Below, in pieces: positions 1 to 64,000 of a stretch of 64,000 nt of DNA. Positions within the stretch are counted from its first letter, which is position 1. Each line of letters opens with the position of its first letter. The position numbers and the translations under genes are program-made. The notes under the pieces are model-generated. The model ran no database searches, had not been told where the DNA came from, and worked only from the letters and a program-made list of their open reading frames with translations. The stretch is from Polychytrium aggregatum (Eukaryota; Chytridiomycota; Chytridiomycetes; Polychytriales): contig NW_026516213.1 in the NCBI RefSeq assembly GCF_025602895.1, positions 248,001 through 312,000 on the forward strand, in the 5' to 3' direction.

Positions 1-2
1 GC

Positions 3-1936
3 TCATGAGGTGGCCGGGGCACCAAAGGTGGCTTCATAGATCTTGGAACTGGGCGAGAGCGAGACAACCAGCTGGATCGGGAAGATGCCGGATCGACCTG
101 TGGCCAGACTCTTTCCATGCGCCCAGCCGTCGTCATAGGTTTGGCTGTCATATGAGCGCAGCGATCCCAGGTTAGTATCGAGATACGTCTTGCAGCCCGG
201 CATGATAGCACTCCGCCAGCACTCACCTGATCTCGACGAGGTCTCCGGCGTTCAGGCTCAGCTCGTCGTCCTCGGAAGCGGTGAAAGGCCGGCATGCGAC
301 AAAGACGTTTGTCGGTCGAGGCTCCGAGGCATGCAATCTCTCCAGCGTGCCCGCTGTCGGGTATTCTCGGTAAGCCGCCGCCTCGATCCGCTGGATCATA
401 TCGTAGACCGGTGGCGGTGTCATGCCCCGCACCGGCAACGGAAGAGCGACCGCCTGGGTGGTTGGGGGGTGGTCGCTGCTGATATGGGCGCGGCTGTCGT
501 GGAGGCCAATGGAAGCCGTCGAGGCTGCCGGCGAGAGCCCGAGATCGCCCGCCTGGGTCAATGGGACCATGTCGATGGAAAAGTTCCGTCGGGGCTCAAA
601 GCGCATGACAGCCACTGGAGCCGCACCTGGAGGGAGGTCGTGGCTCTGCTTACTACGAGCAAGGCATCGCCGAGCGGCAAAGAACAGGATCAAGACGAGC
701 AAGCACAGCGATATGGTGGCGATGAACAGGATCATCCACAGGTTGTAGTTGGTTTGGACAGCATTGCTGGTGTCAGAGGCGCCTGCGGACGTCGTGGTCG
801 CGAGTATCATAGTGGTTGTTCCGCTGACGACCGCCATGGTTGATCCGGCCGGGGCATGGAGCGACGCAATTTGCGAGGACACCGATGTCTGGCCACGAAC
901 AGCCGCTGTGGAAGCAGTAGAGGGTGCTGGAGTTGATGGAAGCGGCTGGGGTGCATTTGAGGGTGCTGTCGCCGACGGGCCCACAGGAGGAGAGGGTACC
1001 GGCGGTGCGGGCGAGGATGTGGATGAAGGGGAAGGTGGTGGTGGTGGTGGTGGAGGAGGAGGAGGAGGCGATGGCGGTGAACTCGGTGCCTGTTGTCAAA
1101 ATCAAAGATGGGATATGTTGAGCGACAAGATCTCGGGTCAAGCCGACATGTCTCTGGCCAAGCCGACATGTCTCGTGCAAGCAAGTATGCAAGCAAGCGA
1201 GCAAGTAAGCGAAGCACATCCATCTCTGGAGCAAGCACCACGCAGGTCGTTCGGAACAAGTGACAGAGCGTTCAAACGACGAGGCTGGCAAGTCCCTGGG
1301 GGCTCTGGCCCTGGCTTCCAATCTTACCTGATAGACACTCCAGGTGTTCACGCCCCAGCTGCCAAGACAGGAACCGCAGGACGAGCCAGTGCTGCACTTG
1401 ACGTCGCAGTAGGAGTCGGCCCACTTGGCTCCGGCCGAGAGATTGCTGAGACAGACGCACACGGCCTCGTTGCACTTCAGAGACGACGACGGATAGACCC
1501 AGCCGATGGCAGCGTAGGCAAATGTGCTGCATGCCCGGATGCACCCCTGCTCGTCATTGGAGTACTTGGACGTATCCAGCGCCGGGGTATTCCAGACGAA
1601 CGAGGCATAGCAGCCCGCATAGGTCCAGCTACCTGACATGGTGCGATACCGGAGCTCGAGAGAACAGCAAGTGGATGCGCGCGGCCGAGAGCGGGTCTGG
1701 GCTGGAGAACCGCGGGACACAGGCCCGAGATGATGAGGGGGGGAGAAAGCAGTCGAGGGGGGGACAGGCGAGACTGCCCAATCGATAGGCAGCAGCTCGG
1801 CAGGAGGAGTGCTGGCGGACGGAGTGCTTGTCCAGAAGACGAGCAGACAGGCGATGGCCCCGGTGGGTTGCTGGCTGGCGAGTAACACCCGCCGATGCAG
1901 CGCACTTGGCGCGGTCGGTGCATGGTGGTTGCCCAT
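3..1936 (-). CDS. WSC-domain / transmembrane / SH3 protein
   Basis: Three exons are supported: about 1936-1328, 1089-227 and 144-3, joined in phase at good GT-AG sites (the last intron has a TACTAAC branch point). The first exon carries a Cys-rich WSC domain (YAGCYA start, eight conserved-type Cys), a family of extracellular carbohydrate-binding modules in fungal wall sensors. The second opens with a long Pro run, then Ser/Thr-rich sequence, one hydrophobic membrane segment (around 775-700) and a basic cytoplasmic stretch. The SH3 domain is split by the last intron (FTASEDDELSLNAGDLVEI, then YDDGWAHG...GIFP). The layout implies a surface wall or osmotic sensor with a cytoplasmic SH3 adaptor, as Wsc1 and Sho1 would be if merged. 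The 5' end is uncertain. The in-frame upstream stretch has a hydrophobic run that could be a signal peptide, but a small 5' exon could exist. Confidence 0.75.
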
Positions 1937-2611
1937 GTCGCTGGCTGGTCAAGGACATCCCTTGCAGTCGGCCGGGAGAGGCGCCCGAAGTTCGCTGCGC
2001 TTGTCTGTCTGTGCGATCAGGCCGGCAAGGAGGCTGTTGCACCTGTCCCCCGCCACCCTGCCCACCGCCCTTGAACCACCAGCCCCTTGGCCGAGGGTGG
2101 TTGCGCTTGCGTCTCGGAGCTGCGAGCACCAGCCAGTCTTATAGGCGGAAGCCGCTATCTCTGTGCGCTCCGGTCTTTACTGCGGGTGAGCTGCTGCTGG
2201 CTTTGTTTCCTGAGACATTCGCGACCGTCGATTGGCCCGATGCAGTCGTGCGATACCGTGCGGGTGAGGCCCACGGTATTGGCAGCTATTCAGACGACAC
2301 TGGCTCCTTGGTGCAGCAACACCGACACTGCGCCAGCGGGTGGGCGGGTGTGGGTTCGTGGGGAGGGGGAGCGAGAAGCGAAGAACGAGCGTGGGAACGC
2401 CATGGTCGTTGCTCCCGAGCGTTATGGCTTCGGCTGCGGTGTGCTGGCATCTCGCCGTTGGGACGCAGTGTCTAGTGCCATGTCCTCATACCATCGGCTC
2501 GCTGAGTTTATCCAAGATGCACACAACCCAGGCTCCCGCCACTCGCTCGTCATCATGGTACGGCAGCGATGCTCGGCGTATCCAGGTCGATCTATTTCGG
2601 CTTGGGCGCCG
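1937..2611. other. intergenic, divergent-free gap
   Basis: Between two minus-strand genes. It holds the upstream region of the WSC/SH3 gene and the 3' side of the EF-hand gene. I see no conserved gene or RNA here; the long plus-strand frames are antisense shadows. Confidence 0.5.
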
Positions 2612-4017
2612 TTACGTCGGCGGCGTCGTTGCTGTCGTGGGGATTCCCTGTCCCGGCCCCGCGCCCGCCACCCCGGCCTGGATCGGCTTCTCGGTATACA
2701 TCTGGATCAGCGCCTTGTAGTCATAAAACCCGGACTGGATGTCATGGACCACCTGCACGCAGTCCCGCGATGGGTGGGAGATGGTCAGCCGAACGACAAC
2801 ACAGGCGACCGGGCAATGGCGTCGATCCCACAGCCAAAGCCGCCTCTGTGCTCTCTCGGGTGGACTTGCCTGCATGACCAGATCCTCGGCCTCCTCGCGA
2901 GTGAGTCGCTTGTTCTCGTCGCCAAAGTCGGTCAGGATATCGATCGTTGTCTTGACGGATATCATGCCCTCGTGAACCTCTCGTCCACGATTGTTGGCTC
3001 GATCGAGCGGGCTGGCGTAATGCAAGTGCAGGTGGGGAGAGAGGATGACAAGCACAGGTGGGGAGAGAGGATGGCAAGCACAGATGTCATTGCTGGTATC
3101 CGAGTTTTGGATCGATACCGGGCCAAAGTGATGCTGGGTAGAGGATGCGGTCCGCACCACGGCATCGGCCGGCTGCTCTGTCATCAAGATTTGTCTCGAC
3201 TGCAGATCGACTGCAGGTCGACTGCATCCAGAGCAGCTCTGGCTGGCGACTTACGCAAACACTCGGAATGCCCGCATCAGGCTGTCGTCCTTCATGGAGA
3301 GCTGGACTTTGCGCGACATGGCTTTGACGAAGGCTGGCGGTGCAGGCAGAGAACGTCAGGAGTGCCACTGAGCAAGCGGGCAGAGATGGCGGCAGCCGGG
3401 ATGGTGGTGGCAGGGCCATTTGCTCACACTCGAAATCGATTTCTTCGCCACTGTCGATCTCCGACATGAGGGCTTCGATTTCGTTCTGGACCAATGTCGT
3501 TCGTTCGTTCGTGGAGGGGTCAGCATCGGCGACATGGGCAACGCGAGCGGCTCGGATCTGTCGGTATTCGAGCGGGCTGGCTGTCCATGCGCCATATACC
3601 ATGTGCCATGCGCCATATGCCATGTGCCATGTGCCGTGTCCTCTGGTCCCTCCTGGTGCAGTCCTTTCATACCTTGGAGACCCGTAAGCCGAGCGTCGTC
3701 ATCAAGGTCTCGAGCTCGTCCATGTCGATTGTTCCGCCGTGGTCCAGGTCCACGAGCCAAAAGATCTCGATGAGCTCCTGCAGCTCTGCCGGGCTCATCC
3801 CCGTGGCGATGACCAGGTTCGGGTCGATCGAGACATATCCGGCCCGACTGGCTTCCTTCTCCTCACGGACAGTGGAAGGGCGCCGGTTTTGGGTCGACCG
3901 GCGTTTGGTGAGCTTGGCTCGATTGTCGGCTGGCGGCTTGGCTGCCTCGCGCATGTTGGGAACAGCGTCGTCCTTTTCGGCCGAGAGGTTGGTCTTCTTG
4001 GTCGGCGGCTTGACCAT
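2612..4017 (-). CDS. calmodulin-like EF-hand protein
   Basis: Five exons join in phase to 254 residues: 4017-3673, 3485-3428, 3333-3255, 3011-2870 and 2752-2612. After a basic, disordered N-terminus of about 80 residues come four EF-hand positions in calmodulin/centrin order. The first is good (loop DLDHGGTIDMDE). The second is shortened (SEIDSGEEIDFESF), and the third (FRVFA...GMISVKTTIDIL) and fourth (VVHDIQSGFYDYKAL) have lost acidic ligands. The protein may therefore bind one Ca2+, or act as a scaffold rather than a full sensor. The fourth intron appears to use a GC donor (CAG|GCAAGT). An intron holds a 26-bp tandem duplication at about 3029-3080. Calmodulin-like is safer than centrin, since the distinguishing residues are eroded. 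Confidence 0.75.
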
Positions 4018-4677
4018 CAGGATGTCCAAGAGTATGCTCTGCGGCAGTTGCGTGGGGATACGGTGGCAGCAATGGATGAAAATAGGTGCCCAGGCGGTTC
4101 TGCGCTGGCGATGGGGAGCATCGTCGATTGTGGACGCTGAGTGACGGACGCTTGGTTTCGGCGTTGGGTATCGGGCGAGACGCAGATGGAATCGCAAACC
4201 AACCGCACACAATTCGGACGGGTGGTGATGTCACAGGTTCGTGATGCGAGCGGGGTGATGTCACCCAGCACACTTTTCCGATCATAAACTTTTACAGAAC
4301 ACCCCAACGCGGATGGCCGATGAGACATCGACTGCAGAGACCCTGGAGTCACGGATGAACCGACCCAATGGACCGTTGGCCGATATGATCCGACTATGGC
4401 GTGTTTTGAACGAACGAGACAACGTCCCACTGCTTTTCCCAACACGCTGCACAGCCCATCACACTGCATAACCATAGGCAGTCCAAATATGCAGCCAACT
4501 GCGAAAGACAACGATCCAAGAAGCAAGCCAATTTAGGGGGGGGGATACTAACGACCGCGACTGCAGGACCTTGGCCCACGCCACGGAACTAAAAGTGTCG
4601 GATACGAGCCGAGGCCCAAGCGAGGTTGGGCAAAGCTGAGTGCAAGACTCTTGACAGGGAACGACAGCGTTGGCGTC
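4018..4677. other. intergenic gap
   Basis: Upstream of the EF-hand gene and downstream of the bestrophin-like gene. A short stretch near 4397-4432 weakly resembles the mariner-like inverted repeats found elsewhere. Nothing else is recognisable. Confidence 0.4.
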
Positions 4678-6376
4678 TTAGACAGCAGTCGACGAGGACG
4701 AGGACGAGGACGAATCCTGGCCAAACTTGACCCGGGCCGCCAGCTTCTCGCCGCGGATGCTCTCCTTGCGCTCGATGATGGCCTTGGCCCTCTCGATGGT
4801 AGCCTTGCTGAGAGACATGGTCGACTGGCGAACAATCTCGTCCTCGTAAGGAACCTTCCACGAATCGGGCGAGTACTCGGTGGGGCGGGTCATGATGCGG
4901 TTGAGCTCCTCGCGGACGGTGGTGCAGTACTCGTCGAGAGGGAGGTCGTTCTCGTCGTAGCCAAAGGGGTTCTCGATCTCGCCACCGATGGACTCCATGC
5001 CGAGGAGGGTGAAGGCCGCCATGAAGGTAACGGGGATGGTGGCCCAGCCGAGGGGAGCGACGATCTGGAAGGGGAGCGAGAGGATGTAGAGAACCAGGGT
5101 CTGCTTCAAGTGGATGCTGTAAGCGACGGGGATCGGGGTATTGCGGATACGCTCGAAAACGGCCAGAGAGTCGACGATGCTGGCGAGGCCGCTGTTAAGG
5201 GCGCCCTGCTGAGCGCCGTCGATCAGATCTGCATGTGCAGGCGGGTGGCGTTGTTTCGATGAGGGATGCGACCGAGCAGGGCGGGGGCGGCAGGGATGCA
5301 GATGCGAGGGTATCGGATCAGTAACGGCGCCGATATCGGTGTGCAGCGGACGGAGCTCCCATCAGCCGCGTAACAGGACCACCAGTCAACCAGGCCAGTA
5401 GGACATGCAGCAGCTCAACCATCAGCAACCGAGGCGGCGCGGCTTACCGTGCTCCTTGCAGTACGAGATGAACGAGCTCAGGTGGAACGAGATCTCGATG
5501 GGCAGGTTGACCAGCTCGGGAGGGTTGGGGTTGGAGGGGTGGTAGTCGGGGAGGTGGACGATGAGCGGGGCGAGGTCGCTGTATTTGTAGTCCAGCTCGT
5601 TGCGGAGGAAGTGCTTGGTGGATGAGGCAAAGGCCATGAGCAGGTTCATGGCGCCCTTCTTGAGACGGAAGACCGCCTCCTGCTGGCCGTCCTTGGCGGC
5701 AACACCGATCCAGATGATACGGGCCATGTTGCGGATCTGGGTTCGGATGGAGCTCCATGTGCGGCAGCCCTCCCAGTATCTGTGAAAGCAGAGGCCGTGT
5801 GGAGGCGATGCAGAGATAGGGATGGCGCCGAAGCGAGCGGTCAGGACACGAGCGACAGCATGGCAGGGGCGGCAGCATGGCGGCAGCGTGGCAGCAGCGT
5901 GGCAGCAGCGAGCCAAAGCCTGTCACTCCATCTCTGCTTGAACGGACGCCTTGGCACCCAACCTACCGGTCGTAAGAGGTGTTGTTGCGGAAGACCAGCA
6001 GCAGACCCATGACGACACCGAGGATGCTGATGAGCTGCGGCGGGATGGCAAACCAGGTGATTTCATAGACCTCGTAGAGCACCGTCCACAGCAACGACCA
6101 GACGGTGACGATGGTGGCGGGAATCAAGATCTTTGGGATGACGGAGCCCTTGTAGGCGACAGCGTCGATGTAGCGGTACCGCACCACGTTGGAGGAGATG
6201 TCGACGCGGATCTGGGTGGCATGGTGGGTGGTGAGGAAGGACTTTGCATAGTCCGAGTAGGAGACGTGGCGCTTGTGGTGCTTGCCGCCCGAGGGCACGC
6301 TCAGCAGGGGGCTCGCCTCGGTGGCCGGAGCGGAAGAGGAGGAGGAGGCTTGCTGGGAGGACTGGGACTGGGACAT
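4678..6376 (-). CDS. bestrophin-like (UPF0187/RFP-TM) channel protein
   Basis: Three exons, 6376-5967, 5779-5448 and 5228-4678, join in phase to 430 residues, the usual length for fungal UPF0187 proteins. Hallmarks are the NTSYDRYWEGR-type motif across the first junction, the first membrane pair (IPATIVTVWSLLWTVLYEVY and following), the IWIG segment, and the late signature GGEIENPFGYDENDLPLD before a Ser-rich tail. The family is related to bestrophins, which form anion channels. Location in plasma membrane or an organelle cannot be told from sequence. The start is the first ATG before a Ser/Gln-rich leader; an upstream open frame has no domain. The neighbouring Ca2+-binding gene is suggestive but not evidence of a partnership. 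Confidence 0.85.
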
Positions 6377-6522
6377 TGCGCAGGACGGACGGGTCAAAGC
6401 CAGGAAGATGAGGGGGGAGAGAAGGACGAGAAGGACGAGGGACAAGACAGGCGGGTGGGGGGAGGCAAAGCCCGGCGGTTGCAGCCGGCTTGGGTGGCTC
6501 GAGCCAGGTGTGTGTGTGGCCT

Positions 6523-6597
6523 GCGCTGTCTGTGTGTGCCGCCAAGCCGCCCTGTCTGTCCCGCGGCGCACGGCTTGGCCGCACACACAGACAGCGC
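6523..6597. repeat. 27-bp inverted repeat (hairpin)
   Basis: Arms 6523-6549 and 6571-6597 are reverse complements with one mismatch, and the spacer is 21 bases. The arm centres on GCTGTCTGTGTGTGC. It lies in the 5' region of the bestrophin-like gene and is not followed by a T-run typical of a terminator. Confidence 0.85.
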
Positions 6598-6800
6598 GCT
6601 CGGCACCGCCCCCGCGCAGCGCCGCCCGCGTTCTGTGCAGAAGGCGGTGTCGCGCCTCGTCGCACGGACGCGTCTGTGGCGCAGCAGCCGCTGGATGCAG
6701 CCTGGATGCAGCCTGGATCGAGCCTGGCTGGGTCGCCAAAGCACCCCGGATTTGTGCCGTTGGCCGCGAATGTCCTTTGGATTCCGTCTGCTTGTTTGTG

Positions 6801-6860
6801 CATCAGCTCGCCCATCAGCTCGCCCATCGGCTCGCCCATCGGCTCGCCCATCGGCTCGCT
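6801..6860 (+). repeat. 12-bp tandem repeat, 5 copies
   Basis: Five adjacent copies of CATCRGCTCGCC, nearly perfect. Just upstream (about 6691-6720) is a shorter TGGATGCAGCC repeat. Confidence 0.9.
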
Positions 6861-7483
6861 CTTCCGCTTGCTCATCTGCAGGCTGCATTGTCGCTGGATG
6901 TCGCTGCTGCCTCTCCGTGCCTTCCTGTTGCAGCCTGTATCTGCCTCGCCCTGTCTCTCTGTGGCTCTGCGTCGCCTTCCCTGGCTCCTCCTGGCGACCC
7001 TCTGTCCACCTGCGCTGGCACTTCGTCATCGAACACACGACTCTATCGACTGTCCCAGGTCCATCGCCGGCACTGAAATTCGGCCCTCGTGTCAGTGCTG
7101 CCACCTGCTGCCCAAGGCGGCTCTCACAGTCATTTCATACCCAAGTCCGGTCCGTATCTCCACCGCCAGTCCAACACCCCGGCTTGACATCCGCACCCGG
7201 AACTCGCCCTGGTGCAAGCACGTTCAGTCCAAGTATGTTGCTCCGTGCTTGTACCTGTGGATACAACTGAATGTCTGGTCGCGCCCTGCAAGGAGTATGG
7301 ACAGCCAGCGAATGTCCGTTTTGCAGCCCTGGTCTTTGGACTAGTTTTTCTCATCCCATTCGCCTTCCTCACCAGGTCGCCTCTGTCGTGTCTGTCCACT
7401 GACATCTCTCCTGCCCTAGCTGCTGCAATTCCACTGCCACTTTTCATCGCTTTATTCCAGAGTAAAGCTACGCAATCGCCAAC

Positions 7484-10400
7484 ATGGATTCTCGATCCGC
7501 CGCCATCGGATTTCTCAAGAAGCGAGGCGCCGAGCGAGGCGCCGATGCTCCCAGTCCGCCGCTCGCTTCCATCCCAGTCCATCCGGCCGTCAGGGACATT
7601 CGCGGATCTTCCAGCCAGTCGCCGGCCTCGTCTCCAAGCCTTTCCGATCCCGAAAGCAGCCTCTCGGTTCAGTCAACGCTTTCGCCGTCCTCGCCCTTTG
7701 TCGCCGGCAACAATGCCGCTACACCGCCAGAGATTTGGGAGCGGGACGACTACAGCTCCTGGGGAGAAATCGACGCCAGCGCTTTCGCCACCCGACCACG
7801 ATCGATATCTGCGCCGGGCTCGATGACGCTGTCGCGGTATCCGTACGAGCGCATCTCGGCCATGCTGCGGCGGAAGGAAGAGGAGCTGCTTCTCGACCGC
7901 GAGTTTGCCAACGCTGGAGAAACCACGTTTGAGCGCAAGGTCGTCGCCCAAATCCACAAAAACAACCTCAACCGCCAACAAGCCCAGTCACAGGCCCAGC
8001 CAACAAGCCAACCAGCAAACCAGCCAGCAAGTCAGCCAGCAATCCAGCCAGCGACCCAGCCGGAGGCTCCTGAAGCCAATACCCGCGCTCTGCGAGCCAA
8101 GGCGGTCCAGTTCCTGTCCCTGAGCCGGCCAGCAACGGCTGGCGCTTCGACAACCACTACCGGTGTGCCACCCTTGCCCGACTCCGATATGCGCTCGGCG
8201 CACCAGATCCGGTCCGAGGCAGTCTCGTTTCTCACTCTGCGACGAGGTCACACGGTCAGCACCGAGGCACCGGCATCGACCCTGTCGGATTTGCCCACCG
8301 CCTCCCAGCTCCTGGCTACCCAGCTTGCCAGAGGCGAGAGCCCTCCGAGCCGAAGGTCATCTCGCAAGGACCGCGAGTCTCTCACTGTCCCTCCGGACCG
8401 AAACCGAGGCAGTACCCTTGAGCCCATCACCGAGGCGACGGAGGAGTCGCAGTCGGAAGCCGACAGCGACTCGGAGCGACCGCGTTGCAGCAACAGTGGG
8501 TCCAAGTCGTCCGGTCGCCACTCGGGTCGAAGGTCATCAGGTCTGTTTCCGAACCTGGCTGGATGCTGCTGCTCGAGTTGTCGCAGTCATAGTCGCCAAG
8601 CTTCTGTCGTCTCTTTTGGTTGTACGCTGTTTCTCACGCTTTCGTTGCCCGATGCTTCCGTCCAGGCCCATCCGAGCCTCTGCCCGATCCGTTCGGCCAA
8701 TCCGGCGAGCGCTTCCTCCTCAATCGGGAGTCCCACCTGTCGCTTCTCACCCACGTCGCGCGGCCGTCCGCCCACCTCGACGATCTTTTCGTCATATCGC
8801 CGCTGTCTCCCACCAAGCGCCCGTGGACGGCCGAGGACCTGGACGGCATCCCTGGCGAGCTGCAGATTGCGCCTGTGCTGCACATGCAGCCGTCGATTCT
8901 CAGCCTAGCAAAGCACCAGCGCCGCAACAGCGATAGCAGCATCGTGATCCACGACACGCTGCAGAGCGGCGACAGCGGAGATGCCGCCGTAGGCGCCAAG
9001 CTCTTCCAAACCTCGCGCAAGGGCCAGGAGATCCGCTGGTTTCGCTTCTTTTCCGAGTCTGGCGACGCCGTCAAGCGGGGTCTGCGCAAGTCAAGTTCGG
9101 GCGACCTCAAATTCAAAGCCCAGCCGATGGTGGGGCCCGACGGACAGCCCATCTTCCCTGTTCGTTCCTCAAGCCGCACGGTTTACTCCAAGAAAGAAGC
9201 TCTCGGACCAACCACTGCTTCTGCTGCTGCTTCTGCCGCCACTGCTGCCGCAGCGTCATCGAGCGCACACAGCCTCCCAAAGGTATGGCCGTCCCTGGTG
9301 GGCAATCCAAAGCCCTTGTTCACCAACCCGATTCCGTTCGATATCGCTGCCATCAATGCTCTCTCCGCGATGCCCACCAATGACTCTGAGCCCGCGGGCA
9401 ACTTCCAGTCTACCATCGGCCGTCTCTTTGCGACGATCAAAAAGTCACCGGCCACCAACGCATCGTCGACGCCGTCCACCACCTCCGGCAATGCCCTCCG
9501 ACTCGTCAAGTCGTCCGACACCCTGATGCAATCCACGCTTCCCGCGCCTGTCTCAGGGCTGAATCGCAGCAATTCGCGGGGCAGCCATTCGTCCAACCCC
9601 AGCTCGACCGCGCCCCCAGAGCCGCCTGTCGAGATGCCCAAGACTCTGCAACGGGCCAATGTCGTTCTCGTGAACTCGGGCACGACCCTGCAGCGGGCCA
9701 ACAGCGGTTCCGGTAGCGGCAGCGCTTCTCGGGTGCTCTCGCCCACGCCTGCACCCATCGATCCTGAAGACGCCGCCAGCGGCAACGCAGCAGCGGCTGC
9801 ATACCCAGAGGTTGCCAGTTCCAGCTCAGGCTCAGGCTCCGGCTCAGGCTCTGGTTCAGGTATTGGCGGTGCCGGTCGCGCCGTCGTCAACCAACTCTCG
9901 CTCAAGCGCATCAAGATGCCGCCCCGGGCTACATCGGTGTCGCATTCGGACGATAAGAAGCTGCTCGCGCTGGCATTGATGGTGGCCAACCCGTCTGGAC
10001 ACGGTCCTGCGGATGCTGCCGCTCCTGGGTCCGAGGGCTACATCTCCGATGTGTTTGTGCCTTCAAAGGTACCCGTGCCGCCGCCTATGCCGGCGCAGCC
10101 GGTCCCTGTTCCGGTGCCGATGCACCCAGGCGCAAGCGCGAGCATGACGGACGGAGCGTCGGCGCGAGGTATTGTGGTCGGGGCGCCATCGCCAGGCCGT
10201 TCGTCCAGCCGCCTCGACACCCAGAGCCAGCGCGAGCGCGACCATGTTCATTTCAAGGGCATGGTCTACCAGGTCAAGGGAAAGAAGAACAAGATCCGCG
10301 AGCGACTGCTGCTGCTGTTTGACGACCTCTTCGTCATCGCCAAGGAGGTCGGCCCCGAGTCGCGGCGATCCTCACGCACGCTTTCACGCAGCAACAGCGG

Positions 10401-11901
10401 CAAGATCAACGTCGAGACGCCCTCCAACGCAGCCTCGGGGTCGTCACAGAGCAAGCCCGGCGAGACTCTGTACCAAGTTGTGGATCTTATGGCCCTGGAC
10501 GACATCAAGGCCGTCAACTGGCTCAGTTTGGAGCAAGGTTTCAAGCGCGACTCGGTGCTGTCTCTGTCGTCGTTGAAGGATCCGCTAGGCATGGGGCTCC
10601 TGTGCGAGATCGACACGCACATTACGTCGCTGGTGCTGTCCAGCATGCTCTCGTGCAAGCTCTCGGACATTGCGCGCTGGCTTCACACCTTTCCGGGAGC
10701 AGCAGCTGATGACAAGGCGCGGTATCTGCTTGGCCCAAACCGCATGGAGATCCTGGGCGCGTTCATCGGCCTGTATCCCCTTAAGGGCGTGAGCATCAGC
10801 GATGCCTTCCGGATGGTGGTCGAGACTCTGGCGATCTCACCCGAGGTGATTGCGCCGCCCTTCATCTTGAAGTGGAAGCAGGCCAACAAGGACCTGGTCA
10901 ACTTTGACTTTGGCGAGGCCGTCAAGATCGTGGTCTCGCTGCTTGACAGCATGACGCAGCTCCAGCAGCAGCTGGCGCAGACCCCAAGCGACATTGCCGC
11001 CAAGATGATCATCCGGCTTGGTGTCGTGAGCGGAGCCAGCGGCGCACCAAGCAGCGGCGCGCTCGACGCATCGTGGCCGGCCAAGTCGGCGGGCCCCAGT
11101 GAAGGCATGCTGCCACATCGGCTCGTCCTGAGAAAGCCGAGCGCGGCCATATCCGTAACGATTCCGAGCGCCGATCCGGACCTTCAGATCCAGCTGCGCG
11201 GCACCGACCTGGTGTGCGATCCGCCGACGCTGACCTTCCAGACAAGCAGCCGAGCAACCTTCCGGGTGACGGGCACCAACTTTGGCAAGAAGCTCTTGTT
11301 CTTCCAGAAAACCGGACGCAAGCGACTGGCCTACTACGAGAACCCGCTGCCGCTGTGCATCGATGTTGAAAGCGAGCTCATGGAAAACATCCTGGAGCTG
11401 GTTGAAGACGGTAGCGGTGGCAGCAACAGCAACAGTACCAGTGTCAGCCGAGGCAGTGTCGTCGGCAGTCGCAACAGCACGACCGAGAGCCTCTATATCC
11501 CGTATGCAGAGTTTGTGACTGCCTACGACGCCAGCTGCGGTGGCCGACTGCCCTTCAAGAGTGACCTCTCGCTCGGACAGTACTCGCAATCGTCACAAAC
11601 CAACGCGAGCGATGCCGCGGGCCGACGGCTGCAGTTCGGCATCGGCAGCGCCGCCAAGAAAGAAGACCTCGTGCGTGGACTGGAGCGAGCCCGGCGACGC
11701 AGGACTGACGAGGCTGATGCCTCTGGCGGAAGCAGCGAGAGCAACCTGGCCGAAGCACCGCCGCTGCGGGGCGAACGAGGCGTACAGACGCAGATACGGA
11801 TGCGGTACCTGTTGGACCAGGTGTTTATGCTGGAGCGCAAGGGCATGACGCTCACCGAGATTGTCGATGAGGTGATCAAGAGCGAGGGCTTCAAGATCTG
11901 A
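7484..11901 (+). CDS. large Ser-rich protein with PH and Sec7-like regions
   Basis: Two exons: 7484 to about 8540 (or 8618) and 8666-11901. Both donor choices keep phase, and CAG|GTCTGT at 8540 looks better. About 1,430 residues. The first 850 residues are mostly disordered, with Gln/Pro (8000-8060), Ala (about 9200) and Ser-Gly (about 9820) runs. From about 10240 there is a PH-like fold (HFKGMVYQVKGKKNKIRERL then LLLFDDLFVIAKE). It is followed by a helical block (IARWLHTFPG, NRMEILGAFIGLYPLKG, ISDAFRMVVETL) that resembles a diverged Sec7 ARF-exchange domain. The last third has a beta-rich segment (about 11150-11380). If Sec7 is right, it would act on ARF GTPases at Golgi or endosomes. The family match is from memory of pattern only; the catalytic Glu loop is not clearly present. 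Confidence 0.6.
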
Positions 11902-12775
11902 GGCGGGTGGGTTCGGGCCGCTGTGCACTTTGGCTGCTGCACTTGGGCCAGATGCCCGATCAAACCGCGCTGTACCATATGACAAGACGGCAGCTTACAA
12001 TATAGAGTCTTGTGTGGCCTGATCCTGGCTGCGACCGCCAGTGTCCAGATACCTTGTGCATTCGCTCATGTGCATCCAAGATCTGAGAACCGGGGCAGAT
12101 GGTGGCCAGCCACCAGGCGGCAGCGCCTGTGTCACCGGCCATGAGAAGGCCCTTCTCGCTGTGCCGAGATGCCGCCGAGGCGCAGCAGAGAGCGTGGCGA
12201 GATCGCCCATGAGCACAAACCGCCACAGCGACAATGACGGCCGAGAGGCGCACACACACACGGTGGGACAAGCCCGGCTCAAACGTCGATTCGCTGTCAC
12301 TCCGACTTTTTTTTTTTTCTGGCTCTCTCGCCTTTGGATCGCTGCTCGCCGTCATCCACCACCTCCATCACCCCCATCACATCCATCGCCGCCGACGATC
12401 CGCCGTCGCTGCCTCCAGTCTCTGCCGCGAGACCAAGGACAGCTTCGCACTCTCCATCTGTTCAGCAAGATCCTCTGTCGCTCGGCGGATTGGTGAGTGT
12501 TGGTGCGGTTCCCGCGGGACAATCGTTCACTGTCGTCTGCGCTCTGAGCATACCGGTGGCTGCTCTGTCGCCGCAACCATAATCGGGCTCGTCTCGATTC
12601 GCTCAGCTCTCTCGCATTTCAGCTGTACTGAACCAGTTTGTTGCTGCCGCTCCCTCGTCCGCTGCAGCTGCCACCCCCCAGATCGGCTGTTGCTCCTCTC
12701 CCACTTGCCTTCTCGTGCCTCTTCTGCCTGCGGCTCTGCGCCTACCACCTTTCCCGCAACGGTTGCATCGCCAAG
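11902..12775. other. intergenic gap
   Basis: Between two plus-strand genes. A T-run at about 12308-12320 and pyrimidine-rich sequence up to 12720 are in the likely promoter and 5' leader of RPO41. No gene seen. Confidence 0.5.
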
Positions 12776-15700
12776 ATGATCCCTGCATTCAAGCGATCCA
12801 AATCTGCGGCAGTCTATCTGCTTGCCCCACACACGTCACACGCCCGCCTGCGCTCGGGCCTGTTCCCGCCACTGCATGTCGTCTTTCAGAGCCACCGATA
12901 TTCTGTCAAGCCCTCACCCACATCGCTCGCCGACCACACCCCCATGGACCACCACTCGTACGCGCACTCTGACTTTAACCAAGAGCTGTTTCCGAAACTC
13001 ACAACCGCGGCGCGGAAGAACCAGAGCCCGATGGAGCAGTCGCTCGAGTCGTCGCTTTCCTACACCGACATCTTCCAGCGGAGCAAGTGGGATAACATCG
13101 ACATCAAGCCCGAGGTGCGCTCCAAGCACTTTTACGACTTTGAGGAGCAGATGGCTCTCATGGATGTCTTGATCAAATCCGGCTCCTATGTCGAGGCCGA
13201 GACCATCTTCCACCGCTGCTGGAAGACCAACTGGTCCGACATGAAAAAATGCGCCAGCACCCACATGTTCAATTCGTTCCTGGAGGCCTACATCTGGGAC
13301 TCGCCCGAGGGCAACCTGGGGCAGGTGCAGGACTGGTACCAGCGCTTCAAGGCGTACGGCGTGTCACCCAATGCCCACACCTTTGCTCTGCTGATTTACC
13401 ATCATCTGATCAAGCACGCCAACGCCGAGTCGGCCAAGGCCGTTATCATCGATGCCGAAGCCCAAAACTACACCCTCGACGACATTGTCCGGACCGATGT
13501 GTTTCTCGACCCCGAGCACCGCACCACGGTCGAGAAGATTGCCGTCGACATGGGCAAGTCCATCCAGGGCTCGCGCCCGGACGATCTTTTGCTGACGGCG
13601 CTGGACGAGCTCATCGCCAAGACCACAGCAGCGCGCTCCGTCAAGAGTGTCGACAGTATTCTGGACGACGCTCTCGACAGCCTTGCCTTGGCCAGCCCGG
13701 CACAGCCCGAGAATCCCACCAAGCGTGAGAAGCCCGATGAACACGAGCGGCCCGTTCTGCCCGAGCTGATTTCGACCCAGTCGATCGGCGTTCAGCTGCT
13801 GCGCAAGACCCTCTCCAACATCGAGACGGCTCGCAAGGAAAAGCGGGACCTGTATCAAATCCAAGAGCAAATCGAGGAGTTTTCGTTCCAGGCCGCCTCT
13901 GAGGCGCGCACCCTTGCGCAGGAGCGACTGCCGGCCCCCATCCGCTTTCTCAACGCCCTGCCCTCCAAGATGATCTCGGAATGGTTCAAAACCCTGACAG
14001 AAGCCATCCGCGACGAGCTGGACATGCTCAAGCCCACAAAGAGCTTTGACCACCGGGCATTCATGAAGCATTTGACGCCCGAGCAACTGGCTCGCATCAC
14101 CATTACCGAGTTCATCAAGCCCAGCCACGTCATTCGCTCGCCAGAGAAGAGTCGCGAGGACGAGCACATCTACGAGTCGGCGTGGGATCACCGCGTGACC
14201 GAGATCATGTCTGAGATCGGCAAGAATGTCAACCGCGAAGCCAAGCTCAAGTTCAAGAAGCTCAGCAGCAAGCAGAAGCAAAATGTAGGTCTCCTGGTCT
14301 TGGAGTCGCTCTCAGAGTCGCTCTCAGAGTCACTCTTGGAGACGCTCTTGCTGGGAGAGCGAGAAGGACTGAGGGGCTCGCACACAGTTGAGCCTCGTAC
14401 TTTTTGGCATGTGCTTCTTGGCCATGTTCCCGTACACTTTTGGCATTCCGGATCGATCGCTTGTCCTGAAAGTGCACGGTTACTTGCGGTCCATTCAGAC
14501 CACTGATGTGTCGCCCACTGTTCACCTCCCTCATCTAGATCTACAAGAAGCGAGCGGAAATTTCACAGAAGGTCCACGAGCTCCATCAGAGCGGTGCTCT
14601 TCTCGATGTAGAAGGCCGCAAAACTCTCTCCGAGACCAACGTTGTCGAGCGGAGTGTCGGCAACGACTGGGAGATCCACTGGCCCACCACCTCGCTCGTC
14701 AAGATCGGCGGCACGCTCGTCACGCTGTTCCTGAAGACAGCCAAGATCCAGACCTCCAAGGTCGATCCCAACAACCCCCGGAAGATGGTGTATGTGTTTG
14801 CGACCCGCCGATCGTGATTGCGCAAATGCCTATTGGCTGTCGACTGAATCGTGCACGGCCGCGCTCTTGCCATCATGTGCGGATCCGTACTGACGTGTTC
14901 TGTGAATGTGCGTTTGCTGTCCCTTCTGTTGCTCGCGCGATACCGTCGGCGCTCCCAAAATCTGCAGCAAAATCCTCGAGCCTGCGTTTGTCCACAAATC
15001 GATTGTAGTCTTCATCGACAACAACCCCGTTAGCATTGGCAAAATCTCCCCGCACGAGGAGCTTAAGGAGATTCTGTCGCGCGAGGCGCCTGTCTTCCAG
15101 CCGCGCTTGATGCCGATGCTGGTTCCGCCCCGTCCATGGCTGACGTGGAAGTCTGGCGGCTATCTCCACCAGTCCAACACCGCCGTGCGCATTTCGCACT
15201 TCCCGACGATGCAAGAATACCTCCGCAAGGCCGATGATAACAAGTACATTGACGAGATCATGCGCTGTCTCGACATTCTGGGAGCGATACCCTGGCGCAT
15301 CAACAACGACGTCCTCAAGGTCGTCATTGACGTCTGGAACTCGGGCGAGTCCATCGGCAACATCCCGCCCCTTGCCAAGCCGCTCGAGCCCGCCGCTCCA
15401 AAGGACATGGATATCAATCCCGACGTCAAGAAAAAGTATCAGGCCGAGCACCACAAGTGGAAGAACGTGGTAGCATCGCTGCATTCCCAGCGGTGCGACA
15501 CCAACTACAAAATCGAGATTGCCAAAGCTGTAAGTGGACCATTTGGCACCGATGGCACCGCAACAGGCTCGCTTGCGTCGGCGCATCGTCCGCGAGTCTT
15601 ATCCAGTAGCCATCCCCTCAACGCCGCATGCAGCTAATCACTGACTCGATTTGGTGACCAACTTCTGCAGTACGCTGGCATGAGCATCTACTTCCCTCAC

Positions 15701-17750
15701 AACCTCGATTTCCGCGGCCGCGCGTATCCGATCCCTCCGCTGCTGAACCACATGGGGAACGATCTGTGTCGTGGTCTGCTGATGTTTGACGAGGCCAAGC
15801 CCCTCGGCGAGGAGGGCTTGAAGTGGCTCAAGATCCAGATAGCAACGCTGGCCGGTGCCGACAAGTGCGTATCTCCGCGTCTTGTTCCTGTTTGGTCGCG
15901 CAAGGACTCGGTCGCGATGGCGGCGCCGGTCTCAATGCGGCTGCATCCGGTGTCTCGTTCTGCCAATGATCTGACCACGCACACGGTCGCTCTTTGTTTG
16001 CAGGATCTCCTTTGAAGACCGCATCAAATTTACCGAGTCGAATCTCGAGAACATCTTTGACTCGTTTGACAACCCTCTGACGGTACGGGTCGGATATGGG
16101 TGTATTTTCCGGGTTTGCAGTGCTTTGGTATCGCAAGTGTAGGCTCGGCAGACACTACTCGTACTCATTCCTGCCTGTTTTGTGCCGAACCAGGGCAAGC
16201 GCTGGTGGATCGGCGAAGATCCGTTTCAGCTGCTCGCTGCCTGTTGCGAGCTGACCCGCGCATTGCGCTCGCCTGAACCCACAAAGTACATGAGCCGACT
16301 GCCCATCCACCAAGATGGATCCTGCAACGGCCTGCAGCACTACGCTGCCCTCGGCGGCGACGAGATGGGTGCCAAGCAGGTCAATTTGCTGCCGAGCGAA
16401 AAGCCGCAGGATGTTTATAGCGGTGTTGCCGACATTGTCAGCCGACTCGTTGCTGAGGATGCCGCCAAAGAAATACCCGAGGCTGTGTTCATGAACGGCA
16501 AAGTCAATCGCAAGCTCGTCAAGCAGACGGTCATGACCAACACCTACGGCGTCACCTTCCTAGGCGCGCGCCTGCAGGTTCAGAGCCGTATGAAGGAGGC
16601 CGGCTACGACAAGATCCTAGACTCGGCCCAATTCAAGGCCGTGTCGCTGTACATCACCCGCCAGATCTTTGCCAGTTTGGGCGTCATGTTCGAAGGCGCG
16701 CGGCTCCTCCAGCACTGGCTCAACAACGCTGCCCTGGTGATCTGCAAGAGCGTGCATCCTGACTCTGTGCTGCCGATGGAGCAGAAGATTGCCGAGGACA
16801 TCTGGAAGCACTGGAAGGAGTTTGAGCTGCCCAATCCGCAGGAAGATCATGGCACTGTTCTGAGCGAGCCCGAAGCGACCGAGGATAGCCTGCTGGACTG
16901 TGCCCTTGACGAGGCGGCCACGGCTTCGTCTTCGCAGAAGCATGTCGCCAGCGCCGCTCCGAGCGATGGCAGCGAGCTGATCGCCCCGACCCCTAGCCGC
17001 AAAAAGTCGAGCAAGAAGGAAGTCTTGCGGAACTCTCCTGTTATCTGGACCTCGCCGCTCGGCCTGCCGATCGTTCAGCCCTATCGCAACTACCGCGAGA
17101 AAACGGTGAGTCTGGGAATCAAGTGGAGCCAGCATGCACATGAACTTTTGCGGATACACATCCAACGCCGATTCGATTCGGCTGTTGATGACTGAGTACT
17201 GTCTGTACTGACACTGTCGCTGTCGCCATTGCAGATCCGCACCGAGCTCCAAACAGTCACCATCAAGGACTTTTCGAGCGACGCCGAAATCAACTCGCGC
17301 AAGCAGTCCAACGCCTTCCCGCCCAACTTTATTCACTCTCTCGACGCCTCGCACATGATGCTCAGCGCCATCGGCTGCCAGACCAGCGGCATTACGTTTG
17401 CAGCCGTGCACGACTCGTACTGGACACATGCCTCTACCGTCCCCGAGCTCGCGCGGATCCTGCGCAAGTCGTTTGTGCATCTGCATTCGCAAGACATCAT
17501 GGGCCGCCTCCGGGAGGAGCTGACGGAACGCTACAAGGCAAACTGGGTGCCCTACAAGCTCTCGATCAGCACTCTGGAGCAACGCAATCTGCTCAACCAG
17601 ATCATCGCCACCCACAGCGGCAAGCCACTGCGGTCTCGCAAGGCCGGTGCTGTCTACATGACCTGGCGACGGGTCAGCTTCCCGCCGCTGCCCAAGAAGG
17701 GTAACTTTGATCTCGGCCTCGTCACGAAGAGTCCCTACTTTTTCCACTAG
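12776..17750 (+). CDS. RPO41: mitochondrial DNA-directed RNA polymerase
   Basis: Seven exons join in phase to 1,340 residues, matching yeast Rpo41 length: 12776-14284, 14539-14789, 14968-15529, 15671-15864, 16004-16082, 16194-17105 and 17235-17750. The enzyme is the single-subunit, T7-like polymerase that transcribes mitochondrial DNA and primes its replication. The N-terminus is basic and Ser-rich, as for mitochondrial import, and is followed by a PPR-like helical region (about 13140-13440). Catalytic motifs are clear: motif [19 protein letters not shown], the O-helix-like [14 protein letters not shown], and motif C VHDSYWTH; it ends in FFH as family members do (SPYFFH). The start is the first ATG that gives a targeting-like leader. 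A Ser/Lys-rich insertion (about 16850-17030) sits in the thumb/fingers region. Confidence 0.95.
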
Positions 17751-17980
17751 AATGCCCCCTTTCGAGCTGCTTCTCCTTTGTTTGCTTCCTTGCGTCCAGG
17801 GGAGTTGGTCCGATCTCCTCACCTTTGTTGCGTTACTGATGATGGCTGTGTCGGTGATACTTTGATGATGGTGCTGGGCGTTACCGTGCGTCGCTGCGTG
17901 TGGCTTGCTGGTAATGCGGCTCTTCGGCTCAAGCGGCGACTTGGAAATTTTTTGGTTCTGATTTCGCATCCATACAGTTG

Positions 17981-18260
17981 TTCCAGAAATAAAACGGGAC
18001 AGTGTGTCCCTGCGTGTCCCTCACAACGATCTGTTGCCCCGATGGGCAGGTCGTGCGATTGTTTCCAGTTCTGGTTGGCGATCCGGTGCCCTGGTTAGTT
18101 TCAGGAGTATGATCTTGAGCACACCCAGTTGATCCTCGATTGCAATGATAGATTGGCATACCGAGACCATGTTCAATGAGGGTATGAATGACTAGACATG
18201 CCTGCTCAAAGCCAGTGGTCTGCGAGCCAGGCTGGTGGCTTGCTGCCTGCTTTCTCAAGT
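17981..18260 (-). mobile_element. decayed mariner/IS630-like relic
   Basis: It starts with an inverted-repeat end (TTCCAGAAATAAAACGGGAC at 17981-18000) like those of the Fanzor-bearing element. Read on the minus strand, 18240-18170 encodes FEQACLVIHTLIE. This matches FEQACPVIRTLIE of the transposase at 58831. The sequence then jumps straight to the 3' end of the element, so the middle of the transposase is deleted. The other end is not clear; AT-rich sequence continues to about 18440. Confidence 0.75.
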
Positions 18261-18554
18261 ACCATGTGGCGAGGGATAGTCTGGATCGTATTGAGTCTTT
18301 CGAGTATCTATGGTTGCAGAACGAGTATCGATTGTGAATATCAAATTGTCGTTGTCGAGTATATGGGATGTATTGGATGTATTGAGTATCAAATACAACA
18401 CCACTCGGCCATTGTCGCTTTATCGGAATCACTCTGCAAGTCCACTCTTTGGTATCGTGTTGTTTGGGATGGGTGAGGGCGGTGCGATATGCTTGGCTAC
18501 TCTGCTTGTATGTTCAGTGATGCGATTTTGTTGTTCGGGAGTGGGACTAGGTGA

Positions 18555-20164
18555 TCAGGGCCACTTGCCGAGGGACTTGAGGCTGTCGATGGAAACTTGG
18601 AGACCCTGGTCGGTGGCCTTGCGGAGCCAAAAGACGGCGGTGTCGATGTCTCGAGGGACACCCAGCCATATTGGAAGCAATCCCCGAGATAATCTTGTCC
18701 GTAACGATTGCCCTGCTGGGCCGACTTGCGGAACCACTCGATTGCCTTGGTGCGGTCCTCGGTGACTCCATTTCCATCATAGTAGCAATACCCAATCCTC
18801 CACTGCCCATACGAGTTGTCTTGTTCGGCAGACTTGCTGAACCACTCGAATGCCTTTTCTTTGTCCTGCAATACTCCATCACCGTCATCGTAGCACATTC
18901 CGATCCAGAACTGGCTGTCGCTGTGACCGTCCTTGGCGAGTTGCTCAAAGATGATTGCCGCTCTCTTTCCGTTCACTGCGGTTCCGAATCCATGGACCAG
19001 ACACACAGCCATGAGATGTCTGCATAGCCAGTCCCGGTTCGATCCCAGCTTGCATAACTCGAAGAATTTGCGGGCTGCGGGCGAGTTGGCGTTGGCAACC
19101 CAGTACGAGGATGCAAGACATTCGTCCTCTCCAAGTGGGAACTCATTCGATCTGTTCTCTCGGATGATCTTGACACCCATTGGCTCGTCGCGCACGGTGC
19201 CCCGGCCAAGGTAGTGCATCCATCCAACCATGTGCATGGCAATCGGTTTGATGACCGGATCGGTGGACTTGGAGCTCACTTCCTGCAAGTGGTTGAAGGC
19301 ATCGACATCGCTCTGTTCGACACCATGGCCGATGAGCGAGAACCATCCACGGAGGAACACAATATGGAGACGGCCGTCTTCGCTTCCCTGATCTGCAGCC
19401 TTGGAATACCACTCGATGGCAGCGTTAAAGTCTTGATCGACACCTTCGCCATTCTCGTAGCATCCACCGAGGACGACTTGGGCCTGAGGAATCCCACGAT
19501 CTGCAAGACTACGATACAGCTCGACGGCCTTGGTGTGGTCTTTGCCGACGCCGACTTCGTTGCGATAGCACTCGGCCAGGTGGAACTGTGCCATCATGTG
19601 GTCAGCTTGGGCAGCCTTCTCCAGATATTGGATGATTCGTTGCTCGATGGCCTCCTGCTTGGGCTTGTTCTCAGACTGCTGGCTGTCGAGATCGACTTGG
19701 AGGATCCTTGCCAGGAAATATGATGCAGCAATACTGCCCTGTTCGGCTTGAGCGGTGAGCCAGGATCGGTCGGCTATGCCTTCGTATTCGCAATGCAGCG
19801 AGAGGGCGATCTGGTCGCTGGGTGTGAGGCCGATCTGCAACTGTCCGTCTGAATGGCACAGTCCTGCATTCTGGCACCAATTGTGAAAGCGAGGCAGCTT
19901 GGAGCTCAGGAGAGCTTGGGCGTGCCTGCACACCCGGAGGAGGGTCTTGATGGTGTTTAGGTCGAGTGCGAGTTGGAAACCGTCGTTGTAGCAGATGATT
20001 GTGAAGATGTCTGGGTTGAGGCTGAATGGTGTTTGGATTGGATCGATTATTGGCAGGCTCGTTCCCGCCCCAGAAATATCGCTGGACTTCACAAATAACT
20101 CGGCTTGGTTTTGCTGAGCGGCAGATGATGTCGTGGTTGAAGCAGGCTCGATCATGCTGGCCAT
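18555..20164 (-). CDS. Sel1-repeat protein, C-terminal frameshift
   Basis: One long exon from ATG 20164. An N-terminal region of about 150 residues (F-box-like spacing around NPDIFTIICYNDGF, uncertain) is followed by at least six Sel1-like repeats with the usual GxGVxxDxxKAxEWxxKAA pattern. Examples are YENGEGVDQDFNAAIEWYSK and YYDGNGVTEDRTKAIEWFRK. Such solenoids scaffold protein complexes. At about 18661-18664 the frame is lost: the next repeat continues in another frame (GVPRDIDTAVFWLRKATDQG) to a stop at 18555. Read without the shift, the protein runs on into unrelated sequence to 18497. A one-base loss, in the genome or in the assembly, explains this best; an intron does not fit. Confidence 0.8.
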
Positions 20165-20542
20165 GTTGGCGGAGACAGGATCGGAAGCAAGCGGATGATG
20201 GCGATGGACAGGAGACAGACGAGTTGTGGATAAGCAGGCCAAACACTGGCAAGCCATACCCTGGCCATCGAGCACACACACACACAAGACTGGCTCGATC
20301 CGTCCGGTTTGCTGGCTGGATTCGTTGTTGTACATATACTGCCACATACACTGCCACATTCATCGAACACGGAATCGATCATGGAATCGAAATCGGTATC
20401 AAAAGGCCGCCGACAAGGGCCTCACAATCGCCAATGAGAAACTCGCCAAATTGGATAGCAGATGCACCATCCAGTGATTCCTCAACTCACCCTTCTTGTG
20501 TTGAATCTCTTCCTCCCACTGCACCCCCTCGATCCGCCGTTC

Positions 20543-20846
20543 GAATATCGAAAAAGGACACCCTATTTTGAGTCAGGATTGTTGATTTCGGTTCCTGAAT
20601 ACACACGCCTGTTTATCGTTACCATGGTCAAAACACATCGCTCTCGTGTTCCGCATCGCTGCACTGCCATTCTACTCGCTAACCTACAGCGTCTACGCAT
20701 TGTTGCCACTCTCTTCAGTGCGCCCAAGAGTACCATGGCCGTTGAATCCACTCGGAGGTGATCTGTTTCATTGCAAACCGCTCAGACCAAGGCCATATAA
20801 TACACTGACATATGGAATGGGAAGATGCCCCGTTTGTTTCTGAATA
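20543..20846 (+). mobile_element. short mariner-like deletion derivative (MITE-like)
   Basis: Ends resemble the family's inverted repeats: left 20543-20560 (AAAAAGGACACCC) and right 20826-20846 (CCCCGTTTGTTTCTGAATA). ATG at 20624 lies 81 bases from the left end, much as in the full element (77). It opens a frame whose helix-turn-helix-like part (LRIVATLFSAPKSTM) aligns with LRKVASIFSVSKSTI of the transposase at 58831. Everything after that helix is missing. Confidence 0.7.
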
Positions 20847-21146
20847 TAATGTGTATTCATGATATAAGAACCAATTCACGAGCCTCGGTGGATTCTCGAG
20901 GCCTGGTGACACAGCGCCAAGATCAAAACCAAATCTTCGCGGCCGCGATCTCCTTCGCTCACATCAACATCAACACTCCACCGACCGCCGACCGCCGACC
21001 GCCGACTCGACGCTCGTGGATATCAATAGATCTCTCTCGATCTGCACCGGCATCGCCTTTTGTGCCGCCAGCCAACATCCATCGGTCCGCCTCCCAGCCG
21101 CCGATCTTGGACTCGTCGCTCGATTTCGATCCGCCAGCTGCACCTC

Positions 21147-23949
21147 ATGATCGGTCGTTGCTGTTTTGCTGGGCAAATGCCTGGACGGAGCCTGGCATTT
21201 CTCCTGAAATCACACTCCCGAACGCTCTCGACATCGAGCGCGCCGACCGTGTGGATCATATCGGCCGGAGACGTCGCCGGAGACAAGCAAGCGATGGCCC
21301 TGGCCACGATCGGCCAGCTCGGAAAGCCCATCAAGAAGAATATTGTGCCTTCCAAACGTAGGCACTGCTGTGGGCTTCATCCTCCGCTTACCGCTGCGTA
21401 TTTGGAGAGCCTGCATCACTCGCCCTTCTCGAGGCCGCCCCTCCTTCCGGAGAGCCCTTGAGTCCACAGACGGCCCGATGATCTTGATTTGGGTTTTGCC
21501 ATTTGGTCATTTGGTCATCTGGTCATCTGGCCATCTGGTCTCACATTGCGTCTCTCTGAATATCGCTTGGGCCGGCAGGCATCAGCTGGCTCTACCCAGT
21601 ATTTCAAAAGATCATCATGGACCGACGCACCAACAAACTCGAAAAGTCCGAGCAGTTTGACAAGTGTAAGCCACGCCGCCATGTGCATGTCTGCGATTGT
21701 CTGAGGGATTTGACTTGCTCCTGTGCGCTTGCAGCGACGATGGGCTCTCGTCCTCAATCGTCGCATATTCGCTCTCACTTCCGTCGCCGGATCGTCTGGA
21801 TTTGACATCCTTCGTCTCCGTCCTGCAGTGAGGCAGCTCCAACCCCTGCCGTGGTATCTCGAGTCACCCTCGAACGATGTTCTCTCGGAGCCGCTCCCGG
21901 ACTATGTGATCTCGTCGTGCCCGTCAACGACCCTGGCTGCTCTGCAAGTCAAGGCGGCTTCCCGCGGAGCAACCAAAGCCAGTACGCAGCAGTGATCTCG
22001 CAGCATCAAACTTTGGTGGAACGCAAAGGACGGGATGTTGTCGGTGTGTCAGGATGGATTCGGGACTGATGCTGATCGCACATTTGGCCTCGCTCCACCA
22101 CCACGACCGTATCTCGTTGTGCCTTCATTTTCCCAGTTCATCTCCAGCAGCCGTTTGTCAACATGGAGGTCTATGATGCCCTGGTGATCCAGAAGCACCT
22201 GTGGCCGCTGCTTGGTGCGAACCATGGCTGTGTCGACACCGCCCGCTTGCTTCTGAAACTGCGCCGTTTGCGATTCCTGGCTGACTGTTGAGCCATGTTC
22301 ACTTCGCAGCACTGTCGTCGAATCTGTCGAGATCGGGCTCTGTTATTGGCACCAAGGTACGAGGTGGCTTTTGCTTGAGCAGAGGAGAAAGAGAAAAAAA
22401 CAGGCAACTGCCAGCCCATCTAAAACCAACGAGAGGATTGGTCAGTGCTGATTGTGTTTTGGGCTTGCATCCGGTGCCAACACTCACTCATTCATTCTCC
22501 AACAGCTCTGTTTGAACGGAATCACATCCGAGGCCCTGGAGCAAGCCGCACGGAATGAGTCTGTCTTGCCGGCCGCTTTCTACTTGCCAGACAAGGAGTC
22601 GCCCATCTTTGCTGTTCTGATCTCAGCAATGCACAACATGTGAGGAGCGAGCAACCTACTCGCACCCGGTTGTATTCGTGCTGTTATCGATGCCACAGAA
22701 TGATCTGGCTCGCCACTTGCCGTCAATCCAAGTTCCATGGCATTGAACGATATGCAACCAGTAGCCCCCGATCGCTTTGGGTCTGGCGGACTGTGACCTT
22801 ATTAGCGAGCAAGCAATTGACCTTCCTCTCGGTTCCCTTGGCAGCAACTTTACTTGGTTTTCGGACGAGACTCGGCGACTCGTCCAGCAACTCGATGTAT
22901 GTTGCATAGAATGGCTTTTTTGATGGACATCGAGCCGTAACGCCCGCGAGAGAACTGTTGGGCTTGTGTCGGCTGTGGACTGACATTTCCACTGCCGCTG
23001 TTTGTGGATATCCGGGCTCGTCAGCGACTCTACAGGGTCCACAATGCTCGTATCGCAATGACATTTACTCGCAAGACACCCGAGACCGTGAGGGGAGCCA
23101 TCCGCCAGTGGGCAGAGAGGTAATCGCATCTGCATCCACACGCCCTGGTCTATCATGGCCCTTTCTGCTGTTGTTGCTGCTGCTGCAGACTCGGTCGCGC
23201 TTGGATTTGTGCTGCTTTTGCTGACGCATCTCTGGTCGGTTTGGATCTCCAGCGTCCAGGACAGCGAGAGAGTGTACCTCTGGGACGGCACCGGCGAGAA
23301 TCCGTACGAAACGATGCTGGCCCGAGCGACTCATATCGCGGTCACTGCTGATTCGGTGAGTCTTGCCCTCGAGTTTGTTGTCCCGGAGATTGCTCGATCA
23401 AGCTACTGATTCTCTTGCGGGGGGGGGATGCGATGTTATTGCACCGGTGCTGTGACTGCGGCTGGTGTAGATGATGATGACCTCGGAAGCCCTCATGTGC
23501 AGGTGAGCAACAAAGCGCCTCCCTCAGTCTTGCTGCTTCCGAGGGGCAGCGAGGACTGATTGAAGAGGAGCGGGCGGGCGATCAAACGGAGCATGTATCG
23601 CTTCAGTCGGGCGCTCTGTCTCTCGCTTTGGCTGGGCCCTGCCATATTTGTGCTTATCACTCCTTTGCCCTGGCTCAGGAAACCCGTGTACATCATCGGC
23701 ACCAACAAGTGCAAGTCGGACCTGCAAAAGTTCCACAAGTCCCTGGTCGTCGCCGGCCATGCTCGGCCATTTCTGCCAAGTCGTCTGCCCCCGGACGTTG
23801 ACCTCGACTTTGGCGTCGTGATGGAGGAGAACAGCGAAGGCGAGGATCCATTCAGTGACATTGGCGATCACAAGTCGTGGCAGTGGTGGAGGGAGAATGA
23901 GACGGCAGATGCCGGCCGGGCGATTCGCGAGATGCTGTCGTCCAAGTAG
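21147..23949 (+). CDS. ELM1-family (DUF1022) protein, mitochondrial fission type
   Basis: Ten exons chain in phase to 404 residues: 21147-21357, 21829-21981, 22137-22214, 22310-22356, 22506-22639, 22806-22896, 23025-23119, 23253-23355, 23471-23502 and 23679-23949. The order of motifs follows PF06258, a GT-B-like fold known from plant ELM1 and many bacteria. They are VWIISAGDVAGDKQAMALA, PLPDYVISSC, HLQQPF...YDALVIQKH, LNGITSEALEQAA, MTFTRKTPETVRGAIRQ, VYLWDGTGENPYETMLA, VTADS...MTSEAL, and RKPVYII...KFHKSLVVAGHARPF. In Arabidopsis ELM1 helps recruit a dynamin to mitochondria; the bacterial role is unknown. The first residues (Arg/Ser-rich, SLAFLLKSHSRTLSTSSA) look like a mitochondrial leader. 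The first intron (480 nt) is long, and a missing small exon there is possible. Confidence 0.85.
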
Positions 23950-24530
23950 AGCAAATACGCCCATGAAATCACTCCGAATCATCTTCGTAGTTGCTGGGCG
24001 ATATTGCCCACAAAATGACGGAGGGAGGGGGAGGATTGAAACACTCTCATTTCCACACTCGCCCCTCTCTCGATATTGGTCGATTCTCAAGACACTTGTG
24101 TGTGCTATTCGATTATCGGGGTTTACATATTGCATTATGATGCGAGGGAGAGTTTGGGAAGGGAAGGGAGAAGCCAAAGGCTGGCTGTGGGATGATCGAG
24201 CGAGGTGTGGAAGGAGGGAGATCAGGGGTGAGAGGGCTGAAGGGAAGTGTCCAAGGGAAGAGAGGGAGAAAAAAAAAAGTGTATGAAAGGCAGGCGACAA
24301 AGAAAGCAGCAACCAGCTGACCAGACTATAATTTACAAAGTGCAAGTAATGAGAGAAGCGAGCAGAGGGAGCTCATGGGAGGCTTTGGGAAGAAGGTGGA
24401 GCGACACCACTCGTGGGCAGGAGAGTCTTGCTCCTGAGCAGAGCGGGGTCGGAGGGAGGATGGAAGAAAACAGGACTGGAGAGCGTCTCACAAGGGCGAT
24501 GCAGACAAACTCGGCTGGACCAGACCGGGC
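23950..24530. other. intergenic, purine-rich
   Basis: The gap between two convergent genes. The plus strand is strongly G/A-rich from about 24130 to 24490, with an A10 run near 24270. No gene or structured RNA seen. Confidence 0.5.
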
Positions 24531-25676
24531 TTAGATGATGTAGTCGTAGTCAAAGTCATCACCCATGTTGTTGTTGTTATGGTTGTTGTTGTTGTTGTTG
24601 TTGCTGTAGTACGAGTTACCCGAGCCCCAAGTCTGGGTGGGGGTGGGCTGGCCGTACTCAGGCTGTTTCCAGGTCTTGGTGCTGGGCCAGGATCCCTTGG
24701 TGGTCCAGCCGTTGGTCTGCTTCGGGCGGCACTTGCGAACCATGGTCTTGGCAGGCTCGGTCATAGTGACGGTGACGGTGCTGGTGACAGTCGCGCAGGC
24801 AGCGGTGGCAGTGGCAACGACCTGGGAAGTGGCAGTCTGGAAGGCAGGACACGAGCACGAGTTAGTTGTCGAAGAGACCGAGGGAGCAGTCAGTCAATTG
24901 CCAGGGCCACGGCTGGGCAAAAGACAGGGACGCTTAGCTTACCATCTCGGCGGTGCAGGGAGTGGAAGCGCCGTTCTGGGCAACAGCGCTGTTGCTGGCC
25001 TTGACACAGGCAAAGTTGGTGTAGATGCCCCAGGCAAACTTGCCGTCCTGCTGCTTCTGCATCACGATGGCGTTGAAGCAGATATCGCCTGTGGAGGCGT
25101 CGGGGGCAGTAAAGTCGAACATCTGCTCGGCATTGTACAGCTTTCCGGTGGTGTGGGTGAGGGCGGCGTTGGGCTCGACCGAGGTGGGGCAGTTGGCCAT
25201 GTTGGACTGGAAGCCGGAGGGGATGTTGAAGGAGCCGACACGCTTAGTGGGGTCAGCAGTGCCCTGGGCGTAGAGCAGGAAGCCCTTGAAGGACTCGGAG
25301 CCGCTCATCTTGACTTGGATCTTATCGCCCGAGCTGTACTGGCTCTTATCGACGGCAAAGCTGTAGACGTTGGCGGCCTTGAGATCGCGGGCATTGGCAC
25401 CCATGGGCGAGGCAGAGATCTTGGCGCCAGCGCCGTTGACATCGCAGAGAGGCTGTATGGGGGCGGTGGTTTGGTCAGGGAGACGGAGACGGGTTAGTGG
25501 ATGTGGAAGGGAGTCTTGGCTGTACAAGCGTGCCAGGTACTAAGCTGTGAGTTGCACCGGGTCCGCGAGCTGTTTGGAGATGATGCCGAGATCCTTACAG
25601 CGGCATCAGGCCGGGCCATGACGGCAGTGAGTCCCGAGACGAGGAGGGCGACCGAGGGAATGAGAGTGAACTTCAT
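24531..25676 (-). CDS. secreted Reeler-domain protein, Asn-rich tail
   Basis: Three exons in phase give 297 residues: 25676-25599, 25452-24943 and 24836-24531. The first exon is a signal peptide (MKFTLIPSVALLVSGLTAVMA). The second is a Reeler-type beta-sandwich: PMGANA, SGDKIQVKMSG, FKGFLLYAQ, FTAPDASTGDICFNAIV and Cys residues in the expected places. The third is a Thr/Val repeat (VTSTVTVTMTEPA) followed by Trp/Thr/Pro-rich sequence and an Asn run of about 12 residues (24560-24600), ending DFDYDYII. Reeler domains occur in extracellular proteins such as reelin and insect defence proteins, and next to ferric-reductase modules. Here it stands alone, so a wall or secreted role is all that can be inferred. 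Confidence 0.8.
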
Positions 25677-26150
25677 GGCGACAAAGCGGATTCGGGGGTT
25701 CTGGAGGGAGGAGAGGTGGGCAGGGCGATCGAGAGCAGGGAGGCAGGCGGCCGGCAGACGACTGAGGCGGGTGGTGATGGCGAGACCGACAGCGCCGCGG
25801 GCGGGCAGCGCTTATATGTCGACCATCAGGACGACCAAGGCGACCGAGGCGACCAGGGCGACCAAGAGACACGGGCCTTGTGAGGGCGAGACGCGGCAGG
25901 ACAGCCGGCCATGGCTGGAGCATGGCGCCGCCAAACGCCCAGGCGGGGGCGCCTTGGGACGCGCTGCGGGCGAGCGACGCGCCGTGCCGAGGGCACGGGC
26001 CAAGCGGCGCCGCCGAGCGCCAAACGGGGCGGGGGGAGGGAGACGCCGGTGCGGCCGTGGGGGCGCCGGGCGATGTCGGCGGACAGGGCGAGTGCTGTGG
26101 GTGTATCAAATGGCGTTGGATTGCGATTTGTATTGAGATTTGTGTGGGAA

Positions 26151-26193
26151 TTGTATTGGAGTTGTATTGGAGTTGTATTGGAGTTGTATTGGG
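26151..26193 (+). repeat. 11-bp tandem repeat, 4 copies
   Basis: Four copies of TTGTATTGGAG, the last imperfect. Confidence 0.9.
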
Positions 26194-26240
26194 TGCGAAT
26201 CTACTGTTTGTTCGATCGAGCGTGTCGGGTGGTGAAGGTG

Positions 26241-26310
26241 TGCGGTCTATTGCGGTTCACTGCGGCTCACTGCGGTCTATTGCGGTCTATTGCGGTCTAT
26301 TGCGGTCTAT
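26241..26310 (+). repeat. 10-bp tandem repeat, 7 copies
   Basis: Seven consecutive decamers of TGCGGTCTAT or close variants (TGCGGTTCAC, TGCGGCTCAC). Confidence 0.9.
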
Positions 26311-26460
26311 TGCATTCCCTGAATCGATTCAATCGATTCGTTTCCTCAGCCTGCCGCATCCATCAGACCAAATGTTTGCCGCGCCGAGTCAAAGGGCCAG
26401 AGTCCGAGCGCTGTGGGGCACCGGGAAAGATCTGCGCCTTTGGGTGCGCCGCTGTCGATA

Positions 26461-26534
26461 CCGTCGTCGATGCTGTCGTCGATACCGTTGTCGATGCTGT
26501 CGTCGATGCTGCAGTCGATGCTGTCGTCGATACC
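26461..26534 (+). repeat. TCGATGCTG-type imperfect tandem repeat
   Basis: Repeated GTCGTCGATGCT / GTCGTCGATACC units, about six copies of 12-15 bases. Confidence 0.8.
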
Positions 26535-26950
26535 ATCAAGTGCATCCCTCCGAGGCATATGCAATGACTGCGGCGCTGGGCAATATCGCCAGGCGTGCGT
26601 ATATATCATCCCGAGCGACTTACTTCCTGGCTGTCCCGCACCTGTCTCGCCTCGCCCTGCTGCACCACCACCCATCATACTTTCCCACACTCCACCATAC
26701 TTTCCCACCACTTCCCACACCCTCCGTCCCCTGTGGCTGTGCTCGCGTCATTGTGCTGCGCACCACGCCACGGAATCCCTATTGCCACGCATGTCCGATC
26801 GCCTTTTTTTCGTGGTCCGTTGCGACCAGGCCAACGACCGTCCTTCCCAGCAACCATCGCTCTCCGACATCTCGTTCCCTGGTATATCACCGCCGGCTGG
26901 CGTCTGTTCCCCGTCGAGCACACCTGCCTCTTACAAACCTCGCGATCGCC

Positions 26951-29900
26951 ATGGCTCCCCAGCAACCCTCCAAGGGCAAAGCCCTTTCCCTTGCATTCTC
27001 GTCCTTGGCCCTGCCCGGCGACCGGCTCAAGTGCTCCTTGGCTGCCGCTGCCGTCGGCCAGCCCCTTGCCATCTCAGACCTCGACACTGCCGCCCCCATC
27101 GGATCGGGCTGTCTGCTGCAGATCGACCCTGACCATGTCTTATTTGATGCCAATGCCGTTGTCTGGTACCTATCGCGCCCTGTCATCTCCGGATCGACAA
27201 TGTTTTGCCGGTTCTCTCCCGCTGCAAACTTGTCGATCCTGTCGGTGGTCTGATCAGTCCCACCAGCGCCTCTCTGGTGAAGAGACTCGCAGCCCTGATC
27301 AGTCGCTCGACTCGCTCTAACCTCTGCATCCATGCTTCTTCGGGGTGGCTCTTTGCGTCTCGACAATATGTCGTGCTCTGCCTCTCGACAACTTGCCGTG
27401 CTCTATTGCAATCTGGGCCACCAGCTACCTGCTTGGATTCTCCAGCTTCTCGACCGAGCAGCAAACAGCGACCCTGTCGTGGCTTGAGTGGGAGCGCACC
27501 AAGCTCCAGCCCCTCGCTGGCAGCCAGCCCGTTGCCACAGCGAAATCGCCCGAGCTCAAGCATTTGCAAACTTATCTCGTCAGCCACAAAGCCTCGCTTG
27601 GATCCGCGGCCGCCGATCTTGTTGTCTTTGCGTCGGTCTACTCCATCTTTGGCGCTGACACCAAGCAGTACGCGCCGTATCCCCAACTTTCGATCTGGTT
27701 CCAGACCCTGGAAAAGAAGCATCATGCTGCCCTGACATCGGTACGAGCCTTTGTCGCAGCGGCTTTCGCAAACATGTCCCATCGCCACAGGCACAGTCGA
27801 TCCGTCTGGTGATTCATCTCCAGCCGCTCCCGTCGCCGTCGGATTGACTTGGACCTCCTTTTCTGTCCGTGTTTGCACCAGGTTCCTGCGAGCACTACTG
27901 CGGCTGTTGACTCCAAGGCGAGATCTGCCGCCGCTGGCCCTGTCAAGACCAAGGCCGGCATCCACATCACGCTGGATCACCACACCCGGACAGTGTAGGT
28001 GTTGATATGAGGAAGGACTTTGACCATGAGCCGGGATGCTGTTACCAATTCGAGGACGCTCATGTGGGTCACTTGCTGGCCACACGAGTCACGTTGACTG
28101 TGTTGATCTCATCGACGCATCGGCCATGTCGATTATGTCAACCATGTCAATCGCTGACGATATGATCTGGTCTGATCCGCCGCTCATTCTCGATACCGTC
28201 ACTTCTGTTCCGTCGGCCCGCCCATCAACCTACCGACCTCACAGTCTGCCCAAGCCCAATGAACGCAACATCCTCATCACCAGTGCCCTTCCTTACGTCA
28301 ACAACGTTCCGCACTTGGGCAACATTATCGGCTGTGTTCTGAGTGCCGACGTTTACGCCAGGTCAGAATCTGCTCCTCTCCATAACAATGAACAAATCAT
28401 ACGTCCCCTACACTTTGCTGTTGGCTGGCTCCAATCCAATCCAACCCCGTCCAATCTAGTCCAGTCCGAGGCAGTTCAATCCAATCCGAGGCAAAATCAA
28501 AGACTCGAGACTTACCGTGCTTCTCGCTGTCACAGATTCTGCCGCATTCGTGGATACAACACGCTCTACATCTGCGGTACTGACGAATACGGCACCGCTA
28601 CCGAGACCAAGGCCCTGGAAGAAAAGACCACGCCCAAGGCCCTCTGCGACAAGTACCACGCCATCCACAAGTCCGTCTACGAGTGGTTCAAGATCGACTT
28701 TGACCACTTTGGCCGCACCACCACCGATCAGCAGACTACGTACGTGCTCTCTGTTTGATTGCACTGGTATGGCTGTGCTCCCTGCACTCGTTATTGCCGG
28801 CGCCTCTGACGCTTGGGTTGTGTTGTGGACATACAGCATCTCCCAGGATATTTTCAACAGAATCGATAAGAATGGCTATATTCTCGAAGACACCATGACC
28901 CAGTTGTACTGCGAGAAACACAGCTCGTAAGTGTGCTTGCTTTTGTATCAAGGCCGCGGCTGATCTGGCAACTTCTGCCACCCACTCGTCCAATGCTCGA
29001 CCTGCACTAACGGGCTCTGTCCACCAGGTTCCTGGCTGACCGATACGTCGAAGGAACGTGTCCGCTGTGTGGATACGTTGGCGCCCGAGGCGACCAGTGT
29101 GACGGATGCGGCAAATTGCTCAATGCCACCGAGCTCAAGGATCCTCACTGTATCCTCGACAACGCTACGCCCGTCATCAAGACCTCGAAGCATCTGTTCA
29201 TTAACCTCGAGAAGCTCCAGTCCAAATGCGAGGACTGGGTTCAGGAATCGAGCGTGAAGGGTGAGTGGGCGATGATACCTGGATCACGATCACATCACCG
29301 TCCGGGCGTGCACCATATGCGGTAGTGTTGCGCGCTCGCATGTTCCCGCATGTTCTTGCATGTGTCTGCATGTGTCTGCCGCCTATGACGCCGGCAACAC
29401 TCGCACGCCGGCAACACTCGCACGCCGGCAACACTCGCACGCCGATATGCAGTTCGGGCCAAAGGCGCTGACCGAGTCTTTTTGCCGCATCGCTTCATGC
29501 TCAGGCAAGTGGTCCACCAACAGCTGTACCATCACCAACGGCTGGCTTCGCGAGGGTCTGAGGCCGCGCTGCATCACCCGCGACTTGAAGTGGGGAACGG
29601 CTGTTCCGCGTGAAGGCTACGAGAAGAAGGTCTTTTACGTCTGGTTCGATGCCCCGATCGGGTATGCTGCCGGTCACGAGCTCACTGCCCCTCATGGTGC
29701 ATGTTGCATGCTGTCTAGTTCTTTGCCGTGCGCTGTATCCCACGAACCTTCTCGCTGACTCGCCCTTCCCCCTTGGTGCTGAATCTCCCAGATACCCATC
29801 CATCACTGCCAACTACACCAAGGACTGGGAGCAGTGGTGGAAGAACCCTGAACATGTGCAGCTCTATCAGTTCATGGGCAAAGACAATGTCCCCTTCCAC

Positions 29901-31122
29901 ACCGTCATTTTCCCTTGCTCGCTGCTCGGCACGGGCGAGCCCTGGACTATGCTCCACCATCTGAGCACCACCGGTGAGTAGCAACACAGCATCACACGGC
30001 ATTCGCGCCACAGACCTGGAGTGCTGGCATCGGTGACTGCACTGACATGCCTGCATGGTCGTCGTATCAACTGACGCCGAGTTCTTCACTCGATGTACCT
30101 CACCTCCACCGTGACCTGCCTTGCGCACGCAACTCCTCTGCCAAACAGAGTATCTCCAGTACGAGGGCGGCAAATTCTCAAAGTCGCGCGGCGTCGGCGT
30201 CTTTGGCAACAACGTCATGGACTCTGGCATCCCACCCTCTGTCTGGCGATACTATCTCCTCAGCAACCGGCCCGAGAGCAACGACTCGCAGTTCACCTGG
30301 GAGTCCTTTGCCATGGCCAACAACAACGAGCTGCTGGCCAATTTCGGCAACTTTGTCAACCGGGTGGTCAAGTTCATTGGCGCAAAGTACGACTCGGTGA
30401 TTCCTGCTTTCACGACAACGGAGGCTCCCGAGGTCAAGCTGATCGAGAGCGTCAACCAGAAAGTGGCCGAGTACATCGAAGCTCTGGAGTCGGTCAAGAT
30501 CCGCCATGCCCTGAAGGTCCTCATGGACATCTCGGCCCTCGGCAACGAATATCTCCAGAGCAACAAGATCGACAACAGCCTGTTCTTGAACGCACGCAGC
30601 CGCTGCGACACTGTCGTCGCCGTCGCCGCCAACCTGGTTTATCTGCTGGGCTCGCTCGCGTACCCGTACATGCCCGACACCTCCGAATCGATCTTTAGAC
30701 AGCTCAACACCCCCTCTCGCCGGATCCTGGACGACTGGCAGGCCGACGAGATCCTTGCCGGCCACACGATTGGCTCTCCCGAATACCTCTTCAAGCGCAT
30801 CGAGAAGGACCAGGAAAGCGCCCTCCGAGAAAAGTATGCTGGCAAGCAGGTCCCTAGCGAGACCAACGCCGCCGCCACCTCGTCTTCCGCCAAGAAGGCC
30901 GCTGATAAGAAGAAGAAGGCCAGTGTGGCCCCCGCCCTGCCCAACGAGGCCCCTGCTGGCATCGAAAAGACCCCCGCCATCATCGATCTCGAAGCCAAGA
31001 TCAAGGAAACCGGAGACTCCATCCGCCAGAAGAAGGCTGACAAGGCCGACATTGGCGATGACCTTGTTCAGCTCAAGGAGCTCAAGACTCAGCTGGCTGC
31101 CGAGATCGCCAAGCAGCAGTGA
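26951..31122 (+). CDS. MES1: cytosolic methionyl-tRNA synthetase with GST-like and WHEP domains
   Basis: Ten exons join in phase to 866 residues: 26951-27165, 27425-27740, 27882-27994, 28245-28361, 28536-28739, 28837-28926, 29028-29260, 29505-29661, 29792-29973 and 30149-31122. It charges tRNA-Met with methionine. Residues 1-200 are a GST-like domain, as in yeast Mes1, which docks such enzymes into synthetase complexes. The class I core has a HIGH-type PHLGN motif, Cys knuckles ([18 protein letters not shown]), [11 protein letters not shown] and the KMSKS-type KFSKSRG. The C-terminal 55 residues form a WHEP-type helical hairpin ([20 protein letters not shown]...LKELKTQLA), preceded by a Lys/Ala linker. 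The exon 1-2 join (TG|GTACCT) is the least certain. Confidence 0.93.
29389..29444 (+). repeat. 17-bp tandem repeat, 3.3 copies, in an intron
   Basis: Three perfect copies of CGCCGGCAACACTCGCA plus five bases, inside the seventh intron of the methionyl-tRNA synthetase gene. Confidence 0.9.
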
Positions 31123-31682
31123 GCAGCTGCATCGACGGTGCGCGCGTGGTGATGATATGACGGATGTCGTTGGCCACAGGATATTTTGCGCTTGGCCCTT
31201 TTTCTCTCCCTGGAACAGCGATCTCAATACAGCAATCGACTCATACTTTACCGAGATCGGCACTGCCCGACACTTTCTCGACCGTGGGTCGTGGGGCACC
31301 ATAATCCGGCACCGTTCGCTTGGATCGTGGTGGTCGCACTATCCGCCCTCCGCCATGCTCCCCAGCGCCAAGGACAAGCGTCCCTTGATAATGTGGATTT
31401 ATTGAAGATCTGCACTCGATCGCTCTGGGACAATGCCCGCCAGTGCTGGGCCGCCGATTGTGCTTTGTCGGGAGGAGGGGATGCAAGAGGGAGAAGGAAG
31501 AGAGTCGCAGCTCGTTTATGATATGGCGTGCCATCCACTCGCACAACCCTCGTTAGCAGGAGTTGCCAGCGACGCTACATCCACCATTGCATATTTGCAG
31601 ATATACACATCGACTGAACCCCGGAGGAGACAGCATCTTCCAGGATGCTGCCGCCATTTGTTTCGCGCCATCAATCGCCGCT
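31123..31682. other. intergenic gap between convergent genes
   Basis: 3' regions of methionyl-tRNA synthetase and the acyl-CoA dehydrogenase. Nothing recognised. Confidence 0.5.
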
Positions 31683-34672
31683 TTACAGCTTGGCATAGGC
31701 GGGCATTTCCCTCTGCGACAGAGTAAGAGCGGGGGTGAATGAGCATTCCAGAGGATCAGACGGATAAGCTGGCGGACTGGGTGATGACGAAGATCGCCAA
31801 GCAGACTTACGATGGCCTGTCGGATGCCGAGGTCTGCCATGATCTCTTCGGAGCCACCGAGGATGCTGCAAGATCGGAAACGACCCAGGCACGCAAATGT
31901 TAGTGCTGTTTCGGGCACTCTGGGTTCCCTCCTCTCCTGGGGCGTTGGCTCACACATTCAACCAAACCAAACTTACGATCCAAATTTGAAGGTTCTGCAA
32001 CGTCAGCAAGCGATCCGTTCGGATCGCATACAGTGAAGGGCAGGGCGGGGGTGCCAGGTCGAAGATACGAGTCGAGAAGCACGATCAGTATCGGATCCGA
32101 ACGCGAGCCCGGATGAACGGCAAGATAAGCACAGCATATGCGAGCACCCCCGCGGCTCATGAAGCAAGGCACGCAGGCAGTCTGGGCTTATCTATCGCAC
32201 CTTTGGAAGGACTCGACCTTGCTTCCCATGCCGGTCTTGGTGATGGCTCGTCCGCCAAAGATCTGGCAGCATTCGTCCGAAATGTGGGTGGACACACGGG
32301 TGGTCTGGAACTTGAGGAGGGCGATCGGGCCGGCGAGCTTGACGCTCTGTTCCTTGTAGCTCATCTGGTTCATCTGGAAGGTAATGTTCTCGAGCCAGTT
32401 CTGGAGACCCTCGACTTGGGCAAACTGTGAGGGCAGTGGTGAGATGCAGATTGGTTGTGGTGTGCCTGGTTTCTCGCATTCCCCGCCCAATCGAGCGTCG
32501 GAATCGACCCCGCAAGCACTGAAGCCACCAGCTCTCTTGCGGTCCCCACAGGGCTCACACTCCTCTTCACGTCTCCTCCATTGGTGGGCACTTGGGTTGG
32601 CTCAAGACACTCACCATTCCAGCAAACTTTTGGCGGATAACAGGCTGCTCAATCAGCTTCTTTCCAAAGACATTGCGCTGGTGGGCCCACTTGAAGGACT
32701 CTTCGATGCACATGCGGGCCGAGCGAACGAGGCCGCAGATGATGAACCAGCGCTCGTGGTTAAAGTTGTGCATGATCACCTGGAAGCCCTGGTTCTCCTT
32801 GCCGAGCAGGTTCTCGACCGGGACCTTGACGTTCTCAAACACAACATAGGCGGTGCCGGCGCTGGGCGAATACGAGGTCTTGATGGCCTTGGTTTCGACG
32901 CCCTCGGTGCGGGGAATCAGGAGCACAGAGATGCCGGACATGCCGGGACCGCCAGTGCGAACGGCAGTCGTAAAGTAGTCGCTAAAGCCGCCTGCATGAG
33001 CATGAGCCAGCGAACAGTCAGAAGCGGGCCAAACATACACAGACTTTGCGAGCCCACATCATCAGCACCAGCAACGAGCCATTGCCGATGACTGCCGATG
33101 GTTGCCGATGCTACCGATGCTGTTGATGACTGTCGACGAGTGTCGATGACTGCAAGCCCGTCCCCGGCTCACAGCCTCGCCTTCACGTACCGTTGGTGAT
33201 CCATTTCTTGACACCGTTGACAATATAGTACTTGCCGCACGGGGACTTGACCGCAGTCGTCGAGATCTGGGCAACATCGCTGCCGGCGGTGGGCTCCGTG
33301 ATGGCAAGACAAATGCGCTTGTTGCCCGAGAGCACATCCCGAATGACTTGCGGGTGCTTCTTGGCGCCAAAGATCAGGACGGGCGGCAGGCCAATGACCA
33401 TGCCGGTCGCGAGACCGTCGAGATAGCCGGGGAAGCCGAGACGGGCAATTTCTTCGTGAGCAATCATTTCGTGGAAATAGTCAAACTCTTCGGCGCGAAC
33501 GCCGCTGGGGAGAGAGACGAGCTGCAGATGTGGGCCGGGGCCCATGCGGGCGGCGAGGAGCCCAAACTGGCCCATCTTCCGGAATGTTTCGATGGATGGA
33601 TATTTCTGCGAGCCGAATCGTAGGCCGCCGGAGGGAATGAAGCAAGGTCGTCAGCTAGACCGAATCGAAGACACTTGGACGACGGCCAGACGGTGCAGAC
33701 GGTGCAGACGCAGGTCTCCGGGCCGTGAGGCTGCCGCTGCACAAGTGCGATGAGAGCCGCAAGAATCAACGTATTGCACCTACTCCTTGCTCATCGAGGG
33801 TCTGTGCATCGGGAATCAGCTCCTCTTCGACAAACTTTCGAACGGCAGCTCGGAAGGCCTCGTGGGTGGGTCTGCAGCCGGAGTGAGGCGGGCGATCAGA
33901 GCGAGCCAGAGGGCCAACAACAACAAGCCAGGAAGCCCATGCTGAGCATGAAATGGGTCGCGATGCTTACTTGTAGTAGGGCGTCTTGAGGCCCTGAAGA
34001 TAGCTTGGCTCGCTGTAAGGGACTTTGCTGATAGTGCCTGGTTTGGCCTAATCGAGCGCCGCACATGGTTCCCAAGAGCGGCTCCGTCAGTGCTTCGCCA
34101 TGATCGCAGATGCAGCAGCCGATTTGATGAAGACACAAGATCGATGGGTCTTACCATCTCCAGGATCGCCGAGTACTCGCTGTCGGCAATCTTGCCGACG
34201 ATGAGCTGGGCACAACGGAAAGCAACACTGGTGAGTCCAGCTCCACTGTCACGACGCATATGTGTGGACATGGGCTTTGCGTGATGCCTACCTTGGGGCC
34301 ATACTTCTGCAACACCGAAACCTTGTGCAGAGCAAAGAAGTCATCTGAATCGACGGCGATTGTCAGCAACGGAGCATGCAATCCCCGGGAGCATGTTGGA
34401 GCCGACCGACCGACCAACCGACCGACCGACCAACCAACCGACCGACCGACCGACCCTCGTCAGCACTGGCGCGGTGACAGGGGCGGATCATGGCGACGGC
34501 ACAGACCTGTCACGTCCTTTCCGGCCAGAGCCAGCAAAATCCCCTCTCCACCAGGGTGGATTGCAGCAAACTTTGTGATGTCGTAGACGAGCGAGTCGAT
34601 GACGATCCAGGCGGACGAGGCACTGTTGTGGGCAGCGACGTCCTGACGCGTGAAGACGGATTGAGCAGACAT
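31683..34672 (-). CDS. acyl-CoA dehydrogenase with N-terminal cytochrome b5 domain, PTS1-like end
   Basis: Eleven exons join in phase to 517 residues: 34672-34507, 34344-34292, 34205-34155, 34047-33971, 33871-33784, 33605-33191, 32991-32615, 32424-32201, 31994-31977, 31865-31811 and 31712-31683. The first about 75 residues are cytochrome b5-like (IHPGGEGILLALAGKDVTDD, with the heme-ligand HPGG). The rest is a full acyl-CoA dehydrogenase with the family motifs CLAITEPTAGSDVA and ILGGSEEIMADLGIRQA. Exon 9 is only 18 nt. The protein ends AYAKL-stop, a PTS1-type tripeptide, so peroxisomal beta-oxidation is inferred. The b5 domain suggests electron transfer other than direct oxidase action. Substrate chain length cannot be read. 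Intron 1 holds an ACCG/ACCA tetranucleotide repeat (about 34401-34455). Confidence 0.93.
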
Positions 34673-35331
34673 GGCGGTTCAGCGACGGCGAGGGCTGGTG
34701 GGGGGGGGGGTTCTGTTGTAGTGGGGGGGGGCTTTGGGAGCTTTCGATCAAACGCAATGCTGTCAATCGATAATGCGCGACGGGCGATGTTGGAGACCGT
34801 CCTGGTTGCAGAAAGCGGCTGGGTTGCGGGGGCGAAGGATCACTATAAAAGATGCCGGATGATTCCGCAAGGCATGCCAATTCACGTGGCGACGGACACA
34901 CGTGATGGATGAATTCACATGCATCACGGAGAACGAACTGCCTGGGCGAGGCACACCGAGCGTATCATTGCGATGCAGAGGGTCTGGCGGGTTCGCCAAC
35001 GACGAGGCTCGGGGGCAGGAGCCTCCGACGACGCGGGGTCTCTGTCGATGCTGGTGGGATGGAGGCCAAGTCGGTGGCGAACGAGACAGGTATGGCGCTA
35101 TCTCTGTACATGAGCAAGTCCCAAACGGACAAATCATCCGCATCATGATCCAGGGGCCCAGCGCTCTCTGGCCAACTTTGTGCAGTTGCTCATCAGAGCA
35201 TCACCTGGCTGTGGACTGTGTATTTTATTGCTCAGAGGCAAAGGATCTGGGCCGGAGCGGTCAAGGGTTAGTGGCCTGCTCGGGCACTTGAGAGGTCGGT
35301 CCCACTCAGCCTCACTTGGGTTCACTCGGTT
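34673..35331. other. intergenic, upstream of the acyl-CoA dehydrogenase
   Basis: Contains G-runs (34703-34712, 34725-34733) and two CACGTG hexamers (34883-34888 and 34899-34904), possible bHLH-type sites. No gene seen. Confidence 0.45.
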
Positions 35332-37189
35332 TCACTCGGCCTTGGCCTTGGCCGATGGCGTGCGCTTCTTGAGCAGTCGTCCGAGTCCCCAGGCGCCCAG
35401 TCGGTAGATCCCGAAAGTCACGGCAGCACCGACCAGTCCGAGGATGGCCATGGCCGCCATGACGGCGTTGGTGTTGTCGGGGAAGCTGTAGACAGTGGTA
35501 TCGCCGATGGCCAGGATCTCCTCAACAATGTTGGCGCCCTTCTTGACGCCGCCCATGACCTGGAATGTCTTTTGGAAGTGTTTGGAGCGGCTTGAGAAGG
35601 ATGGGTCGCGCAGGATGGTGTGGAGCTTGTCCTGGATCAACTGGATCGTGGCAGCCTTGTCGGGTGAGCTCATGATGTTCTTGTCAATCATGAGGCCGAG
35701 GCCAAGACGAACCGTTTGAGCCACATTGTAAGTTTGGTCGCCTGTGATGGATGAAGCGGAGTGTTAGCAGCGGCGTCGTATGCAGTTGGTCCCGCACCAT
35801 CTGTTCAGATTACCTCCGTGCCAATGCTGGCATACCCACCAAAGAATGGCATTCCAAGCATCGGCGTGCCCGTCCAGAGACCCTCGGAGACGCTGTTCCA
35901 GCCGCCGTGGGTGAAAAAGATCTGGACTGCGGGGTGGTCAAGCACGGCAAGCTGCGGCACGAAGCTCTCGATCCGGACATGTTCGGGCCACTCCTGGTCG
36001 CCGAGCAGTTCCCTCAGGTTGTTCTGGAACACCTTCTTGAGCGACCACAGGGTCTGGAACTCGGTCGCGGCACTGAATGCCTCGTAGAATGCCAGCAGCG
36101 TCTCGTTCGAGGGGTGGGCGACAGTGCCGGTCGAGACGTAGACTACAGGGCGGCTGGCGCCGTCGAGCCAGTGCTTCAGGTCGGGCTGAACATCCAGGCT
36201 CTGTGCCTCAGGAACCCAGATGCCGGCCATGCGTGTGCTTGGGACAGCGAGCTGTGCGGGATGGAATCCCCAGGCATTGCTGACGAGACTGATAATGGGC
36301 TGGGCCGGCTTCTCGGTCGCAGGCAGATACTGGGCGAGCTCGGCCTTTGCTTTCTCGTAGAGCTGACGACGGGCCTTCAGCCGAAGGCCACTGACAAACT
36401 GCAAGAATGCCTTTCCCGGAAGACGCTTCAGAACCGACATTGTCGTCATGACAGGATCGGCGCCGCCGTCGTATATAGTCAAGTAGAGGTTCTCGACAAA
36501 CACATTGCGGGGATTGTAGTAAGTCGTGGTGATCGAAAAATAGTGGCAGATACACAAGGTTCCGAGCACTTGGCTGAGGATATCTGCTGCCTGGGTTAGT
36601 AGGCAAGCCGAGGACAGGATGAATGCCGTGATGGAGACGTTCAGGGTCGACGATGGAGCGGCAAGCACAACAAAACCAGTCCCTGCCGCCTTACCTGTGC
36701 CGAAAAGACATCGCCAATGATCAAGTCGACTGTGCCGGGCTTGACGGTTGTCACAACTTCCTTGATGATATCATACTGGTACGGAGTCATCACCCGGGCA
36801 GCGAGCCCGACAGCCTTCGTGTGTGCCATGACTCTGGTGACAAACCCTCCGTCCGTTGATTGGAGTTTGGCAACCTCGTTGATGTTTTCGCTGAACGGGA
36901 GGGATTCCACAAAGCGGTGGAAGTGGATGGTCGAGTTGCGGGCATATTCGAGGATATTGTAGCTGACGCTGGTGACAAAGGTTACGTTGTGGCCGCGGTC
37001 TGCAAGCTCATAGGCGAGGACGACCAAGGGATTGGCATGCCCGGATGCAGGCACGGACACGATGACGATGTTTTTCGGCGCCAGGTCGAAACTGGGGCTG
37101 CTGAGACTTGCTGCGTGACCGGAAAGAAACAGACAGAGGAGCGGGGCGAGAAAGGCCCAGACCCACGGGCGGCTGCGCTGGACGAACAT
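35332..37189 (-). CDS. membrane UDP-glycosyltransferase (GT1 family)
   Basis: Three exons in phase give 551 residues: 37189-36695, 36590-35840 and 35741-35332. It has a signal peptide (WVWAFLAPLLCLFLSGHAAS) and an acceptor-binding N-terminal half starting with IVIVSVPASGHANPLVVLA. The nucleotide-sugar half carries VVYVSTGTVAHPS and the GT1 signature FFTHGGWNSVSEGLW. GTPMLGMPFFGDQTYNV follows, crossing the last intron. A C-terminal membrane helix (about 35460-35390) and a short basic tail (LLKKRT) complete a type I, ER-lumen layout like animal UGTs. Sterols, lipids or xenobiotics are typical acceptors; the actual one is unknown. Confidence 0.9.
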
Positions 37190-38010
37190 GGACAAATGCG
37201 TATGAGGAGACTTGGGGGTGCCGATGCGCTGGCTGCTGGGCTGCGATTGCAAGTCGATCCGTCGATATGAGCGACGGGGACAGCTGGCGAATCGATGAGG
37301 ATAGAGAGTCGCTGGGGCTTGAATGCCCTGGCGGGGATGTGATGCTCTGTCGAGGGTGGGGGAGCCAACGCCGCCAGGACCATTCCCGATCGGCAGGTTT
37401 GAGATCAGATCGGACGCAGCTCCCCCACCACCACCGCCACGGCTCTTGCTGCAGTGCTCTGCCCGAACCGAGTTGGGCAGCCTGGACAGACCGTGGCGCA
37501 GCACCGACTCACGTGATCAACGCCTGCGCGCGGCGTCGCCAAATCAGATCGCGGCCTGGCCCATCCGATCTTCGATGTCTGTCGGGATCTCGCGATCTCG
37601 GATCCTCCCAGCGAGCCCGTGTCGCTGCCGCTGGGACGCTGCGAGATCGTGAGGTTCCGCTGTTTGTCGGAGAAACGTGTCCTCAGCATGGCCCTGATCC
37701 GCGCTGCGATCAGCCTGGTCCCGACCGCACTTCTCATGGAGCAGCGATTCCAGCTCAACGCTGGCCGCCCACCCGCTCGCTCTGTACTGAAAGTGCGAAC
37801 ATCAAACCCTGCCTGTGGCCCAGGTGCTTCTGCAGCAGCGACAAGGGTCCGGCCGACGAATCGACCGGCCTGTTTGTGCTGCAGCTGGCGCTGCTTGCAA
37901 CAAGACTGCCCCTTTACAGCGGACGCATCCGGCTTGTATTTGCAGTGAATGGCCCACTGGGCACGCCATCGGTGTTGATCTCCTTGGGGACACCCGCCAC
38001 AGCCCCGAAA
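37190..38010. other. intergenic gap
   Basis: About 820 bases upstream of the UGT gene and downstream of SEN1. A palindromic TCACGTGA lies at 37510-37517. The long plus-strand frames here are Arg/Cys-rich shadows. Confidence 0.5.
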
Positions 38011-41000
38011 TCACCTGTGCTTCGGCTTCTTGTGCCACTCCTTGGGCGGCACTGGTTCACCAAGCCGGTCGGATATCTTTCTCTTGTCGTTTGCAGGCCG
38101 GGCCGCGGATCCTTCTGACGGGCTCGTATGGGCTCGGGCTGGATCGCTGCTGGGCCGATGGGATGAATCTCGGTCCCCGAATTTGCTTCTGTCGCGATCG
38201 CTGTTGCGGCTCGGCTCCCGAGAGCGGTCGGTGGTATGGCTCCGAGCGTCATCCGGGCGCCTTGCGTGGCTGTCAGAGCGATTTCCAGAGGGCCCGCCGC
38301 CTGTTTCTCGAGGACGATCGCCCAAACGGCTGCGTTCCTTGGTTGAGTCGCTTTCCCTGGACGGCGCTTTCTCGCGCTCCGCCTGCTTGCCTTCGTTGAG
38401 TCCTCGCTCTCTTGGCCTGCTCGATCCCCGGCTCTCCGGCTGATCGCTGCTGGGCTGGCCCTTGCGGCTCGGTGCTCCTTGGTCTTCTGCTTTGGGCGCA
38501 CGCTTCTTTCGCTCCTCGAGCCGGTCGGCACTTTGCGGCGGCGCTGCGGGGGTTGACCTTTCGCCCGAGACCGAGCTGTCGCCACGATGACTTGGTCGTG
38601 ATCCTGCGCCATCTTTGCTGCCTTGGCCAGCCGTGCTTGCCTTCACAACCTTCGGGGGCGCCTTCTGGCGGCTGTCGTCTCGGTGGCCCTGGTTGCGAGG
38701 TTTGTTTGAAGTGCTGGCCCTCGGCGCAGATGCTGCAGAAGCATCAACCAAATTGGTCGACATGGGTCCGCTCAGCGGGAAGCTGCTGCGGCTGACCTGT
38801 GACGGCGTGGGTATCGCCGACGATATCGTTAATATGGAGGAGGGGCCAGTTTCCTAGTTGTATCCACCCTGATATTCTTGCGCTTGCGCATCACCAACTG
38901 ACCTTGAACGACACTTTGCGGCGCTCTGCATCCACCACGAGGGCTTTCCATGTTGGATTGCCAAGCAGTGATTCCGAATTGCCAACGATGAAGAGTGACT
39001 TTTGCGCACGAGTAAATGCAACGTTCTGAACAAGAATTGTGGTGTCAGTGAACTCAATGCGGTCTACGCAGGCACATGCTGCTGGGCGATTCACTTACCA
39101 TGCGGCGGACGTCTCCCAGGAAGCCGATTCCCTTGTCTGGATAGATGTACACGCAATTGGGCTTGTCAGATGCTGTGAGCCAGCACAGAGGTTCGTTTTG
39201 CGCACGGGATGGCTTACCTTGACTCGCTCGGACGCAGGAAAGGACGATGATTTCCTTCTCTTGGCCCTGGAACCCATCGATCTAATGGCCATGGGCAATG
39301 CTCGGGTCAGACAGTCGGTCAAGAGACCACGCCATCAACAGGGATCCCAGCTACTCACCGTGTTGACATCAATGTACTTTAGAACGGCCGAGCCAAATCG
39401 TCGCATGAATTCTGATCTCAATTCTCGCATCTGTCGCTTGTATGGGGTGATAACTGAGAAGGGGGGGTTCATCTAGATGTCAGTGCTTCGGTCTGTTGGC
39501 AAAGGCACATCCGCAACCTTATGGAGCGCCTGCAGCGAGGCCACCTTGGCGTTGGACTCACCGCCGATTTTCCCAGCAAACTGGATAATATCGTGTGGAC
39601 ATGATGCAGATCGCCGGGTGAGATTAGGGAAGGTCGTGACTCGACAGTGACCTCAGCAGACCGATTTGCACGAACGAACCCGTGGTGCATGTGGTCACTC
39701 ACCTTCAGCTTTGGGTATGAGCGGCAGAGGTAATCAACAAGATTGACGCAAACGCCAACTTCCTCCATGTTGAACAGTGAGAATCCACGGCTTTGCTCTT
39801 CGCGGCCGCTGTGCACATCCATGAAACAGTATGGCGGAAAGCTCGGGTTTGTGTGCCATGGGGCCGAGCACTTCTCAGCCATGCCATCGGCGTCCTTGAG
39901 CGCCGAGTCGTAGAAAAACAGACTCGGGAATGCCGATATCTCTGGGTGCATGCGATATTGGATGCTGCGAGGCGCGCACGGTCAATGACTGCAGATCAGC
40001 ATCGCCATCGTGTCCGCCGCTCACAGACGCACTCGTAGCCAGCTAAATAGGATCATTACCTGAGCAAGTGAACAGAGTCTCGTGAGCACTCCATGATTCT
40101 CTGGAAGAGAGACCGCTCGTATGAATAGCTCTGCGCGACCTGCGACACGACCGTAGGGGGCAGTTGGTTGGGATCTGTGTCGGCAGATCCATGTTAGTGC
40201 AACATTCACGTTCAGCGATCGGTGCGTGGCCGAGGGATGCCACTGCAAAAAGTCGGGGCAGAGCTCGAGGAGTCACTGCGGCACCCACCTCCAACCATGA
40301 TGCATTTTCGGACCCCAAACCGAAGCGGGATGAGCGTCTGGAGTTCTACAGATTGGCACGCCTCGTCAATGATAACCTGAGGCACGTGTGTTAGGAGAAT
40401 ATTTGGAGTCATTAGGAGGACATGGTAACCAGGCGCCATCGGCGAGCGAGATCACCAACCGTCGGGAATACAAGATCTTGGATTGACCCCAGAAGCTCAT
40501 GGCCGGCCGAAGTGAGAGTGCAGAACCTGAACGAAGTGACAGAGGTGGGTTGAGAAAAAAGTCCCAGATGCCCAGATGGCCCGAGGAAGGAGGGCGGCAC
40601 CCCATCCCATCCCATCCCATCCCATCCCATCTCGGGCGCTGTGGCGGCACTGCTCGTCGATAGAGTAGAATGCTGCAGGAGCGGCGCGAACAAATACATC
40701 GCCGAAACTCACACGACATCTGCGTCCCAGACGACCTTCGCTCGGGCACGGTGCCGCGCCTGGTCCATGTTTTTGATCGCATTCTGACGCTGGCTTCGGA
40801 TGGCATCAAGTTCTCGCCCAATTTCCTGGATCTTCTGCGACATTTCCCTGACTGTTTGGTCCGATCCGTCTCCTCGGGACTCGCTCATTTCCCGTCGCTG
40901 TGCGTCTCGCTTGTCGCTCAGGGCCCTGATCTTTTCACGAAGAATGCTTTCTTTCTGAGCCAAGGACTCGTCTTGGGTAAGGTCGTACTCGGCCTTGACA

Positions 41001-44000
41001 TCCTGACCTTTCAGCTGCTTTTCTACGAGGGTATCCTGCAATGAATGCAATTTGGCTTCAGCAAGCGCGCAGTGTGTATCGCAGAGCCCGTTTATCACCG
41101 CACGGCGCAGCAGGACCACGCTACTCAAAACGGCACCACAGCCTCATTGCTTACCAGGGAGACCTCCTTGGCGACCTCGTGGATCACCTCAGGTTTTCCG
41201 ATTCGCACAACCTTGGGTCGAAATATCGTGCCATTGCCAAGGGGGATGCCCGTCTTGACTCTGCGGACGATTTCATCACAGGCAGCATTGGATGGCGCAC
41301 AGCAGAGAAGCCTGCGCTTGTTGGCTGTTGCCTTTGTGGACGATGCCTCGACTGACTTGCTGCGATCTGCCACTGGAACTGCGATCACATTCTTTGGACT
41401 GAGAAGCGAGGCGATGATTCCAAGGATGGTCTGGGTCTTGCCTGCAGGTCAGATAGGCAGAGCGATGCTTGTTAGATGCAACACAAGGCAGCTCGTCAAA
41501 TGTATATCATGCACATCGACACGTTGGAGACTGTTTCTCAGCGACGAATGTACCTGTTCCGGGTGGACCTGTTGTTGCGAATACAACCATAGCCAGTTTA
41601 GTGCTGTGTCCATCACATGCTGCGTGCAAAGGAAACCCGCACAGTCCGTCGAACCCGCACACACAGCGACAGCCAAGCCAGCCAGCCACCTTGAATCAGT
41701 GTGAAGCCTGTGGTTTGGTGTTGGGCAGCCAAGATTGCTTCGGCCTGTGGAGGATTGACGTTGTACGTCTTGATGATGTCATCCACTTGCCCTCGAGAAA
41801 ACGTCGGCTTGGGTGCCTTTTGAGGCTGGAGAATCTGAGGGAGAAGCGAGCATGACGACAGCAGAATCATGGCCGCATACTCGCGCTCGACCGGGGTCAA
41901 GGCAAAGATTCTGAGGGCCCTCCAAACCGAGCCGACGTTCATTCTTGGAATATAGTTGTAGCGCTTGGCAAGGTACACGCGACAAACGAGGCTGCATTCG
42001 TTCTTTCTGAACTGCATCGAGCGGATGATGCCCAGAATCGCGATTTGGCCACCATCAGCGGCCCGGCTTTCGGAGATTTGGATGAGATCGGACTCGGAAA
42101 GGTCGCGCTGACGAGCCATATCCGACGAGATAGCGAACGATATGTCTGCGATTTCACAGCTCGTGGGTCAGGGTCATTGGCGGATGTCGAAGTCGAGCAG
42201 CGCATTCACGCATTCACGCATTCACGCATTCACGCATTCACGCATTCACGCATTCAGCTTACCATGAAAGTCGTTGATTGCCTGGACACCCTTGATAGTG
42301 AGCTCCGTGGTATCGTCCATGTTCAGCTCCTCTTTGGCCTTCATCAGCTTCTGCCAGCATTCTAGCACGAGTAGCGGCTCAAAAGTCGCGGCGTACTCTT
42401 CGACGTTGCGGAAAGTGCTGGGAACGTTGGTCAAGTTGAACTTGAAGTTCGGAGGGATTTCATCAGAGAGGTTCAAACTCCACTCAAGGATGAGTCGATG
42501 GAGCTGGTTGATGTCACGCAGAGGCTCGTCCTTGGCAGTCGTGGGCTCGTTGATCAAGCGGCCGCGGGGCCGCTTTCCCGAGACGCCAACGCCATAGTCC
42601 AGCATCTGAATCGAGCGCTTCTGAACGGACCCCGTTTTCGGAACAAGATCTGCTGCGAGATCGCGCAGACCGCTGTCGTCTTCGGAATCGGAGCCGCCAA
42701 GGACCATTCCACTTCGATTTTCGGGAGCCACGCGCGCGGGTCGCAGGGGTGCCGAGCCGATGACAGGGGGACGGCGAGGCTGACCACGATTCGGTACGAA
42801 TGCCCCCGTTCTCGACTCGCTGGCAATGATCTCCTTTCGGAGCTGCTGAAGCTTGGACAAGTTTGCAGAGGGCTTCGGAAGGGCTGGTTTGGCGACCATA
42901 GGCTTCTTCAGGATGATATTGGGCGCTACCTGGCTCGACTTTGCCAGATTCTGGAATAGGCTGCCTGATCCCGGAGAAACGGCTGCTCGGTGTATTGGTA
43001 GCGGAGACTTTGCCGCGGGCTCCACAGGCTTTGCTGCTGTCGCACGAGACTGCATCACCGATGACTTGGAGGTGCTTGTAAGGTCCACAACAGCCCTGTC
43101 GGGGACAAGGATCTTCTGGACGCGATTCTGAGGTGACTGCTTGCTCTTAGGCCAGGCGTTCCGAGAGGACGAGCCGATCTCTTTCGAAGACGGCGACTTT
43201 GGAGAAGCAAGGTTCACCACAGGCGGAGACTTTATCGGCTCGACATCGTCCAAGACAATCACGCGACCTTCGAAGCCGAGGCTCTTCCTCGGGGCAGGTA
43301 TCGATGACTCCACTTTCACTTCGTCGCTGATGGGGCTGCCGAGCTCTACCGGAGTGGCTCCCCCGCTTCCGGAGGGGATCCCCATGTCTGGATTCTGGTC
43401 CAGCCAGTGCATGATTTCGTCATCGTCGAAAAAGTTCTCCATCGCAGTGTTGATGTGCTTGATCTGGTAGTCATCGATCCATCGCATGAGCTCTTCGCGC
43501 TCGCGCTCTGTAAGCTGCGACTTGCGTACTTGATAGGCATAGGCCGAGATCAGATCGATCAACCGCTTGGGAATCAGCAGGCGCACATCAGGCGCTCTTC
43601 TCAAGAGCCTTCATGGAAGAGCGGATGCAATAACTCAGATGAATCAGCAACGACCCAGCACCGCAGGCAAACCAAGGCGGCTGGAGCTTGGTATTCGAGT
43701 AGATCGGAGAACATGTGTTCGTGCAAATGATGAATGATGGGCTGCTTTCACCGTCACTTACACCATGAGCGTCTCAAAGGCGCGATTCTTTGTCGCTTCG
43801 TCAAAAGCTCGCAGCCACTTGATCGTCAGCTCCACCGTATCTTCAAATGAGCTCTGGTACTGGCTCGAGTCCGTGATTGTCGAGAGCACACGGTCGCTAA
43901 ACAGAGACCGCACGTGCTCGAAAGTCAAGGCCAGGAGCGCAATGACCTCGTCTGGGTTGGTGCTGGGGAGTTTGGCCAACTGAGTGGCCGACGATAGGGC

Positions 44001-46802
44001 CTTGCAGACCAGCGGCCAACTGCTCTGGCACACGAACGAGATGTAGCCTGATGCACCTGTCCGACCAAGAGCGAACTTTTGGAACTGCAGGAACACCAGC
44101 ATGATTTTGCGCAGAACCAGCACGGAGTCGTTCGAGTGTACATCGATGAGATGCACCATGATCTGATCCCGCGTCGAGTCCATTGTTGCTAAAAAGACAT
44201 CGGGGTCGTCGCGGATGTACTTTGCAATGGCGTCCTCGAGGCTGGAAACAGGAATGCGTTATGGCGATCAGACCTTGGTCTCTGGCAGAAGCCTGGGTTT
44301 GGTGAAGGGAGGGGGATCGTGCCAATTGCAAGCCAAGTCGTACCTGGAGCAGCCCGTTACTTTCAGAAGCACCTTGGTTGCCAGTACCGAGACCTCGGGC
44401 GATCCAGAAACAACAAGCTTGATGATGTTTGTTTGGAGCATGTCGGCCAGCATCTTGACGGTCTCTGGCTGAGCCAGGCGCGACGCCAGGATCGTAGAGA
44501 CGATAGAATGCAGATCCGAGACCCAGTTGTTCACCTCGTTGAGCTCGGCCACCATGTCTGGGTGCAGATCAGGCGAGAGCCCCCCGAGATCGATCGGGCA
44601 CAGCACCACCACGCCTTGGCTGAGGATGACATCGAGCACGACCCGTTGCAGATAAGGCTCCATCTTCCCAACGACGACGATCCAGGACGCCATTAGCATG
44701 TCGGGCATGGCTCCTTCACCGATCGTGGCCGATTCGGCTTGGCAGAGCTGATCCATGGCGGACACGACTCGATGGGCATGTGCCATCCAGCAGTCTTGGA
44801 TGTGTTGAATGAGGCCCGGTCGTATCGAAGCCGGGACCGGGAAATCGACAAGAACCGGACACAGGGCCGACAGGATCCTATCATGAACCGCGCCCCGCTG
44901 ATGCGATTGTATAAGCCTCGTCCAAATCGAAGCGGCGAGTGGAGAGAAGGCCCTGCGAGCCGCCGGCGTCCAGTCGTGGTATCCGTAGAGGAATGCTGGC
45001 ATTTCTTCCAACAGGCTCAAGCGTGAGGCCAGAGAGGACTGGTCCACAAGGGCCGCAACCCATTCCAGATTGGCTCGGAAGGCAGACTCCGAGGCCGCCT
45101 CATTCGTGTCTTTGGCGGGAGTCTTCAGATACGCAACAAAGTCTGGGTGGCTTGTAATCCGCCGGAAGACAGCGGCGGGCGATACGTCGAACGATGGTCG
45201 GCGCCAGAAACCTCGCTGGCTGAGGCTGAGCATCCGTGCAAAGGATAGAAAGATCCCCCAAAATGGGCCTCCATCGAGATCAAGAAGGGCGTTGCAGCAG
45301 AAACGATCCAGCTCCGGGAAAGGTATCAGCAGGCCCTCGTCGAGAGCCGCAGGTGTGAATAGCCTCAACAGCTCGGCCAGAGGTTTCCACACCTCGCCCT
45401 TGTTCGAATGCACCAGGTATTCCGATGCTGCGGGGAAGCTGATGACCGGCGAGAAGAAGATCCGGAAGGCAGGCTCGAGAACCTTGACATCTGAGACATC
45501 GACTTTAATAGCTGCCTTTGCTATCACCTTCAAGATCCACGACCGAATATCCGGATTGCGGTGGATGGCCAACACCAGGATGCCTGAACAGAGCCGGCCG
45601 AGATTTAGCGTCCAAGCTGGTTGGACCGGAGCCACCTGGTCCCTCGGGAGAACGATCACGGAACAGCAGGTTTGCATCGACGGTACCTGGAAGCAGTCGC
45701 TCTCGCAGAGTCAGGGTGGAGTTGGCTTGGGTCTTCAATACGAGCTGAGCGAATAAATGGCCGATCGACGAGAATCGAAGCAGCTCTGCCCGACGAATGG
45801 CACCACAGCGAAGGAGGCGTAAGATAACAGGCTGTAACATGGCTCTCGATAAATGAATCCTCCCCTCCCCCAACATATCACCCTGCCCATGCATTGCGAT
45901 CATGTTTGGGGTCCAGAGAGTGCGTCCTCGTCGCTGCCGAACCTGGATGGTCCAAGAGCTCCAGAAACACAAAGATGCTCTTCTGTCGAACGGCTTTGGT
46001 TTGAGTCGGGTCCTTGGAGACTTCGTCAATAAACCTAGACGCAGAGCCGCCGCGGTGGGATACCAGGGAAAGAGAAAGACGGAGTGATATGGAGAATGAG
46101 CCGGAATGGCAGAGGACATTGGCTCTGGCACGCGGAGATGATGGTCGGGGGCAGAACGAACAGGCGCAACCCTGAACGATGGCGCTCGTGATGATTTCCG
46201 TGCGATAGATGACTCGAGGCGAAATCGACAGACGAGATCCTGAGACAGCCAGCGGCCCATACTTGGTTAGACTCTCGGCCAGTCGAGACAGGTCCCATCG
46301 ATCCAGGGCTTGTGAAAAGGCCATGAGGGCCGCCGGCGAGTAGATCGAGCCATATTTTCCTGCAAAGGACTGCTTCGCCGCATGGTACGACTCCATACAC
46401 GGGAGACACGAGGAGATCTGCTTGCGGATGATGTCCTTTGGGATGTCGATGTGCTTGTTTTCGGGAAAGGTGAACAGAGCGAGGATCTCGACCGACATGT
46501 CCGGAGTGGTATGCAAGATGTGCCGGTCCGGGTCGAGACATTCAGCCCAATACTGGCAAGTGAGAGCAATAAACTCTGCCCAAAGGCGATTCGAAGAGCA
46601 GAAGGGATTCCGTCAGCATCGCAGCGATTGCCCACATCTTCACTGGCGATGGGTCCGGAAGCAAGGCTCTTGCCGTCAGCATCCGGCGGAGACACCAGAC
46701 ATTGGCACACGAAGCATTACCATTGCGAAGCTGGTCGATCGAAGGCGATCTCGTATGTTTTTCGTGAGCTTCGCTCACCCGAAGCCACAGACCGTCGCTC
46801 AT
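38011..46802 (-). CDS. SEN1: Sen1-type superfamily 1 RNA/DNA helicase
   Basis: A long multi-exon gene (first exon 46802-46721, then 46575 onward; not every junction resolved). Sen1 unwinds RNA-DNA hybrids and ends noncoding Pol II transcription. The N-terminal half is the helical Sen1 N-domain (44270-46570). A disordered linker follows (43500-42600), with the pre-helicase LHRLILEWSLNL segment near 42490. Helicase motifs appear in order: NVNPPQAEAI, GPPGTGKT (rebuilt from three exons), CAPSNAACDEIVRR, IIDEACQ, DPNQLPPTV, YRMHPEIS, VNTIDGFQGQEKEII and NVAFTRAQKSLFIVG. A coiled insertion (about 41050-40760) is typical of the stalk. The reading frame continues through a good intron into a basic, Arg/Ser-rich tail of about 250 residues (38763-38011), ending HKKPKHR, probably for nuclear import. 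Repeats CGCATTCA and CCCAT lie in introns. Confidence 0.92.
41554..41568 (-). other. 15-nt microexon carrying the Walker A loop of SEN1
   Basis: GTCCACCCGGAACAG is flanked by an AG acceptor (41569-41570) and a GTACAT donor. The preceding exon ends CAA-G at 41690 and the next begins GC-AAG-ACC at 41441. Only with this microexon does the frame spell GPPGTGKT. Confidence 0.85.
42201..42256 (+). repeat. 8-bp tandem repeat, 7 copies, in a SEN1 intron
   Basis: Seven copies of CGCATTCA immediately beside the acceptor-side exon at 42257. Confidence 0.9.
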
Positions 46803-47361
46803 GGTATGGCAATGCCTCCAGGAAAGATGAAGCGCAAGCACGGCTGGATCAAAAGCGGGCGGCGGATGACGGCACGGAGGCTATTGGGGATGCGTTGTGT
46901 GCCGCAGTCAATTCGGCCCGCTCTCTATGTGTGGGATGTCAGTGCAGGCCGAGCGCTGTGCGGCCGAAGACTGTCGCTGGCAATACCAGGATTCGCGAGC
47001 GAGCGAGCGAGCACAGATGACGGCAGAATGCCCTGCCCAGAGGAGCAGCAAGCGAGGACGTGCTGGTTGGACAGGGCAGAAAAGTGATCAGCGCCATGCG
47101 CAGCACACCAAGACGGAAAGCAATCTCGTTTGGGCCACAATCTTTCCTGTTTGGGAAAGGGTGCTTGGCCTCTCAGCCCTGCATTGTGTTGCTCGCATCG
47201 CTCAGATCGCTGGGATCGCCTATTTTTTATTGAAAGCCGGGTGGCAATGGCATCAGCGCTGGGCCCTGGAGCAGCTCAGAGCGCATTGTTGCACCATTTC
47301 CCTCGATGGGCTGTTACAGTTGATCCAGCTGTGGTGCCGATGCGATACGGCTTCAGCGCGA
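46803..47361. other. intergenic gap
   Basis: Upstream of SEN1 and downstream of NSE1. A GAGC microsatellite at about 46995-47012 is the only feature. Confidence 0.5.
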
Positions 47362-49033
47362 CTACCGCTGCGAATTGTCGATGCGCCGGCTTGGACGAGA
47401 GCCATAGTTGCGATAGGCCATCGGGTCCCGTCGAGACGGGCCCGCATCCTCGTCGTTCGAGGCATCGGTTCGATTCGCATGCTGGCTGCCCTCGGCGTCG
47501 GAACCGCCATCTTCATCGTCGCCATTCTCGTCCTTGACGAATTTCGATGGGAGCGGCTTCGCTCGCTTTGAGCGCCGTGTCTCAGCATAGTCTACAGCTT
47601 GAGATTCGCCGATGATCTCGTCCTCCTCGTCGCCGTCTCGGTCGTCCTGACGGCGCTGTCGCTGCGACCGGACTGGGCCAGAGGCCGACACCGTCGATGG
47701 CGTCGCTGCGACAGGGCGCCAAGGCGAATTGCATTCCGGACACTGCTTCTCGGCCCGTCTTGTGTAGTATCGCTCGCAGCAGATTGCATGGCCACGGAGA
47801 TTGCAGCCCTCGGTCGAGCAATGCTCGACCTGGTTCAGCATGCGAGTTGCGGTGCAAACTTGTCAGCATCCCATCATCGAGGCCCTGCCAGGCAGCGTTG
47901 CTGCACGAGAGTGGCCTCACCTGGATCGTTGCAATCTTTTTACAAAAGAAGCACTCCGCAACATAATCTCGAAACTCGGCCTTGAGATAGCTCTCGAGCT
48001 CCATCAGCGACCGCAGACCAAGCGAATAGCGGCCGTTGCTATCGATGCAGGCCGATCAGCAAGAGTCCAACAGGACAATCCGATCGAACGGTGCGATGAA
48101 ATTGATAGTGTCGGTCAGGGTAGAGGCATGAGCTGTGTGTCCAACCAGGCGAATGTATCTGTCCATGGCGAGCCGGGTCGAGTCCTCTGCTCCTCCAGCA
48201 CAGTCGTCTTACTTGAGTTGGAGCCAGCCTTGCTCGACCCAGCTGTCGAGCAAGCGCTGCGCCTCCTTCTTTGCAATCGGATGCTTCAGTCGTGTGCAGT
48301 CGGCGAGGCATTTCATCGATGATACCTCAAAGGTCTCGTCTTCGGTAACCATGATCTGCTCGACCTGAGCGGGGTCGAAGCGAATGTCAGTCAAGGCCCG
48401 ATCGCACTGATGGACTGTCAGCCAGAGCTTTAGTGGAGACACAGGATTGGGTCGGGTGTATGGCAGCAACCATACATGCGATAGCAACGACCAAGATGCC
48501 TGGGATCTCCAGCCAAGGCTGCCCCATACCATGTGCTTGAAGAAGGAGACTTCCGCAAATGTCAGGTCGGTAGCCATTTCGGCAATGTCGTCACCGTTGA
48601 TGTTCGTCTGTGAATCCATCGACAACCCGACTCAGTTAGCTGTGTGCCATGAATCGATCGGCTCTGGAGGAAGCTGCAGCTGGAGACCGAAGCAGAGCGG
48701 ATCTGCCGTTGCAACGGGCCTCGCCGCGATCGATGTTGGATCGGATGCCTCTGGCGCTCATATGCTCGAGTCCAGCTGATCCAAGAAGCGTACCAGAGCC
48801 CAGAAGACCTCGCCCGTCAACGGGTTCTGCACCGACTTGAGCGCCATATCCACAATCAAGAGCTGCTCGGCGACATGGTGCAGAAAGTTGGTCCACGAGT
48901 CCGGCGAGTACCCGCCTCGCTCACAGGCGATTCGGTGTATGTGCTTGATCCGACTGTCGTTGATGAATGGCGACGAAATCAGAGCCTGCAAGAATATCCT
49001 CGATGTCCGGGCGAGGGAGTCGCTGTCTGCCAT
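47362..49033 (-). CDS. NSE1: SMC5/6 complex subunit Nse1 (RING-like)
   Basis: Five exons in phase give 372 residues: 49033-48794, 48607-48530, 48427-48213, 48038-47921 and 47829-47362. Nse1 pairs with Nse3 in the SMC5/6 DNA-repair complex and acts as a ubiquitin ligase. The N-terminal winged-helix part begins RIFLQALISSPFINDSRIKH. It continues with NGDDIAEMATDLTFAEVSFF and KHPIAKKEAQRLLDSWVEQG. The variant RING follows: CFFCKK, then CSTEGCNLRGHAICCERYY, then QCPECNSPW. The C-terminal 100 residues are acidic and disordered with a basic patch (RRSKRAKPLPSK), longer than in yeast or human. Exon 3 start is inferred from phase. Confidence 0.9.
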
Positions 49034-49312
49034 GGTGGGCTCGGGCTGTCTGATGCGCAACGGCTGGGGAGATGGCTGGCGAAGATGGCTGGAGAGGGCA
49101 GCTCGAATGAAGGTGATGGCGAGGAGAACGACCAAGCACCGCCGCGGTCATGTGAGCGCCGGACCCTGCGCCACAGTGAGTCCAGCGTCCCCGATTTGCG
49201 CCGCTGTGCTGGGCATTGAATCGTGCAATATACACCCATTGCAGGCGGTGGATCGTGTATTGAACACACGCCGAAACATATCCCCACCAAACATGCATCC
49301 GGCGTGTCCTGT

Positions 49313-50316
49313 TCATTTTGCACCGCCTGTGACGTCGGTCCAGCGATGGCCGCAGTCGGGACTGCAGCATGCAAAGTACAGCTGAGGAGCAGCACACAGC
49401 GCCAGAACAAACAGGCGATCGCACCGAGTTCAGTTAGCCAAGACGTCGGCCAAAGAAGACGCAGCCACGATCTGTCCAGATTCACCCATTTGTGGCGGCA
49501 GTGCTCTACCCCGATCGCCAATGAGCCTTACCTTCATGGACACATCAGCTCGCTTTGCCCGAGACATGAAAAAGACAGCCTGGTTGTATCCGCACTGCGG
49601 GCAAGTCTTGTTGGCACGGGGATAGGTGGGGTCGTTGTAGAGATCGGCGTGCTGCATCGTCAGGTCCCTGTGGGTCCAATCCAAGTAGATAGATGGTGAG
49701 TATGCCGGTCTCGATGATAATCCGCTCCGAGAGTCGTGCCTCCTATTCTTGGGCTCAGGCTGCATGCAGCTTGAAGTGCATATACAGGCCCCCGGAGATC
49801 CCAGAGAGGCAGGTCCAGAGATTCACGTCCAGAGATGCAGGCCCATAGCCGGCAAATACAATGAGGCCACCGCCCACAGCTACTTCTCGGGCGGGATGCC
49901 TACATGGCCGTGTTGGACAGGACATGGCGATAGACACACGGATTGTCGCCGCCCTCTTCATGGTTGCAATTGCGGCAGGCAAAGAGGAGGATGCGGTTGT
50001 GGTGATCCTCCTTCGGGTATAGCATGTTGTTGCTGTGGACAACGAGCCGGTCAGCAGCGGATCGGTGTCAGGCTGGGAGTGGGTCAGCAGCAGTCCGAGC
50101 GGGCTGGAGAAGGGGGCCTGCGTGGAAGCTGTGTCGGGCGATCGCAGTATCGGGCACCCAAGGCATTTCTTGCGATCTCTGCCCCAGCCGGCGTTGCTTG
50201 AAGATCCAGGAGCCCAACCGACAGAGCACCGCCTGCCCTCCAATAGCGGTATGAGCAACCAGTGTAGCGCATGCTGCAGTATCCAACCATTCTGAGCAAA
50301 ACCGGAACGAAGCCAT
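49313..50316 (-). CDS. RPB9: RNA polymerase II subunit Rpb9
   Basis: Four exons in phase give 120 residues, within two of yeast Rpb9: 50316-50288 (29 nt), 50032-49904, 49667-49532 and 49381-49313. Two zinc ribbons are intact. The first is FCSECNNMLYPKED...LLFACRNC and the second TCPQCGYNQAVFF...YFACCSPDCGHRW. Rpb9 sits on the Pol II jaw and lobe and affects start-site choice, fidelity and TFIIS-aided cleavage. It lies 280 bases upstream of NSE1 on the same strand. Confidence 0.95.
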
Positions 50317-51090
50317 GTTGGCCGTGGCAGGAGGAGCGATCGGAGCGAGAAGAGGTTTCGAGCCAGACAACGCCCATCGCCGCCTTTCAGTCCGCGGAAC
50401 AACCGGGAGCGCTCGGGGGCTCAGCCCGGTTTTGCCGATCTGCCGATTGGGACATGGACACGCAGATTGCGTGTGGGCATTGAATCGTGTTGATCGGCGC
50501 ACGCACGGCTGCGATGGACTCGCCGAGGTAACTGGTCGATGGGTACTGGACGCTTTGACTGACCCATGAACGATACTGATGGAGATCATTCGACCCACTG
50601 GGTTATTGTTGGCCAAATGCATGGTATGATCGAACTACGCCATGCTTTATCGGAACGGGACGATGTGCCCATTGTTTCTGAACGAGGTGCAGAGCCACAT
50701 ACGGGAGTTGATTCGATGGGACGTTGACCATATGAATCACAGGGCTGACAAAGGATCGCAGCCATTTGCTCCAGACAGCACCCTCTGATAAGAACAACCC
50801 TCCAACCTCAAGCACACCGAAGCACAAGCTGACGCAACAGACCGAGTGGTGATACGACATCTCAATCCACTCGAGTATTTGAGCGCAATCGTATATATGA
50901 TCATAGGGCGTCTCCACAGCCACCCGTGTCAACTAGCTGTTTTCGGGACGGCTCGTTTCAGGCTACTACTGCACAGCGCGAGTTGTTGTCGAAGGATAAA
51001 CGAAGGAATCGGCATCAGGTTTTCCTTACGCCAACATAATCCTGTATCTCAATCATTGGCATTTGCCTGTGGGGAGACCTATCATGGTGT
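50317..51090. other. intergenic gap
   Basis: Upstream of RPB9. At 50648-50683 two short sequences resembling the mariner-like ends sit head to head (GGAACGGGAC and CCATTGTTTCTGAA). No gene seen. Confidence 0.45.
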
Positions 51091-54000
51091 CTAGTCGCTA
51101 GAGGTTCCAAAATATCGATCTGTATCCATACAGCAATTGATTATGGTTAGAATAAGACCCATGCCACCAAGTACAGCATCGATCCTTGCCACTGCCGGGA
51201 GCGCTTTGTCCCACGCTCGTCTTGTCTGAGTGTCGGTCCGTACACCCTCAAGCGACGGGCCAGGACTCACCAGCAAAGTTGCCGCATCCAGGCTCAATGT
51301 AGTAGTCCTCGGTGAGACCCTGGTCCACCTCGCTGACGACCACCTTGACCTTGGGGAATGCTTGGTGGATGGCAATCACACCCTGCGGCGCCGTGATCAG
51401 CGACATGAAAATGATCTGCTCCTCAGGCACGTTGTGATCCAGCAGTACACGGATGGCCATCAGCGCGGCTGCGCCTGTGGCGATCGTCGCATCGGTGACA
51501 AGGACAGTTCGCTCGGTGATGTCGTCTGGAAGCTTGCAAAAGTGGAGCTGCGGTTCGCCCGTCGACGGATCGGTCTGGATCAAGACCTTGCCCAGAGGAA
51601 TGTCCTTGACCACCTGTCGCAGGCTGTTCTCCATTGTGCTTCCAGCACGGATGATGGAAACGCCGCACACCTGATCGCGTCGAGTTAGGATTGCCTCTAT
51701 TAGCACTTGGGTCCGCCCCGACCAATGTGAAGGCCCTACAATCACGTCGGCTCCTGAACCTTTGGCATATGCCGGCTCTGACGAAACGTACCTTGGTGGT
51801 CAGTTTGGTGCCCTTGTACGTGTGTCCCGTTGGAGTGGTGACGGTAATATCCTCAGCAGGCAATTCAGCCAGCGCTCTGTACCGCAATAAAAGTCAGCGC
51901 CCAATTGATGTTTGCCAAGTGGCGTGGAAAGACGTCAGTTTACCGTACCTTTCGATGAGCAGCCTCGAGATTCGCTCGGAGAAGAATATCAGATCGTTTC
52001 GGTTTGTGGTCTCGTCACGGATGATGGTGTGAATCGCCTGACCAGCGATTGCCATGCCCGTCCAGGTGTTCGACCAAACGAGTGGTATTAGAAAGTAGGG
52101 ATATCAGCGCCTTGGTTAATACCGGGCTTTGTGATCCGCAATAAACGGGGGATGGCCGGCGAGCACGATGAACGGAGCATAGCCAGCAAGCGCAGTGACG
52201 GCACCTTGAGCTCGGGAGTCGACTCCAGCACAATCAGCGACTGGGGCAGGCCCTTCGAGCAGTCAATGTTGGCCAACTCGTGTCTCAGAGAGAGGCCACG
52301 CTCGCTTAGTCGCCTCATCACATGTTTGACGATCACGTCGATTGCCGCTGGGGAATATTGCATCGTAAGCCATGGGACTCGCCATGTGCACCAGGACTGA
52401 AGCAGGGTGGGTTGCTGACCCTTGCGGGTTGCTGGCCCTTGTTGGTTGCTGACCCTAGGGGAATCACATACCGGTGTTATCAAGCCCTCGCGGGATAATA
52501 ACTGAATCAACCAGACAAGAGCAAAGGTCAGTGCCGGCATTTGGAAACCAGCGGCATCCGGAAAAACGTCGACAGCGGCGGATGAAGGCGTTTATGACAA
52601 ACGGTGCACCCACAACGTACTGTCTGCGTATTTCATGGTTGGATATATGTACTCTTCAAAGGCGGGCTTGACGAACTTCATGTACTGGCTGAGGACACCA
52701 CGGATGTCTCGGGCACGCTCGGCAACATCTCGTTTCACTGTAGATCCAGCAAGGCACCGACCGAAGCGGGAGACAAGACATGATGCGTCGGCTTGATTAG
52801 TCGCGGGGCATCCGACGGTACTCTTGGAGCAGGAGACCCAAGTGCTTCTGCGAGCACGACAAAAGGAAGGCACCGCGACGGCCGAGACAAGTGACATGGA
52901 TATGCAGTCGGCAGGCAGCATACATCGTCGCGCCAAGCGAATATCGGCGTCTGTATCGACAAAGAGCTTGAGGTCCATGAGCTCGCGGACGCTCCTGTCG
53001 TAGAGAGCAAAGATGCCCTCGAATATGACCACATTGGCTCCGTACACGGTCTTGGTTTGCGGGAGCCTGTGCAATCGGCGTCAGCACGTCGTTATCACCA
53101 AACCCCACACCCGACACCAGATGCAGACTCTGCTCCTCGGTGCGGATTCGCATCGTGGGCGCACCTGGAATGGGTCTTGAAATCGTAGATGGGCACGTTG
53201 CACTTGACGCCGCGCTTGAGGCAGTCGAGCACATTGAACAACGATTCATAATCGAAGGACGCTGGCGAGCGCGCATCATGCGTGAATCAGCGTCATCTTC
53301 GATAGCCATCTCTACAGCCATCTCTACAGCCAGCAACCAACAGCCAGAAAAGCAGTCCGAGCTTGGAGCGATGGCTATAGGCCAACGGCGCAGCTGCTCG
53401 TGAGCCTGTGCCGTTCGTAGGCTCACACTTACTCGGATGATCAAAATTGTATTCGCTTGCGGATGCACAACATGGCCGCAACCGATGGCATCCCGTTTGG
53501 CGCGATGGCGATGGCGATGGCGATGGTGTCGTTCGAGAGGTGAACAGCAGCGTACGGAAGGATGCGGCGAGAGTGTCAGCGATCCAAGCCGCCTGTCGAC
53601 CCATGCGATAGAGCCACAGAGCCCGCTGGGCTTGCAGATAGTCGCGAGGGTGAGCTCTGCGACACTCACTTGCGATGGGATGCCTCGATCTGCTCGGGCG
53701 TGAGGGGCTTGTAGAACGAGTCCATCGAGAGCAGCACCACCCAGGGCACTCCCATCTCCTTGATGATGCGGGCCGCGACGCTCGTCTTGCCGCTGGCGCT
53801 ACCGCCGCCGATGCCGATGATGAAGGGCTCGACAGGCTTGCCGTGTTTGCCGAACCAGGGCATTCGGCCTCTAGACGGCCCCGTAAATCGATGGAGCTTT
53901 GGCGTGGTCGTGGTCGGCGAGGCCGACTTTCGGACCTTGCCTCCAAGCTGGGAGAGATCGTTCATGGGTGCGGTGCGGCGCGGCGAGGTGTGTTGCAGCG

Positions 54001-54241
54001 AGGTGCTTGAGGCGGATGGATAGATGGAAGAGCTGAAGATGGCGGGCAAGCTGAGGCCGAAGTGAGGAAGCCCGGCGGCAGGGCCAGCAGCATTCCAGCC
54101 ACAAGACCGCCTCTGATTGCACTTGGGTTTGGCGGGTGCCGGCCCAGACGGCCATCGAGATGCAGCAGATCCTGTGCCTGCGGCCACCGAGTCGCCCAGA
54201 TCGGCCTCTCTCCTCTTCCGTAGGACGGGATCAAACATCAT
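51091..54241 (-). CDS. URK1: uridine/cytidine kinase with UPRT-like C-terminal domain
   Basis: About ten exons; first 54241-53670, last 51119-51091. The kinase half has the P-loop GIGGGSASGKTSVA, MDSFYKPL, NFDHP, VPIYDFKTHSR, VIFEGIFALYD, FVDTDADIRLARR and KRDVAERARDIRGV. Together these phosphorylate uridine and cytidine. The second half is a uracil-phosphoribosyltransferase-like domain (VCGVSIIRAGSTMENSLR, DATIATGAAALMAI) ending DRYFGTSSD. This is the layout of yeast Urk1 and animal UCKL1. The PRPP loop is altered (DATIATGAAA), so UPRT activity is doubtful. The N-terminal about 95 residues are Pro/Ser-rich; ATG 54241 is a guess, and 54238 and 53964 are also in frame. Tiny exons near 53455-53433 and 52505 are inferred from phase. 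Confidence 0.9.
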
Positions 54242-54600
54242 GATATTGCAGGGCGGTTGCGCATGGCCGATTGTGCATGGGTATTCGGGGTGGGCAGCCA
54301 CAGACCACATGAAACGCAGACCAGCATCCAGATCTCCAAGCAACAGGCCCGCTCTTGCACACAATCCACCGGCTCCTGCACATCCAGGCGAGGCCGGGAT
54401 GCTGCCACTGCTGCCGATCCAGCCGTGAGCCCTGCTGTATCGGTGCCGATGGCCCATCATGTCCAATAGTACTCCATATCCTCTGCGACCAGCGGCACGG
54501 ATTTGCGAGTGCGGCCGCCCCGATGACGATAGTTGCAGAGCACATTATGCAGCGGAAAGTAACGAGACGATGAACAGTGAGTCGAGGAATACGGCCGATA
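54242..54600. other. short intergenic gap
   Basis: Between URK1 start and CFAP100 end. Nothing recognised. The URK1 frame stays open to 54466, so its 5' end may reach into this gap. Confidence 0.4.
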
Positions 54601-57556
<2,956 letters not shown>

Positions 57557-58283
57557 GTCGTCAGACTCGCTTGACCTCCGTGCTCGGGTGATTTCGGGTA
57601 GCTTGAGGATTTTGGCACGGGGGGAGACTCCAGCGGGAATCCGACAAATGGAGAAGCACGGTGAGCGATGTGGTGCCGCGATAGAGCGCCGACTCTCAGC
57701 CCCTGGTCGTCAAAACGACGTCCAAGGGCAGTCAGGTACCTGGCAGCTTTGGAAGGTGATGCGGCGCCTTGGATTTGGGCTTCCGAGACCCATCGCCGAC
57801 CTTTGGGCAAGTGAATGAGTGCCAAGACGGTATCGTGTTAAAATTGCAACATCGTCGGCACAACACTCATCGATCTCCTGAAGGGCCAACACTGGAGTAT
57901 GGCCGCACAGGACGAGAGCAAGCCATGCCCGCGAGTTCAAGAGCCGGCATGGAACGGGATTACAGGCATCTGCAGACCGACGGCTCCAGTGACGGCTGCC
58001 ATGGTTGTATCGCAGCCGTGAGATAGATTCTATGCCTGGAGCGAATGGGTGGATGCGCGGATGAATCGATGGATGGATGCGTGGGTGTGGGATGCGTGGG
58101 AAACCCGGCCAGGAGATGTGCGTGGAGGAGCGACGATTCAGCGAACTCATTTTTGAAACGGGACTTGCGTGGATCGAATGATGTTGATTGGCTATCTGGC
58201 TGGCTGAATGACGTCGATTGGTACTCGTGTTGAGACGTCGACCGCAGGGCCACAGCGCAATTTGAGCGACCAGAATTAGAGGC
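57557..58283. other. intergenic gap before the transposon cluster
   Basis: Upstream of CFAP100. Contains GATG/GGATGC-rich sequence (about 58045-58100). No gene recognised. Confidence 0.5.
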
Positions 58284-58490
58284 CATCCAGAAAGAACGGG
58301 ACAGTTCCTTCCTGGCTTCAGATGTCTGAACCCCGCTGACTGACTGTAGGCCCCAGCGGGCAGGCCGTGAGATTGTTTCCCGTCCTGGTTGGCAATCGAG
58401 TGGTTTTGGTTGGTTTGGGAAGCACAGTCTTGAATACACTCGGTCGATCTCCTGTGGCGACGATCGACTGGCATACCGAGATCATGTTCC
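58284..58490 (-). mobile_element. mariner-like relic, 3' end fragment
   Basis: Begins with an inverted-repeat end (TCCAGAAAGAACGGGACA at 58286-58303). The next about 190 bases align with 17994-18175, for example GATTGTTTCC.GT.CTGGTTGGC and TGGCATACCGAGA.CATGTTC. Both copies lie in the same orientation relative to their end. No transposase sequence is left in this copy. Confidence 0.7.
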
Positions 58491-58753
58491 TTGAGGCATT
58501 GATGTCTCGATGTGTGAGTGTGGTGCATCCACTCGACTCTCTGGACAGCTCAATGATATCTCGATATCAAGATGGTGCTGTGCTTGGCCATGAATGCGAT
58601 GAGTGGATGGGTGTATTCAGGTTCCAGAAAAAATACAGTCATAGCTCAAAACGGGGGTGTCCCATTTCATTTTGGAAAGGCTTTAGTCATTTCCCCTGGG
58701 TGAGGAGGAAGGCGAAAGGCAAAGAGCAATATCGCTTGACCAGATTACAGGCA

Positions 58754-58773
58754 ATCCAATAAAAAACGGGACA
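58754..58773 (+). repeat. left terminal inverted repeat
   Basis: AATCCAATAAAAAACGGGAC; matches the reverse complement of the right end at 16 of 20 positions. Confidence 0.75.
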
Positions 58774-58830
58774 CCCAGGGTTTGACCATTCATCGAATAT
58801 TTTGTTACCCAATGTTATCGCGCGCTGGCC

Positions 58831-59500
58831 ATGACCATTCGCCACACATCCGACTTTCGCACCGCCGCATTGCGATGCTACGCCCTCATCCATAGCCTGC
58901 GTAAGGTCGCCTCCATATTCAGTGTATCCAAGAGCACCATCCATCGATGGCACCGAGGATGCAAGCTGGATGACCCATCCCGGGTCCCAGCTCGCAGATC
59001 CACTTTCTTCGAGCAGGCATGTCCAGTCATTCGCACCCTGATTGAACAGGATCCGTTCCAGACTGGTCCTGTGTTGCGATGCAAGCTCGAGTCCATCCTC
59101 CAGAGGAAAGTATCACTCTCACTCTGCCACACTGCCATCCAGCGAGCAGGTCTCTCACACAAGAGGGCAACACACCTCTACAAGTCCAAGCGACTGGATG
59201 AGCGAGTGGCACAGTTCAGGGACCAAGTCCACTCCATCGACCCACGACGACTCGTTTTTGTCGATGAGACAGGGATCAGGAGATCCATTTTCCCTCTTTA
59301 CGGATACTCACCGAAGGGTGCTCCGCTTCGCCAGCGCAATCACATGAAGCACAAGTCTGTCTCGGCTGCATTTGCCATCAACCACTCTGGTGTGCTGCAT
59401 CGAGCGCCGAGGATGGTCAGTGATCTTCACCCCACCTGCCTCACTCGACTTCAATCCCATCGAGAACTTCTTTGGGGTTGAGTCCCCACCGATTTGGGGT
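58831..59500 (+). pseudogene. truncated Tc1/mariner-IS630 DDE transposase
   Basis: ATG 58831 opens a frame of 216 codons. It starts with a helix-turn-helix (LRKVASIFSVSKSTIHRWH), then a second DNA-binding part (FEQACPVIRTLIEQ), then the first catalytic Asp (RRLVFVDETGIRRSIFPLYG). After about 59415 the sequence jumps. The stretch with the second Asp (usual form LDNASIH) is missing, and the third-residue box appears one frame over as PPASLDFNPIENFFG (about 59429-59475). It ends abruptly at the repeat before the Fanzor promoter. So it has an internal deletion, a frameshift and no C-terminus, and cannot be active. Transposition would need a partner enzyme. Confidence 0.85.
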
Positions 59501-59514
59501 TGAGTTCCCTCCAA
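59471..59514 (+). repeat. 22-bp tandem duplication at the transposase/Fanzor junction
   Basis: TTTGGGGTTGAGT occurs at 59471 and again at 59493; the two 22-base units differ at a few positions. It sits exactly where transposase similarity stops. Confidence 0.8.
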
Positions 59515-59620
59515 TCAAGCCGCCATTTTCGCGTTCACATCCCTGGCTTGAACCTCTCGGCGATTTTTGAACAGGGTCGCTTCCCAACCAACCCGCAAAG
59601 ACGGGTTCCTGCTCTCGGGT

Positions 59621-59626
59621 ATAAAT
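59621..59626 (+). promoter_or_regulatory. TATA box of the Fanzor gene
   Basis: TATAAA, 128 bases before the ATG, followed by a pyrimidine-rich stretch (59635-59670) typical of a transcription start region. Confidence 0.5.
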
Positions 59627-59754
59627 GCCACACCTTCGTCCTGCTGCTTTCTTCCCTCATCTCGCCTTGATCTGATCATCGCGCTATTGTACGATAAAAA
59701 AAAGTCTCTGCTCTGACCAGTACCACTGGCAGGCATCCAGCATCCTCTGCCCCC

Positions 59755-62127
59755 ATGCCTCCGAAGCGTAAGGGTGCCGGTGATGGCCAGCCTCGGCCAC
59801 CCAGGCCCAAGAAAGCCAAGTCACAGTCGGAGCCTGTCTCTGGTTCGTCTTCTGACCCCACGCATGCTTGGTCGTCTGTTGCTCCGTCGCTCACCACCAC
59901 TGCTTCTGCAGATCCAATGGATGTCGATCCCACCGAGCCTGGTCCATCTACTTCCTCGAGTACCAGCAAGCGATGTCCCAAGTGCGATGGCACCGATCAC
60001 GAACGCTGCAACACTAGCAAGTGTTCCGAATACCGGCCCCTCAAGAGTTCTGTCGTCCCACTCGTGGATGGAAGGTCATCCGCCCCTCAGTTCAGCTGCT
60101 TCAAGCAGACCATGGATGGCTGTTGTCTCAATCCCGCTCTCCGCGACAAGATCCAGGCCACCGTCGAGGCCATGACCCAGATCCAGTTCGAGGCATCCAG
60201 GCTGCTCAACCTGCACATCCTCCGGTGCATCGAGCAGGATCTTCCCATCCCCGTCATCTCCAAGTCCACCCCTGCTTTCGTTCGCCAATGCTTCAGGATC
60301 GTCCAGGCCGATGCGCTCTCCCCGACCGGGGACAATGAGAAATACAACGAGCATCTGGTCGCTTCCTTTCGCGACTACCAGACCACTCGGCACGCAGACC
60401 TGCCTCCGGCCCCTCGTCTGCCTGATGGTGCTCACAGTCAGCTTCTCACTCTCGCTGTCAATGCCTATGCCACCAACTGCACCACCCACCTCAATCTGGC
60501 ATACTGGCGACTCCTTCGCCGCTTCTGCGCTGCCGTCTTCCCAGCCAACAAGCACAAGCACGAAGCCATCGAGGCCTGTCTCGAGCTCTTCGAGAAACCA
60601 GACTCGACTCCACCCAAGGCCGATCTCGAGTTCCTCTATCCCGACTTTGGCCACGTCCTGGACGAGTTTCGGTACAGCAACGACCAGGACCGCTTCCGGG
60701 CCCTTCATCGCCTCTCACACCATGTGAGAATCCTCGCCCGAGACAAGATGGTCGACAATGTCCACAAGTGGATCGACTGTGACATGCCCGCCCTCCGAGT
60801 CACCGAGCTGCAGCGCCAGGCCAAGCTGGACGAGCTCACTACCCAAGGCATTCCCTCCGACGACAAGAGGTTCACCACGGCCAAGTCTGAGCTCGGCACC
60901 ACCAAGTCCAAGATCAACCAGCTGGCATCCAGGATCAACTGGGCACTCAAGCAGCTCGCCGTCGACACTCCTCCGGCCGTGTGCACGATGGTTCCTCTAT
61001 GCACTGCCACGGCCAAATACATCAAGATCGACACGGCCACCCTCTGGGATCTCCTTGGTCCAAAGAAGCGCCTTGGACTCACCCGGGACAAGCTCAAGGA
61101 AGAAGGTGATGACGGCATCAACAACCAGGATCGTCTCTGGCGCAGTTGCTTCAAGCTGCGTAGTTCCCTCTTCCAAGAGCGGGACGTGAACAAGAAGCTG
61201 TTCAACTACGAGATCAGCACCGATGGCATTGGATGCACCATCGGTCTCGTCAAGTTTGTGCGTCGAACCGATCACACCGAGACCTCCGAGCCTCCTCCGA
61301 CTGCCGAGCAGCGCATCCAGGCCCACATCGGCAACCCAGACCCCGATCGCACCACTTGGATTGGCATCGATCCTGGAGTCGGCTCCATCTTCACGGCGGT
61401 CATCCAAGCACCGGGCCACCAAGACGAGGTGGTCTCATTCTCCAATGGCCACTACCAGCACATGTGTGGCCATACGTCCAACACCAAGTGGCACAATATC
61501 ATGAAGTATCGACTCAGCATCGAGACCTGGATGTCGACCACCCCCTCGCCCAAGGTGTCGTCCTCGGAGGCTTTCAAGGTCCATCTCACCCATGTCCTGC
61601 GACCGGAGCTGCGAGTGCAGCTCGACTTCCACCTTGGCAAGAAGGCCCGTCACCATCGCTTCACGGGCTACAAGAGGCGCCAAGTGGCCGTCGACAGGAT
61701 GTGCAAGGCCGTCCTGAAGCACGCCCCGATACGGACCGATGTGGTGATCGCCTTTGGCAATGCGTCATGGCGACAGGGCAAGGGCTATGCATCCAGCCCT
61801 CGGAGGCAGCGGTTTGCTCGGTACTTTGAGCAATTCGAGCACCACCGACGCCGTCCCAATCACCATCATGGAAGCGTCAAGGTGGCCTCGACGAACGAGT
61901 TCAACACCTCGCAAGTGTGCTCCAAGTGCCTGGAGCCAGTTCGGTTGGAAGGACTCGATGCGCCCAGTGTTGCGAATTCCCACTTTGTCAGGAGCTGCAA
62001 GAATCCCAGCTGCCGGACAGTGTGGAATCGCGACGTCAATGCGGCGCGCAACATGATCGCAGTGTGCAGGTCGATTGTAGAGATCGGAGAGCGACCAGCG
62101 GTCTTCACTCGGAGGCTGCCAAAGTGA
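59755..62127 (+). CDS. Fanzor-type RNA-guided nuclease (eukaryotic TnpB homologue)
   Basis: An uninterrupted 790-codon frame, unlike the intron-rich host genes. The first 100 residues are disordered with a basic, nuclear-import-like start (PPKRKGAGDGQPRPPRPKKAK) and a zinc-knuckle-like CPKCDGTDHERCNTSKC (residues 74-90). The middle is helical, as expected for a recognition lobe. The RuvC core follows: motif I WIGIDPGVGS (Asp539), the strand VVIAFGNASW where TnpB has its usual Glu but here Ala, then STNEFNTSQVC with Glu715. The zinc ribbon is C722-x2-C725...C748-x4-C753, and motif III NRDVNAARNM has Asp760. In known Fanzors the catalytic Glu has moved, which fits Glu715. All parts look intact, so activity is plausible. 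Family assignment rests on these motifs. Confidence 0.93.
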   Translation: MPPKRKGAGDGQPRPPRPKKAKSQSEPVSGSSSDPTHAWSSVAPSLTTTASADPMDVDPTEPGPSTSSSTSKRCPKCDGTDHERCNTSKCSEYRPLKSSVVPLVDGRSSAPQFSCFKQTMDGCCLNPALRDKIQATVEAMTQIQFEASRLLNLHILRCIEQDLPIPVISKSTPAFVRQCFRIVQADALSPTGDNEKYNEHLVASFRDYQTTRHADLPPAPRLPDGAHSQLLTLAVNAYATNCTTHLNLAYWRLLRRFCAAVFPANKHKHEAIEACLELFEKPDSTPPKADLEFLYPDFGHVLDEFRYSNDQDRFRALHRLSHHVRILARDKMVDNVHKWIDCDMPALRVTELQRQAKLDELTTQGIPSDDKRFTTAKSELGTTKSKINQLASRINWALKQLAVDTPPAVCTMVPLCTATAKYIKIDTATLWDLLGPKKRLGLTRDKLKEEGDDGINNQDRLWRSCFKLRSSLFQERDVNKKLFNYEISTDGIGCTIGLVKFVRRTDHTETSEPPPTAEQRIQAHIGNPDPDRTTWIGIDPGVGSIFTAVIQAPGHQDEVVSFSNGHYQHMCGHTSNTKWHNIMKYRLSIETWMSTTPSPKVSSSEAFKVHLTHVLRPELRVQLDFHLGKKARHHRFTGYKRRQVAVDRMCKAVLKHAPIRTDVVIAFGNASWRQGKGYASSPRRQRFARYFEQFEHHRRRPNHHHGSVKVASTNEFNTSQVCSKCLEPVRLEGLDAPSVANSHFVRSCKNPSCRTVWNRDVNAARNMIAVCRSIVEIGERPAVFTRRLPK

Positions 62128-62220
62128 TCTGTTTTATTTCTTGTGGCTTTGCTAGACGCAAGCACAGCACATACTACATGTTCATGGAAACGGCTATATT
62201 GTCCCGTTTTTTTCTGAATA
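62060..62220 (+). ncRNA. candidate Fanzor guide-RNA scaffold region
   Basis: Inferred, not seen directly. In characterised TnpB and Fanzor loci the guide RNA overlaps the 3' end of the gene and runs to the right end of the element, with the guide in the flanking DNA. Here that is the end of the coding frame, the 72-base spacer and the right inverted repeat. The guide would then start near 62221. Confidence 0.4.
62200..62220 (+). repeat. right terminal inverted repeat
   Basis: TGTCCCGTTTTTTTCTGAAT and one further base; reverse complement of the family end. Confidence 0.75.
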
Positions 62221-62752
62221 AAGTGTAGAGGCCCGGACTGGCTCCATGGGATCTGGATCTGGCATTCAAGGAGCTGTCCTTAGCCATAATTTGCGCTCAA
62301 CAGACACAGTTTAAAGAGACGGTACAACTGCTGATGGCAAATGAGGACCAGCATGGGCTCTGCCGATCGGCGTTGGCATGGCCCGCAGCCAGCAACCAGA
62401 ACTGTCTCGATGCAATGCTCAAGGCCATGCTGGTCTGGGGTTAGACCCATTTCGGCCGGCGATCTCTGCCCACATCACGCCGCACTCGAGGATATTATGT
62501 GACATAGGGCTGTCAGCACGACGAGTAGGCGGACATGGGATGCCAACGGCACAACAGCACAGTTGCAAGGCAAGTCATGTTTGTGTATGGAGGGTCTAAT
62601 ATGCTCCGGAGCACACCGGGGCTCGGGGGATCGGCCCAATAGAATATGGAGACAGCGGCCGGGATGGAGCGGGGAGTGTGGAGCATAGTACATGGCGTAC
62701 AAGTCGACTCGCAGGCATCAAGTCCGTGCATTTGGACGACGGTAAAAAACTC
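62221..62752. other. flank of the transposon, with a short open frame
   Basis: A plus-strand frame without ATG runs from 62229 to the stop at 62442-62444. It translates to coding-like helical sequence (FKELSLAIICAQQTQFKETV, then LLMANEDQHGLCRSALAW) that faintly recalls ankyrin repeats. It may be a remnant of a gene cut by the insertion. The rest, to the RPA12 stop, shows nothing. Confidence 0.4.
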
Positions 62753-64000
62753 TAGCTGTTGACGCGATACTTGTAGCTGGAAACAAGATTGAGAAAGATG
62801 CATGAGCGCTGCTGCAGAGCAAGCTTTGCGGCGGGGTAGCCAAGCCAGCTGCGATGAACGATCGCAGGAAAGCCACACAGTAACCTCCAGTGCAGCTACA
62901 AGGAAGCTGCATTGAGGGGCGGCAGAGCATTTTGTCAAAGGCAAAGCCCAGCCGAGCTCCTTCCAGACTCACCCGCATTTTATACAGCTGTAGAAGATGG
63001 TTTGGCCTTCATCAGCCGATCGAAGCTGGGCCGTGTGGAATACCATCTCGGGCGCATCGCATTTGGGGCACTTCTCCTTGATCTGTTTCACCGATCGAGG
63101 CCATGGTTCAGAGGTGACGTTGTCGGTGCAGGGACGCAAGCAGGGGGGGGGAAAGTAAGTAATGGCGCTCTATCGTGAGGAACAATAGGGGAGGGCGAGC
63201 CAAACAGAGTAGCCCGCATATTCGGTTGTCATGAAGACACGATCGCACTGGGTGCCGGTGATATCGAGAGATTCGACGTCGCTGCCGCAAAGGGATGCTC
63301 TCATTGTCTTGAACAAGTGCCATTGATCCTCGGCTTGAGCACGGCCAGCAGATCCATCGACTCAATCCAGGATTCGACTTGACGGGGCTTAGGGAGTCTC
63401 CACACATCCACAGCTGCATCGGCCTTAAATCAACTCGAACGATACCGCCTGACCGCACCCTTCGTCTCGGCCGAGCTCAGTCGTCGGACAAGCGTCGCTG
63501 TATGAAGCGGACGACGGATACGCAACATACCGTAGCACCATCCTTCAGATGGGCAACCGCATCCGAGTCCTGATCCTCCATGCCATAGAACTTGGGCCGT
63601 TCGGTGAATGCCTTGACGCTGCTATTTGTAACAACCTCGATAGACTCGAACACTGGCGACCCAGAGCCAAGAGGTACACCGTCCATGGATAGCATAGGTA
63701 TAAGCCGATGATCAGGACGCAGGCTCGCACACAGCATCGTATGTCGCGGGAGAGCAGCGTATTGACAATATAGCTCGATTGCATAGACGTCCGAGAGCTG
63801 CAACTCCAGTCCCGACGATGTATAGCCGCGAAAGGAGGAGGGGAGGATAAAGGGACGGCCGTGCTTGCAACTGACCGTCAGCATTGATAAGATGGCCGCA
63901 AGCATCGCAGTTGATCGACTTTTCGTTGGCCGCGGGTGGATCGAGCAGGAACCCGCACTCTGAGCAGAATACGAGCGAGTGGGCCTGCTTGGTGTTGCTG
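62753..64000 (-). CDS. RPA12: RNA polymerase I subunit Rpa12 (5' end beyond window)
   Basis: Four exons in phase: 64000-63876 (partial), 63652-63531, 63082-62973 and 62776-62753. The first holds the N-terminal ribbon (LVFCSECGFLLDPP...CDACGHLI). The third holds the TFIIS-like C-terminal ribbon, IKEKCPKCDAPEMVFHTAQL followed by RSADEGQTIFYSCIKCG, with the acidic Asp-Glu pair used for RNA cleavage. The last gives YKYRVNS-stop. Only a few N-terminal residues should be missing. Rpa12 supports Pol I proofreading and termination. Introns are long for such a small gene. Confidence 0.93.

Follow-up and report, generated by a model that had tools for sequence, protein, structure and literature searches.

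A Fanzor1 gene in a Tc1/mariner-type transposon of the chytrid Polychytrium aggregatum, with its native transposase and a one-sided TTA bias at insertion sites

The window analyzed here, i.e. the whole 64,000-nucleotide stretch of Polychytrium aggregatum DNA (assembly GCF_025602895.1, contig NW_026516213.1, positions 248,001 to 312,000), contains a Tc1/mariner-type transposon of 3,478 bp on the forward strand (58748–62225). The limits of this element are the points at which copies lose identity: these points coincide between the window copy and 19 of the 20 copies that were fetched, the exception (L016) being a copy with no recognisable left end. At both ends lie TIRs of about 26 bp with the common sequence AAAAAACGGGACA. 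The left TIR, CAGGCAATCCAATAAAAAACGGGACA (58748–58773, forward strand), pairs with the right end, and the right TIR (62200–62225, forward strand) contains an AATAAA at 62217–62222. A target-site TA adjoins the element on the left (58746–58747), where the preceding T58745 completes the TTA predicted as the end of the TAM, and on the right (62226–62227). Between the TIRs, two ORFs were identified on the forward strand, namely, a transposase ORF (58831–59481) that is shortened by deletions relative to other copies, and a Fanzor1 ORF of 790 aa (59755–62127). The latter runs from ATG to TGA with neither an internal stop nor an intron, in agreement with the earlier note on this DNA, which had described the frame as intact. 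The same note had reported transposon ends, and these are indeed present at 58748 and 62225, each with its flanking TA, with the correction that the transposase ORF is deletion-shortened in this copy. Full copies of the element are 3.73–3.74 kb long and, in these, a transposase ORF of up to 310 aa precedes the Fanzor gene.

The RuvC catalytic set of the 790-aa protein consists of D539 (within D539-P540-G541, the DPG motif), E715 and D760. Both aspartates and the four zinc-ribbon cysteines (C722/C725/C748/C753) are found at the positions previously claimed; the third catalytic residue, E715, had been overlooked. It is a displaced glutamate (Ealt), located six residues ahead of C722 (E715-FNTSQV-C722), and the region of the canonical glutamate, VVIAFGNASW, contains no E; the displaced glutamate is described in PMC10711439 as a mark of Fanzors. 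The pattern [TS][TS]xx-C4-x(5,50)-RD is present as TSQV, C722/C725/C748/C753 and RD759-760, the second cysteine pair (C748/C753) being CxxxxC, not CxxC. The DPG motif is invariant among 19 aligned copies and is found also in a second Fanzor1 family of the same genome (L105), as is T489-D490-G491, which matches the TDG motif assigned to the Fanzor1 WED domain (PMC10711439). E715 is replaced by K in one of the 19 aligned copies (L017), in which both the Fanzor and the transposase frames are nonetheless intact. The basic N-terminus, read by eye, is a putative NLS.

In the Pfam search, residues 708–767 matched PF07282 (Cas12f1-like TNB zinc ribbon) above the curated cut-off (E = 6.5 × 10−9), and the guided_TnpB model of NCBIfam matched the same TNB stretch below its cut-off. 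When the single 790-aa sequence was used as the phmmer query, matches to PDB were weak. A two-family profile (A2), which comprises the window Fanzor1 family and the L105 family of the same genome, gave SpuFz1 of Spizellomyces punctatus as the best PDB match (8gkh, E = 0.0053), followed by the TnpB-related LaTranC (9jfo/9jfq, E = 0.10 and 0.11) and Guillardia Fanzor1 (9cer, E = 0.11); the remaining matches up to E = 10 were two TPR chains (E = 1.3 and 3.7). The HMMER alignment to SpuFz1 covers the last ~86 residues only. In this alignment, E715 and D760 are matched by a Glu and an Asp of SpuFz1 that are, by our count, 65 positions apart, as are E541 and D606 of SpuFz1 (PMC10432273). The profile search proposed in the earlier note thus lends support to the Fanzor identity, through PF07282 above the cut-off and through SpuFz1 as the best solved relative with profile A2. 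The C-terminal 260 residues resemble TnpB/Cas12f zinc-ribbon models (above the cut-off in Pfam, below it in NCBIfam), and the sequence tests yielded no closer match to an unrelated RuvC or RNase H protein. A single-sequence AlphaFold model had a mean pLDDT of 39.7, too poor for a structure search, and scans of IMG/VR confirmed no viral relatives. Judged by its sequence, the 790-aa frame is a real, intact Fanzor1, a member of the pro-Fanzor/Fanzor clade.

The 310-aa transposase ORF of one full copy (L017) matches DDE_3 (PF13358, E = 5.7 × 10−22). A serine recombinase partner of the IS607 kind was not found; the element codes for the DDE_3 transposase instead. By the TA TSD, the TIRs and the DDE_3 transposase, we classify the element as Tc1/mariner-type, i.e. 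a canonical eukaryotic transposon and not an IS607 element.

The genome of P. aggregatum contains at least 57 full-length copies of this Fanzor, 49 without and 8 with a stop, these being the copies that were scored among 1,279 first-look candidates; all 57 align over residues 1–790 (one over 2–790), with 93–100% identity. Allowing up to three mismatches, the right end was matched 276 times genome-wide and the left end with its TA 386 times, and the reversed-pattern controls gave 0 for each. Three left-end loci with no perfect right end listed nearby were truncated (L102), interrupted (L104) and near-full (L103), the right end of the last having fallen outside the fetched stretch. Because many sites stand on two contigs (11 of the 16 tested), the copies per haploid genome are likely to be fewer, perhaps half. 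That some Fanzor transposons attain hundreds of copies is already known (PMC10711439).

Both the Fanzor and the transposase ORFs are under selection: among 18 distinct copies, dN/dS is 0.28 for Fanzor and 0.34 for the transposase. The Fanzor frame is open in 17 of these 18 distinct full elements, and the whole 930-bp transposase frame is present in 5. The notion that Fanzor persists as the transposase degenerates was considered and dropped, given that the 18 elements were chosen by Fanzor score and that, in a search with a 268-aa variant of L018 as the transposase query, 129 of the 143 scored matches were free of stops. With the transposase largely intact genome-wide, Fanzor does not appear to be specially preserved.

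When insertion sites were compared, both ends could be taken from 56 of the 57 copies (L016, for which no left end was found, was omitted, and L037 was given a manually placed left limit for the flank counts), yielding 49 distinct sites. The left TA is present in all 49 and the right TA in 47. The base before the left TA (position −3) is T in 46 of the 49 distinct sites, A in two and C in one; of the TA dinucleotides in the window, 13% have a T before them, so that 46 of 49 corresponds to p = 2 × 10−37. One position further out on the left, the base is A or T in 38 of the 49 sites. At the mirror position on the right, A is found in 10 of 49, near background. In a second set of left ends, of which 100 among 141 were listed, the T is present in 97; this set was compiled independently of the state of Fanzor, was not purged of allelic doubles and overlaps the set of 49 sites. 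Reading of the flanks of L010 showed that the T sits within a host tandem repeat that has it elsewhere, and therefore the T at this site belongs to the target DNA; the C of L029, which is one of the three sites without the T, is also part of a host tandem repeat. Such a one-sided bias is unexpected from a symmetric TA-inserting enzyme. A TAM ending in 5′-TTA is predicted; in Spu-1, the element that carries SpuFz1, a conserved CA precedes the left IR, and the TAM is CATA (PMC10432273). In two pairs of copies (L031/L049 and L066/L084), the right flank is common and the left flanks differ, suggestive of rearrangement or recombination at the element.

The 98 nt that follow the Fanzor stop codon are conserved, with a nucleotide diversity of 0.0231, compared to 0.0454 for the 84 nt at the left end and 0.0487 for the intergenic stretch, and the right end is significantly less diverse than the other non-coding parts (permutation p = 0.0082). 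The C-terminal part of the Fanzor coding sequence is less diverse as well (0.0312 vs. 0.039–0.042 in the rest of the CDS); thus, diversity declines toward the right end. The low diversity fits an RNA scaffold, as well as any constrained right end. The predicted omega-RNA scaffold would span the 3′ non-coding sequence, the right TIR and the TA (62128–62227, forward strand), and would be followed by a predicted guide, which comprises the ~15 nt immediately beyond the right TA (62228–62242, forward strand) and differs between sites; the guide is placed by analogy with that of SpuFz1, which is 14–15 nt long (PMC10432273). Under thermodynamic folding, the right-end RNA folds no better than shuffled sequences (z from −0.79 to −1.17), and no covariation was detected among 27 distinct right-end rows; both results count against the omega-RNA model. 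A scan of 58700–62300 with the Rfam models gave nothing near the gathering score. In the minimum-energy fold, which is not significant, the right repeat including the TA pairs with the sequence just upstream, and the TIR and TSD are described as taking part in other Fanzor1 RNAs in the same manner (PMC10711439). The AATAAA at 62217–62222 is missing from only 4 of the 49 distinct sites and could set the 3′ end of the transcript, and hence the guide, within the flank. The earlier note had proposed to look for small-RNA reads that end near 62221; the guide RNA is predicted to extend beyond this point, through the TA to 62227 and about 15 nt into the flank.

The second Fanzor1 family (L105) encodes a protein of 881 aa that is 40% identical to the window family over 814 columns and keeps the DPG, the displaced E, the D, the C4, the RD and the TDG. 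The C-terminus of a related transposase, read by eye, lies just upstream. The long-frame matches C378, C402, C2, C72 and C373 are assigned to this family by their scores only, and its left end has 237 matches in the genome. An internally deleted remnant of the second family is found in the window on the reverse strand (58279–58683, exact limits read by eye; C-terminal translation ...HRDINASRNMISVCQSIVATGDRPSVFKTVLPK). It has TA at 58277–58278 and 58684–58685 and ends that match those of the second family, and is a separate element, with 62 bp between it and the left TA of the main one; L013 and L017 likewise have a second-family remnant within ~0.7 kb of the right end. The repeat that ends in ACGGGACAGT was considered as a Fanzor-free control and rejected since it is the right end of the second Fanzor family: at least eight listed matches to the ACGGGACAGT end lie ~175 bp beyond second-family zinc-ribbon matches. 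Because the repeat belongs to a Fanzor family, the Fisher test against it is not used here as evidence.

A search of the genome with PF07282 gave 150 scored matches, which can be sorted by score and frame length into several classes. One of these, L106, is a Fanzor2-like, mimivirus L79-like ORF of 476 aa (290–1717 of that locus, reverse strand), with TnpB-like L79 as the best PDB match (9b0l, E = 3 × 10−24). Its N-terminus matches a MerR-type HTH below the cut-off (E = 0.0058), followed by VCYARVSS, which we take to be a serine-recombinase-like start; L106 is possibly a TnpA-TnpB fusion that arose through deletion in an IS607-type element. A second protein, L107, is Fanzor2-like by sequence and has DRG instead of DPG.

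For 48 joined junctions (16 + 32), the best candidates, which were those scored, included no empty allele, and homing was accordingly not observed. The site of L081/L099 was omitted from this test because its right flank contains another left end, and a spanning match at L024 (82%), located within a tandem repeat, was not taken for an empty site. In a derivative of ~300 bp (L101), nothing remains of the element but ~100 bp from its left end and ~214 bp from its right end, and the same site carries a full element on another contig; this ends-only derivative resembles the ghost loci of S. punctatus.

In seven pairs of copies that occupy the same site, the left flank (182–400 bp) is 99.5–100% identical in all seven, and the left 0.9–1.0 kb of the element differs by about 1–5% in five; over the same part, L014 and L015 differ by 0.3%, and L026 and L027 differ in a single base. 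Over 3,624 bp, L014 and L015 show 118 differences (3.3%), all but one at alignment positions 864–3363, and at 96 of the 118 both states are known from other copies; in their flanks, by contrast, identity is 99.9% over 2.2 kb and 99.2% over 2.9 kb, the latter with a single mismatch and a single gap. Near-identical flanks are also the rule in L045/L071, L073/L028 and other pairs, and some of the interiors diverge like those of unrelated copies. The natural reading of these interior differences is ectopic gene conversion, and the alternative reading is mis-polishing of repeats in the assembly. Ectopic exchange may help to explain why the copies stay ~96% alike.

Among known systems, Spu-1 of S. 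punctatus (PMC10432273, PMC3627910) is also a Fanzor1 in a TIR element with a putative TA TSD, and the conserved nucleotides before its left IR lie within the TAM, which is CATA there and, by prediction, TTA here. Spu-1 is further described as having a right-end RNA region and ghost derivatives, and the C-terminal tails of SpuFz1 and the window protein are similar (RP-VF-R-P). The two differ in size (790 aa here vs. 633 aa for SpuFz1; PMC3627910) and in the transposase, which PMC10432273 reports as not found between the IRs of Spu-1, whereas some of the full copies here have an intact one. PUl-1 and PGv-1 are alike in that a Mariner-like transposase and a Fanzor1 lie inside TA-flanked TIRs (PMC3627910); PGv-1, as described there, is a single copy with a third gene, whereas the present element comprises two genes, and its ends have hundreds of matches in a 64.7-Mb genome. 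The RuvC-TNB nuclease is common to this element and to IS607-type Fanzor2/TnpB, and the DPG with the displaced glutamate is common with Fanzor2; unlike in these IS607-type systems, there is no serine recombinase, and the N-terminal half is large and mostly helical. The present gene is a further Fanzor1, with its native transposase, a readable candidate TAM and an unusually complete context.

Taken together, these observations make it probable that the Fanzor1 is an RNA-guided nuclease carried as cargo by a Tc1/mariner-type cut-and-paste transposon and homing by means of a right-end omega-RNA. Under this model, the 310-aa DDE transposase, which is open in some other copies, would insert the element at TA. 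An omega-RNA would arise from the last ~100 nt, including the duplicated TA, either out of the Fanzor transcript or as a transcript of its own, with the first ~15 nt of the right flanking DNA as its 3′ guide. The empty version of the site, with 5′-TTA ahead of the sequence that the guide matches, would then be cut by Fanzor in the homologue or sister chromatid, and repair from the occupied copy would restore or spread the element, thereby keeping it in place. It is improbable that the protein is instead an inactive or repurposed RuvC protein that is passively carried by the transposon: such a role would accommodate the K in place of E715 in L017 and the stops in 8 of the 57 listed Fanzor copies, but the window copy has all three catalytic positions intact, these are kept in the 40%-identical family, and dN/dS is 0.28. 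Practically no weight can be given to a chance ORF or an unrelated RNase H-like protein, as the profile matches, the conserved catalytic set, the 57 listed copies and the purifying selection in 18 of them stand against the observations that just 60 residues pass the curated profile cut-off and that the single-sequence phmmer search of PDB was weak.

The origin of the TTA bias bears on the preferred, nuclease-based model directly, given that the bias could reflect the taste of the transposase and that three of the 49 sites lack the T; both points count against this model, as do the largely intact transposase and the loss of E715 in L017. An oriented, asymmetric preference of the transposase, with the Fanzor TAM having merely evolved to match it, is a serious contender, to which we assign somewhat less than even weight. 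The two TIRs differ, and an oriented complex is therefore possible; moreover, in IS200/IS605 elements, the target sites of TnpA match the TAMs of TnpB, such matching of TAM and insertion site being the rule in the bacterial relatives. In contrast, the targets of Tc1/mariner transposases are symmetric TA, and the second TA-flanked family shows mixed bases at −3 (T, A, A, T and C, the C being that in the window) at the five presumed left ends with readable flanks, against 237 matches in all, although this family has a Fanzor of its own and its left end was identified by eye. A rather speculative extension of the nuclease-based model, which we consider unlikely on balance, is that the transposase inserts at any TA and that copies persist almost only beside a left TTA because only there could Fanzor re-cut the emptied sites and force the element to be recopied.

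If such nuclease-driven persistence were true, the patchy exchange between copies at one site would have been left behind by that repair, and the pattern as a whole would amount to genomic evidence for a function in vivo of eukaryotic Fanzors, the biological role of which is stated to be unknown in PMC10432273. Because the transposase and the Fanzor are both available in intact form within a single family, along with hundreds of end matches and insertion sites that can be read, a role in insertion vs. retention is open to experiment with the native pair; in addition, the predicted motif, TTA, is short and AT-rich and would be of practical interest.
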